From Cyanobium sp. ATX 6F1 (GTDB lineage: Bacteria > Cyanobacteriota > Cyanobacteriia > PCC-6307 > Cyanobiaceae), in assembly GCF_024346315.1 (NCBI RefSeq), contig NZ_JAGQCS010000003.1:186001-250000 (forward strand): a DNA stretch of 64,000 bases, given 5' to 3'. The notes beneath the pieces are model-generated. The model was not told the origin of the DNA and did not search any database. It worked only from the letters and a program-made list of their open reading frames with translations. Positions 1 through 64,000 of the stretch are shown here, in pieces. Each line of letters opens with the position of its first letter. Position 1 is the first letter of the stretch. The position numbers were made by a program, and so were the translations under genes.

Positions 1-375
1 GCGGCTGCCCGAGTGGATCGCCACCTGGATCGTGCGCGCCCGATCCTCCGCTGAGATGCCTGTGCTGACGCCGTTTTCAGGGCCGGCATCGACGCTGACG
101 GTGAAGGCGGTCTGGTTGCTGTCGGTGTTGCGGTCCACCATCAGCGGCAGATCGAGGGCGTCGAGCCGCTCGCCCTCCATCGCCAGGCAGATCAGGCCGC
201 GGGCTTCGGTGGCCATGAAATTGATCTGGGCTGGTGTCGCGAACTGGGCGGCACAGATCAGGTCGCCCTCGTTTTCCCGGTTCTCATCGTCGACGACCAC
301 GACCATGTCGCCGTTGCGGATGGCGGCAAGGCCATCGGCGATGGAATCGAAGCGGATCGCAGCGAGCTGGCTCAG
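1..375 (-). CDS. ribBA: RibBA, 3,4-dihydroxy-2-butanone 4-phosphate synthase (N-terminal part, cut by window edge)
   Basis: Riboflavin biosynthesis. The visible part makes 3,4-dihydroxy-2-butanone 4-phosphate from ribulose 5-phosphate. The reverse strand encodes the RibB signature [13 protein letters not shown] (acidic metal and substrate ligands), then [18 protein letters not shown] and the stretch [12 protein letters not shown], all diagnostic of DHBP synthase. In cyanobacteria this is usually fused to GTP cyclohydrolase II, but that half lies beyond base 1, so the fusion is inferred. The start is odd. A stop at 382-384 bounds the frame, and no ATG, GTG or TTG precedes the conserved [14 protein letters not shown] segment. 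The choices are CTG at 373-375, or an ATG at 304-306 that would delete conserved residues. It is head-to-head with argC. Confidence 0.87.
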
Positions 376-452
376 GGCAGGTCAGGCCGATGGCCCTGGT
401 TCAATCCACTTTTATAGAGCCCGGTACGATCTGGCGTTCCCGTTCCACTGGC

Positions 453-1547
453 ATGGCGAGCCCATCCGCACCCGATCCCAGCGCGGCCGTGCGGGGTGTG
501 GCGGTCATCGGGGCCACGGGGTATGGGGGCCTTCAGACCGTGCGGCTGCTCCAGGACCATCCCGCCCTGGCGGTGACGTTCCTGGGGGGCGAGCGCAGTT
601 CGGGCAAGCGCTGGAGCGAGCTGGTGCCGTTCCTTCCCCTTGCCGAGGATCTGGTGATCCAGCGTCCCGATCCGGAGGCGATCGCCGCCGCCGCTGACCT
701 GGCGGTGCTCAGCCTGCCCAATGGCCTGGCCTCCACGCTCGTGCCCGATCTGCTGGAGCGGGGCGTCAAGGTGGTCGACCTCTCCGCCGACTACCGCTAC
801 CGCTCCCTGGCCCAGTGGAAGGAGGTGTATGCCAGTGAGGCCCGCCAATTTCCACGCTCCGATGAGGCGCTCTGTCAGGAGGCCGCCTATGGGCTGGTGG
901 AGTGGGAGGCCGAACGCATCGCCAAAGCCCGCCTGGTGGCCGCTCCCGGTTGCTTTCCCACCGCCAGCCTGCTGGCCCTGTTGCCCTTCCTGCAGCAAGG
1001 TCTGATCGAGGCCAGTGGCATCGTGATCGACGCCAAGACAGGCACCTCCGGCGGTGGCCGCGCCGCCAAGGAAAATCTGCTCCTGGCGGAGGCCTCCGAG
1101 GCCGTGGTTCCCTACGGCGTGCTGGGCCATCGCCACACCAGTGAGATTGAGCAGGCGGCCAGTCAGGCCCTGGGGCGTTCCATCCAGCTCCAGTTCACCC
1201 CCCACCTGATGCCGATGGTGCGTGGGCTCCTGGCCACGGTCTACGGCCGCCTGCGGGATCCTGGCCTCACGGCCGAAGACTGCACCACCTTGCTGAAGGC
1301 GGCTTACCGCCACAGCCCCTGCGTGGACGTGCTGCCGGTGGGCACCTATCCCTCCACCAAGTGGGTGCGCCAGACCAACCGCGCCCTGCTGTCGGTGCAG
1401 GTGGATTCCCGCAACGGTCAGTTGATCGTGATGAGCGCCATCGACAACCTGATCAAGGGCCAGGCGGGCCAGGGCGTGCAGTGCCTGAATCTGCTGGCGG
1501 GCCTGGGCGCCACCACCGGCCTGCCGCTGCTGCCCTTCTACCCCTGA
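453..1547 (+). CDS. argC: N-acetyl-gamma-glutamyl-phosphate reductase
   Basis: Third step of arginine synthesis: NADPH-dependent reduction of N-acetylglutamyl phosphate to the semialdehyde, in the cytosol. The protein is 364 aa. The Rossmann glycine motif [12 protein letters not shown] lies at about residues 15-26. The catalytic cysteine motif APGCFPT has Cys167, and a conserved GTSGGGR loop follows. The ATG at 453 was chosen because it puts the Rossmann motif near the N-terminus as in the family; an in-frame ATG at 390 would add 21 unconserved residues. It is divergent from ribBA, and its 3' end overlaps the convergent purN by 10 bases. Confidence 0.96.
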
Positions 1548-2224
1548 TCGAATCGGGCCGTCCGCTCCAGCCGCTGGGCGGCCAGGGCGACCGCCAGGGG
1601 CAGGATCCGGTGCTCCTGCCGTTGGATCCTGGCCGCCAGCCGCCCATGGTCGTCATCGCTGAGCACGGGCACGGCCGCCTGGGCCAGGATCGGCCCCGCA
1701 TCCACCTCCGCCGTGACCAGGTGGGCGCTGCAGCCGCTCAGGGCGACCCCGGCCGCCAGGGCCTGGCCGACGGCATCCAGGCCGCGGAAGCTGGGCAGCA
1801 GGGAGGGGTGGATGTTCACCAGGCGCTGGGGGTAGGCGTCAATCAGGGCGGGCGTGACGATCCGCATCCAGCCGGCCATCACCACCAAATCCACGCGGGC
1901 ACCTTCAAAGGCCTTGACGAGGGCCTGGTCCAGGTCGGCGCGGCTGCTGTGGAGGCGATGGTCGCGCAGTTGCCAGGGCACCTGCAGGCGCGTGGCGCGG
2001 TTCTGGGCGCCGCAACCGGGGTTGTTGACCACCAGCAGCTCCACGCTTGCGTCGAGGGGCCCCTGGCGAGTGGCGTTGACCAGGGCTTCGAAGTTGCTTC
2101 CCGCCCCCGAGGCCATCACCCCCAGCCGCAGGGGCGCCCTCAAACGGGGCCAGGCCTGTGGCAACGGCCACTGGATCCCCGGGATGGGCTCGCTAGGGTC
2201 GGCCGGAACGGGCATCGGATCCAT
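1538..2224 (-). CDS. purN: Phosphoribosylglycinamide formyltransferase
   Basis: Third step of purine synthesis: formylation of GAR using 10-formyl-THF. The core begins LRLGVMASGAGSNFEAL (phosphate-binding loop). The catalytic segment is seen as VVNNPGCGA, VVMAGWMRI and NIHPSLLPSF, which carry the Asn, His and Asp catalytic region. At 228 aa it has about 45 extra residues before the core compared with E. coli PurN, a Pro-rich leader. The start at 2224 was chosen for a GGAG nine bases upstream. In-frame ATGs also occur at 2215 and 2239. The chosen start shares the bases CATG with the divergent ycf35 start. Confidence 0.92.
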   Translation of the reverse strand: MDPMPVPADPSEPIPGIQWPLPQAWPRLRAPLRLGVMASGAGSNFEALVNATRQGPLDASVELLVVNNPGCGAQNRATRLQVPWQLRDHRLHSSRADLDQALVKAFEGARVDLVVMAGWMRIVTPALIDAYPQRLVNIHPSLLPSFRGLDAVGQALAAGVALSGCSAHLVTAEVDAGPILAQAAVPVLSDDDHGRLAARIQRQEHRILPLAVALAAQRLERTARFDQG

Positions 2225-2567
2225 GTCCCATCTCTCCATCCTGCCCACTGTGCTTCGGGACACCGATGTGCTGGCAGCGAGTCTGGCTGATCTGGGCTTG
2301 GAGCCCCGCTGGGGGGGGAAGCTTCCTGGATTTGCCGGTGAAGCCGAGCCGGTGGAGTTGCAGGTGCGGCTCTCCTCCGATCTGGCCCTGGGCTGGCGGC
2401 GTCAACCCAGCGGTGAACTGGCCCTGGTGGGTGACCTGCAGCGACTCAGCCGCAGCCATCAGGTGGCGCCGTTGCTGGGCCGCCTTACCCGCAGCTACGC
2501 CGCCCGCGCCGCGCTTCGGGATGCCGCCCTGCTGCTCCCGACGGGCAGCGTTCACCTCGATCGCTGA
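2223..2567 (+). CDS. ycf35: Ycf35 / DUF1257 family protein
   Basis: A 114-aa protein beginning MSHLSILPTVLRDTDVLAASL, the standard opening of the DUF1257/Ycf35 family found in cyanobacteria and some plastids. The family has no established biochemical role and no membrane segment is seen. It is divergent from purN, with the two start codons overlapping, and stands 11 bases before the M61 peptidase gene, so it is probably the first gene of a ycf35-peptidase-amidase operon. Family assignment rests on recognition of the N-terminal and internal pattern. Confidence 0.85.
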   Translation: MSHLSILPTVLRDTDVLAASLADLGLEPRWGGKLPGFAGEAEPVELQVRLSSDLALGWRRQPSGELALVGDLQRLSRSHQVAPLLGRLTRSYAARAALRDAALLLPTGSVHLDR

Positions 2568-2578
2568 GCCCGGCGCCG

Positions 2579-4324
2579 GTGCCTGAGCTGACCTTGAATC
2601 TGACTGCTCCTCACCAGCCTCTGGTGCGGGCCACCCTCTCCCTGGCTGCCCCCAACCGGGTGCTGCGCTTTCGGTTGCCGGGCTGGACGCCGGGGTCGTA
2701 CCTGATCCGCGACTACGTGCGCCATCTGGAGCGGCTGGAGGTGTGGCAGGGGGGGCAAGTCCTGCCGCTGCGCCAGCTGGCGCCGGCCGCCTGGGAAGTG
2801 GAGCCTTCAGGGCATCAGCCCATTGAGATCCGCACCGAGACGCTGGCCACCGACCTCAGTGTGCGCACCTGCCATCTCAATGGCCAGCACGGCTTTCTGG
2901 CCCTGGCGGCGCTCGCCCTGGAGGTGGAGGGCGAGCGCTGGAACCCCCACCGCCTGCGCCTGGAGCTGCCGGAAGGCTGGGAGGCCTTCGTGCCCCTGCC
3001 CCGGGAGGCGGATGGCAGCTGGATCGCTGCTGATTTCGATGCCCTCGTCGATGCGCCAGTGGAGGCGGGCCCCCACCGGGAGCACCGTTTCGAGGTGCAC
3101 GGGGTGCCCCACCGCTGGGTCACCTGGGAGACGGGCCGTCCCCTGCTGGAGCTCCATTCCGAGCTGCTGGAGCAGGTGGCGGCGATCTGCCGCCGTTGTT
3201 GTCTGTTCATGGGTGAACCAGCCCCGGCAGCCGACAACTATCTGTTCGTCCTGCATCTGCTCGATGAGGGCTATGGCGGCTTGGAGCACGATGCCAGCAC
3301 GGTGCTCCAGTTCGGTCGCAAGGCGCTGGGCCGGCCTGATGGCCTGCGCAAGTTGCTGCAGTTGGTGGGCCATGAATACCTGCACCAGTGGAACGTCCGC
3401 AGGCTGCGGCCCGCCGAACTCACGCCGATCGATTACCACCAGAGCGTCGTGGTGCCCAGCCTCTGGTTCGCCGAAGGGATCACCAGCTACGTCGATCAAT
3501 TGCTGCCCTTCGCCGCAGGGCTCAGTGATGAGGCAGCGGCCCTGGAGGATCTCGGCGCCGATTTCAGCCGCTACCTGCTCACCCCTGGCCGACGGGTGCA
3601 GAGCCTGCGCCAGAGCAGCGAGCAGGCCTGGGTGAAGCTCTACAAACGCGATGCCTCAAGCGACGACAACCAGATCAGCTACTACCTGAAAGGGGCGCTG
3701 CTGGCCTTGGTGCTCGATCTGCACCTGCGACGGGCCGGATCGGCCCTGTTCGTGGTGGTGCGGGATCTCTGGCGGCGGCTGGGGCGGGTCGGGCGGGGCT
3801 ATCGCGAGGCGGACCTGATCGCCGCCTTTGCCCGGCGCTCTTCTGACCTGGAGGCCTTGCTGCCCGCCTGGCTGGGCTCCACGGAGGATCCGCCCTTTGC
3901 GGCTTACCTCGCCGATATGGGTCTGGAGCTGGTGGCGGAACCCGCCAGCCACCCCGAGAGCGGCATCGTCTGCCAGATCGATCCCCACCAGGTCCTGGTG
4001 GTGCGCAAGCTGCCGCGCCATGGACCGGGGGAACGCTCGGGTCTCGAGCTGGGCGACGAGCTGTTGGCCCTCGATGGGGTGCGGCTGCGCCAGGCGGAGG
4101 ATCTTCCTCCCTTGCTGCGGAAGGATCGCGGCCAGCGGTTGCTGCTGGCCCGGCGTGGCCAGGTGATGGAGCTGGCGTTCACCAGTTCAGCGCCCGCGAT
4201 CGAGCGCTGGACGCTCAGGATCGATCCCCAGGCACCGGCTGATGCCGAGGAGCGGCGCCGACGTTGGCTGGCCCTGGAGCCGGAGCCCGCCCGGCTGCCG
4301 GACCCTGAGACGGTTCGATGTTGA
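2579..4324 (+). CDS. M61 family (glycyl-aminopeptidase-like) peptidase with PDZ domain
   Basis: A 581-aa zinc peptidase of family M61. The N-terminal beta domain carries LPGWTPGSYLIRDY (residues about 34-47). A GLEH segment is at 234-237, the zinc motif HEYLHQWN at 265-272, and the downstream glutamate ligand is in FAEGITSY (Glu299). A PDZ domain occupies roughly 460-540 (SGLELGDELLALDGVRL). No signal peptide is seen, so it is probably cytosolic. Start is GTG. Its stop overlaps the next start by seven bases (ATGTTGA), which suggests translational coupling to the amidase. Family members cleave N-terminal Gly or Ala; the substrate here is unknown. Confidence 0.9.
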   Translation: MPELTLNLTAPHQPLVRATLSLAAPNRVLRFRLPGWTPGSYLIRDYVRHLERLEVWQGGQVLPLRQLAPAAWEVEPSGHQPIEIRTETLATDLSVRTCHLNGQHGFLALAALALEVEGERWNPHRLRLELPEGWEAFVPLPREADGSWIAADFDALVDAPVEAGPHREHRFEVHGVPHRWVTWETGRPLLELHSELLEQVAAICRRCCLFMGEPAPAADNYLFVLHLLDEGYGGLEHDASTVLQFGRKALGRPDGLRKLLQLVGHEYLHQWNVRRLRPAELTPIDYHQSVVVPSLWFAEGITSYVDQLLPFAAGLSDEAAALEDLGADFSRYLLTPGRRVQSLRQSSEQAWVKLYKRDASSDDNQISYYLKGALLALVLDLHLRRAGSALFVVVRDLWRRLGRVGRGYREADLIAAFARRSSDLEALLPAWLGSTEDPPFAAYLADMGLELVAEPASHPESGIVCQIDPHQVLVVRKLPRHGPGERSGLELGDELLALDGVRLRQAEDLPPLLRKDRGQRLLLARRGQVMELAFTSSAPAIERWTLRIDPQAPADAEERRRRWLALEPEPARLPDPETVRC

Positions 4325-5220
4325 GACCCCCGGAGCGACTTCTCTGGGCCCGAAGGCGGAGCTCCCGGCCCCTGGTGCTGGCGATCGGGTTGGGGGGGAT
4401 GGCCTGCCTACTGGGGTTGGGCTGGCTGGCTCGGGCGATCGGCGAGCGCCCCCCTGAGCGTCGCGATTCCAGCCTGCTGAGCTTCCTGCGCGACGGGGTG
4501 CAGGGTTCCTCCACGAATGAGGGGCTTCCCCGCCGGGCCCCCACCCCGCCACCGGTCCAGGCCTGGAGCAGCCCCCTGCGCCGCCAGTGCCGCGGCACCG
4601 ATGCGGCCCTCAAGCAGCGGTTGCAGCGGTTGAGTGCCGTGCTTCAGCAACGCACCTTCCATCTGGACACCGATCCCACCAACTACGGCGAGCGCTTCAA
4701 CCAGGACGCCTTCGGCCAACCGGTCGATCCAACCCCTCGGCTGATCGTCCTGCATGAAACCGTTTATGGGTTGTCCTCGGCGATCAACACCTTCGTCACC
4801 CCCCATCCCAGCGATGAGGATCAGGTGAGCTACCACACGCTGATCGGGCTCCAGGGCGAGGTAGTCCAGGTGCTCGACCCCTCCCGGCGGGCCTTCGGGG
4901 CGGGCAACTCGGCCTTCAACGGCCAGTGGGTGGTCACCAACCCGAAGCTCAATGGCTCGGTCAACAACTTCGCTCTGCACCTCAGCCTGGAAACGCCCTT
5001 GGATGGCGAAAACGATGACTCCGAGCACAGCGGCTACACCGCCGCCCAGCTGGATGCGACCGCCGTGGTGCTGGCCGACTGGATGAAGCGCTTTCCCATT
5101 CCCCCCCAGTCGATCACCACCCACCGGGCGGTGGATCTCGGAGGGGAACGCCAGGATCCCCGCAGCTTCGATTGGAGCGCCCTTCAGATGCGCCTGGCGG
5201 CCCTGGGCCGACTCTGCTGA
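4318..5220 (+). CDS. N-acetylmuramoyl-L-alanine amidase (Amidase_2/PGRP fold)
   Basis: A 300-aa membrane-anchored cell-wall amidase. A hydrophobic helix at about residues 20-40 follows an Arg-rich cytosolic start, so the catalytic part is probably periplasmic. The amidase domain (about 120-295) shows the zinc ligands in LIVLHETVYG and in TTHRAVD, plus SYHTLIGLQGEVVQVLDPS, which matches the Amidase_2/PGRP pattern of cleaving the lactyl-peptide bond of peptidoglycan. A Pro-rich linker separates anchor and domain. The ATG overlaps the stop of the upstream M61 gene. It converges with the neighbouring transglycosylase-like gene. Confidence 0.88.
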   Translation: MLRPPERLLWARRRSSRPLVLAIGLGGMACLLGLGWLARAIGERPPERRDSSLLSFLRDGVQGSSTNEGLPRRAPTPPPVQAWSSPLRRQCRGTDAALKQRLQRLSAVLQQRTFHLDTDPTNYGERFNQDAFGQPVDPTPRLIVLHETVYGLSSAINTFVTPHPSDEDQVSYHTLIGLQGEVVQVLDPSRRAFGAGNSAFNGQWVVTNPKLNGSVNNFALHLSLETPLDGENDDSEHSGYTAAQLDATAVVLADWMKRFPIPPQSITTHRAVDLGGERQDPRSFDWSALQMRLAALGRLC

Positions 5221-5227
5221 AAGCCGC

Positions 5228-6067
5228 TCAGATCAGGGTTGAGACCGGCGCCTTGCGGACGGAATAGATCAGGGCGTGCAGTTCAGGGTCCTGCATGTAA
5301 CGCAGGATGCGGGTGGAGTAGTCGAGTTTGCCGTTGTGGAGGTAGGCCAACGTGGCGATGGCCTTGGCGTCCCGGGGGCGGGTGCTGGCATTGAGCGGGC
5401 GCTCGGTGGAGATGCCGAGCAGTTTCTTCTGGCGGGCCAGCTGCCCCACCAGCAACTGCACGTTGCGCCGGGGATCCAGGAGCTGATCGCGGGCGGCCTG
5501 AATCTCTGCCTGGCTGGCCTGAGGGCTCAGGAGCCCCTGCTTCACCATCTCGCTCAACCCCAGCTGGGCGGGCCCATGGGTGCTGAACAGGCCGGAATGG
5601 GCGGCCAGGGGCAGGTCTTCACCGGGCTTGGCGTGCTGCATCTCATCGAAGAGAATCGCCGCCACCAGCATCGGGTTGACGCCCCGGCGGCGGCTCTCGA
5701 CCAGGATCGTGGGCCGCAGTTCCTCCAGTCGGGTCACCGTGATCGAGCGCAGGGGGGTGAGCTCATCAAGCCCCTTGGTGAACAGTTGCGCCAGAGGTGT
5801 TTGGGGGCCATGCACCCCGAAGCGGCGCTGGAGCTCCTGCAGCTCTTGGGGGCTGAAGGCCGTGGGATCGGGCCGCTGGCCCTCGTTGATCAGGGCCTGG
5901 CTGCGGCTGTTGTCGGTGCCGACGCTGGCGCTGAGACCCGGTTCGCTCACGATCACGGAGCTGGACCAACGATTGACCCGGGGAGCCACATCCAGGCCGA
6001 TGGCCAGGCCGATGGCCAGGCTGAGGCCCACCAAAAACCGTCGCCGCACCAGCGGAGCAGGGTCCAT
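5228..6067 (-). CDS. DUF1402-like exported protein, lysozyme-like
   Basis: A 279-aa protein with an N-terminal RRR-hydrophobic segment (about residues 8-27), a signal peptide or anchor. The central part reads ILVESRRRGVNPMLVAAILF, followed by a Gln/His-rich stretch and THGPAQLGLSEMV. This resembles the DUF1402/lysozyme-like pattern, in which a Glu sits in a helix before a substrate-binding loop. A peptidoglycan-cleaving or -binding role is inferred from this resemblance and the convergent amidase, not shown. The ATG at 6067 is preferred over an upstream TTG at 6085. No neighbour lies close on the same strand. Confidence 0.65.
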   Translation of the reverse strand: MDPAPLVRRRFLVGLSLAIGLAIGLDVAPRVNRWSSSVIVSEPGLSASVGTDNSRSQALINEGQRPDPTAFSPQELQELQRRFGVHGPQTPLAQLFTKGLDELTPLRSITVTRLEELRPTILVESRRRGVNPMLVAAILFDEMQHAKPGEDLPLAAHSGLFSTHGPAQLGLSEMVKQGLLSPQASQAEIQAARDQLLDPRRNVQLLVGQLARQKKLLGISTERPLNASTRPRDAKAIATLAYLHNGKLDYSTRILRYMQDPELHALIYSVRKAPVSTLI

Positions 6068-6286
6068 GGGGAGTCGCTGGGTCAAAGGCGTATGAATTGC
6101 AAGGAAACTCTAGACAACTTTTGAAAAAGCTTGCTACCTGCGTCCCCGTTCCCTGTGCCTTTTCCTCGAGCCACCAGGGTGCCGGGGTCATGGGTCCAGT
6201 TCCAGCGGCTCTTGCTTGAGCCGTTCACGGGCGGGGTCCGTGGATAGGTTCAGGGGGTGCGCCGATCAGGACGTCGTTCCGTCGAC

Positions 6287-7888
6287 ATGACCTTGCCCCC
6301 GGATACCGCCTCCACGTCACCGCTGACGCCTTGGCACCGCTTCTGCTCCCTGCTCTGGCACCACGACGACCTGGGCCTCTGGCTCGATCCCAGCCGCATG
6401 GCCTTGGGGGAATCCGATCTTGGTGCCCTGGAGCCCGCCTTCGGCCGCGCCTTCGCAGCCCTGGCCGCCCTGGAGGCGGGTTCCATCGCCAACCCAGATG
6501 AAGGCCGCCAGGTGGGTCACTACTGGCTGCGCGCTCCCGCCCTGGCGCCCGACGCGGCCACGGCCGCCCAGATCACTGGCGAGATCGATCGCATCGAAGC
6601 CTTTGGCCAGGCCGTGCTTGAGGGCCGTCTCCAGGCCCCAGGCGGGGCCGCGTTCACCGACGTGCTCTGGATCGGCATCGGTGGCTCGGGCCTGGGGCCG
6701 CTGCTGATCCTCCGGGCGCTTCAACGCCAGGGGCGGGGGCTGCCGTTCCACTTCTTCGACAATGTCGATCCTGAGGGCTTCAGCCGCGTGCTCGCGGGCC
6801 TCGGGGAGAAGCTGCGCACCAGCCTGGTGATCGTGGTCAGCAAATCCGGCGGCACCCCCGAGCCCCGCATCGGCCAGGAACAGGCCCAGGCGCGGCTGGA
6901 GGCCCTCGGGGGCCAATGGGCCGCCCAGGCGGTGGCGGTGACCATGGCCGGCAGCGCCCTGGACCGCAAGGCGGTCGCCGAGGGCTGGCTGGAGCGCTTC
7001 GATCTGTTCGACTGGGTGGGTGGCCGCACCAGCATCACCAGCGTCGTGGGGCTGCTGCCAGCGGCCCTGATCGGCGCTGATCTGCGCGCCTTCCTGGAGG
7101 GTGCGGCCCGCATGGATGAGGCCACCCGGGTGCCCGACCTGCGCCGCAACCCCGCCGCCCTGCTGGCGGCCGCCTGGTACGCGGCCGGGGAGGGCCGGGG
7201 CCGCCGCGACATGGTGGTGCTGCCCTACCGCGACCGGCTGGAGGTGTTCAGTCGCTACCTGCAGCAGTTGGTGATGGAATCGCTGGGCAAGCGCCTCAAC
7301 CGCCAGGGCGAGGTGGTGCACCAGGGGCTGGCGGTCTACGGCAACAAGGGCTCCACCGACCAGCACGCCTATGTGCAGCAGTTGCGTGATGGCCTCGACA
7401 ACTTCTTTGTCACCTTCATCGAGGTGCTCGAAGATCCCGCCGACATCGCTCCGATCGGCGGCGAGCACCCGGGCGACTTCCTGGATGGCTTTTTCCAGGG
7501 GACCCGCGCCGCCCTGAGCGAAGGCGGTCGCCAGAGCCTCACCCTGACCCTGCGCCGCTTCGATGAACGCAGCCTGGGGGCCCTGATCGCCCTGTTCGAG
7601 CGGGCGGTCGGGCTCTACGGCGAACTGATCGATGTGAACGCCTACCACCAGCCCGGGGTGGAAGCCGGCAAGCAGGCCGCCGCCGAGGTGCTGGCGCTCC
7701 AGGCCCAGCTGGAAGAGCTGCTGGCCGATGGGGTGCCCCGCAACCTGGAGGCGATCGCGGCCAGCCTGGATCTGCACAGTCCGGAGCAGCCGTTCTGGAT
7801 CCTGCGCCGTCTGAGCGCCGCCGGTCGGGGGTACGGCGCGACGGGTGATTGGTCCAATCCCACCACCTTGACCTTCCAACGGAACTGA
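6287..7888 (+). CDS. pgi: Glucose-6-phosphate isomerase
   Basis: Interconverts glucose 6-phosphate and fructose 6-phosphate in glycolysis, gluconeogenesis and the oxidative pentose phosphate route. The 533-aa length fits cyanobacterial enzymes. Phosphate-binding motifs are seen: WIGIGGSGLGPLL, SKSGGTPEPR, GGRTSITSVVGLLPAAL and the PGI signature region YGNKGSTDQHAYVQQLRDG. The catalytic His and Lys lie in these loops. The start at ATG 6287 was chosen; an in-frame GTG at 6257 would add ten basic residues. Class III alcohol dehydrogenase follows after six bases, probably co-transcribed. Confidence 0.97.
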   Translation: MTLPPDTASTSPLTPWHRFCSLLWHHDDLGLWLDPSRMALGESDLGALEPAFGRAFAALAALEAGSIANPDEGRQVGHYWLRAPALAPDAATAAQITGEIDRIEAFGQAVLEGRLQAPGGAAFTDVLWIGIGGSGLGPLLILRALQRQGRGLPFHFFDNVDPEGFSRVLAGLGEKLRTSLVIVVSKSGGTPEPRIGQEQAQARLEALGGQWAAQAVAVTMAGSALDRKAVAEGWLERFDLFDWVGGRTSITSVVGLLPAALIGADLRAFLEGAARMDEATRVPDLRRNPAALLAAAWYAAGEGRGRRDMVVLPYRDRLEVFSRYLQQLVMESLGKRLNRQGEVVHQGLAVYGNKGSTDQHAYVQQLRDGLDNFFVTFIEVLEDPADIAPIGGEHPGDFLDGFFQGTRAALSEGGRQSLTLTLRRFDERSLGALIALFERAVGLYGELIDVNAYHQPGVEAGKQAAAEVLALQAQLEELLADGVPRNLEAIAASLDLHSPEQPFWILRRLSAAGRGYGATGDWSNPTTLTFQRN

Positions 7889-9013
<1,125 letters not shown>

Positions 9014-9035
9014 ACCAGGAGACGTCCCTGGACCC

Positions 9036-11654
<2,619 letters not shown>

Positions 11655-11739
11655 CGCTCGGCCGAGGCCGCCAGGATTGGGCCACAGCTCACGCCCGTGA
11701 TGGTGCCACAACCCGATGCGCCCCATGTTGGCCCTGGGA

Positions 11740-11973
11740 TCAGCCCAAGGAACGGATCACGGTCACGGAGAGGCGCTGGATCAGCACCGGATCGCTGTCG
11801 TTGGGGAGGCGCAGGGCAAGAAATTCCACGTCCTGCCAATCCAGGAGGCCGTCGAGTTTGGTGCCGTCGTGGAGCTGCACCTGCACCGCCGTCTTGGCGC
11901 GAATCCAATTCTGCAGTTGCCTTACACCCGGTAGGGAGGTGTCCAGGAGGGCCAAGGCTGGTTCAATCGGCAC
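11740..11973 (-). CDS. hfq: Hfq-like RNA-binding protein, cyanobacterial type
   Basis: A 77-aa Sm-like protein. The run [20 protein letters not shown] followed by [13 protein letters not shown] matches the cyanobacterial Hfq pattern (LPSVRQ opening helix, then the Sm1 strand turn ending WQD), and the end corresponds to the Sm2 strand. Enterobacterial-type Sm2 residues are not conserved, as is known for this clade. Cyanobacterial Hfq acts with the type IV pilus base (PilB) and affects motility and natural transformation. Start is GTG with AGGA just upstream. It is head-to-head with dapF, 40 bases between starts, an arrangement I recall from other cyanobacteria. Confidence 0.85.
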
Positions 11974-12013
11974 CTTCCTAAGATGCCATCCCTTGGCAGA
12001 AAGGGCGAGTTCG

Positions 12014-13204
12014 GTGCTCCAGTTCAGCAAATACCAGGGATTGGGCAACGATTTTCTGCTGCTGGATGGCCGCACGGAAACCGATCCCGCCTTCTGCTTC
12101 GGCCTCACCCCTGAGTTGGTGCGGCAGCTCTGTGATCGCCGCTTCGGTGTTGGAGGCGATGGGATCATCCTGGCCTTGCCGCCCAGGGAGGGCGGCGAGC
12201 TGCGCATGCGCATCTTCAACGCCGATGGCACCGAGCCTGAGATGTGCGGCAACGGCATCCGCTGCCTGGCCCGGTTCCTGGCTGACAGCGACGGTGACGC
12301 CCCGGGGCGTACCTGGCAGGTGGAGACCCTGGCCGGTCGGATCGTGCCCGAGCTTCAGGGCGATGGCGGCGTGCGCGTCGACATGGGCGAGCCGTTCCTG
12401 GTGCCCTCGGAGGTGCCCACCCTGCTCTCGGTGGGAGCGGCCGGCCTGCCCCAGGGGGAATTTGAGCTGGAGGGTGAGCGGTTCGCGGCGGCGGCCGCCG
12501 GCATGGGCAATCCCCACGTGGTCGTGCCCGTGGCCGATGTGGCGGCCATCCCGCTGGAGCGTTTCGGTCCGCTGCTTGAGCACCATCCCAGTTTCCCGGC
12601 CCGCACCAACGTTCATTTCGTCCAGGTGCTGAGCCCCACCCACCTGCGCCTGCGGGTGTGGGAGCGGGGGGCGGGTCCCACCCTGGCCTGTGGCACCGGA
12701 GCCTGCGCCGCTCTCGTGGTGATGCATCGGCTCGGGCTGTGTGAGGCCGCCGCCCGTCTTGATCTGCCCGGCGGTCCATTGCAGATCTCCTGGGATCCCT
12801 CCAGCAACCACCTGTTCATGACCGGTCCGGCGGAGCTGGTCTTCGATGGCGTACTGGCCACCGAAGAGCACGAGATGCGGCCCCTGTGGGAAGCCCCAGC
12901 GATCTCTGAACTCCCGGAGCCCCCGTCGGTTGACTCTGCTGCTCCTTCTCCCGTCTCAGCCGCGGATGCTCCCTGCCAAGATCCGGCCTCGGTCGTTGCT
13001 CCACCCGACATTCAATGTGCCGTGGTCTGCGTGCAGGGCTGCGTCCGCCCGGAGGCCTGCGCCAGTGCCGAGGCCCGCTCGCGGGTGGCCGCCCTGCTGA
13101 GTGAGCGTTCCCTCGATGATCTGGTCGCCTTGGCCAGCAGCTCCCTGGAGTCCCGCAGCCGCTCCCGTCAGGGGCCCGGCGGGGCACCCCTTGAAGGCCC
13201 TTGA
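12014..13204 (+). CDS. dapF: Diaminopimelate epimerase with a C-terminal Cys-containing extension
   Basis: Converts LL- to meso-diaminopimelate for lysine and peptidoglycan synthesis. The two active-site cysteines are in GTEPEMCGNGIRC (Cys78) and PTLACGTGAC (Cys226). The normal DapF fold ends near residue 283 (GPAELVFDGVL). The frame continues to 396 aa. The extra part is a Pro/Ser/Ala-rich linker (about 290-331), then a Cys-x3-Cys-x3-Cys-x5-Cys block at residues 335-349, then an amphipathic stretch ending in Arg/Ser-rich sequence. A GTG at 13022 could alternatively start a separate 60-aa protein. Start is GTG. The stop overlaps the TTG start of the cysteine desulfurase gene. Confidence 0.93.
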   Translation: MLQFSKYQGLGNDFLLLDGRTETDPAFCFGLTPELVRQLCDRRFGVGGDGIILALPPREGGELRMRIFNADGTEPEMCGNGIRCLARFLADSDGDAPGRTWQVETLAGRIVPELQGDGGVRVDMGEPFLVPSEVPTLLSVGAAGLPQGEFELEGERFAAAAAGMGNPHVVVPVADVAAIPLERFGPLLEHHPSFPARTNVHFVQVLSPTHLRLRVWERGAGPTLACGTGACAALVVMHRLGLCEAAARLDLPGGPLQISWDPSSNHLFMTGPAELVFDGVLATEEHEMRPLWEAPAISELPEPPSVDSAAPSPVSAADAPCQDPASVVAPPDIQCAVVCVQGCVRPEACASAEARSRVAALLSERSLDDLVALASSSLESRSRSRQGPGGAPLEGP

Positions 13205-14373
13205 GCGCCCCCTTGGTTGATCGGGCCAGTGTCTATCTGGATGCCTGCGCCACGGCGCCACCGGCGGACTCGGTGCTGGAGGCGATCGCCAAGGCCCACC
13301 AGGAGGCCTGGGCGAATCCATCGAGCCTGCATGGTTTCGGTCTGGCGGCTGCCGATCGCCTGGAGCGCAGTCGGCTGGCCATCGCCACTGGGCTCGGCTG
13401 CGACCCAGCTGAGCTCACCTTCTGCTCCGGTGGCACCGAAGCGGCCCAGGCCGCCCTGCTGGGGGCAACGGCCCATCTGAACCCTGGGCGGCTGGTGATC
13501 TCGGCCGTGGAGCACCCCGCCGTTGCCGCCGCCGCCCGGCGGCTGGAGCGCCAGGGATGGGAGCTGGCGTTCTTGCCGGTGGATCGTTTCGGCCGGGTTG
13601 ACCTGAGCGCCCTGGAAACCCTTCTGGAGCCCCCCACCCGGCTGGTGTCGGTGATCTGGGGTCAGAGCGAGGTGGGCACCCTGCAGCCGATCGAGGCCAT
13701 CGGTGAGCGCTGCCGCGCGGCGGGCGTGTTGTTCCATACCGATGCGGTGCAGGTGGTGGGTCACCGGCCGATCAATCTCAAGACACTGCCGGTGGATCTG
13801 TTCAGTTTCACGGCCCACAAGTTCCAGGGCCCCCGGGGCATCGGCGCGCTCGTCGCTTCCCCTGGCCTGCGCTTCGCACCGCTCGTCGATGGCGGCAGAC
13901 AGGAGGCCGGACGGCGCGGCGGCACCGAAGCCGTGGCCCTGGCGGCGGGCTTTGCCGAGGCGATGGCCCTGGCGAACGCTCGCCTGGCCAGCCATGGAGG
14001 TGATCCGATCCAACCGCTGCGGGATCGCCTGCTGGCGGAGCTGCTGGCGATCCCTGGCCTCGAGCTCTCCGGCTGCCCTAGCGAGCGGCTGCCCCATCAC
14101 ATCAGTCTGTTGGTGTCATTTCCAGGAGGCGAGCCACTGCCAGGTCGTCGCCTGGTGGAGGAGCTCTGGCGTGAGGGTTATGCGGTCAGCAGCGGCACCG
14201 CCTGCAGCAGTGGTCTGGCGAGCGCCAGCCCCGTGCTGATGGCCATGGGTGTGGAACCGGCCCGGGCCGCCTCGGCCCTGCGCATCAGCCTCGGGCCCTG
14301 GCTGCGGGACGAGGATCTGTCGGGTTTCGCGCTGGCCCTGGGGCGGGCCCAGGCGGCCGTGGCCGCTGGGTAA
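13201..14373 (+). CDS. Cysteine desulfurase, NifS/IscS class
   Basis: PLP enzyme that removes sulfur from cysteine for Fe-S clusters and thio-modified tRNA. The protein is 390 aa. The PLP lysine is Lys207 in SFTAHKFQGPRGIG. The persulfide cysteine is Cys335 in SSGTACSSGLASASPVL, the short-loop class I arrangement. Cofactor contacts are seen in FCSGGTEA and VEHPAV. The first residues (VYLDACATAPP) are conserved, so the start must lie just upstream; TTG 13201 is the best choice and overlaps the dapF stop as TTGA. Which cyanobacterial paralogue this is (IscS1, IscS2) cannot be decided here. Confidence 0.92.
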   Translation: MSAPLVDRASVYLDACATAPPADSVLEAIAKAHQEAWANPSSLHGFGLAAADRLERSRLAIATGLGCDPAELTFCSGGTEAAQAALLGATAHLNPGRLVISAVEHPAVAAAARRLERQGWELAFLPVDRFGRVDLSALETLLEPPTRLVSVIWGQSEVGTLQPIEAIGERCRAAGVLFHTDAVQVVGHRPINLKTLPVDLFSFTAHKFQGPRGIGALVASPGLRFAPLVDGGRQEAGRRGGTEAVALAAGFAEAMALANARLASHGGDPIQPLRDRLLAELLAIPGLELSGCPSERLPHHISLLVSFPGGEPLPGRRLVEELWREGYAVSSGTACSSGLASASPVLMAMGVEPARAASALRISLGPWLRDEDLSGFALALGRAQAAVAAG

Positions 14374-14425
14374 GGTCCCCGTCAGGGCATCGCCTTGGCG
14401 CCCCCATTCCGTCGAGCCTCGTTTC

Positions 14426-15142
14426 ATGGTGCTTCCCGCCGATCTGCGCGCCGCCGAGGCCCAGGCCCTGGCCGCCCTGGTCCAGGCTCTGGGCGCCCGC
14501 GCCGGCGGTCGCTGGACCGTGGAACTGCGCTTCGAGGGACTGCGGCTGCTGCCCGTGGCTCTGCGGCTGCTGAATGCACTCAATAGGGTGGAACCCAGGG
14601 CCACCCTCGTGTTCACCGATGCCGGCGCCGCTGCCCTGGCCCGCCGGGATGCTCCGGATCAGGCCGATCGGCTGACCAGCCTCAGTGACCGCCAACGCCT
14701 GCAGAGGCGGGCCGCCGAGACCGGTGACGCAGCGGCTGACGATGGGGTGCTGGTGCTGGCGGCCCCATCCCAGGCCGAGTACAGCGAGGTGGAGGAGATC
14801 TGTCAGGCGCACCGTGGCGCCGTGGTGTTGCTCAACGGCCGTCTGGAGGATGCCGCCATCGGCATCGGCAGTGTGGCCCGGGAGCGCCGCCGTGGCTTCC
14901 TGGCCACGTGGGAGTCGGCCTACGCCCTGATCCCCCGCGGCGCCTCCGCCCTGCGGCGCAGCTTCCCGGACTCCTGGGAGCTCTACCGCCAGGACCCCGA
15001 CGGGTTCCGGCTGGCCAGCCGATTCGAGACCAAACCCGACCCGGAGGAGATCGATCAGGCCCTGGCCGCGGAGGGTCAAGGCCTCGATGTGGCCGCCGGC
15101 CTGGGGGCCCTCGATCGTTTCATCGAGGGCCTGCGCAACTGA
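14426..15142 (+). CDS. DUF1995 domain protein
   Basis: A 238-aa protein matching the DUF1995 family of cyanobacteria and plastids. Recognisable parts are MVLPADLRAAEAQALAAL at the start, the central LVLAAPSQAEYSEVEEIC, LLNGRLEDAAIGIG, and the terminal SFPDSWELYRQDPDGFRLAS typical of the family. No signal peptide or membrane helix is seen. The biochemical role is not established. It lies 52 bases after the cysteine desulfurase gene, on the same strand. Confidence 0.82.
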   Translation: MVLPADLRAAEAQALAALVQALGARAGGRWTVELRFEGLRLLPVALRLLNALNRVEPRATLVFTDAGAAALARRDAPDQADRLTSLSDRQRLQRRAAETGDAAADDGVLVLAAPSQAEYSEVEEICQAHRGAVVLLNGRLEDAAIGIGSVARERRRGFLATWESAYALIPRGASALRRSFPDSWELYRQDPDGFRLASRFETKPDPEEIDQALAAEGQGLDVAAGLGALDRFIEGLRN

Positions 15143-15211
15143 GCGGGGGCCATCTGGCCCCCTGGTGTGGTCGGGGGAGTCTCCGTACACTTCAGCGTCT
15201 GCTCAAGCGCC

Positions 15212-15733
15212 ATGGCTGCCCAGCAATCGAACCGCCGTTCCATCGGTTTGGTGGACATCGGCGCTGCGCTCGCCGTGGTACTCGCCGCGGTGGGGGTGAT
15301 CTGGAGCCCCAAACTCAGCGGTGCGGTCGCCAAGGCCACCGGAGCGCTCAAGCCGATCACGGTGACCGTCGATGTGCGGGGCATCCCAGCCGCCGACCCC
15401 GCCGCCTTGATCGCCGCCGCCAAGCAGAAGGGCAGCCTCAACATCGTGATTCGCAACCAGCCCCACGGCAGCGTCACGGTCAAGGATGTCACCCCCCTGC
15501 CCCGCCGCATTTCCACGATCACCCCGGCTGGTCGGGTGATCACGGTGGATGACCCCAACCAGAGGGTGTTCAGCACCCTTGATGCCCGTTTCCTGCTCCA
15601 GGGCCAGGGTCAGATCACCAAGGAGGGTGTGGAGTTCGGGGGGCAGGGCATCAAGGTGGGAACCCCGATCGAACTGGATGACAACCAGTTCCGGGTCTCC
15701 GGCACGGTGACCAGCCTGAAGGTGGGGTCCTGA
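15212..15733 (+). CDS. DUF4330 domain membrane protein
   Basis: A 173-aa protein with one N-terminal membrane helix (about residues 15-30, GAALAVVLAAVGVIW) and a beta-rich remainder (ITVTVDVRGIP, INIV-like strands, terminal VSGTVTSLKVGS), matching DUF4330 proteins of cyanobacteria. It is probably anchored with the soluble part outside the cytosol. Function is unknown. Only two bases separate it from the PBP4-type carboxypeptidase gene, so co-expression is likely and an envelope role is an inference from that. Confidence 0.82.
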   Translation: MAAQQSNRRSIGLVDIGAALAVVLAAVGVIWSPKLSGAVAKATGALKPITVTVDVRGIPAADPAALIAAAKQKGSLNIVIRNQPHGSVTVKDVTPLPRRISTITPAGRVITVDDPNQRVFSTLDARFLLQGQGQITKEGVEFGGQGIKVGTPIELDDNQFRVSGTVTSLKVGS

Positions 15734-15735
15734 AG

Positions 15736-17019
15736 ATGGTGACCTCCCCTCGGCCGGCCCTGCTCGCGACCCTCGCCACGGCGCTGATCACCCTTCCTGC
15801 CCCCCCGATGCGGGCCCAGGACCAGGCCATTCCCCTGGCGTCACTGCCTCCCGCCCCACCGCCGGTGGGGCTTCCCCAGCTGCAGAGCCTGGCCAGTTGC
15901 CCGGGTCTCCAGCAGCGTCTTCTGGCCACCGTCGGCGGGGAGTCGTCGGTCTGGAGTGTGACCGTGGCCGATGGCGGCGGTCGCCTTCTGGCCGATCTCA
16001 ACGGCCAGCGGCCGCGCATCCCCGCCTCCAATCAGAAACTGATCAGCACGGCCTATGCCCTCGATCGGCTGGGCCCCGATTTCCGCCTAAAGACCCAGCT
16101 CTGGCGCCTGGGCGATGGCACCCTGCGCCTCACGGGATCGGGCGACCCCGATCTCGGCCTCTCCCAGCTGCAGCGTTTTGCCAAACTTGCTCTCGGTTCT
16201 GGCGGTAGCTCCAGCCCGGCGCCTTCCCTGGTGCGGCTGCAGCTGGCTGAGGAGCCCACTCCCAACTGGTGGCCCCAGGGTTGGCAGATGGGTGATCGCG
16301 CCGAGGCCTACGGGGCGCCGATCACCCGCCTGGCCCTGACCAGCAATGCGATCGAGATGGCGATCCCGAATCCGGTCGGACGGCTGCAGCGCCTGCTGCA
16401 GCAGGAGATGGCCCGTCAGGGGGGCAAGGCCGTGCAGATTTCACTCGTGCCCGCCCAGGCCAGCGCCACGGGCGACATGGTGCTGCTGCACGAGGAGCCC
16501 TCGGCGCCCATGCACGATCTGCTCAGCCTGGCCAACACCGAAAGCCACAATTTCACGGCCGAAGTCCTGCTTCGTTCCGCCAGCGGCACCTGGAACCTGG
16601 CCACGGCCCGGCAGCTGGAGATGCAGTGGCTGTACCAGCAGGGTCTGCCCATGGCCGGTGTCTCCGTGGCCGATGGCAGCGGCCTCGACCGCGCCAACCG
16701 TGTCACCAGCCGGTTGCTGGCGGCCCTGCTGGTGCGCATGGCCCAGCACCCCTATGGCGCCAACTACCAGGCCTCGATGGCGATTGCCGGGCGCCGGGGG
16801 ACCCTGCGTCACCTGTTCATCGGCACCCCGATCGAGGGCCGATTCCGTGGCAAGACCGGCACGATTTCAGGGGTGCGCTCCATCTCCGGTGTGCTCGACA
16901 CCGTTGATGGACCCCGCTACGTGAGCATGATCTCCAACGGTGCCTCGGCGCCGAACACCACCATCGGGCGGATCCTCACCCAGGTGCAGAACGTCAGCCT
17001 CTGCCAGCCGCCTGCCTGA
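15736..17019 (+). CDS. dacB: D-alanyl-D-alanine carboxypeptidase/endopeptidase, PBP4 (S13) family
   Basis: Periplasmic penicillin-binding protein that trims or cleaves peptidoglycan cross-links. The protein is 427 aa with an N-terminal signal peptide (about residues 1-28). Three active-site motifs of the SxxK class are present: PASNQKLIST (Ser-x-x-Lys), a SHNFTAEVLLR motif (Ser-x-Asn) and KTGTISGV (Lys-Thr-Gly). These are characteristic of family S13. The 3' end overlaps the convergent coiled-coil gene by 26 bases. Confidence 0.92.
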   Translation: MVTSPRPALLATLATALITLPAPPMRAQDQAIPLASLPPAPPPVGLPQLQSLASCPGLQQRLLATVGGESSVWSVTVADGGGRLLADLNGQRPRIPASNQKLISTAYALDRLGPDFRLKTQLWRLGDGTLRLTGSGDPDLGLSQLQRFAKLALGSGGSSSPAPSLVRLQLAEEPTPNWWPQGWQMGDRAEAYGAPITRLALTSNAIEMAIPNPVGRLQRLLQQEMARQGGKAVQISLVPAQASATGDMVLLHEEPSAPMHDLLSLANTESHNFTAEVLLRSASGTWNLATARQLEMQWLYQQGLPMAGVSVADGSGLDRANRVTSRLLAALLVRMAQHPYGANYQASMAIAGRRGTLRHLFIGTPIEGRFRGKTGTISGVRSISGVLDTVDGPRYVSMISNGASAPNTTIGRILTQVQNVSLCQPPA

Positions 17020-17938
17020 GACGCTCGGCGGCCCGGCGGGCCCGGCTGATCGGCACGGTGTTGCCCTTGGTGCCGCGCGGCTCGACCACGGGCTCGGAAA
17101 CGGCGGCGGGATCGACGGACTGCAGCCGCACCAGTTCACGGCGGCCACCTGAAACCACCTTGCCGAGATCCTGGAGGCGTCCTTCCAGTTCCCCCAGCAC
17201 CTGTTCGGCGTAGCGGTTGGCGCCCTCCTGCACCGCGGCGGCCTCCTGGCGGGAGCGGCTGATCAAGGCCTCGCACTGCTGCTGGCTCTGCTGACGGAAT
17301 TGCAGGGCATCGGCGTGGAGGCGCTCCGCCTCCGCCTGGCTCTCACGCTGAACGCGCAGGCATTCCTGACGAACCTGGTCAAGTTCCTGCAGGCTCTGCT
17401 GGCGGGAGCGCTCGTGCTGTTCCACCAGCTGGCGCTTGATTTCGACGTAATCCTGGTCAAGTTGCTGACGCCGCTGCAGCGACTCCTGTTCCAGCTGCTG
17501 ACGCCGGGCACTGAACAGCTGCTCCATCTGGGCGAGCCGGGCCTGGTGTTCCTGTTCGGCCTGGGCCACCTGCTGGCGGGTCTGGAGCAGCAACTGTTCG
17601 CATTGCTGGCGGGCCTGCTCCCGCAGCTCACCCACCTGGCGCTCGGCTTCCTGGCGCACGGAGGCCGCACTGATCAGCTGCTCCCGCTGCAGCCGTGCCT
17701 GGCTGAGGATCTCTTCGGCCTGCTGGCGGGCCTGACTGATGAACGTGTCCCGCTGGCGGATCAGCTCATTGGCCTGGGTGAGCTGCACCGGCAGCGCTTC
17801 CCGCAGGGCATCGATCACCTCGATCGCCTCCTGCTCGTTCACCAGTCGCCCTCCACTGAAGGGGATCCGGTTGCCATCAAGCACCACCTCTTCGAGCTGA
17901 TCAAGCTGATCCAGCACGGTCAACCTGGTCTCGGTCAT
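16994..17938 (-). CDS. Long coiled-coil protein (DivIVA/SMC-like character)
   Basis: A 314-aa protein that is almost entirely Gln/Glu/Arg-rich heptad helix from about residue 50 to 265, after a short start MTETRLTVLDQLDQLEEVVLDG that looks like a small folded head. The C-terminus is basic (RARRAAERLRQAAGRG). No membrane segment is seen. The head followed by long coil recalls DivIVA-like scaffold proteins, but I cannot assign it firmly. It begins one base after coaD ends and is probably co-transcribed with it. Confidence 0.7.
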   Translation of the reverse strand: MTETRLTVLDQLDQLEEVVLDGNRIPFSGGRLVNEQEAIEVIDALREALPVQLTQANELIRQRDTFISQARQQAEEILSQARLQREQLISAASVRQEAERQVGELREQARQQCEQLLLQTRQQVAQAEQEHQARLAQMEQLFSARRQQLEQESLQRRQQLDQDYVEIKRQLVEQHERSRQQSLQELDQVRQECLRVQRESQAEAERLHADALQFRQQSQQQCEALISRSRQEAAAVQEGANRYAEQVLGELEGRLQDLGKVVSGGRRELVRLQSVDPAAVSEPVVEPRGTKGNTVPISRARRAAERLRQAAGRG

Positions 17939-17939
17939 C

Positions 17940-18431
17940 TCAGGCGCTCGGGGTTGTTCGATTAAAGAGCCTGGCGAGATCATCCGCCACTCCCGCCGGC
18001 ACCATGTGGCGCACGTTGCCACCGAAACGCGCCACCTCCTTGACCACCGAGCTGCTCAGGAAGCTGTGCTGGGCTGAGGTGGCCATGAACAGGGTTTCCA
18101 CCTCCGGGGCGAGGCTGTGGTTGGTGTGGGCGATCTGAAGCTCGAACTCGAAGTCGCTCAGCGCCCGCAGGCCCCGCAAAATCACCATGGCGTCGCAGCG
18201 GCGGGCGAACTCCACGGTGAGGCCATCGAAGCTGCTCACCTCCACCCCCCGCAGGTGGGCGGTGGCCAGGCGGATCTGCCCCAGCCGCTGGTCGAGGGGG
18301 AAGCTTGGGGTCTTGCCGGGGTTCTGGAGCACCGCCACCACCACGCCACCAAACAGACGCACGGAGCGCTCGATCAGATCGAGGTGCCCCAGGGTGAGCG
18401 GATCGAAACTTCCGGGATAGAGCACCTTCAT
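17940..18431 (-). CDS. coaD: Phosphopantetheine adenylyltransferase
   Basis: Fourth step of coenzyme A synthesis: 4'-phosphopantetheine plus ATP to dephospho-CoA. The 163-aa length is typical. The nucleotidyl-transferase motif is [19 protein letters not shown] (T/HxGH type). The second motif [16 protein letters not shown] matches the ISST-like loop, and [15 protein letters not shown] is the conserved substrate-binding segment. It is divergent from the flavin reductase gene by 80 bases and lies upstream of the coiled-coil gene. Confidence 0.96.
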
Positions 18432-18511
18432 GGCGCTGATCCTATGGAGCCCCGGCAGACAGGCCGCAGGGGTCTTCTGCCTAGAGTTGAGGGAGATCTG
18501 CTGCCGCAGCC

Positions 18512-18994
18512 ATGGCCCTTGATGCCGCCGCCAAGAAAACCCTGCTGCGCAAGATTCCCCACGGGCTGTTCATCTGCGGCGTCGCCGAAGGGGAGCAGGT
18601 CAACGGCTTCACCGCCAGCTGGGTGACCCAGGGCTCCTTCGAGCCGCCGCTGGTGGTGGTGGCCGTGCGTTCCGACTCCACCAGCAACGGCATCATCCAG
18701 CGCACCGGCCGCTTTTCCTTGAATGTGCTGGCGGCCGATCAGAAGGACCTGGCGGCTGTGTTCTTCAAGCCCCAGCAGGGCATCGGCGGCCGCTTCGAGG
18801 CGGCCCCGTTCCAACTGGGGGAGCTGGGGATGCCAATCCTCGATGACGCCCTCGGCGCCGTGGAATGCGAGCTGGTGGGTCAGGTGGCCCACGGTGATCA
18901 CACGGTGTTCGTGGGCGAGGTGAAAAGCGCCCTGTTGCACCGCGAGGGCGAGGCCCTGGAGCTGTCGGCCACGGGCTGGTCCTACGGCGGTTGA
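18512..18994 (+). CDS. Flavin reductase-like domain protein
   Basis: A 160-aa FMN-binding split-barrel protein of the flavin reductase-like family. It has [13 protein letters not shown] near the start, the flavin-contacting [20 protein letters not shown], and the dimer-barrel segment [13 protein letters not shown]. Such proteins reduce free flavin or act as small NAD(P)H:FMN oxidoreductases; similar domains occur on cyanobacterial flavodiiron proteins, but here the domain stands alone. Its stop overlaps the TTG start of uvrC. Confidence 0.88.
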
Positions 18995-20946
18995 GTGTGG
19001 CCGGCACGCTGCGGCCGCTGCTCCAGCACCCCGAGCGGCTGGAGCTGAGGCTCAAGGAGTTGCCGGCTGAACCCGGTTGCTATCTGATGCGCGATGGCGA
19101 CGACCGCATCCTTTACATCGGTAAATCGAAGAGCCTGCGCAGCCGCGTGCGCAGCTACTTCCGCGACTCCCACGATCTCAGCCCGCGCATCGCTCTGATG
19201 GTGCGGCAGGTGGTGGAGATCGAGTTCATCGTCACCGACAGCGAGGCGGAAGCGCTGGCCCTGGAGTCGAATCTGATCAAGGCCCATCAGCCCCACTTCA
19301 ACGTGCTGCTGAAGGACGACAAAAAGTACCCCTACCTCTGCATCACCTGGAGCGAGCCCTACCCCCGCATCTTCATCACCCGCCAGCGGCGTTTCCGCAA
19401 GCCCCTGGACCGTTTCTATGGACCCTATGTGGATGTGGGTCTGCTGCGCCGCACCCTGGCCCTGGTCAAGCGTGTGTTTCCGATGCGCCAGCGACCCCAG
19501 CCCCTCTACCGGGAGCGCACCTGCCTCAACTACGACATCGGCCGTTGCCCGGGGGTCTGCCAGCAGAAGATCAGCCCCGACGACTATCAGCGTCTGCTGC
19601 GCAAGGTGGCGATGATCTTCCAGGGCCGCAACGATGAGTTGCTGGAGCTGCTCACGGCCCAGATGGAGCGCTACGCCGAGCGCCTTGACTTCGAGCAGGC
19701 GGCCATGGTGCGTGACCAGCTGCAGGGCCTTGAAAACCTCACGGCCGACCAGAAGATGAGCCTGGGAGATAGTTCCGTCTCACGGGATGTGATTGCCCTG
19801 GCCTCCGATGAGCGCGTGGCGGCTGTGCAGCTGTTTCAGATGCGCGCCGGCAAGTTGGTGGGCCGGCTGGGCTACACCGCCGACGCCAGCATCGCCACGG
19901 TTGGGGAGATCCTGCAGCGGGTGATCGAGGAGCACTACGGCCAGGTGGAGCCGGTGGAGATTCCGCCCGAGGTGCTGGTGCAGCATGCCCTCCCCCAGCA
20001 CCAGCTGATCGCTGACTGGCTCGGGGAACGGCGCGGCCGCAAGGTGAGCCTGCAGCACCCCAAACGCCAGCAGAAGGCCGACCTGGTGGAGCTGGTGGAG
20101 CGCAACGCCGGCTTCGAGCTGGCCCGGGCCCAGCGCACGGCCGAGCAGCATCAGCTGGCCACGGAAGATCTGGCGCAGTTGCTGGAGTTGCCCGTGCCGC
20201 CCCGGCGCATCGAGGGCTACGACATCAGCCACATCCAGGGCAGCGATGCGGTTGCGTCACAGGTGGTGTTCATCGATGGGCTGCCGGCCCGCCAGCACTA
20301 CCGCAAGTACAAGATCCAGAGCACCAGCATCACGGCCGGCCACAGCGACGACTTCATGGCCATGGCCGAGATCATGCGGCGCCGCTTCCGCCGCTGGGCC
20401 CAGGCCAAGGCCGAGGGAGCCAACCTGGCGGAACTGCGGCGATCCAGCCAGAGCGCCCTCCACACCGGCGGCCTCAATGACTGGCCCGATCTGGTGATGA
20501 TCGACGGCGGCAAGGGTCAGCTCTCCGCCGTGATGGAGGCCCTGCGCGAGCTTGACCTCCACGAGGAGCTGGTGGTCTGCTCGCTGGCCAAACAGCGGGA
20601 AGAGGTGTTCCTGCCCGGGGCCAGCCAGCCCCTGGAGAGCGAAGCCGAACAGCTGGGGGTGCTGCTGCTGCGTCGTCTGCGCGATGAGGCCCACCGCTTC
20701 GCGGTCAGCTATCACCGTCAGCAGCGCGGTGAGCGCATGAAGCGCTCGCGGTTGAGCGAGATCCCGGGGCTCGGTCCACGGCGGGTCAAGGACCTGCTGG
20801 CCCACTTCCGCTCGATCGATGCGATTCAGCTCGCCAGCCTCGAGCAGATCGCCGCCGCACCTGGAGTGGGGCCGGCCCTGGCCCTTCAGATCCGGGGCTA
20901 CTTCCACCCCGAAGAGGAGGCGGGGCAGGAGGCCGAGGCCAGCTAG
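18991..20946 (+). CDS. uvrC: Excinuclease ABC subunit C
   Basis: Makes both incisions in nucleotide excision repair with UvrA and UvrB. The protein is 651 aa. The GIY-YIG nuclease is at about residues 25-105 ([22 protein letters not shown]). The UVR domain is at about 210-245 ([17 protein letters not shown]). The RNase H-like 5' nuclease begins [16 protein letters not shown]. Two helix-hairpin-helix motifs close the protein ([14 protein letters not shown] and [13 protein letters not shown]). Start TTG 18991 overlaps the upstream stop as TTGA; GTG 18997 is an equally possible start. Confidence 0.96.
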
Positions 20947-20955
20947 TGCAGGGAG

Positions 20956-22308
20956 TCAGCCCATGGTCACGAATTCCTCGGCCACGCTCGGGTGCAGGCC
21001 CATGGTGCGATCGAAATCGGCCTTGGTGGCCCCCATTCCCAGGGCGATCGCCGCCATCTGGATGATCTCGGCGCTGTGCTCCCCGACCATGTGGGCCCCC
21101 AGCACGCGGTCGCTGGCGGCCTCCACCACTAACTTGAGCAGGCAGCGGGGGCCGCGCTTGGGCAGGGCCAGGGCCAGGCTGCGAAACCGCGCCCGGTGCA
21201 CGCGTATCGCGCTCTCCCCGTGGAGCCGCTTGGCCTCCTCCTCGCTCAGGCCAACGCTGGCCAGTTCCGGCTGCGAGAACACGGCGCTGGCCACCAGGCG
21301 GTGGTCGGTGCGCCGGGGCTTGCCACCGAAGACGGAATCAGCGAAGGCGCGCCCCTCATCGATCGCCACCGGAGTGAGATTGATGCGGTCGGTCACATCC
21401 CCCACCGCATAGATGTGGGGCACGTTGGTGCGCTGGTCGGCGTCGACGGGGATGCGGGCCCCTTCCTGGTGAACGCCAGCGACCTGCAGCTGCAGGCTTT
21501 GGGTGTTGGGGTCGCGGCCGGTGGCCATCAACACGGCGGCGGCCGGATGGGAACCACCGGCGGAGTCGACCACGGTCAGGTCGCCCGGCTGGCCGTCGAT
21601 CCTCATGGGCTCCAGTCCAAAGAGCAGCTCCACCCCCAGTTCCTCCATGCCCTCCCGCACGGCATCACTGAGCTCCCGATCGAAGCCCGCCAGCAGGTGG
21701 TCCCGGCGCACCAGCTGGGTCACCTGGACCCCGAGACCCACAAGGATGCAGGCGAATTCGCAGGCGATGAAGCCGGCGCCCACGATCAGCACCGAGGCTG
21801 GCAGGTCCTCCTGCAGAAACAGGTCGTCGCTGACCCAGGCCAGCTCCGCCCCCGGAATCAGCGGCCGCCGTGGCCGCCCGCCGACGGCGATCAGGATCCG
21901 CTCGGCCTCGATGCGCTGCTCTCCGCCAGCGCCCGCCACCAGCAGGTGATGGGGGTCTTCGAAGTGGGCAAAGCCGCGCATCAGTTCCACCCCGGCCTTC
22001 TCCAGAAAACCCACATGCAGGGCATCGAGGCGGTCCACCTCGGCGCGCACGCTGGCCAGCAGCTTGGCGGGGTGGCAGCGCACCTCCCTCAATTCCCAGC
22101 CGAAGCTGGCGGCATTGGCCAGGGTCTCGCGGTAGGCCGATCCGTACACCAGCAGCTTCTTGGGGACGCAGCCACGGATCACGCAGGTGCCGCCAACGCG
22201 GTCGCCTTCGATCAGGGCCACCCGGGCCCCATGGGCCGCCGCCCGCTTGCTGGCGGCCAGCCCCCCGGAGCCCGCCCCGATCACGACCAGATCCCAGTGT
22301 TCGGCCAT
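20956..22308 (-). CDS. gor: Glutathione-disulfide reductase
   Basis: Reduces GSSG with NADPH via FAD. The protein is 450 aa. The FAD motif is VVIGAGSGGLAASKRA. The redox-active pair is Cys42/Cys47 in GGTCVIRGCVPKK. The NADPH Rossmann motif is LIVGAGFIACEFACI. The second FAD segment is YAVGDVTDRINLTPVA. The catalytic His is in MGLHPSVAEEF near the C-terminus. Start ATG 22308 gives a normal N-terminus. It converges with uvrC (nine-base gap) and is divergent from the DUF2811-hemJ unit. Confidence 0.95.
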   Translation of the reverse strand: MAEHWDLVVIGAGSGGLAASKRAAAHGARVALIEGDRVGGTCVIRGCVPKKLLVYGSAYRETLANAASFGWELREVRCHPAKLLASVRAEVDRLDALHVGFLEKAGVELMRGFAHFEDPHHLLVAGAGGEQRIEAERILIAVGGRPRRPLIPGAELAWVSDDLFLQEDLPASVLIVGAGFIACEFACILVGLGVQVTQLVRRDHLLAGFDRELSDAVREGMEELGVELLFGLEPMRIDGQPGDLTVVDSAGGSHPAAAVLMATGRDPNTQSLQLQVAGVHQEGARIPVDADQRTNVPHIYAVGDVTDRINLTPVAIDEGRAFADSVFGGKPRRTDHRLVASAVFSQPELASVGLSEEEAKRLHGESAIRVHRARFRSLALALPKRGPRCLLKLVVEAASDRVLGAHMVGEHSAEIIQMAAIALGMGATKADFDRTMGLHPSVAEEFVTMG

Positions 22309-22367
22309 GGCGGCAGCCTCCGTCTCTGGGCCGAGCATGTCACGGCTCAACAAGGGGAGTGGCCCCC

Positions 22368-22396
22368 TTGACAGGACGCCTTCTCGGCTGGATCTT
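22368..22396 (+). promoter_or_regulatory. Putative promoter for DUF2811-hemJ
   Basis: A perfect -35 TTGACA at 22368-22373, a 17-base spacer, and a weak -10 GATCTT at 22391-22396 lie 28 bases before the DUF2811 start in the gor/DUF2811 divergent gap. Just upstream and overlapping is an inverted repeat CAAGGGG / CCCCTTG (22351-22357 and 22364-22370), which could be an operator covering the -35 element. This is pattern matching only. Confidence 0.4.
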
Positions 22397-22424
22397 TGGC
22401 CTCCTTCCACCAGATGTCCAGGCC

Positions 22425-22670
22425 ATGGCCTCCCCTGCCACCACGGGTAGTGCTGATCGTGCCAATGGCCGCGCCGGCGGGGAGTGGGGGCTGGTGCTGG
22501 ATCTCCCCGCCGATCTGCTCGCCGCCATGGAGGGGTTCCTGCACAGGCGACCTGGCCTTGACACCAATCAGCTGCTTCAGACCGCCCTGGCCCAGTTCCT
22601 GGTGCAGCAGGGCGCAGCCCAGCCCGTGGTGCGGGAGCTTTACCTTGATGGCCTGTTCAACATGCCCTGA
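22425..22670 (+). CDS. DUF2811 family small protein
   Basis: An 81-aa protein. After a Gly/Ala-rich start comes LVLDLPADLLAAMEGFLHRR, then a DTNQLLQTALAQFLVQQG helix, the pattern of the DUF2811 family of cyanobacteria, which looks like a ribbon-helix-helix-type or short helical fold. No function is known. The start was chosen at ATG 22425; it is two bases upstream of hemJ and probably in one transcript with it. Confidence 0.8.
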   Translation: MASPATTGSADRANGRAGGEWGLVLDLPADLLAAMEGFLHRRPGLDTNQLLQTALAQFLVQQGAAQPVVRELYLDGLFNMP

Positions 22671-22672
22671 CC

Positions 22673-23260
22673 ATGCCGCTGGCCCTCCCCCCCGAGGCCT
22701 ACCTGTGGTTCAAAACGCTCCACATCGTTGGCGTGGTGGTCTGGTTTGCGGGGCTGTTCTACCTGGTGCGACTGTTCATCTATCACGTCGAGGCCGAGGA
22801 GCTGCAGGACCCTGTGAGGGGTGCGTTCAAGGCCCAGTACGCCCTGATGGAGCGGCGGCTGGCCAACATCATCACCACCCCGGGCATGGTGGTGGCCGTG
22901 GCGATGGCGGTGGGGTTGCTGGTGGTGCAGCCGGCCTGGCTGCACCAGAGCTGGATGCACGCCAAGCTTGCGTTGGTGGTGGCCTTGCTGGCCTATCACG
23001 CCTTCTGTTATCGCCTTATGGGCCAGCTCAGGGCCGGGACCTGCCGCTGGGGGGGCAAGCAACTGCGCGCCCTCAACGAGCTGCCCACCTTGATGCTGGT
23101 GCTGGTGGTGATGCTGGTGGTGTTCAAGGGCCAGTTCCCCACGGGCGCGGCCACCTGGTTCCTGGTGGCGTTGGTGCTGGCGATGGCCGCCTCGATCCAG
23201 TTCTATGCCCGCTGGCGGCGCCTGAGGGCCGAGCGGGAAACCCTGGCCGCCGGTGGTTGA
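22673..23260 (+). CDS. hemJ: Protoporphyrinogen IX oxidase, HemJ type
   Basis: Membrane enzyme converting protoporphyrinogen IX to protoporphyrin IX for heme and chlorophyll. HemJ is the form used by most cyanobacteria. The protein is 195 aa with about four membrane helices. The first carries the family motif FKTLHIVGVVVWFAGLFYLVR, with the conserved His and Trp, followed by LFIYHVEAEE and RRLANIITTPGM. A conserved RALNELPTLMLVLVVMLV helix is near the C-terminus. It follows the DUF2811 gene by two bases and overlaps the PHP gene by eight. Confidence 0.93.
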   Translation: MPLALPPEAYLWFKTLHIVGVVVWFAGLFYLVRLFIYHVEAEELQDPVRGAFKAQYALMERRLANIITTPGMVVAVAMAVGLLVVQPAWLHQSWMHAKLALVVALLAYHAFCYRLMGQLRAGTCRWGGKQLRALNELPTLMLVLVVMLVVFKGQFPTGAATWFLVALVLAMAASIQFYARWRRLRAERETLAAGG

Positions 23261-23951
23261 GCCCCGCCCCACGGTTGCGTTGAGTGGCCCCCGGCGCCCG
23301 GGCGCTCCCCATCCCCTGGCGGCAGTGCTCGAGCAGGTCACGGCCGAGAGTTGCCCGGCGCGGTTCAACTTCCACTGCCACACCACCTGCAGTGACGGCA
23401 GCCTGCGACCCGAAGCCCTGGCGCGCCAGGCGATCGACCGTGGGCTGGAGCATTTCGCCGTCACCGACCACCACAGCCTTGGGGCCCATGGCCCGATTCA
23501 GCGTCAGTTGGAGCAGCATCGGCAGTCCGGTCAGGCGGTGCCGGTGCTGTGGACGGGGGTGGAGATCAGCTGTCTGTTGGAGGGTTGTCTCGTGCACGTG
23601 CTCGCCCTGGGTTTCGAGGCGGGCCACGGCGCGCTGGAGCCCTACCTCCAGGGGACGGCCGTGGTGGGCCAGGCCCTTAGGGCTGAGGCCGTGCGCGAAG
23701 CGATCACCGCCGCCGGCGGCCTGGCCCTTCTGGCCCACCCAGCCCGCTATCGGCTGCCCCACCAGCGCCTGATCGCCGCTGCCGCCGCCCTCGGATTCGA
23801 TGGGGCGGAGGCCTGGTACGACTACGGCATGGAGGGCCGCTGGTCGCCCACGCCCGTGGTCTGCAACGCCATCGATCGTCAGTTGGCTGATCTCGGACTT
23901 TTGCGTAGTTGCGGTACCGATACCCATGGATCGGCCCTCGACGGCCGCTAG
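23253..23951 (+). CDS. PHP-domain phosphoesterase
   Basis: A 232-aa metal-dependent phosphoesterase of the PHP superfamily. The first metal motif is NFHCHTTCSDGSL (two His plus downstream Asp), then FAVTDHHSLGAHG, LLAHPARYRL and the closing GTDTHGSAL, the four PHP motifs in order. Proteins of this size often act on nucleotides or short oligonucleotides (YciV/RNase AM-like), but the substrate cannot be read here. GTG start overlaps hemJ by eight bases. Confidence 0.88.
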   Translation: MVEPRPTVALSGPRRPGAPHPLAAVLEQVTAESCPARFNFHCHTTCSDGSLRPEALARQAIDRGLEHFAVTDHHSLGAHGPIQRQLEQHRQSGQAVPVLWTGVEISCLLEGCLVHVLALGFEAGHGALEPYLQGTAVVGQALRAEAVREAITAAGGLALLAHPARYRLPHQRLIAAAAALGFDGAEAWYDYGMEGRWSPTPVVCNAIDRQLADLGLLRSCGTDTHGSALDGR

Positions 23952-23979
23952 GGTTTGATCACGCTTTCCTGACCAATCG

Positions 23980-24501
23980 ATGGGACTCTTCGACCGTTTG
24001 CTGGGCAACCGTTCCTGGAGCAAGAGCAGCGAAGAGAAGACCAAGAAGGAAACAACCTCCTACTACCTCGACCCTGACTCCTCCAGCAGCCTCGGCAACG
24101 TGGAGTTCATGCGCAAACCGAACACCATCCGCCGCACCTTTCCCGGCAATGCCGACAACCCCGGCGGCAAGGAATTCATCCAGGAGGTCGACTCCATGGC
24201 TGCTCGGGTGGAGATGGCCAGTGATGGTCTGCCCGGGACCGCCAGGGCCGATGTCAACATCGACCTCACCGGTGGCATTCCCAAGCCGGTCAAGAAAACC
24301 TTCGCCGAGCGACTGAGCGCTTCCGAGCTCGCCAAGCGAATGAAGGGATCGGCCGTCACCGGCACGAACCAGGTGGGCGCTCCCCCTCCCCGCCGGGCCA
24401 CGAGGGAGGGTCAGGAGATCCAGCCCTCCAGCTCCGCGCCCACGTCCAAGCCCGGCTCCACCGATGACTGGCTGAACGCGGCCAGGGATCTCAACCTCTG
24501 A
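23980..24501 (+). CDS. Conserved hypothetical protein, low-complexity
   Basis: A 173-aa hydrophilic protein of unknown function. It starts MGLFDRLLGNRSWSKSSEE, has a central stretch with FMRKPNTIRRTFPGNADNPGG and VEMASDGLPG, and ends in a Ser/Pro-rich disordered tail with TDDWLNAARDLNL. No membrane helix or known domain is visible. The pattern of an ordered middle with disordered flanks suggests a binding protein. Codon use matches its neighbours. It lies 28 bases after the PHP gene and converges with cobN. Confidence 0.78.
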   Translation: MGLFDRLLGNRSWSKSSEEKTKKETTSYYLDPDSSSSLGNVEFMRKPNTIRRTFPGNADNPGGKEFIQEVDSMAARVEMASDGLPGTARADVNIDLTGGIPKPVKKTFAERLSASELAKRMKGSAVTGTNQVGAPPPRRATREGQEIQPSSSAPTSKPGSTDDWLNAARDLNL

Positions 24502-24531
24502 TCCCCCTGAGGGTCTCGGCAACCCGACGGC

Positions 24532-27500
24532 TCAGCCTTCCACCATCCGTTCGCTGCTGAGCACCAGTTCCCGCAGGTGCGCCAGTTGCCCCAAGCTGGC
24601 GCCCTCCCATAGCCTCCGGTTGTGGGACTCCAGCAGGCGCTCGGCCATGTCCCGCAGAGCCCAGGGGTTGGAGTTGCGCAGAAACTCCAGCACGGTTTCG
24701 TCGCTCAACCACTGGTCGCAGATGGCGCCATAGCTCCAATCCGGCACCCGGCCGGTGCTGGCGTCGTAGGCAAAGAGATAATCGAGGCTGGCGGCCAGCT
24801 CGAAGCCCCCCTTGTAGCCATGGCGGGTCATGCCCTCGATCCAGCGCGGGTTCAGCACCCGGGAGCGCAGCACCTTGTCCAGTTCCTTTTCCAGCCGGTG
24901 TACGCGCGGCCGCTGGGACCTGGAATGGTCGGCGAACCAAAGGGCGGGGGCGCTGCCGCGCACCGCTTCAGTGGCGGCGCTCAGGCCCCCCTGGAACTGG
25001 TAGTAGTCGTCGGAATCGAGCAGGTCGTGCTCACGGTTGTCCTGGTTGTGAAGTACCACCTGAACGCTGCGCAGCCGCTGCTCCAGCCCCGCCCGGTCCG
25101 CCACCGCTTCGGTGCCCGCTGAATCGGTCCCCCCGTAGCGCCAGCCGCTCCAGTTCAGATAGGCCTCGCCCAGATCGCTGCGGTTCTCCCACTGGCCGCT
25201 GTCGATCAGCCCCTGGAGCCCCGCTCCGTAGGCCCCGGGCGCTGAGCCATAGACCCGGGCGGCCTGGCCCTCCAAGCGGGCCGCCGCCGCCAGGGGGTTG
25301 TCCGACTCAGATTCATCCAGGGAGGCCACCAGCTCCGTGGCCCGGTTGAACCAGGTGACCAGCTGGGGGAAGGCATCACGGAACAGACCGGAGATGCGCA
25401 GGGTCACATCCACCCGGGGGCGCCCCAGCAGGGTGAGCGGAATCAGCTCCAGGTCCACCAGGCGGCGCGTGGGACCATCCCACACCGGCCGGACCCCCAT
25501 CAAGGCCAGGGCCTGGGCGATGTCCTCGCCGCCGTTGCGCATGGTGGCCGTGCCCCAGACCGAAAGAGCGAGCTGACGCAGGTCGTCGCCCTCCTCCTGC
25601 AGATGCAGCTCGATCAGCAATTCGGCGCTGCGGCGTCCCAGGTCCCAGGCGGCCTCGGTGGGCAGCCCGCGCAGATCCACGCTGTAGAAGTTGCGGCCCG
25701 TGGGCAGCAGGTCGGGGCGGCCGCGGGTGGGCGCTCCTGAGGGTCCGGCGGCGATGCGCTCCCCGGCCAGGGCCTCCAGGAAGGCACTGCGTTCGGCCTC
25801 GCCGCAGGCGAGCAGGTTGGGCAGTAAGCCGTCGCGCACCCTCTCCAGCACGGCTGTGGTGGCCTCTCCGGCGCTGGGAAGAGGACCCTCGCGCCGATCA
25901 AGCAATTTCTCCATCAGTTCGAGCGCCTGCTGCTCCAACAGCGCCACCCCATCCCCCACCCGGCGCGGGCCGCCTCCCAGGCGCGTTTGGTCAGAGTCGC
26001 TGAGCAGCTTCTCTTCCTGATCGGCCCAGGGATCGAACTCCAGGCGCTGGTCCCGGGCCAGCGCCTGGGTGAGGCCTTCCCCCCCGGGGACGGGCGGCCT
26101 GGCCATGGCCAGCAGCAGCTCCGCCAGGGGGGCCGCCGCCGGCAGTTCCCCGAAGATGTGCAGGCCCGTGCGGATCTGAGCTTCCTTGAGTTCACAGAGG
26201 TAGCCGTCGGCGATCTCCAGATCCAGGGGCAGGTGGAGCGCCTGGAGGCAACGCTCCAGGCGCTCCCGCAGACCCACCAGCCGCGCGCTGCCCAGTTGGC
26301 GGGCCTCCCAGTGCTCATCCAGCAGGGCTTCGAGTTCCAGCAGCGGCCCGTGGAGCCCCGCCCGAGCCAGGGGAGGGGTGAGGTGGTCGAGGATCACCGC
26401 CTGGGCGCGACGCTTGGCCTGGGAGCCTTCCCCCGGATCGTTGACGATGAACGGATAGACGTGGGGCATCGGCCCCAGGGCCCACTCGGGGAAGCAGGAG
26501 GCTGAGAGGCCCAGGCCTTTGCCCGGCAGCCACTCCAGGTTGCCGTGCTTGCCCACGTGCACCACCACCTGGCAGCGGGCCTGCTGGCGCAGCCAGAGGT
26601 ATTGGGCCAGGTAGGCGTGGGGGGGCGGCAGGTCGGGGGCGTGGTAGCTGAGGCTGGGGTCACGGTCGTAGCCGCGTTCCGGCTGCACCAGCACCACCAC
26701 TTCGCCGAAACGCAGCCCCCGGATCGGAAAGCCGCCCGGCTCCAGTGACGGGTCCGCCTCCGGCGGCCCCCAGCGCGCCTCCAGCAGCTGCCGTCCCTGC
26801 TCCGGCAGCGTGTTGTACCAGCGCCGGTAGAGCTCCAGATCGAGATGGCTCAGGGGCGGCCGGTGGCCGCTCTCCGGATCGTTGGTGCGCCCCTCCAGCA
26901 ACCGGTGGATCAGGGCATCACCATCGGCCGGCAGGGGAGCCGTGCCCAGGTCGTGGCCACTGGCGCGCAGCCAGCCCAGCATGCGGGCGCAACTGGTCGG
27001 GGTGTCGAGGCCCACGCCGTTGGCGAGGCGGCCGTTGCGGGTGGGGTAATTGGCCAGAACGAGCGCCAGGCGCCGTTCATGGGTGGGGGTCTGCCGCAGA
27101 TCGGTCCAGCCCTTCACCAGTCGGCTCACCCAGTCGAGCCGTTCGAGGTCGGGGACGTAGTGCATCGCGGCGCTGGCCAGACGTCCATCGGCTCGTGCCA
27201 GCTCCTTGAAGGCCCCCACCCGGGTGGTGAGGCGGCCATCGAGCTCTGGTAGGGCCACCTGGAGGCTGAGGTCGAGGGGACCCAGGCCAATGCTGCTGGC
27301 CTGCCAGCGGGCCCGGCTCTGGGTGCTGCAGAGCAGCTGCAGCACCGGCACCGCCAGGGCCTCCCACAGCGGTGCCCCCAGTCCGGCCTCTTCGAACTGA
27401 ACCGAGGCAAACGAGGTGGTGCAGACCACCGCCTGCACCTGCTCACGCCCCAGCAGATCGGCCACCCCCCGCTGCACCGCCAGCTCCCGCAGGCCACTCA

Positions 27501-28182
27501 CCCACAGAGCCCTCGGACAGAGCCCCTGGCCCCGTAGAGCAGTGAGCAGGGCCTCCGCCAGGGCCAGGTCGTCCGCCTGCAGCAGGGCGCGGTAGAGCAC
27601 CACCCCTACCCGCGCACCGGTGTCGTCGCGCCAGTCATGGGCGAGGGGGTCCGGCAGGGGAACGGGTTCGGGGGGGCTGGGCCGCACACCTGAGAGCAGG
27701 CTGCGCAGGCTGAGCAGCATCGATCGCCAGTTGGCGCTTCCCCCTTCCCGCAGGCACTGGCCCAGGGCGATCGTCAGGGCTGGATCGACGTTGCCCAGGG
27801 CGGCCAGCTCCTCGGCCTGGTCGGCGGTGCCGGCCACCACGATCAGCTGGTGATTCGGCTCGGCCGACCACAGCTGCAGCTGCTCAAGGCCGTAGCTCCA
27901 GTGCCCTCGCCCCCCCAGCAGCCGCACCAGCACCAGCCGCGCCGGACGCAGGGTTCGGGCGATGTAGTGGTCGATCACCGCCGGGTGTTCCAGGGCCGCC
28001 AGGTTGAGACCGCGCAGCTCATCCCCCAGCAGATCCGGCTCCTGCTCCAGCAGCGCGGCGAGGGTCGCCAGATCGGTGTCGGCGCTGCTGAGCACCACCA
28101 CCGGGGCCGGCGGCTGCTCCACGTAGGCGGGGCCGCCGGAGCTGTCGTCAAGGCCTGGGACCGCCGCGAGCCGATGCATCAC
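24532..28182 (-). CDS. cobN: Cobaltochelatase subunit CobN
   Basis: Large subunit of the ATP-dependent cobalt chelatase of corrin synthesis, related to the magnesium chelatase subunit ChlH. The protein is 1216 aa, in the family range. The CobN/ChlH signature HVGKHGNLEWLPGKG is near residues 535-550, preceded by PPPHAYLAQYLWL. The C-terminal section has the conserved EAYLNWSGWRYGG, VLHNQDNREHDLLDSDDYYQ and MTRHGYKGGFELAASLDYL. It is divergent from ilvE-metH by 74 bases; no B12 riboswitch is evident in that gap. CobS and CobT partners are not in this window, and in cyanobacteria ChlI/ChlD may supply the ATPase; that is inference. Confidence 0.93.
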   Translation of the reverse strand: MMHRLAAVPGLDDSSGGPAYVEQPPAPVVVLSSADTDLATLAALLEQEPDLLGDELRGLNLAALEHPAVIDHYIARTLRPARLVLVRLLGGRGHWSYGLEQLQLWSAEPNHQLIVVAGTADQAEELAALGNVDPALTIALGQCLREGGSANWRSMLLSLRSLLSGVRPSPPEPVPLPDPLAHDWRDDTGARVGVVLYRALLQADDLALAEALLTALRGQGLCPRALWVSGLRELAVQRGVADLLGREQVQAVVCTTSFASVQFEEAGLGAPLWEALAVPVLQLLCSTQSRARWQASSIGLGPLDLSLQVALPELDGRLTTRVGAFKELARADGRLASAAMHYVPDLERLDWVSRLVKGWTDLRQTPTHERRLALVLANYPTRNGRLANGVGLDTPTSCARMLGWLRASGHDLGTAPLPADGDALIHRLLEGRTNDPESGHRPPLSHLDLELYRRWYNTLPEQGRQLLEARWGPPEADPSLEPGGFPIRGLRFGEVVVLVQPERGYDRDPSLSYHAPDLPPPHAYLAQYLWLRQQARCQVVVHVGKHGNLEWLPGKGLGLSASCFPEWALGPMPHVYPFIVNDPGEGSQAKRRAQAVILDHLTPPLARAGLHGPLLELEALLDEHWEARQLGSARLVGLRERLERCLQALHLPLDLEIADGYLCELKEAQIRTGLHIFGELPAAAPLAELLLAMARPPVPGGEGLTQALARDQRLEFDPWADQEEKLLSDSDQTRLGGGPRRVGDGVALLEQQALELMEKLLDRREGPLPSAGEATTAVLERVRDGLLPNLLACGEAERSAFLEALAGERIAAGPSGAPTRGRPDLLPTGRNFYSVDLRGLPTEAAWDLGRRSAELLIELHLQEEGDDLRQLALSVWGTATMRNGGEDIAQALALMGVRPVWDGPTRRLVDLELIPLTLLGRPRVDVTLRISGLFRDAFPQLVTWFNRATELVASLDESESDNPLAAAARLEGQAARVYGSAPGAYGAGLQGLIDSGQWENRSDLGEAYLNWSGWRYGGTDSAGTEAVADRAGLEQRLRSVQVVLHNQDNREHDLLDSDDYYQFQGGLSAATEAVRGSAPALWFADHSRSQRPRVHRLEKELDKVLRSRVLNPRWIEGMTRHGYKGGFELAASLDYLFAYDASTGRVPDWSYGAICDQWLSDETVLEFLRNSNPWALRDMAERLLESHNRRLWEGASLGQLAHLRELVLSSERMVEG

Positions 28183-28256
28183 CCCATCCTGGGGCCTGAC
28201 AGTGAGAAGATCGGGGCACGTCGAGCCCCCGGGCCGCCGCCCCGCACCGCCACCCG

Positions 28257-29174
28257 ATGCATCAGTTCCTTCCCTTCGCCTGGTTCGGCGGTCAGATCGT
28301 TCCCTTTCCGGAAGCGACCCTGTCGGTGGCCACCCATGCCCTGCACTACGGCACCGGGGCCTTCGGGGGCATGCGTGCCCTGCCCAATCCGGCCGATGCG
28401 AACGAGATCCTGCTGTTCCGCGCCGACCGCCACGCCAGGCGCCTGAGCCAGAGCGCCCGGCTGCTGCTCACCGAGCTCAGTGAGCAACGCATTCATGAGT
28501 CGATCCGCCTGTTTCTTCAGGCCAACCGCCCCACCACACCGGTGTACCTGCGGCCCTTCGTCTACACCAGCGATCTGGGCATCGCCCCCCGCCTCCACGA
28601 CATCCAGACCGATTTCCTGATCTATGGGATTGAACTGGGGGATTACCTCTCCCCCGACGGGGTGAGCTGTCGCATCAGCAGCTGGACCCGTCAGGAGGAC
28701 CGCTCTCTGCCCCTGCGGGGCAAGATCAGTGGTGCCTACATCACCAGTTCCCTGGCCAAGACCGAAGCCTTCAAGAGTGGTTTCGACGAAGCGCTGCTGC
28801 TCAACAGCCGCGGCAAGGTGAGCGAGGCCAGCGGCATGAACCTGTTCATGGTGCGCGACGGGGTGCTGATCACACCGGGCGTTGATCAGGACATCCTCGA
28901 GGGCATCACCCGCGCCAGCGTGTTGGAGTTGGCGAGGGATCTGGGCATTCCCACCCTGGAGCGGGCCGTCGACAAGACCGAGCTGTTCGTGGCCGACGAG
29001 GTGTTCCTCACCGGCACGGCCGCCCGCGTCACCCCCGTGCGCCGCATCGAAAGCACCGATCTGGCCACCGATCGGCCGGTGATGGAGCGCCTGCGAGATC
29101 GTCTCACCGCGATCACGGAGGGTCGCGATTCCGCCTATGACCACTGGGTCACCCGTGTGCGCCTGAGCGATTGA
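28257..29174 (+). CDS. ilvE: Branched-chain amino acid aminotransferase
   Basis: PLP enzyme of the last step of Val, Leu and Ile synthesis. The protein is 305 aa, class IV fold. Motifs seen are [15 protein letters not shown], a Lys-bearing segment [19 protein letters not shown] with the PLP Lys nearby, and the C-terminal [30 protein letters not shown] and [15 protein letters not shown]. The stop overlaps the metH start by one base (TGATG). Confidence 0.94.
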
Positions 29175-32100
29175 TGGTTGAAGCGAGCGTGGGTGTGGCC
29201 CCCGCCACGGGGCGGATGGGCTTCCTGGAGCGGCTGCACAGCCCCGAGCACCCGGTGCTGGTGTTCGATGGCGCCACGGGCACCTCGCTCCAGCAGATGA
29301 ATCTCAGCGCCGAGGATTTCGGTGGTCCGGCCCTGGAGGGTTGCAACGAGAACCTGGTTTTCACCCGTCCGGATGTGGTCCAGGCGGTGCACCGCCAGTT
29401 CCTGGAGGTGGGATGCGATGTGATCGAGACCGACACCTTCGGCGCCGCCTCGATCGTGCTGGCGGAGTACGACCTGCAGGATCAGGCCTTCGCCATGAAC
29501 AAACGGGCGGCCGAACTGGCCCGGGAGGTGGCGGCGGAGTACAGCACCCCCGATCAGCCGCGTTTCGTGGCCGGTTCCATGGGCCCCACCACCAAGTTGC
29601 CCACCCTGGGCCACATCGACTTCGACACGATGAAGGCGTCCTACCGGGAGCAGGCCGAAGGGCTGATCGCCGGTGATGTCGATCTGTTCATCGTCGAGAC
29701 CTGCCAGGACGTGCTCCAGATCAAGGCGGCCCTGCAGGGGATCGAGGAGGCCTTCACGTCCACCGGTGTCCGTCGGCCGCTGATGGTCTCGGTGACGATG
29801 GAGACAACGGGCACCATGCTCGTTGGCTCCGACATCGCCGCCGTGGTGGCGATTCTCGAGCCGTTCCCGATCGATGTGCTCGGTCTCAACTGCGCTACGG
29901 GCCCAGAGCAGATGAAGGAGCACGTGCGCTACCTGAGCGAGCACTGTCCGTTTGTGATCAGCTGCATTCCCAACGCCGGTCTGCCGGAGAACGTGGGTGG
30001 CGTGGCCCATTACCGCCTCACCCCCCTGGAGTTGCGCCTGCAGCTGCTGCATTTCGTCGAGGATCTGGGGGTGCAGGTGATCGGTGGCTGCTGCGGCACC
30101 ACCCCGGCCCACATCGGGGCCCTCTCGGAGTTGGCGAAGGGCTTGAAACCCCATCCCCGGCGCGTGCGTACCCCTGACCAGCAGCAGCAGCGGCCTCCCC
30201 TGGCCTATGAACCGGCCGTGGCTTCGATCTACGGCGTCACCCCTTATCTACAGGACAACTCCTTTTTGATCATCGGTGAGCGGCTGAATGCGAGCGGCTC
30301 CAAGAAGGTGCGCGAGCTGCTCAACGCCGAAGACTGGGATGGCCTGGTGGCGGTGGCCCGGGGCCAGGTGAAGGAGAACGCCCATGTGCTCGATGTGAAT
30401 GTCGACTACGTGGGTCGTGATGGCGAGCGTGACATGCACGAGTTGGTGAGCCGCCTGGTCACCAATGTGAACCTGCCACTGATGCTCGATTCAACTGAGT
30501 GGCAGAAGATGGAGGTCGGTCTGAAGGTGGCCGGTGGGAAATGTCTGCTCAATTCCACCAACTACGAAGACGGCGACGAGCGCTACTTCAAGGTTCTCGA
30601 ACTGGCCAAGGCCTACGGCGCCGGGGTGGTGGTGGGCACCATCGATGAGGAAGGGATGGCACGCACGGCGGAGCGCAAGTTCGCCATCGCCCAGCGGGCC
30701 TACAGGGATGCCCTGGAATATGGCATTCCCGCCCACGAACTCTTCTATGACCCCCTGGCCCTACCCATTTCGACGGGCATCGAGGAAGACCGCAAGAACG
30801 CCTCGGCCACGATCGAGGCCATCCGACTGATCCGTGAGCGCTTGCCTGGTGTTCATGTGGTGCTGGGGGTGAGCAATGTGAGTTTCGGGCTTTCGCCGGC
30901 CGCCCGAATCGTGCTTAATTCGGTGTTCCTCAGCGATTGTTGTGCCGCCGGGATGGATGCGGCGATCATCAGCCCGGCGAAGATCCTGCCCCTGGCCAAG
31001 ATCAGCCCCGAGCACCAGCAGGTCTGCCGCGATCTGATCAACGACGCCCGCCGTTTCGAGGGGGGTGTGTGCGTCTATGACCCGCTCACCGAGCTGACGA
31101 AGCTGTTCGAAGGTGTCAGTGCCCGGGAGGCCCGCGCCTCAGGACCCAGCCTGGCTGATCTGCCGGTGGAGGAGCGCCTCAAGCAACACATCATCGATGG
31201 GGAGCGCATCGGCCTGGAGGTTGCCCTCCAGGAGGGGTTGCTGAGCTACGAACCGCTTCACATCATCAACACCTTTCTGCTGGATGGCATGAAGGTGGTC
31301 GGGGAACTGTTCGGCTCCGGTCAGATGCAGCTGCCCTTCGTGCTCCAGAGCGCCGAGACGATGAAGTCGGCGGTGGCCTTCCTCGAGCCGCTGATGGATC
31401 GCATCGAGGGAGCGGATGGCTCCAGCCAACGCCGGGCCAAGGCCAAATTCCTGATCGCCACGGTCAAGGGTGATGTCCATGACATCGGCAAGAACCTGGT
31501 GGACATCATCCTCACCAACAACGGCTATGAAGTGATCAATCTTGGCATCAAACAGCCGGTGGAAGTGATCATCGAAGCCCAGAAGACTCATCAGGCTGAT
31601 TGCATTGCCATGAGTGGCCTGTTGGTCAAATCCACAGCCTTCATGAAGGACAATCTGAAGGCGTTCAATGAGGCCGGCATCGATGTGCCGGTGATCCTGG
31701 GGGGTGCCGCCCTCACACCCAAATTCGTCAACAAGGATTGCCGTTCGGTGTACCACGGCCAGGTGATCTACGGCCGAGACGCGTTCGCCGACCTGCGCTT
31801 CATGGAGGCCTACGTTGAGGCCCGCGAGGCCGGCCAGTGGGAGGCGAAGAGCGGATTTCTGGCTGGGGCCCCCACCGGTCTGGGGCTCGAGGCCGCCGCC
31901 AGCGACGAGTCCGATGCCAACGGGGATGGCGGCGATGCCTCCAGCTCATCCACGGCCGCGCTCAGTGACCCTGACGAAGCGTTCGAGGCCCACCCGTTGC
32001 CGACGCAGGATCGATCCGCGGTGGTCCCCGAAGAGCCGGCCCTGACACCCCCGTTCTGGGGCAGCCAGGTGCTTCAGGAGCAGGAGATTCCCCTGGAGGA

Positions 32101-32845
32101 GGTCTTTGCCTACCTCGATCGCCAAGCCCTGTTCGCCGGCCAGTGGCAGCTGCGCAAGGCCAAGGACCAGAGCCGTGAGGACTACGAGGCCCTGCTGGCG
32201 GAGAAGGCTGAGCCGGTGCTGGCGGAATGGACCCAGCGCTGCCTGGAGGAGGAACTGCTGACCCCGCGGGTGGCCTACGGCTATTTCCCCGCTGGCCGCG
32301 CCGGCAACGCCCTGCGGGTGTTCGATCCCGCTGACCCCACCCAGGCCCTTGGCCACTTCGATCTACCCCGGCAGCGGGGCGGCAACCGTTACTGCATCGC
32401 TGATTTTTACCGGGATCTGGTGGATGGCCAGCCCGTCGACGTGCTGCCGATGCAGGCGGTCACCATGGGCGAAAAGGCCACGGCCCTCGCCCGCGACCTG
32501 TTCGCGGCCGATCGCTACAGCGATTACCTCTACTTCCATGGCCTGGGGGTGCAGCTGGCGGAAGCCCTGGCCGAGTGGACCCACGCCCGCATCCGCCGGG
32601 AGCTCGGCTTCGGGGCCGAAGAGCCCGTGGCCCTGCGGGATGTGCTGGCCCAGCGCTACCGCGGCAGCCGCTATTCCTTCGGCTATCCCGCCTGCCCCAA
32701 CGTGGCTGATTCGCGCCAGCAGCTGGCTTGGCTGGGGGCTGAGCGTGTCGGCCTGCGGATGGACGAGAGCGATCAGCTGGAGCCCGAGCAGAGCACCACG
32801 GCCTTGGTGGCGCTCCACAGCCGTGCCCGTTACTTCAGCGTCTGA
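29174..32845 (+). CDS. metH: Cobalamin-dependent methionine synthase
   Basis: Transfers the methyl group of 5-methyl-THF to homocysteine through methylcobalamin. The protein is 1223 aa with the full MetH module order. The homocysteine-binding barrel is at residues about 10-325 ([13 protein letters not shown]; zinc Cys in GLNCATG and [10 protein letters not shown]). The pterin domain begins near 355 ([18 protein letters not shown]). The cobalamin domain has [11 protein letters not shown] near 765, giving the axial His. The activation domain is at about 1010-1215 (FGYPACPN). An acidic, Ser-rich linker sits at about 895-935 between B12 and activation parts. It overlaps ilvE by one base. Confidence 0.97.
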
Positions 32846-32949
32846 GCGCCTGAGCGGCTCAGCTTCGGGCGTGGGCCAGGCCTCCATGCTTCCTGAGAGC
32901 CCAGAGCGCTCGGATGGCAGGCTTGTTCGGTGTTTGTCTGAACCCTCCC

Positions 32950-33222
32950 ATGGCCATCGCAGGACCCGCCGGAGTTGATGAGGCGATTGCCTCCGGCCTT
33001 GATCTCGATGGCACGCCCTTGCCTGCCGCGATGCTGGAGCTCTACAACGAGGTGATGGCGCTGGAGGCCCAGCGGGCCCGCAGCGGTGTGCGCAAGTCGA
33101 TGCGCAACCGGATCGTGCGTACCGGTGCCAAACACCTCGATCAGGCCAGCCTGGACGCAAGGCTGCTGGCAGCGGGCTGGGAGGGCCTGAAAGCCAAGGA
33201 GATCGCCTTCTTCTACGGCTGA
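32950..33222 (+). CDS. Conserved small hypothetical protein
   Basis: A 90-aa protein, MAIAGPAGVDEAIASGLDL then LPAAMLELYNEVMALEAQRA, a basic RKSMRNRIVRTGAKHLD segment and a terminal GWEGLKAKEIAFFYG. The helical, basic nature resembles short nucleic-acid- or protein-binding proteins, but I do not recognise a family. An in-frame ATG at 32914 is an alternative start. It is 104 bases after metH on the same strand and converges with the next small gene. Confidence 0.68.
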   Translation: MAIAGPAGVDEAIASGLDLDGTPLPAAMLELYNEVMALEAQRARSGVRKSMRNRIVRTGAKHLDQASLDARLLAAGWEGLKAKEIAFFYG

Positions 33223-33256
33223 GGCCGTCACAGCGTCTCTGAGGGGGGGGGCTGGC

Positions 33257-33484
33257 CTAGCTGCAGAGATCTTCGAGGGTGTCGATCACCCCCTGCTGGA
33301 AGTCCTCCAGATCGCTCGAATCGCTCAGGTCGAGGCCCTCTCCGGCGGCATTCTGGGTGAGTTCCTGGAAATGGAACGCCCCCTCCCCAGTGGCCAGGAA
33401 CTCAATCGCGGAGCTTTCACCGCTCTCCTTGAAGGCATCGCAAAGTGCCAAAAAGGCCGCGTCTTCCGTGAAGTCCCAGCTCAT
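33257..33484 (-). CDS. Small acidic hypothetical protein
   Basis: A 75-aa strongly acidic protein, MSWDFTEDAAFLALCDAFKE at the start and EDFQQGVIDTLEDLCS at the end, with two alpha-helical segments. No known domain is visible. Such short acidic proteins are common in picocyanobacteria and uncharacterised. It is divergent from the DUF2237 gene (123 bases) and converges with the preceding small gene (34 bases). No close same-strand neighbour exists to suggest a role. Confidence 0.65.
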   Translation of the reverse strand: MSWDFTEDAAFLALCDAFKESGESSAIEFLATGEGAFHFQELTQNAAGEGLDLSDSSDLEDFQQGVIDTLEDLCS

Positions 33485-33607
33485 GAAGGGGCAACTGCTG
33501 AATGACCTCTAACGCCTGCCCCCCCGAATCCGTCAACCTCTTGGCACGAATTTGTGCCAGTCCTTCGCCAGACTCCTGCCGGCCTCGCCGTCGCACCCCC
33601 CCGATCC

Positions 33608-33994
33608 ATGGGCTCTTCCACTCCCCAAACCCAGGCCCTGAACGTGCTCGGCCAGCCCCTGGAGCTCTGCAGTTGTGAGCCTCTGACCGGGTGGACCCGG
33701 GACGGCAGTTGCAGCACCGGTCCGGGGGACCACGGCCTGCATACGGTCTGCTGTGTGATCACCGAATCGTTCCTGAGCTACAGCAAGGCCCAGGGCAACG
33801 ATCTCTCCACCCCGATGCCCGCCTACCGCTTTCCGGGGCTCCAGCCTGGAGATCATTGGTGTGTCTGCGCCGCCCGCTGGCTGGAAGCCCATGAAGACGG
33901 CATGGCTCCACCGGTGCTGCTCAAGGCCAGCGAGGCCTCGACCCTGGGTCTGATTCCCCTGAAGCTGCTGGAGGAGAATGCCGCCGACGTGTGA
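33608..33994 (+). CDS. DUF2237 family protein
   Basis: A 128-aa protein with the highly conserved DUF2237 pattern: LNVLGQPLELCSCEPLTGW, then RDGSCSTGPGDHGLHTVCCV, FLSYSKAQGNDLSTPMP, and FPGLQPGDHWCVCAARWLEA. Several conserved Cys and His residues suggest a metal or redox site, but no activity is established for the family. ATG 33608 was chosen. It lies 18 bases upstream of gpsA and is probably in the same transcript. Confidence 0.9.
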   Translation: MGSSTPQTQALNVLGQPLELCSCEPLTGWTRDGSCSTGPGDHGLHTVCCVITESFLSYSKAQGNDLSTPMPAYRFPGLQPGDHWCVCAARWLEAHEDGMAPPVLLKASEASTLGLIPLKLLEENAADV

Positions 33995-34012
33995 GCGGCA
34001 CCGACCGCGGCC

Positions 34013-34924
34013 ATGAGTATGCGCGTCTTGGTGCTGGGCAAGGGGGCTTGGGGACGAACCTTGGTGACGCTGCTGGAGCGCCAGGGCCATCGGGTGCAGG
34101 CCTGGTCACGCAGCGGTGGTGGGGATCCAGGCCTGCTGTTGGCCCAGCAGGAGCTGGTGCTGGCGGCGGTGGCGATGGCGGGGGTGGGCGATCTGGCCCT
34201 GCGGCTGGCCCCCCAATGGCCCCAGGGACTGCCTCTGTTGAGCTGCAGCAAAGGATTGGACCCGGAGCGCCTCAGCACCCCTTCCCAGCTCTGGGAGGAC
34301 GCGATTGCCGGACTGCCGCTGGTGGTGCTCAGCGGTCCGAATCTGGCCACTGAGCTGGATCAAGGCTTGCCCGCCGCCAGCGTGCTGGCCTCCCGCCATC
34401 GGGACCTTGCCACGGCCCTGCAACGGCAATTGAGCGGCGATGGCCTGCGGCTCTACACCAACAACGATCCTCTTGGGACGGAGGTGGCGGGTGCGCTCAA
34501 GAACGTGATGGCGGTCGCTGCCGGGGTCTGTGATGGCCTGGGGCTCGGGGCCAATGCCAAGGCCTCCCTGCTGACCCGGGGGCTGGCGGAGATGGGGGTG
34601 GTGATCGAAGGCCTGGGGGGACAGATCAGCACCCTCTACGGCCTGGCGGGCCTGGGTGATCTGCTCGCGACGGCCAACAGTCCGCTCAGTCGCAACTACC
34701 GCTACGGAGCGCTGCGGGCGGATGGGCTTGCCCACCAGCAGGCCCTGGCCAAGGTGGGAGCCACGGTGGAAGGCGCCGCCACGGCGCTGGCGGTGACCCG
34801 CCTGGCCGACCAGCGGCTCTGGCACCTTCCGATTTGTGAGCAGGTGGCGGACCTGGTCCAGGAGCGGGCCAGACCCGAGGAGAGTGTGCGGTCACTGATG
34901 GATCGCGCCCTCAAAGGTGAATGA
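34013..34924 (+). CDS. gpsA: Glycerol-3-phosphate dehydrogenase [NAD(P)+]
   Basis: Makes sn-glycerol 3-phosphate from dihydroxyacetone phosphate for phospholipid synthesis. The protein is 303 aa. The nucleotide motif is VLVLGKGAWGRTLVTLL, the central motif LPLLSCSKGLDPE with VVLSGPNLATEL, and the catalytic Lys is in GALKNVMAVAAG, followed by LGANAKASLLTRGLAEM. The N-terminal region is shorter than in E. coli but complete. An ATG at 34019 is an alternative start. Its stop overlaps the next start by four bases (ATGA). Confidence 0.95.
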   Translation: MSMRVLVLGKGAWGRTLVTLLERQGHRVQAWSRSGGGDPGLLLAQQELVLAAVAMAGVGDLALRLAPQWPQGLPLLSCSKGLDPERLSTPSQLWEDAIAGLPLVVLSGPNLATELDQGLPAASVLASRHRDLATALQRQLSGDGLRLYTNNDPLGTEVAGALKNVMAVAAGVCDGLGLGANAKASLLTRGLAEMGVVIEGLGGQISTLYGLAGLGDLLATANSPLSRNYRYGALRADGLAHQQALAKVGATVEGAATALAVTRLADQRLWHLPICEQVADLVQERARPEESVRSLMDRALKGE

Positions 34925-36048
34925 ACCCTGATCGGCCAAGGGCCCCGTTTTCCGGCATGATCCGCCTGTTACCAAAGGAACCGTTGGTCTTGCTCAGGAG
35001 CCGTCGTCACTGGCTTGCCCTCGGGCGTCGATGGCGCTCCGGTTTTTCGCGCCAGGCGCGGCTGAAAACCATTCTGCTGACGGCACCGGTTGGATTCGGG
35101 GCCCTGGGGATCGGCTTCATGGCCCAGGGGCTGGTGCCCAGCACCCCCATGGTCGATGCTCCGTTGATCGACGCCATGCTTCAGGCACCGCCGCCGTCGC
35201 CGCCCCGCGCTTCCCCTTCCACTCCCGTCGCCGGGGGCGACCAGCCTGATCCCCTGCGCGGGGTGCAGTCACGCAAAGCCACCGCTGCCGCCGGCGGTTC
35301 AGGCCAGCTCAGCCTGGCGGAACCCGAGGCCGGCTCACCACTCGATCTGGAGATCCGGGTGGCGCTGTTGAATCAGCCCGCCAGTTTGCAGCTTGGGGCC
35401 CAGGGCCCTTGGCTGCTGCGCGACCGCTCTGGCCAGGTGCTACGTCAGGGAGGGGCCGGCAGTGGCCTGGAGGTGTCTGGGTGGTCTGATCTGCCTGCTG
35501 AACTCTGGTTCGAGACCCCTGGCGGCGAACCGGTGAGCGTGCAGGGTCGCCTCTACGACGGTCGCCTGCGCGTGGTTCGTCAAGGTGGGAGCTACACCGT
35601 GGTCAATCACCTGTCGCTGGAGCGCTACATCGCCTCGGTGGTGGGCTCGGAAATGCCCAGCTCCTGGAACATCGAGGCGCTTCGGGCCCAGGCGGTCGCC
35701 GCCCGTTCCTATGCCCTGGCGCACATGGCCCGCCCCGCCAGTGCCCATTGGCACCTGGGCAACACCACCCGCTGGCAGGCCTACCGCGGTCTGGAATCGG
35801 TCAATCAACGCACCCTGCGGGCCGCCGCCAGCACCGCCGGCGTGATCCTGAGTTATCAGGGCGGCATCGTGGAAAGCCTCTATGCGGCCAACCAGCAGAT
35901 CGTTCTGGAGGCCCACGGGCATCTGGGGGCCAGCATGAGCCAGGAGGGGGCCCAGCAACTCGCCTCCCAGGGCCTTCGCTACAACGCCATCCTCGGCCGT
36001 TACTACCAGGGGGCCTCCCTGGCCCGGCTCAGGGCGGGTGCGGGCTGA
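34921..36048 (+). CDS. SpoIID/LytB domain protein, membrane-anchored
   Basis: A 375-aa protein. A membrane helix (about residues 48-66) follows a basic N-terminus, then a Pro/Ala-rich linker, then a SpoIID/LytB-type domain with LERYIASVVGSEMPSSWNIE and LRAQAVAARSYALAH, the signature with catalytic Glu. SpoIID enzymes are lytic transglycosylases that act on denuded glycan strands, suggesting a peptidoglycan role in the periplasm. It overlaps gpsA by four bases and the next gene by eleven, so it is part of that operon. Confidence 0.88.
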   Translation: MNPDRPRAPFSGMIRLLPKEPLVLLRSRRHWLALGRRWRSGFSRQARLKTILLTAPVGFGALGIGFMAQGLVPSTPMVDAPLIDAMLQAPPPSPPRASPSTPVAGGDQPDPLRGVQSRKATAAAGGSGQLSLAEPEAGSPLDLEIRVALLNQPASLQLGAQGPWLLRDRSGQVLRQGGAGSGLEVSGWSDLPAELWFETPGGEPVSVQGRLYDGRLRVVRQGGSYTVVNHLSLERYIASVVGSEMPSSWNIEALRAQAVAARSYALAHMARPASAHWHLGNTTRWQAYRGLESVNQRTLRAAASTAGVILSYQGGIVESLYAANQQIVLEAHGHLGASMSQEGAQQLASQGLRYNAILGRYYQGASLARLRAGAG

Positions 36049-36868
36049 ACGGTTCTGGCGGGCGGCGCTGGAGGTCAGCCGCACGGCCGCCAGCAGCGGT
36101 GCCCTGATCCCCCTGAGCACCGAACGGTTGGAGCTTCCCAACTGTGCCCCGTTCATCCTCAGGCGCCTGCAGGGGGCGCCACCGCGCCATCTGCGTGAAC
36201 CGGGGCCCCGTCCCAATCCCTTCCTCCCCTGGGATCGGCCCCTGGAAGTGGGCCCCCTGGGGCCCGACCACCTGCTGCTGCTCAATAAATATCCTGTCCA
36301 GGATGGCCACCTTCTGCTGATCACCCAGCGCTGGCTACCCCAGAGCGGCTGGCTGAGCGTCAGTGACTGGCAGGCGGTGGCTGAGGTGGGGGCCGACACG
36401 GGCGGCCTGTGGTTCTTCAACAACTCCCCGACCGCCGGCGCCAGTCAGCCCCATCGCCATCTGCAGTTGCTGCCCCGGGCCAGCGGCGAGCCCAGCTGCC
36501 CGCTGGCCGCCGATCTGCTCGCCCAGCTCGACGGGCGAGCCGCGCTCTGGCCATGGGCGTACCGGTTGGATCGGCGCGGCCCCGGCGATGGCAACGATCT
36601 GGCGGATCTGTACGCGCACCATTGCGCCAGTCTTGGTCTCGGCCGTCCTGCCCGTGATCCCCAGCCCCTGCACCCCTACAACCTGCTGTTTGACGATGAC
36701 TGGTTCCTGACGATCCGGCGCAGCCGGGAGCATGGGGCCGGCTTCAGTGTCAATGCTCTGGGATTCGCCGGGTACCTGCTGCTGACCGGTCACTCCGATC
36801 TCGACTGGCTGCAGCGCCACGGCCCCCTGCGCCTGCTGCAGGAGGTGGCGGCCCCAGCGGCTGGATGA
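36038..36868 (+). CDS. ATP adenylyltransferase / Ap4A phosphorylase-like protein (HIT fold)
   Basis: A 276-aa HIT-fold protein. The signature GASQPHRHLQLLPR, with its His-x-His-x, lies about residues 133-146, preceded by HLLLLNKYPVQDGHLLLITQ. The N-terminal part resembles the DUF4922/Ap4A phosphorylase domain. Such enzymes split or make Ap4A with phosphate or sulfate. The GTG start overlaps the SpoIID gene by eleven bases. The stop is followed directly by the 36874-36887 palindrome. Confidence 0.85.
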   Translation: MRAERFWRAALEVSRTAASSGALIPLSTERLELPNCAPFILRRLQGAPPRHLREPGPRPNPFLPWDRPLEVGPLGPDHLLLLNKYPVQDGHLLLITQRWLPQSGWLSVSDWQAVAEVGADTGGLWFFNNSPTAGASQPHRHLQLLPRASGEPSCPLAADLLAQLDGRAALWPWAYRLDRRGPGDGNDLADLYAHHCASLGLGRPARDPQPLHPYNLLFDDDWFLTIRRSREHGAGFSVNALGFAGYLLLTGHSDLDWLQRHGPLRLLQEVAAPAAG

Positions 36869-36873
36869 AGATT

Positions 36874-36887
36874 CCGTGATTTCACGG
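36874..36887. repeat. Inverted repeat upstream of the sigma-factor gene
   Basis: A perfect palindrome CCGTGA-TT-TCACGG lies six bases after the stop of the Ap4A-phosphorylase-like gene and about 80 bases before the sigma-factor gene. There is no T-run after it, so it is not a typical intrinsic terminator. A dimeric regulator operator is possible, and the neighbouring sigma gene is the natural target. Only the sequence symmetry is seen. Confidence 0.4.
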
Positions 36888-36969
36888 TTGTCGGATCAGG
36901 GGGAGCCGGGCCTCTGTTGAAAGAAGGGCGCCATCACCAGCCCTGCCTTCGACCAAAGCGACTCGCTCT

Positions 36970-37731
36970 ATGACTTCGATCCGACCCCTTCCCCCCTCAC
37001 GTTCCCCTGGCAGCGTTCGATCGCTGCCCAAGGCGGTGCGAGAGCGCAACCGCCGCGTGGAGCAGTACCGCGCCGTCGTTCGCCCGATTGCCTTTCACTA
37101 CGCCGGGATCTGCCGTGAGCAGGCGGAGGATCTGCAACAGGTGGGGCTGCTGGGGCTGATCCGGGCGGCGGAGCTGTACCAGAACGCCCGGGAGATCCCC
37201 TTCGAGGCCTTTGCCCGCCACCACATCCGTGGAGCGATCCTTCATTACCTCCGTGATTGCGCCCCCACCGTGCGCTTGCCCCGCCGTCAGCAGGAACTGG
37301 CGGACAGGGTGCGGGCCACCAGCCGGCAGCTGAGCCAGGATCTGGGCCGGGCTCCCGCTGATCGCGAGCTGCGCGCTGCCCTTGGCCTCAGCCCTCTGCA
37401 ATGGCAGCGCTTCGAGCAGGCCAGTCGCTTCAGGCGGATCGAGGCGCTTGAGCACGATCCGGCCATTGCGGTCGAGCCGGAGGCTCCCATCGAGCTGGAG
37501 CCGCCGATCGCGGCGTTGGCGGCGATGGCGCAGCTGGAATCCCGCCAGGGTCAGGTGGTGAAGAGGGTGGTGCTCGGTGGCGCCAGCCTGCGTCAGGTGG
37601 CCCGGGAGCTCGAGGTGAGCCCGATGACCGCCCACCGCTTGCTGCGCAGGGGTCTAGACAGGATGCGGCAGCTGTTGGGGGCGGAAGCTGCCCCCATCAA
37701 TCACGGGCGATTTGTTGCTCCAGCGTGCTGA
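36970..37731 (+). CDS. RNA polymerase sigma-70 factor, group 3-like
   Basis: A 253-aa alternative sigma factor. Region 2 is seen as AEDLQQVGLLGLIRAAELY and FEAFARHHIRGAILHYLRD, a region-3-like stretch follows (LADRVRATSRQLSQDLGRAP), and region 4 ends the protein with SLRQVARELEVSPMTAHRLLRRGLDRM, a helix-turn-helix for -35 binding. The short length and absence of region 1.1 fit group 3 rather than the housekeeping sigma. Picocyanobacteria carry one or few such genes; whether it is the SigF-type is undecided. The neighbouring palindrome at 36874 could be its operator. Confidence 0.9.
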   Translation: MTSIRPLPPSRSPGSVRSLPKAVRERNRRVEQYRAVVRPIAFHYAGICREQAEDLQQVGLLGLIRAAELYQNAREIPFEAFARHHIRGAILHYLRDCAPTVRLPRRQQELADRVRATSRQLSQDLGRAPADRELRAALGLSPLQWQRFEQASRFRRIEALEHDPAIAVEPEAPIELEPPIAALAAMAQLESRQGQVVKRVVLGGASLRQVARELEVSPMTAHRLLRRGLDRMRQLLGAEAAPINHGRFVAPAC

Positions 37732-37885
37732 TGGCCGCCTGGAGCGCCGCCAGCTGCCGCTCCACCCCATCCCGCCAGAAGCTCAGGGCCTGGAGCTTGC
37801 GCTGCAGATGGCGCCGCCGCGCCTCCCGTGCCTCTTCTGGGGTGGAATGACAAGGGAAAGGGGGGAACATGGGAAAATGATGCAA
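37697..37885 (-). CDS. Possible small coiled-coil protein
   Basis: A 62-aa frame: a short hydrophobic/Pro start (ATG 37885 or 37870), then TPEEAREARRRHLQRKLQAL and a heptad helix ending LQAAISTLEQQIARD. The composition and coiled-coil pattern look like a genuine small protein of the type often found beside sigma factors. Its 3' end overlaps the convergent sigma gene by 35 bases. No family is recognised; it may be a chance frame. Confidence 0.45.
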   Translation of the reverse strand: MHHFPMFPPFPCHSTPEEAREARRRHLQRKLQALSFWRDGVERQLAALQAAISTLEQQIARD

Positions 37886-38052
37886 CTCAGAACGCTTCTA
37901 ACGGTTTTCCAACCGAGGATGCGTTCCGATTCCATCGCTGGTGAGATCGGCCCGAGCCGGCCCCAACAGCCATTCCTCCCCTGCCGAGTGACGCCATGGT
38001 CAGGGCGATGACTGCGGGCCTCACCAGTAGTTTTTCTTAGATCAGACAAGTT

Positions 38053-39711
38053 TTGAGAATTGTTGGTCCCACGGGTCTCAGGCGCTGCTTTTTCGTGGTC
38101 TTCATCGGCGGGGCCCTTCTGCACGCGCCCATGGCCTGGGCCTATGTGCCCCTGATGGCCGGGCAGTCGGCTCGGCCCTTGCAGGGCAACTTCAACAACG
38201 TGCCGGTGTTGCACTCCAATCAGCCCGAGGAGGTCCTCGGAGCTGGAATCCTGGTCAACACGGCCCCAGGCTCGGCGCTGACCGCTGAAACCGGTCAGCC
38301 CCTCGCCAATGCCGCCTTCACCTTCAACGGTGATTTCGGGTTGCATGTGCACCACAAATACACCCCCCAGGAGGGAGCCCAGGCCAGTGCCGGGCGTTAC
38401 CGCGCCGAGCTCACCCTGGCCACGATTCTGATCAACTCCGGCTACGCGCCGGTACGCATCCGCTTTGATCGTGGCGCCGTCAGCAACAGCTTTGAGGCTC
38501 CCTACCGCCCCAGCTACCTGATGGGGGTCAAGCCCCTGGGTCCCCGTCCCTGGAACACCGGGCCAGGAGATGCCACGGCGGTGATGATGTTGCGCGGAAA
38601 GCTCGACGCCCGTGTTCCGACCGAAGTGGTGGTGCCTGCACGCAGCCGCATGGTGCTGTTCCGCACCCAGTTGCCCGCCCAGGGCATCGCCAACGGTCTG
38701 CTCAAGGGCCGCAGCGATGGCCCCTTCCAGATGGCCGTGGTCGCCGCGGAGAATCCCCAGAACGACTACGACATCGTGGCCGTGTTGGACCAGGGGGTGC
38801 TGGCACCCGGGCGGATCTACCTGAACCGGCTGGCCGACATCGAAAGCGGGCGGGTCTTCTCCCGGGTTGCCGGCGTGGCCTACGGCGATGCCTACCAGGC
38901 TTCGCTGAATTACGACCTGCGCCAGGCCCCCCTGCATGTGCCCTTGACCAGCACCAACCGTCACAACTTCGGCACTGGCGAAGTTCAGGTGAATCCCTTG
39001 GCCAGCCGCATGCTGGATTCCTCCCTCGACAACGTCGGCACCTACGGGGTGCGCTACGACGTCCAGCTGAATCTGGTGGGCAATGGCCCCTACGTGCTGG
39101 CCTTGAGCCATCCAACCCCTAATGGCCGGAACTTCACGGCCTTTCGAGGCTCGATCGGCATCGAGACCGCAGAGGGCTACCGGGAGGTCCACGTGGGCAT
39201 GCGTTCCGGCGAAAGCCTTGCCCTGACGACCTTGAACCTGCGACCCGGTGTCATCAACACGGTCAAGGTCAGCCTTGTTTATCCCGCCGACTGCACACCA
39301 GGACACCTGCTCAGCGTGGTGCCCGAACTGCAGTTGGCCCAATTGTTCGAGCGGGAGCGCCAGGTGCAACTCGCCCGGGCGGCAGCGGCCCGCCCGGCGG
39401 CAGCGGCGCCTGCACCGCCGGAGGTGGCGGCCAATGGCAACCCCGCAGCCAAGACCACCCCCGGCGCCAAGCCCCGAACCCCATCGGCGTCGGCCAATCG
39501 ACGGCGCACCAACCCGGCGGCCCCATGGAGCAGGCCTGTAGCGCCTCCGCCCTTGATCAACAATTCCCTGATCGGCAACCCCTCCGCCGGTGTGAACCAA
39601 ATGCCTCCGGCGTTCATTCCACCGGCCCGCATGAGTCAGACCCTGATTGAGCGCTACCAGCAGGCGGTGGACGCCCAACAGCGGATCATCAGGAATCTGA
39701 TGGGGCGCTGA
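38053..39711 (+). CDS. DUF3370 exported protein
   Basis: A 552-aa protein of the DUF3370 family seen in cyanobacteria. A signal peptide covers about residues 1-30 (hydrophobic FFVVFIGGALL, cleavage after AMAWA-like), so it is periplasmic or outer-membrane associated. The body shows AFTFNGDFGLHVHHKY, and many beta-like repeats. The last 130 residues are Pro/Ala-rich and then LIERYQQAVDAQQRI. Start is TTG 38053; later ATGs would delete the signal peptide. Function is unknown; an S-layer-like or envelope role is only inference. The gap upstream (37886-38052) is non-coding. Confidence 0.82.
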   Translation: MRIVGPTGLRRCFFVVFIGGALLHAPMAWAYVPLMAGQSARPLQGNFNNVPVLHSNQPEEVLGAGILVNTAPGSALTAETGQPLANAAFTFNGDFGLHVHHKYTPQEGAQASAGRYRAELTLATILINSGYAPVRIRFDRGAVSNSFEAPYRPSYLMGVKPLGPRPWNTGPGDATAVMMLRGKLDARVPTEVVVPARSRMVLFRTQLPAQGIANGLLKGRSDGPFQMAVVAAENPQNDYDIVAVLDQGVLAPGRIYLNRLADIESGRVFSRVAGVAYGDAYQASLNYDLRQAPLHVPLTSTNRHNFGTGEVQVNPLASRMLDSSLDNVGTYGVRYDVQLNLVGNGPYVLALSHPTPNGRNFTAFRGSIGIETAEGYREVHVGMRSGESLALTTLNLRPGVINTVKVSLVYPADCTPGHLLSVVPELQLAQLFERERQVQLARAAAARPAAAAPAPPEVAANGNPAAKTTPGAKPRTPSASANRRRTNPAAPWSRPVAPPPLINNSLIGNPSAGVNQMPPAFIPPARMSQTLIERYQQAVDAQQRIIRNLMGR

Positions 39712-39732
39712 GCCACCGCCGACCCGCACCCT

Positions 39733-40752
39733 GTGGCCGACCCCACTGATCAGGACAGACGACGCATTTCGGTCGATCTTCCAATCGAGATGCTTGCCAA
39801 ACTCGATGCACTCAAAAAGGAGTGGGGTCTGCGCAAGCGCGGTGACCTGTTCGAGCGACTGCTGGAAATGGTGCTTCCAGGCCAGGAAGACCAGGACGTC
39901 CTCGAGGAAGATGCGAGCCGCGATGCGCCCTTCCATGAGCGTGGTGCCCTGGTGCTGGTCAGCCGAGAGGCTCAATCTGAGCTGGCGTTGGATTTTGATC
40001 CAGAGGACATTGCTGACGGGGAGGCCGATGGATGGGCACAGTCAACCGCCAGCAGAGCGCCGCGATCAGGGTCCGGAGGGATCGATCTGCCTGGTTTTGT
40101 GCGCCGTCAGACGAACCAGGTCAGGCGCAGTCTCAACCCTCGGCCGGCGATCAGCAACGGCCAGGAGCCCCTGGCCCTCGTCCAGCCCGGGGAGCTGGAG
40201 CGGGCCCTGCGCACAGCCGAGGATCACTGGATCGACGTGTATGGCAAGCCCGCCAACCCTGCGGTGCTGGAGGCTTCCATGGTCTGGCTGGCCCAGGACA
40301 TCTGGCGTCAATCGGACCAGAGCGAAGGTCGGCCGTTCAGTTGGAGCCTGACCGAGCAGATCATCCAGGGGATTGCTCCCGCCTGGGCCCCCCAGGAGCC
40401 ATCGTTCGCACGGGTGGTGGTGGCGGCCGGTCTGTTGGAGGATCCCTTCAGTGCCAACACGTTGACCCTGCGCATCCCCACATTGATTCGACGCTTCGTC
40501 CACCGCTTCCGACGGCGCCCCAGGGGCACATCGTTCCAGGCCCTGGAAAACACCATGACCCTGCATGGAGCGCTGAAGCTGTTGCAATTGCCGACCACGG
40601 CGGGGCACCGGCTCACCCTGGCCGCCATCCGAGAGGCCTACCGGCTGCAGGCCGCGAGCCACCATCCCGATGCCGGTGGCTCGGTGGAGGCGATGCGGCG
40701 CTTGAACGAGGCCTATCAGTTGCTGAAGGAGTTGTACCGCCAACCGGCCTGA
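39733..40752 (+). CDS. J-domain protein with ribbon-helix-helix-like N-terminus
   Basis: A 339-aa protein. Residues about 9-48 (RRRISVDLPIEMLAKLDALK, then RKRGDLFERLLEMVL) look like a ribbon-helix-helix DNA-binding motif: one strand followed by two helices. A variable acidic linker follows, then a helical central region (about 150-290). The C-terminus is J-domain-like: REAYRLQAASHHPDAGG with the HPD triad at 311-313, then MRRLNEAYQLLKELY, so it could recruit a DnaK. No zinc-finger or G/F region is seen. GTG start. It lies 21 bases after DUF3370, on the same strand. Confidence 0.8.
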   Translation: MADPTDQDRRRISVDLPIEMLAKLDALKKEWGLRKRGDLFERLLEMVLPGQEDQDVLEEDASRDAPFHERGALVLVSREAQSELALDFDPEDIADGEADGWAQSTASRAPRSGSGGIDLPGFVRRQTNQVRRSLNPRPAISNGQEPLALVQPGELERALRTAEDHWIDVYGKPANPAVLEASMVWLAQDIWRQSDQSEGRPFSWSLTEQIIQGIAPAWAPQEPSFARVVVAAGLLEDPFSANTLTLRIPTLIRRFVHRFRRRPRGTSFQALENTMTLHGALKLLQLPTTAGHRLTLAAIREAYRLQAASHHPDAGGSVEAMRRLNEAYQLLKELYRQPA

Positions 40753-40869
40753 TCACACTGGTCTCGCCTGAGACATAAGATCAGCCAGGGGCCTGGTCCC
40801 AAGGGTGCGCCTCAAGCACGATCCATGAACTCAGGAAGGATCCACTGTGTTGCGAATGGGTCTAGTGTC

Positions 40870-40899
40870 TTGACTCATCATGCGTCTCAAATAGATAAA
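40870..40899 (+). promoter_or_regulatory. Candidate promoter inside the gene-poor interval
   Basis: TTGACT at 40870-40875 (five of six to consensus) and GATAAA at 40894-40899 (four of six to TATAAT), separated by 18 bases. It points into the interval that has no recognised gene, so it could drive a small RNA. Only pattern matching supports it. Confidence 0.35.
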
Positions 40900-41131
40900 C
40901 TGAGAAATGAGTGAGTACCGCCTTGGACTCTCTCGGCCGGGCGAATGGCCAGGGAGTGAGACTCGTCTATTTTGACGCGACTAAGAATTGAGTCTAGACC
41001 TGCTAAGCGTCGTAGTTGGGATCATTGGGAATGGTGCGACCATGTTCCCGTCGAGCGTTGGCGGCGAGGTCCCGGCGCATCGATCATGGTCTTTATCAGT
41101 TTGTCTTAGGTCGATGATCAACATCAGCCAT

Positions 41132-41147
41132 CAACTCCGAGGAGTTG
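41132..41147. repeat. Inverted repeat, 7-bp arms, GA loop
   Basis: CAACTCC-GA-GGAGTTG is a perfect 7-bp inverted repeat in the gene-poor interval. The two-base centre makes it a better candidate for a dimeric protein-binding site than for an RNA hairpin. A smaller GTTG-TT-CAAC follows about ten bases later. No T-run follows. Confidence 0.5.
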
Positions 41148-41660
41148 CGGTAGGCGTTGTTCAACACACTGAATGATTCTTTTCGGCAATCTGCATTCAT
41201 TCCACAGATCAATGATAAAAACCGCTCAAGGAAGCAGGCTCTGATGAGCGAAAGCAACTGTTGTGCTCGTGAACAGTCTTCAAGCGGAAATGACTGCGAT
41301 TCCGCATTGCCTGAAGCTGAACAGTTAGCTGTCAAGAATTGTTTTTGACGTGATTCTGGCCGTCGCCATGCTTGCGGCCCTGTGCTGGGAGTGGCGCGGT
41401 TTGCGTGACCCTGTGTGCCGATCCCATCAAGTTCTCCTTGCGATGGGACGACGATGTTGATCTCTCATGGGCCAGGCCTCCATGGACCCCATCGGGCCAG
41501 GGTGCTCAGCTCGACGGGCTTGATCCTTAGAGCGGAAGGCCGTGACCAATTCCTGATCGGGGCCTCCTTGAACGGTGCAGGAGCTGTCCAGTCCATGGGG
41601 TCGCGGTTGTCCAAGGCTTAATGGATGCCCAAGAAGCATTGCCACAGCTGTGTTTTTGAG

Positions 41661-41693
41661 CTTGCGTACCTGTGTCAAACACAGGTACGCAAG
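41661..41693. repeat. Perfect 15-bp inverted repeat with CAA loop
   Basis: Arms 41661-41675 and 41679-41693 are exact reverse complements (CTTGCGTACCTGTGT and its mirror) around a three-base loop CAA. It is the strongest hairpin seen outside genes. A run of five T lies on the 5' side of the + strand, and no T-run follows on either strand, so it is not a standard intrinsic terminator. A structured RNA or element end is possible. Confidence 0.6.
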
Positions 41694-41783
41694 AGTGGGA
41701 TCCTCCAAAGGGGGCAATCGGTCGACGTCGCGCTCAGCTCGAGACTTCCCATGGCTACAGCGCCCATGGGCCACAGGAAAGTA

Positions 41784-41802
41784 TCGCAAGTCGCACTTGC
41801 GA
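41784..41802. repeat. Perfect 8-bp inverted repeat with CGC loop
   Basis: TCGCAAGT-CGC-ACTTGCGA, arms 41784-41791 and 41795-41802. It lies about 90 bases after the 15-bp hairpin and has a similar three-base loop. No T-run follows. Confidence 0.5.
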
Positions 41803-42100
41803 GGCATTCCTAGATTAGTAAATGGACTAGTATGAGAGCACTGAGACAAATCGATTGGTCCATGGTCTCAGGATCGATGGAGAGCCAGGGAACTCCTTGG
41901 TTCGCGTCTGCATGGCAGGCGCCCATCGATGTTCGTTTCCACCGCAGTTGTGAACCATCTGACGACAGATTCCTTCGCGGTGTTGGGTGACCCATCGGCC
42001 GACGTTCAAGGGTGCTGTGCTGCGAAATGCGCTCACATCACCAGGTCAGGCCTGGGTGAAACGCGCACTGGCGACGATGGCGGGACCTTCATAATGCGTG

Positions 42101-42145
42101 ATCCATAAGTCTTGGATTTGACTTAATTCAAGACTTATTATGGAT
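42101..42145. repeat. Imperfect AT-rich inverted repeat
   Basis: Left arm ATCCATAAGTCTTG (42101-42114) and right arm CAAGACTTATTATGGAT (42129-42145) pair over all 14 left-arm bases, with three extra bases bulging from the right arm. A 14-base AT-rich spacer lies between. Flanking bases show partial further symmetry. This could be a small palindromic element or a remnant of paired element ends. Confidence 0.5.
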
Positions 42146-42833
42146 CCCGTATGGGATGCTCTGGATCGACCGGTATCGAGCCCTTGGCCTTTCCCCGGAC
42201 CCCGCCCTTGTCCCTGCCCGGTGGCCCATCGCTCCAGGGGCGAAGACCCTGACCGGATGAACGCCTTCATGTGAGCCACCAATTACGTTGATGTCTGTCT
42301 TTGGGGCAGGGTTCTGCTGGCGCCACCGCGGAGGGCCCTGGGCCAAGTGGTGCCGTCGATCTCATTTGGTACTTGCTTCGCGCCTTGTGGCCTGAATCAA
42401 GTGAGACCAATGCGACAATCCGTTCGTCGGATGGGGAAGGTCATCCCGCCGCTGCCAAGCGACATTGATCCAACCGTCTCATCTGGGTTGAATGCAAGGA
42501 CTTGATCTGGGAATCAAGTGATCCACTTGTGACGGTTGTCGCCGAACAGGCGATCGATCGCGTCATCAGCGTTTTGGCTCTGATTTCAGCCCAGGCGGCA
42601 TGGCCATGGTGGTGGTGCCGCCTGGGCGACTCATGTATTCCCTTAGGGCCGCCAAGATTGATTCTGCCTAATTCTGTTCCTGCAATTCTCGCCTGAGACT
42701 ACTACCTGGTCTTGCAGCGATCCTTGAATGAGACGATTGAAGCGGCCTTGTCAACGTTGCCCGTGCGCATGGTCGCTTCCCATCGCCACAGCCATCGTTC
42801 GACTGGTTTGTGGATGGGTTCGTGACCCTGGGC

Positions 42834-43328
42834 TCAGTTGGGGGTCTGGAGGCTCTTGATCAGGAAGTCAAAGTAGGGGCCTGCCAGCTCGGCTTCGTCC
42901 GTGGAGAGCAGAACGAGGGAAGCCTCCTTGAGGGCGCGCATCGATTCGACCATGCCCGGAAGGGGCACACCCAGGCTGTTGTACATCTCGCGGGCCCCTT
43001 CGACGCCGATCTTCTGGATCAGCTCCGTGCTGCCGGCCAGAACCCCGTAGGTCACCAAGCGGAGGTACCAGCTGAAGTCGCGCAGGCACTGGGCCCGTTG
43101 TTTCTGTCCGTAGGCATTGCCGCCGGGGGCCACATAGTCGGGCTTACGGGTAAAGAGCTGTCGGGCGGCTTCGTCGACGATCTTCTTTTCGTTGTCCGTG
43201 AGCGAGCGCACAACCTGCAAGCGCGTTGATCCGCCCGAGAGAAAGTCAACGATCGAGCGCAGCTCACCGCCACTGGGGTACCGCAACTCGTCGTCTGCTT
43301 GGAGGATCAGATCCCGAACGACGCTCAT
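42834..43328 (-). CDS. apcD: Allophycocyanin B alpha subunit (ApcD)
   Basis: Phycobilisome core subunit acting as a terminal emitter that passes energy to photosystems. The protein is 164 aa. The start MSVVRDLILQADDELRYPSG fits ApcD rather than ApcA or ApcF. The bilin-attachment Cys81 is in AQCLRDFSWYLRLVTYGV, with the conserved Asn and Asp of the chromophore pocket (PGGNAYGQ) before it. It is alone on its strand, beside a 2 kb gene-poor gap, and divergent from rlmD by 154 bases. Other phycobilisome genes are not in the window. Confidence 0.93.
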   Translation of the reverse strand: MSVVRDLILQADDELRYPSGGELRSIVDFLSGGSTRLQVVRSLTDNEKKIVDEAARQLFTRKPDYVAPGGNAYGQKQRAQCLRDFSWYLRLVTYGVLAGSTELIQKIGVEGAREMYNSLGVPLPGMVESMRALKEASLVLLSTDEAELAGPYFDFLIKSLQTPN

Positions 43329-43482
43329 CTACGGCACCATGAACTTTGGAACTTTATCCAGTGTGCCCCTCGCCTGAAACGGTTTTCCGATGAGGTGTAA
43401 CGCCCCTTCGCATCCAATCGCTCCCTGGGTCCGCCTGCGTCACCGATAGGGTCGAGGTCCGAGAGCGCGGCTCAGACCCTTC

Positions 43483-44844
43483 ATGGATTCTCCAGCCCCC
43501 AGCCCCGGAACGCGCCTCATTGTGAGGATCACTGGTCTCAACCATCAGGGTCAGGGCGTCGGCCGCAGCGCTGATCAGGTGGTGTTCGTCGATGGGGCCC
43601 TCCCCGGTGAAACCGTGGACGTGATCGTGCGCCACCGTGCCAAGCGCCATCTGCTGGCGGAGCACCGCTCCACGTTGCTGCTCAGCCCCGATCGGCGGCG
43701 GCCCCCCTGCATCCTGGCCGACCGCTGCGGCGGATGCTCGGTGCAGCATCTCGAGGATGGCGCCCAGGCTCGCTGGAAAGAAGACATGGTGCAGCAGGCG
43801 CTGCGACGGATCGGCGGCTTCGAACTGAACGTTGCGCCGATCCTGTCGTCTGAGGCGTTCCTTGGTTACCGCAACCGTGCCGTGATCCCCCTCGAGCGCA
43901 CAGAAGATGGCACGTTGCGGGCTGGCTTCTACCGCAGTGGCAGTCACCGCATCGTGAACATGAACCGTTGTCCGGTGCTGGATCCTCGGCTGGATCGCTT
44001 GATCGCCCCGATCAAGCTCGACCTGGAGCAGAGCGACTGGCCCGTGGATGCGGATCTCAGCGCTGAGGGGGGCCTGCGGCACCTGGCCCTGCGCCTTGGC
44101 CACCACACCGGTGAGCTGCTGATCACCTTGATCAGCAGCCACCGCCACCTGCCCGATCTGCCTGTCCTCGCGGCGGCCTGGATGGAGCGCTGGCCGGAGT
44201 TGGTGGGGGTGTGCCTGAACCTTCAGCCCACAGCGTCCAACACCCTCTTCGGGGCCGAAACCGAAACCGTGGCGGGTCGCCCTTGGTTGCTGGAGCGTTT
44301 TGCAGGCCAGGACCTGCGCATCGCTGCCGACACTTTTTTTCAGGTGAACACGGCCCAGGCAGAGCGTCTGGTGCCGTCGCTGATCGAGGCACTGGCCGTG
44401 CGGGCTGGGACTCGCCTGGTGGATGCCTACTGCGGGATCGGTACCTTCAGCCTGCCTCTGGCGGCGGCGGGAGCCTCGGTCCTGGGGCTGGAGCAGCACC
44501 CAGGATCGGTGGAACAGGCTCGTGCCAATGCCGAGCGCAATGGTCTGGAGCGTTGCCAATTTGAGGCCACCGACGTGGAGACCTCCCTGGCCGAGGCCCT
44601 CGATGGGGCCGACGCCCTGCTGCTGGATCCGCCGCGCAAGGGACTTTCCCCTGGCGTCTGCGCGACCATCGCCGCCTCAGCGCCGGAGCGGGTGGCCTAC
44701 CTGAGCTGCAACCCCGCCACCCTGGCCCGTGACCTGGCGATGCTCTGCGCCGAGGGGCGCCTAACGCTCACCAGCGTGCAACCGGTGGATTTCTTCCCCC
44801 AGACCAGTCACGTGGAAAGCCTCGCCATCCTTCAGCGCAACTGA
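43483..44844 (+). CDS. rlmD: 23S rRNA (uracil-C5)-methyltransferase, RlmD/RumA family
   Basis: AdoMet-dependent 5-methyluridine methyltransferase with an Fe-S cluster. The protein is 453 aa. A TRAM-like barrel is at residues about 8-60. The cluster cysteines are Cys76, Cys82 and Cys85 in PPCILADRCGGCSVQ, plus one later. The AdoMet motif is VDAYCGIGTFSLPLAAAG, followed by LLLDPPRKGL and the catalytic Cys in YLSCNPATLARDL. Whether the target is U1939 (RlmD) or another uridine (RlmC/TrmA-like) cannot be decided by sequence alone. It converges with pheT, overlapping by 13 bases. Confidence 0.92.
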   Translation: MDSPAPSPGTRLIVRITGLNHQGQGVGRSADQVVFVDGALPGETVDVIVRHRAKRHLLAEHRSTLLLSPDRRRPPCILADRCGGCSVQHLEDGAQARWKEDMVQQALRRIGGFELNVAPILSSEAFLGYRNRAVIPLERTEDGTLRAGFYRSGSHRIVNMNRCPVLDPRLDRLIAPIKLDLEQSDWPVDADLSAEGGLRHLALRLGHHTGELLITLISSHRHLPDLPVLAAAWMERWPELVGVCLNLQPTASNTLFGAETETVAGRPWLLERFAGQDLRIAADTFFQVNTAQAERLVPSLIEALAVRAGTRLVDAYCGIGTFSLPLAAAGASVLGLEQHPGSVEQARANAERNGLERCQFEATDVETSLAEALDGADALLLDPPRKGLSPGVCATIAASAPERVAYLSCNPATLARDLAMLCAEGRLTLTSVQPVDFFPQTSHVESLAILQRN

Positions 44845-47279
44845 GCGTCGAACTGCGTTTCCAGGGCTTCGCGGATGCGGCCATGGACCGCCTCGACCTC
44901 CGCATCGGTGAGGGTGCGGCTCGCATCGCGGTAGCGAAGCCGGAAGGCCTGGCTGCAGCGACCGGCGGCCAGTTGCTCACCCTCGTAGCGATCCACCAGC
45001 TCCACATGCTCCAGCAGGGGTTTGCCGGCCTTTCGGATCGCCTGAATCAGACGAGAAGCGATCAACTCGCGCGGCACCACCAGGGCCAGATCGCGCTCCG
45101 CGGCGGGAACGGTGGCGTAGGGGCTGTAACTGGGTGTCCAGCGGTTCCGGCGGGTGGCGGCCGTCAGCAGGGGAGTCAGATCCAGCTGGAAGAGATGGGT
45201 GGCTTCGGGAACGTCCAGGGCTTCGGCCTGGGCGGGATGGAGCTGGCCGAACCAGCCGGCCCCGCGCCCCTCGATCACCAGCTCGGCAGCTCGGCCCGGA
45301 TGGAGCCGGGGGTGATTGGCAAGAGGGCGATCCTCGCTCTCGACCCCCAGGCTGGCCAGGGCCCGCTCCAGGGCACCACGTGCTTCGAAGTAACTGGGGC
45401 TGATGGCCTTGCCGCCGCTTGACCAGAGCTCGGCGCTGCGTCGGCCGGTGATCACGCCTGCCAGCTGCAGCCTCTGGAGCTCCCCCTTGGGGGGGGTGCT
45501 CCCAGCGAGCTGGCTGAACACATGGCCGATTTCGAAAGCCCAGAAACCGGGTGCTCCCGTCTGGAGATTGCGGCGGGCGCCCTGGAGCAATTCATCGACC
45601 AGGTTGTCGCGCAGGTGGCCGTAGTCGGCCAGCAACGGGTTGGCCAGGGGAATGCGCCCGGGGCCCGCCTCCACCAGCGATAGGGAGCAGGTTTCCTGCA
45701 GACCGGCCTGGCAGAGGGCCCGCCGGAGACGACGTTCCACCTCCTGCTCGGGGCGCAGGCCACCGGGGCTGAGCGGATCGGGCAGGTGGGCGGCAAAGCG
45801 GTCGTAGCCGACCAACCGCGCCACCTCCTCGATCAGATCCACCTCGCGAACCAGATCCAGGGCCCGCGACGGAGGCACGTTGACACTCCAGCCTCCGTTG
45901 ATCGGCTCCAGAACGCAGCCGAGGGACTGAAGCGTTTGCTCGATGGCACCATCGGGCAGGTCATCGCTGACGCCGTCATCCACCACCGGGCCCAGCAGCT
46001 GGTGCAGGGCATCACGGCGCAGGCACAGCGGTTCCCGCGGCCGCTCCGGCAACTGGTGCAGCCAGCGGCCCACAGGTTCGGCACCGGCCAGTTCGACCAA
46101 CCACTGCACGGCCCGGTTCGCAGCCAGGAGGGTCACCTCCCTGGGCAGGCCTTTTTCAAAGCGGGCGCAGGCCTCGGATCGCAGGCCTGCGCTTCGGGCG
46201 CTGCGGCGCACCTGCTGGGGCGCGAACACCGCCGCCTCCAGCCAGAGGTTGGTGGTGCCGTCATGCACGGAGCTGGACGCTCCCCCGATCACTCCGGCCA
46301 GGGCGATCGGCTGGTTCGCATAGGTGACCACCAGGGCTTCTTCATCCAGGCTCAGCTGACTGCCATCGAGGGCCTCGAAACCTTCACCCTTCTCCCCCTG
46401 GCGCAAACCGAGAGCCTCCAACCGCAAGGTGTCACCGCCCAAGTCCGCCAGGCGGTCGCTGTCATAGGCGTGGAGGGGCTGGCCCGTTTCGAGCATCACC
46501 AGGTTGGTGATGTCCACCACGTTGTTGATCGGGCGTAAACCTGCCCGCTCCAGGCGTTGTTGCAACCATCGCGGTGATGGCCCGACACGCACTCCCTTCA
46601 GGGCCGAGACGCTGAACAGTCCCCCCAGCTCGATCGCCCGTTGGACCGCAGGGCTCACGGGCAGGGGTTCGCCGGCCAAGGTTGGTGCCGCCGGGGCCAG
46701 GGTCAGGGGGGAAGCGGTGAGGGCGGCCACCTCCCGGGCGATCCCGAGCATCGAGAGGCCATCGGGTCGGTTGGCCGTGATCGCCAGCTCCAGCACCTGA
46801 TCGTCGAGGCCAAGGCTGGGACCCACTGGTGAGCCCAAAGCAGGAACCTCTTCCAGCAGTTCATCGAGTACGGCAATGCCATCGGAGCCATCGACCAGCC
46901 CCAGTTCCCGCAGGGAGCAGATCATGCCGCTGCTGGCCACTCCGCGCAGCTCGGCGGGTTTGATGGTGAGCTCCACCGCCGGCAGATGGGCGCCCACCAG
47001 GGCGACAGGGACGTGGAGGCCCGCCCGCACGTTGGCAGCCCCACAGACGATCTGCAGGGGCTGCTCGGACCCGACGTTGACGCTGCAGACACTGAGTTTG
47101 TCGGCGTTGGGGTGGGGATCCCGCCGTTCGACGAGGCCCACCACCACCCCGGCGGCTTGGGCGGCCAGATCCTCGATCGCTTCGACCTCGAAGCCCGCCA
47201 ACGAGAGCCGCTCGGCCAGCTCGTCCACCGGGGTGTCGCAGGCCACAAGCTCCCTGAGCCACCGGAGCGAGACCCGCAT
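44832..47279 (-). CDS. pheT: Phenylalanyl-tRNA synthetase beta subunit
   Basis: Beta chain of the alpha2-beta2 phenylalanyl-tRNA synthetase. The 815-aa length is normal. N-terminal EMAP-type tRNA-binding domain (LQIVCGAANVRAGLHVPVAL), the B3/B4 editing domain in the middle with FEKGLPREVTLLAANRAVQW, the B5 domain, a catalytic-like core (ALCQAGLQETCSLSLVEAG) and the C-terminal FDX-ACB domain (FRLRYRDASRTLTDAEVEAVH). The alpha subunit gene pheS is not in the window. It is divergent from rpmG by 115 bases. Confidence 0.96.
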   Translation of the reverse strand: MRVSLRWLRELVACDTPVDELAERLSLAGFEVEAIEDLAAQAAGVVVGLVERRDPHPNADKLSVCSVNVGSEQPLQIVCGAANVRAGLHVPVALVGAHLPAVELTIKPAELRGVASSGMICSLRELGLVDGSDGIAVLDELLEEVPALGSPVGPSLGLDDQVLELAITANRPDGLSMLGIAREVAALTASPLTLAPAAPTLAGEPLPVSPAVQRAIELGGLFSVSALKGVRVGPSPRWLQQRLERAGLRPINNVVDITNLVMLETGQPLHAYDSDRLADLGGDTLRLEALGLRQGEKGEGFEALDGSQLSLDEEALVVTYANQPIALAGVIGGASSSVHDGTTNLWLEAAVFAPQQVRRSARSAGLRSEACARFEKGLPREVTLLAANRAVQWLVELAGAEPVGRWLHQLPERPREPLCLRRDALHQLLGPVVDDGVSDDLPDGAIEQTLQSLGCVLEPINGGWSVNVPPSRALDLVREVDLIEEVARLVGYDRFAAHLPDPLSPGGLRPEQEVERRLRRALCQAGLQETCSLSLVEAGPGRIPLANPLLADYGHLRDNLVDELLQGARRNLQTGAPGFWAFEIGHVFSQLAGSTPPKGELQRLQLAGVITGRRSAELWSSGGKAISPSYFEARGALERALASLGVESEDRPLANHPRLHPGRAAELVIEGRGAGWFGQLHPAQAEALDVPEATHLFQLDLTPLLTAATRRNRWTPSYSPYATVPAAERDLALVVPRELIASRLIQAIRKAGKPLLEHVELVDRYEGEQLAAGRCSQAFRLRYRDASRTLTDAEVEAVHGRIREALETQFDAQLR

Positions 47280-47394
47280 CGAACCCTGATCGCAGAAGGG
47301 GTGATCCTAAGGAACGGACCTTGGGCGCTCGGGTGGGTTGGTATGGTGGTCCACTGTCAACATCGCTACGCATCAGCGGCGCAACGTCCTTCCT

Positions 47395-47589
47395 ATGGCC
47401 AAGAACAAGGGCGTCCGGATCGTGATCACTCTCGAGTGCACCGAATGCCGGTCCAACCCCGCCAAACGGTCCCCCGGGGTGTCCCGTTACACCACCGAGA
47501 AGAACCGCAGGAACACCACCGAACGGATCGAACTCAAGAAGTTCTGCCCTCACTGCAACAAGCCCACGATCCACAAAGAGATCAAGTGA
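47395..47589 (+). CDS. rpmG: 50S ribosomal protein L33
   Basis: A 64-aa ribosomal protein with the zinc-binding type: LECTECRS near the start and [17 protein letters not shown] at the end, a Cys-x2-Cys pair in each half. The body [20 protein letters not shown] is diagnostic. It is divergent from pheT and stands 43 bases before rpsR, the usual cyanobacterial order rpmG-rpsR. Confidence 0.97.
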
Positions 47590-47632
47590 GGCCCAGCTCC
47601 TTGTTCCGTTCCCCGTTCCGCTCTCTTCTCCC

Positions 47633-47854
47633 ATGACCAGCTCCTTCTTCAAGAAGCGCCTTTCGCCGATCAAGCCCGGCGATCCGATCGACTACAAGGA
47701 TGTCGATCTGCTCAAGAAGTTCATCACCGAACGCGGCAAGATCCTCCCCCGCCGGCTCACTGGCCTCACCGCCCAGCAGCAGCGCGACCTCACCAACGCG
47801 GTCAAGCGCGCCCGCATCGTGGCCCTGCTGCCCTTTGTGAACCCCGAGGGTTGA
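47633..47854 (+). CDS. rpsR: 30S ribosomal protein S18
   Basis: A 73-aa small-subunit protein. The core [20 protein letters not shown] followed by [23 protein letters not shown] is the S18 signature. It follows rpmG and precedes rnb by 50 bases, with a hairpin in that gap that might temper read-through. Confidence 0.97.
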
Positions 47855-47863
47855 GCCCACGCC

Positions 47864-47880
47864 GGCAGGGTGAACCTGCC
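47864..47880 (+). other. Hairpin between rpsR and rnb
   Basis: GGCAGG-GTGAA-CCTGCC, a perfect 6-bp GC-rich stem. No T-run follows, so it would at most be a weak or factor-dependent attenuator, or an mRNA-stability element between a highly expressed ribosomal gene and rnb. Confidence 0.35.
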
Positions 47881-47904
47881 CAGCACCCTTCCCCCTGAAC
47901 CCGC

Positions 47905-49941
47905 GTGCAAACCGGTGATCTGGTGGGGCTGAGCGACCGACACGGTCCCAGGCTCGCCCTGATCAGTTCCCTACACGGCAGCCGCGCCGAGGTGCTGGTG
48001 GGTCCTGAGGGCAAGGTTCAGCAGCTCCCCCTCAGGCAGCTGGATCTGATTCAGGCTTTGCCCCAGGGCCTTGAACCCGTCCGCCGCCTGGGCTCAGCCC
48101 CCTGGGAGATCAGCGAAGCGGCGTTGTTGACGGCCCAACCCCTCGCCCGAGACTGGGGGGCAGCCTGGCTTCTGCTGGCCTCCGATGGCTCCACCCTGCC
48201 CTTCGCCGAATTCGTGGCTCTGGTGGCGGGTCACAGCAGCCCCGTGGCCAGCGCCGCCTGCTGGCTGGAGTTGCAACGCCCGGGCCAGGATCTGTTCCGA
48301 TGGCGTCAGGGGGACGTCCAAGCGCGACCGCTCGCGGACCTTCGCGCCCTGCGCCATGGCCGGCGTCGCCAGCAGCTGCTCGCCCAGCGCCAAGAGCTTT
48401 GGCATCAGAGCCTGCGCCGCCGCAGGCCGATCGATCCGGCGCAGTTGCTGCCGGCCCAACGCCAGGAACTGGAGCAGTTGCTGGCCTGGGGCTCCGGTGA
48501 GCAGGATCAACCCCTGGGCGCTGAGCTGCTCAAAGCTCTCCAGCAGGCCAAGGTGGCCCCGGAACCGGGAGCCCTGCGCCATCTGCTGGTGGACCTGGGC
48601 CAGTGGCAACCCCATAGCCTGCCCTCCCTGCGCCGGAGCGTCTGGTCGGATGGCTTTTCGCCTGAGTTGATCGCCCAGGCCCGGGAGCTGGCCCAACGCA
48701 GCGTCGAGCCCCAGCCCGGTGACAGTCAGCGGCTGGATCTCACGGGCCTGCGCACCTTCACCATCGACGATCCGCTCACCAGAGAGATCGATGACGGTCT
48801 CGCCCTCGAGCGCTTGGCGAATGGCCGCGGGCGCCTGTGGGTGCACATCGCCGATCCGTCGCGGCTTGTGACGGCCGGCAGTCCGCTCGATCTGGAAGCC
48901 CGGCGCCGGGCCACGAGCCTCTACCTGGCGGAGGGCAGTGTGCCGATGTTTCCGCTGGAGCTGGCGGCGGGCCCGTTCAGCCTGCGCCAGGGGGAGCGCT
49001 GCGCCGCCTGGAGCTACGGCATCGACCTCGATGACGACGGCAGCGTCGCGGGCTATGAGCTCCGCCGCAGCTGGGTGCGGCCCACCTACCGGCTGAGCTA
49101 CGAAGACGGGGATGAGCTGATCGATCTCGCGCCCCCGGAGGATCCCGATCTGGCCGAGATTCACACCCTGCTGGAGAACCGTCGCCGCTGGCGCCTGCGC
49201 CAGGGGGCCCTGCTGCTGGACCAGAGCGAAGGGCGCATCTGCCGGGAGGGTGAGGAAGCGGTGCTGGAGGTGGTGGAGCCCTCGCCGGCGCGGCTGTTGG
49301 TGGCTGAGGCGATGATCCTGGCCGGCGCGGTGGTGGCCGACTACGGCTCCCGTGAAGGCCTCGCCCTGCCCTACCGCAGCCAACCGGTCAGCCCGCTTCC
49401 ATCGGCTGCCGAACTGGAGCACCTGGAATCAGCTCCGGTGCGCCATGCGCTGCTGCGTCGGGGGCTCTCCCGTGGCCTCACCGGCACCCAGCCAGCTCCC
49501 CATTTCAGTCTGGGGTTGCCGGCCTACGTCCAGGCCACCTCTCCGATCCGCCGCTATGGCGACCTGATCGTCCAACGCCAACTTCAAGCTCAGCAGGCGG
49601 GGGAGGCGAGCCTCGATCAAGCGACCCTTGGGTCGTTGCTCGATCAACTCGATCCAGTCCTGCGCCAGACGGTCCAGATTGCCCGCGACGACCAGCGCCA
49701 CTGGCAGCAGGTGTGGTTCGAGCGCCATCCCGGCCGCTCCTGGTCTGCCCTTTTTCTGCGCTGGCTGCGCCAGCAGGACTGCCTCGCCCTGGTGCATCTC
49801 GACGAACTTGCCATGGATCTGGCGGCGACGGTGCCGGAGGGTTGCGAGCCCGGTGATTCGCTTGAGGTGCGCGTGGGTGAGGTGGATTCCCTGGCAGATC
49901 GGCTGCGCCTCCAGGCCGTTCGCTCAGGCGGCCAGGGCTGA
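47905..49941 (+). CDS. rnb: Exoribonuclease II/R family protein (RNB)
   Basis: 3'-to-5' exoribonuclease that degrades single-stranded RNA. The protein is 678 aa. The catalytic RNB domain begins near residue 270 and has the acidic motif TIDDPLTREIDDGLALE (metal-binding Asp cluster near 283-295), then VHIADPSRLVTAGSPLD and EGSVPMFPLELA, and the conserved ATSPIRRYGDLIVQRQL. The N-terminus is atypical for RNase R, with no clear cold-shock pair. GTG start. It overlaps the convergent FAD oxidoreductase gene by 18 bases. Confidence 0.92.
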   Translation: MQTGDLVGLSDRHGPRLALISSLHGSRAEVLVGPEGKVQQLPLRQLDLIQALPQGLEPVRRLGSAPWEISEAALLTAQPLARDWGAAWLLLASDGSTLPFAEFVALVAGHSSPVASAACWLELQRPGQDLFRWRQGDVQARPLADLRALRHGRRRQQLLAQRQELWHQSLRRRRPIDPAQLLPAQRQELEQLLAWGSGEQDQPLGAELLKALQQAKVAPEPGALRHLLVDLGQWQPHSLPSLRRSVWSDGFSPELIAQARELAQRSVEPQPGDSQRLDLTGLRTFTIDDPLTREIDDGLALERLANGRGRLWVHIADPSRLVTAGSPLDLEARRRATSLYLAEGSVPMFPLELAAGPFSLRQGERCAAWSYGIDLDDDGSVAGYELRRSWVRPTYRLSYEDGDELIDLAPPEDPDLAEIHTLLENRRRWRLRQGALLLDQSEGRICREGEEAVLEVVEPSPARLLVAEAMILAGAVVADYGSREGLALPYRSQPVSPLPSAAELEHLESAPVRHALLRRGLSRGLTGTQPAPHFSLGLPAYVQATSPIRRYGDLIVQRQLQAQQAGEASLDQATLGSLLDQLDPVLRQTVQIARDDQRHWQQVWFERHPGRSWSALFLRWLRQQDCLALVHLDELAMDLAATVPEGCEPGDSLEVRVGEVDSLADRLRLQAVRSGGQG

Positions 49942-51732
49942 GGCCCGCAACCAGGGGCCCCAGGGGTTGGCGGTGGCGATCAGCGCCACTTGGCTGGGGC
50001 GTTCCAGCTGCTGCAGCCAGTGGTGGAGGTCCGGCTCCAGGGTGATCACGGGCCAGTCGGCCGATGCGGTTTCCAGGCGGTAGCGGCCTTGGCCATCGGG
50101 AATCAGGGTGCCTGCCCACAGCGTTTCGCCGCGCTCGGCCGGTGGCCGCTGCATCGGCGTTCCAGGTCCACCGGGCCAGAGCCCGTTGGAACCCAGACGC
50201 TCGGGGTGCTCCAGCAGCGCCCGCTGCCGCGCGGCCCAGGCGGGGTGGTGCCAGGGGGTGTCCCAGAGGGGCAAGGGGCCCGCGGGGGCCTGGGCATCGC
50301 CAATCAGTTGCTCCTGCAGCTCGCGCACCGGCAGCTCCGCCGGCAGGAGACCCCGCCGCACGCACAGGGCTGCCGCCAGGCCCGCCGCCTGGCCGACATT
50401 GAGCACCAGGGGCTGCAGACGGGTGGCTCCATTGGCCATGTGGCTGGTGCCGATCGCCTTGTCGGCGGCCAGCAGGTTCTCCAGCTCGGCGCTGACCAGG
50501 GCTCCGTAGGGAATCGTGAAGGGGGTGCCGCTCCAGCGCCCGCCCCAGGGGCAGGACTTGGGGGCCAGGGGCCAGTCAGGGCCTGGGTAGTGGTGGTCGT
50601 TGACGTAGTTACCGACGGCGATCGATTGCACCCTGCCCTGTTGATCGATGGGCAGAGGAGCGATCGAGGCGCCTGGCCCCAAGGGCAGCAGGTCCTGTTC
50701 CCTCACCAACGCACGGGCCACGAGCCGGCGGCCTTCCCGCCAGTAGGGCATCAGGGCCAGGCTCTGGTCACCCAACAGATCGTCTCGATCTCCCGGTGGC
50801 TGGTTGTTGGCTGGAAACGCCTGGCCGGGTCGCAACCAGCCCCCGCTGGCTTCCTCGAGGGCGCTCAGGAAACGCAGGCTGTGCGAGCGCATCTCCATGG
50901 CCAGGGCGGCCTCCTGGGCCGGATCACCGCTGAAGGCCCGCCCCAGGTCCCCGTGCCAGTCGTTGCCATGGAGGGGCCAGTTCAGCATCACCAGTCCCCC
51001 GGGCAGGCGCCCGTAGGTCAAGGTGCGCTCGAGGCCGAAGGCTTCGGTGGCTGGCTCGAACGGAGCCGCCAGGGGGCCGGGGTGGTCTGGGGGATCGCCC
51101 GTTCCCAACTGACCCATCACCACCCAGGTGGGCGACTGCACGGGCTGCTGCTGGAAGAAGGGCTCGCTCTCCAGGCGCGCTCGGGCGGGGGCGCTGGGCT
51201 CCTGCCACTGCTCCTGGGGTTCCCAGCCCAGGCGGAAGGGGGCCAGGGCCAGGGGCAGCAGATCGCCGCGGTCGCTGCCATCAACCACCAGCTCCAGGCC
51301 CACGCGCCGGGGACCATCGGGGGTATCCAGCTCCAGAGCCGTGATCCGCGCTCCCTGGCGTTGCACAGCCCTCAGCCCGCAGCCAGGCCACCAGCGCAGC
51401 TGCGGTTCGGCCGCCACCCAGCGCTGGATCACCCTTTCGGCAGTGGCTGGCCTGTAGCCGAAACAACTCACCCAGTTGTGGTCGAGGCCCTCGGGCTCCT
51501 CCTGCTGGAGGGCCCGCAGCAGCGCCCCCCACAGACCCGTCTGCCAGGGACTCAGTTCATTGCCGTCGGGGGCACAGACCCCAGCGGCGCTGACCATGCC
51601 CCCGAGCCAGGATCCGGGGGTGAGCAGCAAGGTGTCGGCGCCGCTGCGGGCCGCCTGCAGGGCCGCCGCCACCCCACCGCTGCCGCCACCCCAGACCACC
51701 ACGGCGGCCCGATCTTGCTCAAACCCCATCAA
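49924..51732 (-). CDS. FAD-dependent oxidoreductase of unknown substrate
   Basis: A 602-aa protein with an N-terminal FAD-binding motif VVVWGGGSGGVAAALQAARS (residues about 10-29), a GSWLGGMVSAAGVC segment, VVDGSDRGDLL (second FAD contact), and a C-terminal block AADKAIGTSHMANGATRLQP with ALCVRRG. This matches the FAD_oxidored/FAD-dependent reductase family, often linked to xanthan lyase-like or glycan-modifying proteins, but the substrate is unknown. The start may be either of two adjacent ATGs. It is divergent from metG by 128 bases. Confidence 0.8.
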   Translation of the reverse strand: MMGFEQDRAAVVVWGGGSGGVAAALQAARSGADTLLLTPGSWLGGMVSAAGVCAPDGNELSPWQTGLWGALLRALQQEEPEGLDHNWVSCFGYRPATAERVIQRWVAAEPQLRWWPGCGLRAVQRQGARITALELDTPDGPRRVGLELVVDGSDRGDLLPLALAPFRLGWEPQEQWQEPSAPARARLESEPFFQQQPVQSPTWVVMGQLGTGDPPDHPGPLAAPFEPATEAFGLERTLTYGRLPGGLVMLNWPLHGNDWHGDLGRAFSGDPAQEAALAMEMRSHSLRFLSALEEASGGWLRPGQAFPANNQPPGDRDDLLGDQSLALMPYWREGRRLVARALVREQDLLPLGPGASIAPLPIDQQGRVQSIAVGNYVNDHHYPGPDWPLAPKSCPWGGRWSGTPFTIPYGALVSAELENLLAADKAIGTSHMANGATRLQPLVLNVGQAAGLAAALCVRRGLLPAELPVRELQEQLIGDAQAPAGPLPLWDTPWHHPAWAARQRALLEHPERLGSNGLWPGGPGTPMQRPPAERGETLWAGTLIPDGQGRYRLETASADWPVITLEPDLHHWLQQLERPSQVALIATANPWGPWLRASALAA

Positions 51733-51860
51733 CCCACCTCCGGCAAGGTGGTCCGGTGGCCGGGTTGATCGCCCATCGCTTCAGGGGTCTGCGTTTGGGG
51801 CATGATGCCTCCTCGGCACGGGACCGCCTTGGCGGCGCAGCGGCCCCCCCTTGAGCGCCG

Positions 51861-53480
51861 ATGACCTTCACCCTCACGACACCGCTCTATTACGTCAACG
51901 ACAAGCCCCACCTCGGCAGCGCCTACACCACCCTGGCCTGTGATGCGGTGGCCCGTCATCGGCGGCTCAAAGGCGAGCAGGTGCTGTTCATCACCGGTTG
52001 TGATGAGCACGGCCAGAAGATCCAGCGCACGGCTGAGGCGGCGGGGCTCAGTACCCAGGCCCATTGCGATGCCGTCAGTTCCCAGTACCGGGAGCTCTGG
52101 GAGCGTTGGCAGATCAGCAACGACCGGCTGATCCGCACCACCGATCCACGTCACCGTCGCCTCGTCGAGCAGTTCTTCGCCCGGGTGGAGGCCAATGGCG
52201 ACATCGTTGAGGGACGCCAGCAGGGTTGGTACTGCGTGGCTTGCGAAGAGTTCAAGGACGACCCCCACGAGGCTCAGGACCCGGAGTGCGCCACCCATCG
52301 GCGGCCCCTGGAGTGGCGTGATGAATTCAATCTGTTCTTTCGCCTCTCGAGGTACCAGGCCCCGGTCGAGGCGCTCGTCGCCCGGGAGGGTTTCATCCAG
52401 CCACCCAGCCGGCGACGGGAGGTGGAGAACTTCGTGGGCCAGGGCCTGCGCGACTTTTCGATTTCCAGGGTCAATCTGCCCTGGGGCATCCCCGTGCCCG
52501 GCCACGAGGGCCACACCTTCTACGTCTGGTTCGATGCCCTGCTGGGGTACCTGACGGCCTTGCTGGAGCCAGGCGATGAGCCGGATCTGGAGATCGCCCT
52601 GGCCCGTGGCTGGCCCGCCAGCCTGCACGTGATCGGCAAGGACATCCTGCGCTTCCACGCCGTCTACTGGCCAGCGATGCTGCTCTCGGCGGGCCTGGAG
52701 CCCCCGAAGCAAGTGTTCGGCCACGGCTTCCTCACCCGTGAGGGCCAGAAGATGGGCAAATCCTTGGGCAACGTGCTCGATCCGGCGGTGCTGCTCGAGC
52801 GCTGCGGCCGCGATGCCGTGCGCTGGTACCTCCTTCGCGACATCGCCTTCGGCGATGACGGTGACTTCCAGCAGCAGCGCTTCGTCGACCTGGTCAACAA
52901 TGATCTGGCCAACACGGTCGGGAATCTGCTCAACCGCACCTCTTCGATGGCACGTCGCTGGTTCGATGGCGCCGTGCCTCCCCCCGGCGCCGCCGCCTTG
53001 AGCGACCATCCCCTCGCCCAGGCCGCTGGGCGGGCCGGTCCTGTGGTGATCGAGGCCATGGATCGTCTTGATTTCCAGGCGGCCGCCGAGGCGGCCCTGC
53101 ACCTGGCGATCAGCGCCAACGGCTTCCTCAACGAACGGGCTCCCTGGAGCCGCATCAAACAAGAGGGTCAGCTCGCGGTGGTGGGGGAGGACCTCTACGC
53201 CGTGCTGGAGTCGGCCCGGCTGGTGGCCCTGTTGATCGCTGCACTGGTGCCGGAGCTTTCGGAGCGGATGCTGGCCCAGCTGGGTCAACCGCCGGCGGCC
53301 AGTGGCACGCCGAGCGTGATCGAGGGCCCAGGAACCGTTGGAGCCCCGCCAGAAATTGCTGGCATTCCGAGCCCTTCCCCCTGGCTGGAGCGCCTGCGTT
53401 GGGGTGGCCTTCAGCCCGCCCTGCCCCTTCCGGAGCCCCAGCCTGTGATGGCTCGGCTCGAGCTGGACGGTCCGCTGTGA
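51861..53480 (+). CDS. metG: Methionyl-tRNA synthetase
   Basis: Charges tRNA-Met. The protein is 539 aa. The first class I motif is YYVNDKPHLGSAYTTLA (HxGS-type form of HIGH). The second motif is KMGKSLGN near residue 297, preceded by HGFLTREGQ. The zinc-binding insert is simplified (CVACEEF and ECATHRR). The anticodon helical domain ends near residue 480. No C-terminal EMAP-type domain is present, the short form. Its stop overlaps the lptC start by four bases (GTGA). Confidence 0.96.
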   Translation: MTFTLTTPLYYVNDKPHLGSAYTTLACDAVARHRRLKGEQVLFITGCDEHGQKIQRTAEAAGLSTQAHCDAVSSQYRELWERWQISNDRLIRTTDPRHRRLVEQFFARVEANGDIVEGRQQGWYCVACEEFKDDPHEAQDPECATHRRPLEWRDEFNLFFRLSRYQAPVEALVAREGFIQPPSRRREVENFVGQGLRDFSISRVNLPWGIPVPGHEGHTFYVWFDALLGYLTALLEPGDEPDLEIALARGWPASLHVIGKDILRFHAVYWPAMLLSAGLEPPKQVFGHGFLTREGQKMGKSLGNVLDPAVLLERCGRDAVRWYLLRDIAFGDDGDFQQQRFVDLVNNDLANTVGNLLNRTSSMARRWFDGAVPPPGAAALSDHPLAQAAGRAGPVVIEAMDRLDFQAAAEAALHLAISANGFLNERAPWSRIKQEGQLAVVGEDLYAVLESARLVALLIAALVPELSERMLAQLGQPPAASGTPSVIEGPGTVGAPPEIAGIPSPSPWLERLRWGGLQPALPLPEPQPVMARLELDGPL

Positions 53481-54640
53481 AACGCCACCATCTGCTCAGC
53501 TTGGCCCTGCTGCTGCCCCTGGCGGGCTGCTGGTCGGCGCCGGTGGTCCAGGAGAAGCCCCTGCCGTTCGTGTTCCGCAGCCTCAACCTGCGGCAGCAGG
53601 ATTCCAAGGGACGACCCGCCTGGGAATTGCGCAGCCCCGAGGCCCGTTACGACATGACCGCTCGCCTGGCCTTCGCGCGGGAGCCGCAAGGGGTGATCTA
53701 TGCCAATGGGCAGGCTCGGTATCGCGTGCAGGCGGCTAAAGGCACCGTTTTCAATGATGGTGAGCAGATCACCCTTGAGCAGGGCGTGCGCATCGAGGTG
53801 ATCAGCAACCGGCCCGTGCTGATCACCGGCGATCGGGTGCGCTGGATTCCACGCCAGAAGCTGATGGAGATCGACCGCCGACCGGTGGCCTTCGACCAGC
53901 AGTCGCGACTCAGTGCCACCAACGCCCGTTTTCGCCTGGACCTTGATCGCATTGAACTGCGGGGCCAGCCTCGTCTGGAGCGCTGGGAAGGAACGTCCAA
54001 GCCCCAGGGCCAGCGTCAGGGTCCACCCCAAACCGTGCTCAAGCTGACCAAGGCCGATTGGAACCCCGGCAGCGGCAACCTCCAGGGCAGCGGCCCGGTG
54101 CGGGGTGAGCGGCAGGGAAGGAAAGGCAGCTCTCAGGTGCTCACCGCCTCCGCTCTGGTGGGCAACACCCGCCAGCAGTGGCTCGATTTCCAGAAGCCCG
54201 TCAGGCTCACCGACAGGGCCCAGAAGGCCGCACTTGAGGCCGGTCCCAGCCGCTGGGAGTTCGGCAGCCAGCGGATTAGCAGCACGGTGCCCTTCACGGC
54301 CGTGATCGGCCAACTCCACATCCGGGGAGCCGCCTTCGAGATTCTCCAGAAGGAGCAGATCGTGCACGTCCCGCAGGCCTGCGACCTGCGTCAGCCGGGG
54401 GAGTGGCTCCAGGCCCAGGTCTGTCGCTGGAACTGGACCACCCAGGCCTTCAACGCGAGCGGGCGCGTCGTGATGCGGCGCACTGCCAACAGGCAGCTGA
54501 CCCGCTCGAGCGAAGTGAACGGCAGCCTGGGCGAAAAAGGTCTGGCGGTGTTCACCACCCCGGGGGGTCGGGTCAGCTCCCGCCTGGAGCTGCCACCGAA
54601 GGCTCCCCAGCAGCGTCCCAGCGCTCCAGTGACGTTCTGA
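53477..54640 (+). CDS. lptC: LPS export ABC-transporter periplasmic protein LptC-like
   Basis: A 387-aa exported protein. A lipoprotein signal LALLLPLAGC gives a lipobox Cys at about residue 18. The LptC/OstA-like beta repeats follow, with DSKGRPAWELRSPEARYD, YRVQAAKGTVFNDGEQITL and RPVLITGDRVRWIPRQ. In Gram-negative bacteria LptC relays lipopolysaccharide from the inner-membrane transporter to LptA. GTG start overlaps metG by four bases. It overlaps the convergent CCB-type gene by 68 bases. Confidence 0.88.
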   Translation: MKRHHLLSLALLLPLAGCWSAPVVQEKPLPFVFRSLNLRQQDSKGRPAWELRSPEARYDMTARLAFAREPQGVIYANGQARYRVQAAKGTVFNDGEQITLEQGVRIEVISNRPVLITGDRVRWIPRQKLMEIDRRPVAFDQQSRLSATNARFRLDLDRIELRGQPRLERWEGTSKPQGQRQGPPQTVLKLTKADWNPGSGNLQGSGPVRGERQGRKGSSQVLTASALVGNTRQQWLDFQKPVRLTDRAQKAALEAGPSRWEFGSQRISSTVPFTAVIGQLHIRGAAFEILQKEQIVHVPQACDLRQPGEWLQAQVCRWNWTTQAFNASGRVVMRRTANRQLTRSSEVNGSLGEKGLAVFTTPGGRVSSRLELPPKAPQQRPSAPVTF

Positions 54641-55235
54641 GCCGCTGGGACCAGCCCTTCAGCCAGGTTTCATCGCTGCGACTGAAGCAGCGCGCCGACC
54701 AGCCCCCCAGCAGCACCCAGCCCTGGGGGCCCATGGGCTGGATCAGCACCGCCGGAACGCCCTCGGGAAGGCCTTTGAATTCATCGCGGCCTGGGTAGAG
54801 GGCCAGGTTGACCAGTGAGATGGCCCGATCGGTGGAGGCGGCACGCGCGCAGATCGCCCCGGGGTTGAAGGAGGCCTGAGCCAGCACCCCACGGCGCAGC
54901 AGCGTGCGTCCCTGCCAATGGACCAACACCGAGGCCGCCGGCGTCGCGGTGAGCAGCATCTGGCTGCCCCAGCCCAGTTCCTCGGCGATGGTCTGAGGTA
55001 AATCTCCGACCAGATCGAGGCCCTGATCGCCTGGGAGCTCCACCCGCTCCGGCGCCTCCGGAACCGCCCTGGTCCAGAGCAGGGCCACGAGCATCAGACC
55101 CACCGAGAGCAGACCGGCGAGCACGCCTGATCGCTGCAGGGCAGGGCTGAGTTCCGCCGTCGTCCATTGGTTGCTCAGGCAGAGGGACAGCCCCAGCACC
55201 CCCGCCGCCAGCGTCACCCTTGCGGGGAGGGGCAT
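54573..55235 (-). CDS. Cofactor assembly of complex C subunit B (CCB2/CCB4-like)
   Basis: A 220-aa membrane protein of the CCB2/CCB4 family, which in plastids and cyanobacteria helps attach heme c_i to cytochrome b6. Two N-terminal helices are seen (about residues 5-20 and 35-55), then a soluble part with DLPQTIAEELGWGSQML and LVHWQGRTLLRRGVL, ending LLGGWSARCFSRSDETWLKG. Start ATG 55235 has GGAGG eight bases upstream; an in-frame ATG at 55277 is also possible. Convergent 3' overlap with lptC is 68 bases. Confidence 0.85.
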   Translation of the reverse strand: MPLPARVTLAAGVLGLSLCLSNQWTTAELSPALQRSGVLAGLLSVGLMLVALLWTRAVPEAPERVELPGDQGLDLVGDLPQTIAEELGWGSQMLLTATPAASVLVHWQGRTLLRRGVLAQASFNPGAICARAASTDRAISLVNLALYPGRDEFKGLPEGVPAVLIQPMGPQGWVLLGGWSARCFSRSDETWLKGWSQRLRTSLERWDAAGEPSVAAPGGS

Positions 55236-55336
55236 CCCCATGGCCTCCACAGCCGGCACCGCCTCCAACGCTGGCACAGGGAGGGCCCTCCGCTGGCTTC
55301 ATCCCCGCGACAGGTCGTGCCCCTGACGGCAAACTG

Positions 55337-56044
55337 GTGCAACGTTTTCACCGCAGGCCTGTGGTCCGCGCCCTTCGACGCCTTCTCCTGGCCTTGCCGG
55401 CTCTGCTGCTGGGTCTGCTGCTGGGCCTGCTGCCGGCCCCCGCCGCCTGGGCGATGGCTCTGGATGATTTTCCGCCCAGCCCCCCTGCCGAGCGGGTGCT
55501 GGACACGTCCGACGTGCTCAGCCGTGCCGCGATTGCCGATCTGGATCGTCGCCTGAAGCAACTCTCGGCTGATCACATCGACGCCCACCTGTTGACCGTG
55601 GGCCGCCTGGATTACGGCCTTTCCCTCCCTGAACTGACCGAGCAGCTGGTGGGGCGATGGAGCGATGCGGAACCCGATGACGCCACGCTGCTGCTGCTGA
55701 TCGAGACCCAGAACAACTCCGCCGCCATCGGCGCCTCACCCGAGCTGCTCGAGCAGCTTCCTCCGGCGTTGTTGGAGAGCACGGCGGCCGCCACGATGGG
55801 ACAGCCCCTGCGGGACGGTTCCCGTTATCGCCAGGCCTCGATCGATGCGCTCCAGCGCCTGCAGGTGGTGCTCTCCGGTGGGGAGGACCCCGGTCCGCCC
55901 GTGCAGCAACTTATAGAAATCATCGAATCCAACATCCCCACCGCGGATGAGACCGCGTCCAGCCATGCCTTCACCTGGGTGATTGTTTTGCTCATCGTTG
56001 GCACAATCGTGCCGATGCTGACCTGGTGGGTGTTCTCCCGTTGA
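55337..56044 (+). CDS. psb32: Photosystem II repair protein Psb32-like (TPM domain)
   Basis: A 235-aa TPM-domain protein. After a signal peptide (about residues 1-38, ALLLGLLLGLLPAPAAWA) comes the TPM fold: VLDTSDVLSRAAIADLDRR, VGRLDYGLSLPELTEQL, LLIETQNNSAAIGAS. A C-terminal helix anchors it (FTWVIVLLIVGTIVPML). This matches Psb32/TLP18.3-type proteins linked to photosystem II turnover. GTG starts at 55337 or 55361 are possible. It lies seven bases before pcxA. Confidence 0.85.
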   Translation: MQRFHRRPVVRALRRLLLALPALLLGLLLGLLPAPAAWAMALDDFPPSPPAERVLDTSDVLSRAAIADLDRRLKQLSADHIDAHLLTVGRLDYGLSLPELTEQLVGRWSDAEPDDATLLLLIETQNNSAAIGASPELLEQLPPALLESTAAATMGQPLRDGSRYRQASIDALQRLQVVLSGGEDPGPPVQQLIEIIESNIPTADETASSHAFTWVIVLLIVGTIVPMLTWWVFSR

Positions 56045-56051
56045 TCAATTC

Positions 56052-57194
56052 ATGGGGTTGACCGATTGGATGGGAACGTTCGGCAAGGCCCAGGCCCAGG
56101 ACCTGAGCAACGATCTGGAGCGGGCCTATGAGGCGGCGCTGCTGATCCAGAGCCTCGAGCTGGAGTACTACAACGACAGGCCCGTACGCCCGGAGCTGGA
56201 ACTCAGCATTCCGCGCTCCACCAAGGCCCAGATGCTGCGTCGGTTCCGCGCCGCCCTTGTGGTCTGTCGCCAGGCGCTCGATGAGCTTGAGCCGAAGCGA
56301 GCGGAGTTCGACGGCCAGGAACTGCGCCAGCTGCAGCTGATCGAGTCGGTCACGGCCCGTTACCTGGGCCGCAGCCCGCTGCCCAGCCTCAGCCGCTCGC
56401 CCGAGATGTTGCCGCGCAGCCTGCTGGGGGCGTTTGATCGGGTCAGGCGTCAGCTGGACCCGGAGGCGGAGGCCACGGTGGTGGCCGGTTTCCGCCGCCG
56501 GCGCGACTCCACCCTGGTGTCGCTGCGCATTCTGCTGCTGTTGATCCTGGTGCCGGTGCTGGTTCAGCAGTTAAGCCGCACCTACGTGATCGCGCCGGTT
56601 ATGGACAAGCTGGCGATCAGCCAGTCATTCCTGAGTCAGCCACGGCCCCACATGGCCGAAGAAGCGGCCGAGAGGCTGCGCGCCTATCGCTCTCAGCTGG
56701 AGTTTGAGGCTCTGTTGACGGGTCTGCCCTTGCCAACACCCGTGGAGCTGAGGGAGAAGCTGGCCACCAGGGCGATTGCGCTCAACGAAGAGGCCGTGGG
56801 GGAGAGCAGTCAGGCGCTCAAGAACGTCATCGCCGATGGCTTTGGCCTGATCGGTTTTCTGCTGGTCTGCCTGTTCGGACGCCAGGAATTGCGCGTGCTG
56901 CGGGGCTTCCTCGACGAGGTGATCTACGGCCTCAGCGACAGCGCCAAGGCCTTCGCGATCATCCTGTTCACCGACATTTTCGTTGGTTTTCACAGCCCTG
57001 AGGGCTGGACCGTGCTTCTCGGCGGTATCGCCAGCCATTTTGGACTGCCGGAGCAGGAGAATTTCGTGTTGCTCTTCATCGCCACCTTCCCCGTGATCCT
57101 GGCGACAGTTTTCAAGTACTGGATCTTCCGCTACCTCAACCGCGTCTCGCCCTCCTCGGTCGCCACCCTGCGCAACATGAACGGTGGGGGCTGA
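56052..57194 (+). CDS. pcxA: Proton extrusion protein PcxA / CemA family
   Basis: A 380-aa membrane protein of the CemA/PcxA family that takes part in light-driven proton export and pH balance. A long soluble N-terminus precedes membrane helices at about 160-180 (VSLRILLLLILVPVLVQQ) and 260-275, and the family-typical C-terminal block HSPEGWTVLLGGIASHFGLP followed by PVILATVFKYWIFRYLNR. It is seven bases after psb32 and overlaps cobU by eleven. Confidence 0.92.
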   Translation: MGLTDWMGTFGKAQAQDLSNDLERAYEAALLIQSLELEYYNDRPVRPELELSIPRSTKAQMLRRFRAALVVCRQALDELEPKRAEFDGQELRQLQLIESVTARYLGRSPLPSLSRSPEMLPRSLLGAFDRVRRQLDPEAEATVVAGFRRRRDSTLVSLRILLLLILVPVLVQQLSRTYVIAPVMDKLAISQSFLSQPRPHMAEEAAERLRAYRSQLEFEALLTGLPLPTPVELREKLATRAIALNEEAVGESSQALKNVIADGFGLIGFLLVCLFGRQELRVLRGFLDEVIYGLSDSAKAFAIILFTDIFVGFHSPEGWTVLLGGIASHFGLPEQENFVLLFIATFPVILATVFKYWIFRYLNRVSPSSVATLRNMNGGG

Positions 57195-57729
57195 ACTCAC
57201 CCTCATCACCGGCCCGAGCCGTGGCGCCAAAAGCCGTTGGGCCGAACACCTCGCCCAGCAGCAGGATTCCACGGTGCTGTACCTGGCCACGGGTCCCGAG
57301 TTACCGGGCGACGAAGAGTGGCAGCTCCGCCTGGGACTGCACCGCAGCCGCAGGTCCGCGGCCTGGGTCACCCACGAAGTGGGGGCGGACCTGCCGGAAT
57401 TCCTGTTGATGGCGCCGAAGCGTCACCTCCTGTTGATCGATTCCCTGGGCTCCTGGTTGGCCCATCACCTTGATCTCGGCCATGGGGAGTGGGAGCTTCG
57501 GCAAGAGGCGTTGCTGAGCGCCGTGGGCTCCTGCGCTGCGCCGATGCTGCTGGTGGCCGAGGAATGCGGCTGGGGCGTGGTGCCGGCCACCGCCGTGGGT
57601 GGTCGCTTCCGGGATCGCCTCGGCCGCCTGGAGCAGTTGCTGATGGACCGTGCGGGGGCCGCCTGGCTGGTGCTCCATGGCCGGGCCATTGATCTGTTGG
57701 CCTGCAGCGTTCCTGTGCCCGAGGGCTGA
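57184..57729 (+). CDS. cobU: Adenosylcobinamide kinase / guanylyltransferase (CobU/CobP)
   Basis: Phosphorylates adenosylcobinamide and attaches GMP in the nucleotide-loop stage of cobamide synthesis. The protein is 181 aa. The nucleotide loop is TGPSRGAKSRWAE (residues 9-21), where the usual Gly before Lys is Ala15. The segment LHRSRRSAAWVTHEV holds the His that aligns with the guanylylated His46 of Salmonella CobU. The switch segment LLIDSLGSWLAHHLD and C-terminal VLHGRAIDLLA are typical. GTG start overlaps pcxA by eleven bases. Confidence 0.88.
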   Translation: MGAELTLITGPSRGAKSRWAEHLAQQQDSTVLYLATGPELPGDEEWQLRLGLHRSRRSAAWVTHEVGADLPEFLLMAPKRHLLLIDSLGSWLAHHLDLGHGEWELRQEALLSAVGSCAAPMLLVAEECGWGVVPATAVGGRFRDRLGRLEQLLMDRAGAAWLVLHGRAIDLLACSVPVPEG

Positions 57730-57732
57730 TCC

Positions 57733-58209
57733 ATGCCCCAGGTCGTGCTCTACCAGCCCCAGATCCCTCCGAACACCGGCAATGTGGCCCGCACCTGCGC
57801 CGCCACGGGCACACCACTGCACCTGATCGAACCGCTGGGGTTCACGATCGATGACCGTCAGCTCAAGCGCGCCGGGCTTGACTACTGGCCCTGGGTTTCG
57901 CTGGAGCGCCACAGCGACCTGGAGCAGTTCGAGCGGCAGCGATTGGCCCAGGGGGGCCGCCTGGTGGCCCTCAGCAGCCAGGGCAGCGCCCAGCACCACC
58001 GTTTCTCCTTCCGCCCTGACGACTGGCTCCTGTTCGGTCGCGAGACGGATGGCTTGCCGGCACCTCTGCTTGAGCAGGCCGATGCCTGCCTGACGATCCC
58101 GATGCCCCGGGGCACCAGGGCTGGCGGGGGAGTGCGCAGTCTCAACCTCTCGGTGGCGGTGGGGGTGGTGCTGTTCGAAGCCCTTCGCCAGCTGGAAGCC
58201 CTGTCCTGA
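57733..58209 (+). CDS. trmL: tRNA (cytidine/uridine-2'-O-)-methyltransferase TrmL
   Basis: SPOUT-class enzyme methylating the ribose of wobble position 34 in tRNA-Leu species. The 158-aa length is typical of TrmL. Motifs: LYQPQIPPNTGNVARTCAAT (motif 1), LLFGRETDGLP (motif 2) and the knot segment IPMPRGTRAGGGVRSLNLS (motif 3, carrying the conserved Asn). It lies three bases after cobU, probably in the same transcript. Confidence 0.94.
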   Translation: MPQVVLYQPQIPPNTGNVARTCAATGTPLHLIEPLGFTIDDRQLKRAGLDYWPWVSLERHSDLEQFERQRLAQGGRLVALSSQGSAQHHRFSFRPDDWLLFGRETDGLPAPLLEQADACLTIPMPRGTRAGGGVRSLNLSVAVGVVLFEALRQLEALS

Positions 58210-58252
58210 CTGGGTTCTTCCACTTTTCGCGCGCTGAACTCCCCACGAAAAC

Positions 58253-58281
58253 TTGCCGAGAATGGTTCAACCCGCTACTCT
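58253..58281 (+). promoter_or_regulatory. Candidate promoter of the M23/LysM peptidase gene
   Basis: TTGCCG (58253-58258) and TACTCT (58276-58281) with a 17-base spacer lie 58 bases before the start of the M23 peptidase gene, in the trmL-peptidase gap. Matches are four and three of six to consensus. Pattern only. Confidence 0.35.
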
Positions 58282-58339
58282 CTGGCCGACCCGGGGATAG
58301 TGGCTTCTCCGACGGGTCTTGTCCGATGGGGAAATTTGC

Positions 58340-59410
58340 ATGAAGCCTTCGAAAAACCTGATACGCCATCCATTGACACGGCTGTCGATGGCGGGCCTAC
58401 CCTTCCTGGGAATCACCGGCCTCCTGGCCGTTGGTGCCATACCAGGAATTGCTGATTCCAAGCCCGAGCGTTTCGAGCTCGGTGCCCTCGAGGTTCCCCC
58501 TCCGATTGAACTGGCTGCGCTTCCCAGAGCCGAGAAGCTGTGGGTGAAGGTTCGTTCCGAGGTTTCGGTCGAAGAGCTGTCCCAGCAGCTGGAGCTCAAC
58601 GAAACCAGGCTGGCCAAGCTCAACGAGGTTGATGAAGACCACCGGTTCAACCCCGGTGATTGGTTGGTGCTTCCCTCTCAGCAGACGCGTAAGGCCAAGC
58701 TTCTCGCCTCTTTGGACACCTCGGACCTACGTCGTAACCCACCGATACAGACCCCCCCTCCCATTGAGGCGTCGGCCTCGCCTCGCTTCAGCGACAGCCT
58801 GCTCAAGACCGCCCAGCGCTACGGGCTGACCCCCCAGGAGATCCTGCGTTTCAACCCCGGTCTGGAAGCCGCCCGTTGGGCCGTGGGCACCCAGATTCGT
58901 CTGGCCCAGTCCGCTCCAGGGCGCAGCCGCATGGTGCTTGGCCTCAACCCCGTCGGCAGTGGCGGTCTCAGCTGGCCAGAGATGCCCCGCTTTGGTCAAC
59001 CCCAACAGACCGATCCCTCCTTCAGCGGCAATGGCTGGATCTGGCCCACCCAGGGTGTGTTTTCCTCCGGCTACGGCTGGCGTTGGGGGCGCATGCACAA
59101 GGGCATTGATGTGGCCAACAATGTCGGAACTCCGATTGTGGCGGCCAAAGCCGGTCGGGTGACCGCCGCCGGTTGGAGCAACGGCGGCTACGGCTACGTC
59201 GTCGACATCCTCCATGGGGACGGCAGCCTGTCGCGCTACGGCCACAACAGCCGTGTGATGGTCTCCGTCGGGGATGAGGTGGCCCAGGGATCCGTGATTG
59301 CGCTCATGGGCAGCACCGGCAACAGCACTGGCCCCCATTTGCATTTTGAGATCCATGCGCCCGGCCAGGGCGCCATGAACCCCCTGCAGTTCCTTCCCGG
59401 TAAGGCCTGA
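58340..59410 (+). CDS. M23 family metalloendopeptidase with LysM-like domains
   Basis: A 356-aa exported cell-wall peptidase. N-terminal signal or anchor helix (LPFLGITGLLAVGAIPGIA). Two LysM-like segments follow: one about 65-105 (VSVEELSQQLELNETRLAKL, FNPGDWLVLP) and one about 150-195 (TAQRYGLTPQEILRFNPGL, GTQIRLA). The M23/LytM domain closes the protein with RMHKGIDVANNVGTPIVAA (first zinc His and Asp) and GPHLHFEIH (His-x-His). Such enzymes cut peptide cross-links in peptidoglycan or act as amidase activators; the zinc ligands here look intact. Confidence 0.92.
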   Translation: MKPSKNLIRHPLTRLSMAGLPFLGITGLLAVGAIPGIADSKPERFELGALEVPPPIELAALPRAEKLWVKVRSEVSVEELSQQLELNETRLAKLNEVDEDHRFNPGDWLVLPSQQTRKAKLLASLDTSDLRRNPPIQTPPPIEASASPRFSDSLLKTAQRYGLTPQEILRFNPGLEAARWAVGTQIRLAQSAPGRSRMVLGLNPVGSGGLSWPEMPRFGQPQQTDPSFSGNGWIWPTQGVFSSGYGWRWGRMHKGIDVANNVGTPIVAAKAGRVTAAGWSNGGYGYVVDILHGDGSLSRYGHNSRVMVSVGDEVAQGSVIALMGSTGNSTGPHLHFEIHAPGQGAMNPLQFLPGKA

Positions 59411-59467
59411 TCCCAGCGGGTTTGAGCCCCTTTCCCCTCCCCCGATCAACTAGAGTCCGATCACCGC

Positions 59468-59541
59468 GGCTCGGTAGCTCAGCTGGTTAGAGCGTGGGAT
59501 TCATAACCCCAAGGTCGGGAGTTCAAGTCTCCCCCGAGCCA
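59468..59541 (+). tRNA. trnM: tRNA with CAT anticodon, probably tRNA-Met (elongator)
   Basis: A full 74-base cloverleaf: acceptor GGCTCGG pairs CCGAGCC (59534-59540) with discriminator A. The D arm is GCTC/GAGC. The anticodon loop TTCATAA has CAT at positions 34-36. The T arm GGGAG/CTCCC encloses TTCAAGT. CCA is not encoded. The innermost anticodon-stem pair is A31:C39, a mismatch. It lacks the unpaired first base of an initiator, so it is an elongator Met or the lysidine-modified Ile2; Met is preferred but not proven. Confidence 0.92.
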
Positions 59542-59569
59542 TCCTGTTGACCAGGGAATCTGCCAATGG

Positions 59570-59601
59570 AAGACCAAGGTCCGAAGACGTTGGTCTTTTT
59601 T
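59570..59601 (+). terminator. Intrinsic terminator after the tRNA
   Basis: AAGACCAA (59570-59577) pairs with TTGGTCTT (59590-59597) and a run of six T (59596-59601) follows on the + strand, a normal Rho-independent terminator 28 bases after the tRNA. It is the only clear terminator of this class seen in the window. Confidence 0.8.
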
Positions 59602-59620
59602 CATGGCGCTCTGGCCAGGC

Positions 59621-59950
59621 TCAGCGCATGTCGATGGCGTTGAGCCGATCGCGGAAACTGGAGGCCGAAAGGGTGTCATCAGCGTCAAAGCCGCTGGAAT
59701 CGGAGATCGGTTGAGGTCTGATCTCTGCCGGTGCCGACCCCTGGCCCTGGGAGCGCCGGAAGCGGCCTCCGCCCTGACCCTGGGAACGTGGCTCAAGGCC
59801 GCGAACCCTGCGGCTCGGGCGCACCCCAGCAGCCAGGTCATCGGCGGCCCGGGTGAGGGGATGGGCTTTGAGTTCGCTGCGCAGTTGGTTCAAGAGCCGA
59901 AAGTGGCCCGTGGCGTTGAATTTGCGAAGCAGGGCCGGATCCCAAGCCAT
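59621..59950 (-). CDS. Conserved hypothetical protein
   Basis: A 109-aa protein. The first 40 residues ([20 protein letters not shown] and [12 protein letters not shown]) look ordered and basic. The middle is Arg/Gly/Gln-rich and disordered. The end, [20 protein letters not shown], looks ordered again. I recall similar proteins in picocyanobacteria but no function. It is divergent from the peroxiredoxin gene by 174 bases. Confidence 0.72.
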
Positions 59951-60124
59951 CGGGGCACCAAAGCGGTGAGGTCAGGCCACCAGCCTATGGCGGCAGCCAC
60001 CCCAGGATCCGTGATAAATTGTTGCCTGACAAGCAGTAGTCGTACCGACTTCGCTTTTATCTCCCGCAGCCCGGCCGTTTCCGTCGCGGGGGCAGCCAAA
60101 CCAAACCTTCAACATCCACACTTC

Positions 60125-60727
60125 ATGACGACCACCGGAGCCCTCCGGGTGGGCCAGCCCGCCCCCGATTTCACCGCCACCGCCGTGGTCGATCAGGAAT
60201 TCAAGGAGGTGACCCTGTCCCAGTACAGGGGCAAGTACGTCGTGCTGTTCTTCTATCCCCTCGATTTCACCTTCGTCTGTCCCACTGAGATCATTGCCTT
60301 CAGTGAGCGCTATGGCGATTTCACCAGCCGCAACACCGAAGTTCTGGGGATCTCGGTGGACAGCCAGTTCAGCCACCTGGCCTGGGTGCAGACCGATCGC
60401 AAACAGGGTGGTCTTGGCGACATCGCCTATCCCCTGGTGTCCGACCTGAAAAAGGAGATTGCCCGGGCCTACAACGTTCTCGATGAGGAGGCTGGTGTGG
60501 CCCTGCGGGGGCTGTTCATCATCGATCCCGATGGCGTGATCAACCATTCCACGATCAACAACCTGCCCGTGGGCCGCAGTGTCGATGAGACCCTGCGGGT
60601 GCTTCAGGCGTTCCAGTACGTGCTGTCTCACCCCGATGAGGTCTGCCCCGCCAACTGGACCCCTGGCGAGAAGACGATGAATCCTGATCCCATCAAGAGC
60701 AAGGAGTTCTTCGCCGCGGTCAACTGA
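60125..60727 (+). CDS. 2-Cys peroxiredoxin
   Basis: Thiol peroxidase that removes H2O2 and alkyl hydroperoxides using thioredoxin. The protein is 200 aa. The peroxidatic Cys52 is in [10 protein letters not shown], the resolving Cys174 in DEVCPANW, and the C-terminal tail [17 protein letters not shown] is the typical-2-Cys type close to plastid BAS1. GGLGD (96-100) is present, and the YF-type tail that confers over-oxidation sensitivity is not obvious at the end, suggesting a robust enzyme; that is inference. Its upstream gap may hold its promoter. Confidence 0.95.
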
Positions 60728-60780
60728 GCCTCCGGGCCCAGATACATCCCGCTCGCTGCCCGATGCTGACGGGGCCCTGA

Positions 60781-61758
60781 TCAGAGCAGGCTGAGCGTGC
60801 CGGCCCCCCCATCCAGGCGGGCCGTTCGTCCCATGGGCAGTGCGGCATTGGGCTGGCCGTGGCCCACGGGAAGATCAAGAACCAGGGGAATGCCTAGGTC
60901 CCCGAGCCGATCGAGCAACACTTCTTCCATGCTCAGATCCCCGGGCTGGACGTCTTCAGGTGTCCAGCTGAAACGCCCCAGGGCGACGCCGGCCAGCCCC
61001 CGCAATCGCCCACTGGCACGCCATTGGGTCAGTAGACGATCCACCCGGTAAGGAGCTTCGCCCACATCCTCCAGCACCAGCACCGCGCCCGTGAGGTCCG
61101 GCAGCCAGGGGGTGCCGATCAGATGGGTCGCCACAGTGAGGTTGGTCACCACCAGGGGCCCCTCCGCGCGGCCGGTGCGGCCGGCTCGACCCTGCAGGGG
61201 AGCTACCGGGCGGCCGGCCAGCAGGGACATCAGCCGTTGCCCGTCTGCGGCCGATCCCCCCAGGCCAGCGTGAACGCCGCCACCGAGGCCAGCCGCCCAT
61301 TGCGCCAGCAACAGGGCACTGGCATCGGAGAAACCCACATTCCAGAGCGGCCGCCGGGGAACACTCCAACCGGCTTCCAGCAGCCTGGAGCTACCCCAGC
61401 CTCCCCCAACCTGCAGGATGCCCAGAACCTGAGGATCGCTCCAGAGGCTCATCAGGTCACGGCTGCGGCGCTCGTCGGTCTGTGAAAACCAGCGCCAGTG
61501 GCCGAACACCTGCTCGGGCACCAGCAGCTGCCAGCCCTCTGCCTCGATCCGCAGACGCAGACGATCGAGCCAGGGGGCTGGGCGCTCCAGCCGACTGGCG
61601 GGGTTGAACGCCACCAGGTGGCTGCCGGGCCCCAAAGGTGGCGGAAAGGCCAGGCCGCCGGAGCCATGGGCAGCACGACTTCCGCCGAGTGCGCGTGCAC
61701 CACTGGCCAGCAGAGATGTCGCGCCAGCCAACAAGAGCCCACGGCGCCCGAGGGCCAT
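60781..61758 (-). CDS. LD-carboxypeptidase (S66 family)
   Basis: A 325-aa murein recycling or maturation peptidase of family S66. The N-terminus [20 protein letters not shown] looks like an RR-type signal, so it may be exported, unlike cytosolic LdcA. The nucleophile Ser is in VGFSDASALLLA. The catalytic Glu is in VLEDVGEAPYR and the His in DLPVGHGQPNAALPMG. Its ATG overlaps the purQ stop by one base (TGATG). It converges with the peroxiredoxin gene. Confidence 0.87.
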   Translation of the reverse strand: MALGRRGLLLAGATSLLASGARALGGSRAAHGSGGLAFPPPLGPGSHLVAFNPASRLERPAPWLDRLRLRIEAEGWQLLVPEQVFGHWRWFSQTDERRSRDLMSLWSDPQVLGILQVGGGWGSSRLLEAGWSVPRRPLWNVGFSDASALLLAQWAAGLGGGVHAGLGGSAADGQRLMSLLAGRPVAPLQGRAGRTGRAEGPLVVTNLTVATHLIGTPWLPDLTGAVLVLEDVGEAPYRVDRLLTQWRASGRLRGLAGVALGRFSWTPEDVQPGDLSMEEVLLDRLGDLGIPLVLDLPVGHGQPNAALPMGRTARLDGGAGTLSLL

Positions 61759-62411
61759 CAGCCGAGCAGGCTCTCAAGCAGCCGGCGGCCATCCACCCCA
61801 CCGGTCAGCGGGTCACAGGCACGCTCCGGGTGGGGCATCAGACCGAGCACATTGCCGGCCCCATTGCTCAGTCCCGCCACATCGCCCACCGAACCGTTGG
61901 GATTGGCGGCATAGCGCAGCACGATCGAGCCCTGGTCTTCCAGGGACTTGAGTTGTTCGGGATCCACCTGGTATCGCCCTTCGCCGTGGGCGATCGGCAA
62001 GGTGATCGTTTCGCCGCTGGCGTAACCGCTCAGCCAGCGGCAAGGACCCGGCTCCACCCTCAGGCGGGCCGGCTCACAGAGGAAGTGGAGATTTCGGTTG
62101 CGCGTCAGCACCCCAGGCAGCAGACCCAGCTCGGTGAGCACCTGGAAGCCATTGCAGATCCCCAGCACCGCTCCACCCCGCTCGGCGAAGACCTTCACCT
62201 CCTCCAGCACCGGGGCGAAGCGGGCAATGGCGCCGCAGCGCAGGTAATCGCCATAGCTGAAACCGCCGGGCAGCACGATCGCCTCCAGTCCGGAGAGATC
62301 CCGCTCCTCGTGCCAGAGGAAGCGGGTGGGAATGCCCAGGCATCCCTCCGCCGCCCAGCGAACGTCCCGGTCGCAGTTCGAACCGGGGAACACCACCACA
62401 CCAAGGGTCAT
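61758..62411 (-). CDS. purQ: Phosphoribosylformylglycinamidine synthase, glutaminase subunit
   Basis: Class I glutamine amidotransferase that supplies ammonia to PurL. The 217-aa length is typical. [16 protein letters not shown] opens the protein; the nucleophile Cys is in [20 protein letters not shown]; the His and Glu of the triad lie in LMPHPERA near the C-terminus. It is 14 bases downstream of purS and overlaps the LD-carboxypeptidase start by one base, so the three form one unit. Confidence 0.96.
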
Positions 62412-62425
62412 TTCGGTCGCCGGTC

Positions 62426-62683
62426 TCAGGAGGGCTGCTGGAGATCCAGCGTCCAGTTCTCGATGACCGGATTGGCCAGGAGACGGTCGCTCAGGAGTTC
62501 GAGCTGGGCTTGGGCGCTGGCGGAATCGGCAGCCTCCAGCTCCACTTCCACCGCCTTGCCGATGCGCAGGCTTCTGAGGCCATCGACCCCCAGGCGGGCG
62601 GCCGCCGCCCGGGTGGCCTCCCCAGCTGGATCGAGAACCGATGGCCTCAGGGAGACCAGGACGCGGGCGGTGAAGAGGGGCAC
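62426..62683 (-). CDS. purS: Phosphoribosylformylglycinamidine synthase subunit PurS
   Basis: Small subunit that links PurQ and PurL. The protein is 85 aa. The body [38 protein letters not shown] and the closing [13 protein letters not shown] fit PurS. Start GTG 62683 was chosen because upstream in-frame residues are unlike PurS; no strong ribosome-binding site is seen. It is upstream of purQ. Confidence 0.92.
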
Positions 62684-62781
62684 CAGAGCTGGGGTTGGTT
62701 TGTTAAATCTTCGCAGCCTGCCGCCCTCCAGGGGCCGCTGGTCTTCAGCTTGAAGACAGACCTTCCCCCGGAGACCTGGGG

Positions 62782-63135
62782 ATGACCGGATCACAGCAGG
62801 GAAGCCAACGGGTCTGCCATCTGGCCTGTCAACTGCTGGCGGGAGCCCTGGTGCTGGTTGCCGCCGCGGCGAAGGGAGCGGCGGAACCGATCCCACTCAA
62901 CTGCCGCATCGCCCAGGGGCCCTGGCGCGCCTGTGTGATGACCGTTGCCTCTCCGGGCCAGCAATGGCGCCTTCAGGTTGGATCCAAACGCTTTGACTTC
63001 CGCCACGACGGCAGCGGTCAGGTGATCCTGAAGCGCCCCGGGGCCCCGCTTCAGGTGGTGAGCAGCCGCTGGATCGCCGCTCAGACCCTCTGCTGGGATG
63101 GGGTCTGCGCCAGGGGGGAACTGCCCCTTGATTGA
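62782..63135 (+). CDS. Small exported protein of unknown function
   Basis: A 117-aa protein. A signal peptide covers about residues 1-34 (ACQLLAGALVLVAAAAKG, then a cleavage region near AAE-like residues). The mature part has CRIAQGPWRACVMTVASPGQ and later LCWDGVCARGELPLD, four cysteines that could form two disulfides. No known domain is visible. It is divergent from purS (98 bases) and overlaps the 3' end of cobW by 55 bases on opposite strands. Confidence 0.72.
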   Translation: MTGSQQGSQRVCHLACQLLAGALVLVAAAAKGAAEPIPLNCRIAQGPWRACVMTVASPGQQWRLQVGSKRFDFRHDGSGQVILKRPGAPLQVVSSRWIAAQTLCWDGVCARGELPLD

Positions 63136-64000
63136 AAGATGGCGGCCTCCAGCTGGCCGGCGTCGAGGTCGAGGCCCAACACCACCAATTCAAGGGTTTC
63201 GCGGCTGGCGTTGGCCGAGGGGCCGGGGGCGGCGTCGTACCAGCACTCCAGGCGAGGACCGACGGCCTGGATCTGCAGCGGCCGAGGTTTTCCGGCCTGC
63301 CAGAGCCGTCCCTTGAGGCGCAGGATCGTCTGCTGGCGAATCTGATCGAGCAGGATGGTCTCCAGCCGGCTGCGTTCGAAGGGACCCTCAAGGGTCAGCG
63401 CCACCGACTGCATCGGCACGTGGACGTGGTCATGGCCGTGGTCATGATCGTGGTCCTGGTGCGGGAGGTTGTGGGCATCGCTGCCACCCTCCCGCAGCTC
63501 CACCCCGAGCAGCAGCTGGGGATCCACCACCCCCCGCTCCATGGTGAGCACCCGCGCCCCGGGGCGCAGCCCTGCCGCCAACCTGCGCCTGACCACGGCC
63601 AGCTGGTCGGGATCGAGACGATCGCCGCGGCTCACCAGCACCAGATCCGCCGCCTCCAGCTGTTCATCGAAAAGGGTTTCCAGATCGTCCTGGTGATCGA
63701 GGCTGGGGTCGGCGCGCCGCTGGGCCTCGAGGGCTGCCGGATCGCCCACCACACTTCCCTGGGCCAGGGCCTCACCGTCAACGACGGCGACCACGCCATT
63801 CACCCGCGTGCGGGTGCGAATCTCGGGCCATTGGAAGGCCTGCACCAGGGGCTCCGGCAGGGCCAGACCACTGGTTTCGACAACGATGCCATCGAGGCGG
63901 TCGGCCTGCAGCAGCAGGGTCTGCATCGTGGGCAGGAACTCGTCCTGGACAGTGCAGCAGAGGCAGCCGTTGGCCAGCTCAACCAGTCGTCCGCCCAGTT
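63081..64000 (-). CDS. cobW: CobW-family GTP-binding metallochaperone (5' end beyond window)
   Basis: COG0523 GTPase, here missing its N-terminal P-loop because it starts past base 64000. The metal motif NGCLCCTV is seen at the window edge. The G-domain continues with VVETSGLALPEPLVQAFQ and VLVSRGDRLD. A His/Asp-rich metal-binding stretch (HQDHDHDHGHDHVHV) precedes the CobW C-terminal domain. It is named CobW because of the His-rich stretch and the corrin genes nearby, but other COG0523 members (zinc, nickel) share these features. Its 3' end overlaps the small exported gene. Confidence 0.8.
   Translation of the reverse strand, partial: LGGRLVELANGCLCCTVQDEFLPTMQTLLLQADRLDGIVVETSGLALPEPLVQAFQWPEIRTRTRVNGVVAVVDGEALAQGSVVGDPAALEAQRRADPSLDHQDDLETLFDEQLEAADLVLVSRGDRLDPDQLAVVRRRLAAGLRPGARVLTMERGVVDPQLLLGVELREGGSDAHNLPHQDHDHDHGHDHVHVPMQSVALTLEGPFERSRLETILLDQIRQQTILRLKGRLWQAGKPRPLQIQAVGPRLECWYDAAPGPSANASRETLELVVLGLDLDAGQLEAAIFQSRGSSPLAQTPSQQRV

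Follow-up and report, generated by a model that had tools for sequence, protein, structure and literature searches.

The dif/XerCD system of Escherichia coli pairs a short inverted-repeat site at the replication terminus with a chromosomal tyrosine recombinase (PMC5357621). In the XerS/difSL, XerH/difH and XerA/dif systems, one recombinase acts at a rather symmetric site. The Kono 2011 profiles gave a dif prediction for 578 of 592 single-chromosome bacteria and for none of five cyanobacteria (PMC3025954), and a 2019 genome paper still notes the absence of predicted dif sites from cyanobacteria (PMC6416890). According to the available sections of a 2021 survey, Oscillatoriophycideae lack Xer and have a recombinase subgroup called Cyan instead, which the survey classes among the simple recombinases and for which those sections name no target site (PMC8138268). 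Our search of the open-access literature, with subscription papers outside its scope, found no paper that gives a cyanobacterial dif sequence.

Here we describe a short inverted repeat in a gene-free gap of a picocyanobacterial genome. Most of the marine and freshwater picocyanobacteria that we compared have this repeat, as do many viruses that probably infect them. The gap is probably the replication-terminus region and the core of the repeat probably the picocyanobacterial dif, cut by a conserved recombinase and perhaps accompanied by arm-type boxes. A concrete site together with a candidate recombinase makes the missing cyanobacterial dif testable at the bench, and does so in the ocean's most abundant photosynthetic cells.

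A gene-free gap beside apcD contains one conserved inverted repeat

The window analysed is a 64-kb stretch of the Cyanobium sp. ATX 6F1 genome (2.96 Mb in 17 contigs). Within it, a gene-free intergenic region (40753..42833) separates two convergent genes. One is a J-domain/RHH gene (39733..40752, + strand; DnaJ at E 5e-5, below the Pfam cut-off, and RHH at E 0.014), which stops at 40752 and is hereafter called the J gene; the other is apcD (42834..43328, − strand; PF00502 at E 1.1e-57), which stops at 42834 on the opposite strand. The initial annotation had described a gap that is AT-leaning and devoid of any recognisable gene, and all three points hold. Its GC content is 0.554 against 0.674 in the remainder of the window, a value matched by only 1 of 248 sliding windows of the same size. 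Seven ORFs inside the gap, a subset of all the gap ORFs listed, were searched against Pfam and gave a top match of E 0.096; a hidden or decayed gene was rejected because none of the seven belongs to a Pfam family.

Several smaller features had also been proposed for the gap. No promoter was detected (0.9 expected), so that the candidate promoter was not confirmed, and terminator-like signals numbered one (1.9 expected); the intrinsic terminator and promoter readings were both rejected on these counts, which are at or below chance. The reported 11-mer repeat exists and is in fact a 13-mer, TCTCGCCTGAGAC, found at 40762 and 42687 and including one YRAGAC motif (described below), but with up to two mismatches it occurs four times in the window against 2.75 expected, and this near-chance count led us to drop it as a separate feature. 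Several inverted repeats had been noted and seven pairs were indeed detected, but conservation is confined to the pair at 41661-41693. A BLAST search of the gap against 60 genomes returned, besides the gap itself, only this palindrome, in four other genomes and each time behind apcD. Alignment of the gap with its counterpart in G001, the nearest relative of the source genome among those compared, was good for the core element only (E 1.6e-8; next different segment, E 0.19).

The repeat is retained in relatives and in Prochlorococcus

To compare the locus across relatives, we extracted apcD together with as much as 5 kb of the sequence that lies behind it in 78 genomes, these being the 79 with an apcD match at E<=1e-60 minus the source. 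The J gene lies behind apcD in 62 of the 78, and the palindrome was recovered in 64 when each half-site was allowed two changes; one further locus (L091), where it has three changes, brings the total to 65. Every one of the 62 relatives with the apcD-J interval has the site. The 13 loci without it comprise four with less than 1 kb behind apcD and nine with no J gene in the available stretch, four of these nine being also cut by contig ends. Synteny of this interval, which the initial annotation had put forward as a check on a gap it considered special, was the right test, and with the site retained in 62 of 62 intervals its suggestion that the gap is the scar of a lost element is not supported. 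In one relative (L098, from G106) the apcD-J gap reaches 4.0 kb, with ~3.7 kb of it between apcD and the core.

Across the family, a strict pattern for the site matched 196 of 400 genomes, mostly with one copy in each positive genome, as is expected of dif. Among the genomes listed, the reversed-pattern control gave zero in all but five, and two copies occurred in four (G164, G203, G301 and G319); the contig with the second copy in G164 is phage-like by eye. A stricter pattern applied to genome contigs yielded 103 stretches, 83 of which contain one of four neighbour genes from the window (81 with the J gene or apcD). The titles of the other 20 mostly point to different bacteria, and these matches seem fortuitous, except L248 and perhaps L238.

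Four high-light Prochlorococcus genomes (genus g18) gave no pattern match even with three mismatches. A prediction from synteny, that a core would lie at the corresponding place behind the J gene, was borne out in 10 of 10 pattern-negative high-light Prochlorococcus genomes, all of which have a shortened core there (G-T-[AG]-CTG[CT]-CT[CT]A[AT]AG-ACAGTAC). This core reads GTACTGYCTYAWAGACAGTAC in nine of them and begins GTGCTG in the tenth; the spacer length is unchanged, and all ten have paired TGTCC boxes ~60 bp away. In five further genomes from the same survey, the site departs from the pattern by one or two mismatches. The site thus lies beside the J gene in Prochlorococcus too, making this gene its constant neighbour. 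Outside the family, the pattern with three mismatches matched in four of eight genomes, which is not above the reversed-pattern control, and 340 kb from one such genome contained no skew switch, implying that the terminus lies outside that stretch.

Conserved half-sites surround a variable spacer

The core inverted repeat, GCGTACCTGT-GTCAAAC-ACAGGTACGC (41664..41690, 27 bp), is our candidate dif site. It consists of 10-bp half-sites flanking a 7-bp spacer, GTCAAAC (41674..41680, + strand), and so fits the dif layout of two inverted half-sites of ~11 bp around a centre of 6-8 bp. An outer extension, CTT..AAG, carries the palindrome to 41661..41693. Once near-copies had been removed, 129 host and 49 phage sites were available for anatomy. 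Their half-sites follow a consensus of about TGCGTAMCTGY, in which arm conservation is overstated, part of the set having been collected by pattern. The seven central positions show free variation and no pairing, and the spacer is not conserved between species.

The same set of sites bears on whether the repeat acts as RNA, since regulatory RNAs had been suggested for the gap and a conserved structured RNA or a bidirectional terminator between convergent genes is a rival reading. Some genomes do have a long perfect hairpin, and in 7 of the 129 host sites at least nine outer pairs form, some of these arms being complementary despite differing in sequence. Against this, half-site position 6 varies in one half independently of the other and lacks a pair in 21% of host sites, pairing is mostly missing at positions 10-13, the centre being largely non-complementary, and pairing past the core exceeds expectation for only ~5 positions. 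A covariance search with Rfam, also proposed in the initial annotation, found no match at the gathering score in the window apart from one tRNA, and none at E<=1 in the gap. With terminator-like signals below expectation as well, and with the terminus position of the repeat left unexplained, we consider such an RNA or terminator very improbable.

The long perfect outer arms are seen in Prochlorococcus loci such as L203, L236 and L237, where their sequences differ; up to 16 extra pairs occur among the host sites. These arms look as if they were palindromes undergoing perfection.

TGGACA boxes and a YRAGAC array accompany the core

Two TGGACA boxes, both on the − strand, lie 64 bp (41608..41613) and 87 bp (41585..41590) from the core centre. 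Among host sites with enough flank, 88 of 110 have TGGACA at +55 to +94 from the centre, compared with 1 of 110 in a control interval, and the box distances peak at 64-66, 75-76 and 85-89 bp. Phage sites show the same arrangement in 15 of 40 cases, with two in the control. TGGACA thus provides the repeated boxes beside a core that lambda-type arm binding would call for, and the boxes may be arm sites. The segment between core and boxes (41614..41660, − strand) holds a looser element, recognised by eye only, that resembles GTTGCNACTGGG in relatives and phages.

A second motif, YRAGAC, occurs 16 times in the gap. Six copies lie on one side of the core (40761..41108; starts at 40761, 40769, 40867, 40884, 40957 and 41103) and ten on the other (41740..42734; starts at 41740, 41842, 41865, 42109, 42129, 42402, 42476, 42694, 42709 and 42729). 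This amounts to 7.7 per kb against 1.03 in the remaining window, a ~7-fold enrichment. In the gaps of 61 relatives the density is 8.8 per kb, compared with 1.36 per kb past the J gene, and in 60 of them the gap is more than twice as dense as the sequence past that gene. Preferred spacings, calculated with related genomes at full weight, are 12, 23 and 35 for motifs in the same direction, 15 and 27 for converging motifs, and 8, 20, 32 and 43 for diverging ones. A hairpin at 42105-42138 also includes a YRAGAC motif.

The site lies opposite dnaN near the strand-composition switch

The distance from dnaN to the site is 0.361-0.500 of the circle in all 36 genomes measured, with a median of 0.478 and a value of at least 0.43 in 33. 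For the first 26 genomes the apcD coordinate mostly served as a proxy for the site (dnaN-apcD, 0.361-0.499), and the dnaN-site distance in G032 falls within the same range; nine more genomes, all without an apcD match, gave 0.462-0.500. Because the site and the J gene always travel together, this position may partly reflect shared ancestry.

Strand composition switches close to the site. The sign of GC skew follows the site in 19 of 20 samples in G025 and 17 of 20 in G032, and that of AT skew in 18 and 20 of 20, respectively. We computed three skew measures together and placed weight on the combined one, cumulative keto-skew (G+T minus C+A). In 200-kb stretches, its maximum lies 2.75 kb from the site in G025 and 4.0 kb in G032. 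GC skew alone peaks 3.0 and 76 kb away and TA skew alone 16 and 18 kb away, respectively. In the 64-kb window, the keto-skew maximum is 4.1 kb from the site, with GC alone at 27 kb and TA alone at 19 kb. The site therefore sits where dif is expected, at the terminus and strand-composition switch, a position that GC skew by itself misses in one of the two genomes.

In G174, which we take to be Prochlorococcus MED4, the chromosome midpoint is 828,995. A published reanalysis of MED4 vesicle DNA, in which ter is set at 826,000-832,000, reports that a 100-kb region around ter is enriched and that the top peak lies at the presumed dif; the dif positions were taken from earlier papers, and the available text gives no sequence for them (PMC10913375). 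Our site in G174, at 829,204, is inside this 826-832 kb vesicle-peak interval. Given the chromosome midpoint above, the published MED4 dif position may be a midpoint. If our reading is correct, it would supply a sequence for the Prochlorococcus vesicle-DNA peak and a terminus landmark for picocyanobacterial genomes.

A terminus site need not be a recombination site. A protein bound here could instead organise or stop replication or aid segregation, in the manner of a fork-trap, macrodomain or parS-like site, and the terminus position, the inverted repeat and the phased YRAGAC array would suit such an architectural complex as well. Recombination, however, better suits conserved half-sites around an unconserved 7-bp spacer, as it does the arm-like boxes and the universal recombinase described below, and copies in phages are a known property of dif. 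We therefore regard a terminus site that works without recombination as unlikely.

A conserved tyrosine recombinase is the candidate enzyme

PF00589 matched in 28 of 28 family genomes searched and exactly once in G087, G011, G032 and G063, where the sole match is a conserved protein of ~390-410 residues. In the source genome its gene lies outside the window (G000:C2, ~78713-79945). A model built from this protein recovered it from all 10 family genomes searched with it (E<=1e-188). Across the class, the same model found relatives at E<=1e-10 in 82 of 116 genomes. Two of three proteins score above the PF00589 cut-off, and the source-genome protein reaches 26.4 against a cut-off of 27.1. In an alignment of 19 sequences, R259, K286, R351, H374 and Y383 are invariant; these are presumably the catalytic residues, with Y348 in place of the usual first H of HxxR. 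The predicted structure (pLDDT 77, pTM 0.46) has XerA as its nearest fold, followed by Brujita Int and XerH, and the comparison with XerA (4a8e) gave Z 11.1 and rmsd 11.9 over 241 aligned residues. By both catalytic residues and fold, the protein is a tyrosine recombinase. The curated Xer families do not include it, as it falls far below the NCBIfam cut-offs for XerC, XerD, XerS and XerA (at most 36 bits, with the XerA model, whose cut-off is 220; others lower).

Arm-binding domains consist of a helix, three strands and a helix. The N-terminal 90 residues of the recombinase are modelled in this same order with pLDDT 87. Their resemblance to the P4-like integrase domain 3rmp is weak (Z 4.1, rmsd 3.4, 60 aligned) and tied with unrelated entries, and Foldseek returned nothing for the domain at E<=0.001, so that an arm-binding role for this extra domain is suggestive only.

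These properties outline how the system might work. One conserved tyrosine recombinase would occupy both half-sites on either sister copy, cleave where the 7-bp spacer meets the arms and swap strands between the copies, so that a chromosome dimer becomes two monomers. Its extra N-terminal domain may hold on to the TGGACA boxes, which would then serve as arm-type sites and impose a direction on the reaction.

The proposed system resembles dif/XerCD in combining a short inverted repeat at the terminus with a chromosomal tyrosine recombinase as the candidate enzyme. It differs in its 27-bp site with nearly symmetric arms and a 7-bp spacer, in its single recombinase in place of two, in the TGGACA boxes and YRAGAC array beside the core, and in an enzyme far below the XerC/D cut-offs. 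The site is therefore dif-like by position and anatomy, while its enzyme stands outside the curated Xer families and recombination is a prediction. One recombinase and a rather symmetric site are shared with XerS/difSL, XerH/difH and XerA/dif, and the structural comparison agrees, with XerA as the closest fold and XerH as one of the closest. Unlike those single-recombinase systems, however, the picocyanobacterial enzyme has an extra N-terminal domain and the site has distant boxes; unlike in difSL and difH, its gene is away from the site (PMC5357621). Like the Cyan subgroup, it is a cyanobacterial recombinase found where Xer is lacking (PMC8138268), and it probably belongs to that subgroup or to its sister group. 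Finally, a core inverted repeat with short repeated distant boxes and a possible arm-binding domain recall lambda-type integrases, from which this system departs in being encoded by a housekeeping gene in all genomes checked and in having a fixed target at the terminus.

Related sites occur in probable viruses of picocyanobacteria

The stricter pattern identified 83 stretches on viral contigs, and none of the 80 listed contains any of the four host neighbour genes. Of the 64 whose flanks are long enough, 44 have a box within 110 bp of the site, compared with 4 that have one at 290-400 bp. Forty-seven of the 80 listed stretches encode one of two protein clusters within 6 kb of the site, 46 of these within 2 kb, and the tested member of each cluster is a terminase large subunit, one of them T7-type. 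On one viral contig (L317:2958-4808), the terminase large subunit has an intein-like insertion (Intein_splicing at E 6.8e-7, below the Pfam cut-off).

Among named phages, a BLAST search with the bare core gave one match, AP013539 (Autographiviridae, Pedosvirus; E 0.02), which was confirmed by reading: it has a full match to the site in a 944-bp gap beside the terminase. Its 49 genes include none annotated as an integrase, and no exact TGGACA lies near the site. A search of named phages with one phage site and 251 bp of flank found no meaningful place.

Phage copies raise the question of whether what the host carries is an attB of cyanophages, either domesticated or permanent, with the phage copies as attP, much as the initial annotation had considered an integration hot spot. 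Viral contigs do carry the same core and boxes, indirect support for such a hot spot, and four spacers are common to the 68 host and 43 phage spacers, where shuffling predicts 0.41. Extra copies of the site in Prochlorococcus G195 and G079 also lie near T7-like RNA polymerase genes, in G195 with an integrase too. In the relatives read, however, no prophage or other inserted phage DNA was seen at the terminus copy, and AP013539, a named phage that carries the site, has no annotated integrase gene. Moreover, integrase-bearing T7-like cyanophages are reported to use tRNA-Leu (PMC8776855), and near-universal retention calls for a host function. An attachment site therefore seems quite improbable to us, less likely than a non-recombining terminus site.

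Under our preferred reading of the core as a dif site, phages that carry it may borrow the host enzyme. They would then resemble the dif/Xer-exploiting phages such as CTXphi, whose genomes have a relative of the host terminus site (PMC5357621). They differ from these in being tailed phages with the site close to terminase and with no terminus integration seen. If correct, this would point to cyanophages exploiting the chromosome-unlinking system of their hosts. A more specific proposal, which we hold only tentatively and think somewhat doubtful as a whole, is that cyanobacterial dimers are resolved by one integrase-like recombinase at an att-like terminus complex of core, arm boxes and YRAGAC array, and that largely lytic cyanophages keep a copy of this complex close to their terminase genes, through which the host enzyme would be recruited to handle the phage genomes.

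Two Prochlorococcus regions contain recognisable phage genes. In G195 (L458, 1016001-1036000, and L459), a T7-like cyanophage remnant has pieces of an RNA polymerase gene and an integrase gene, together with three site-like copies over 20 kb, the outer two of which have similar flanks, like direct repeats. In G079 (L460, 750001-770000), an uninterrupted gene for an 813-aa T7-like phage RNA polymerase lies 3.6 kb from the extra copy of the site.
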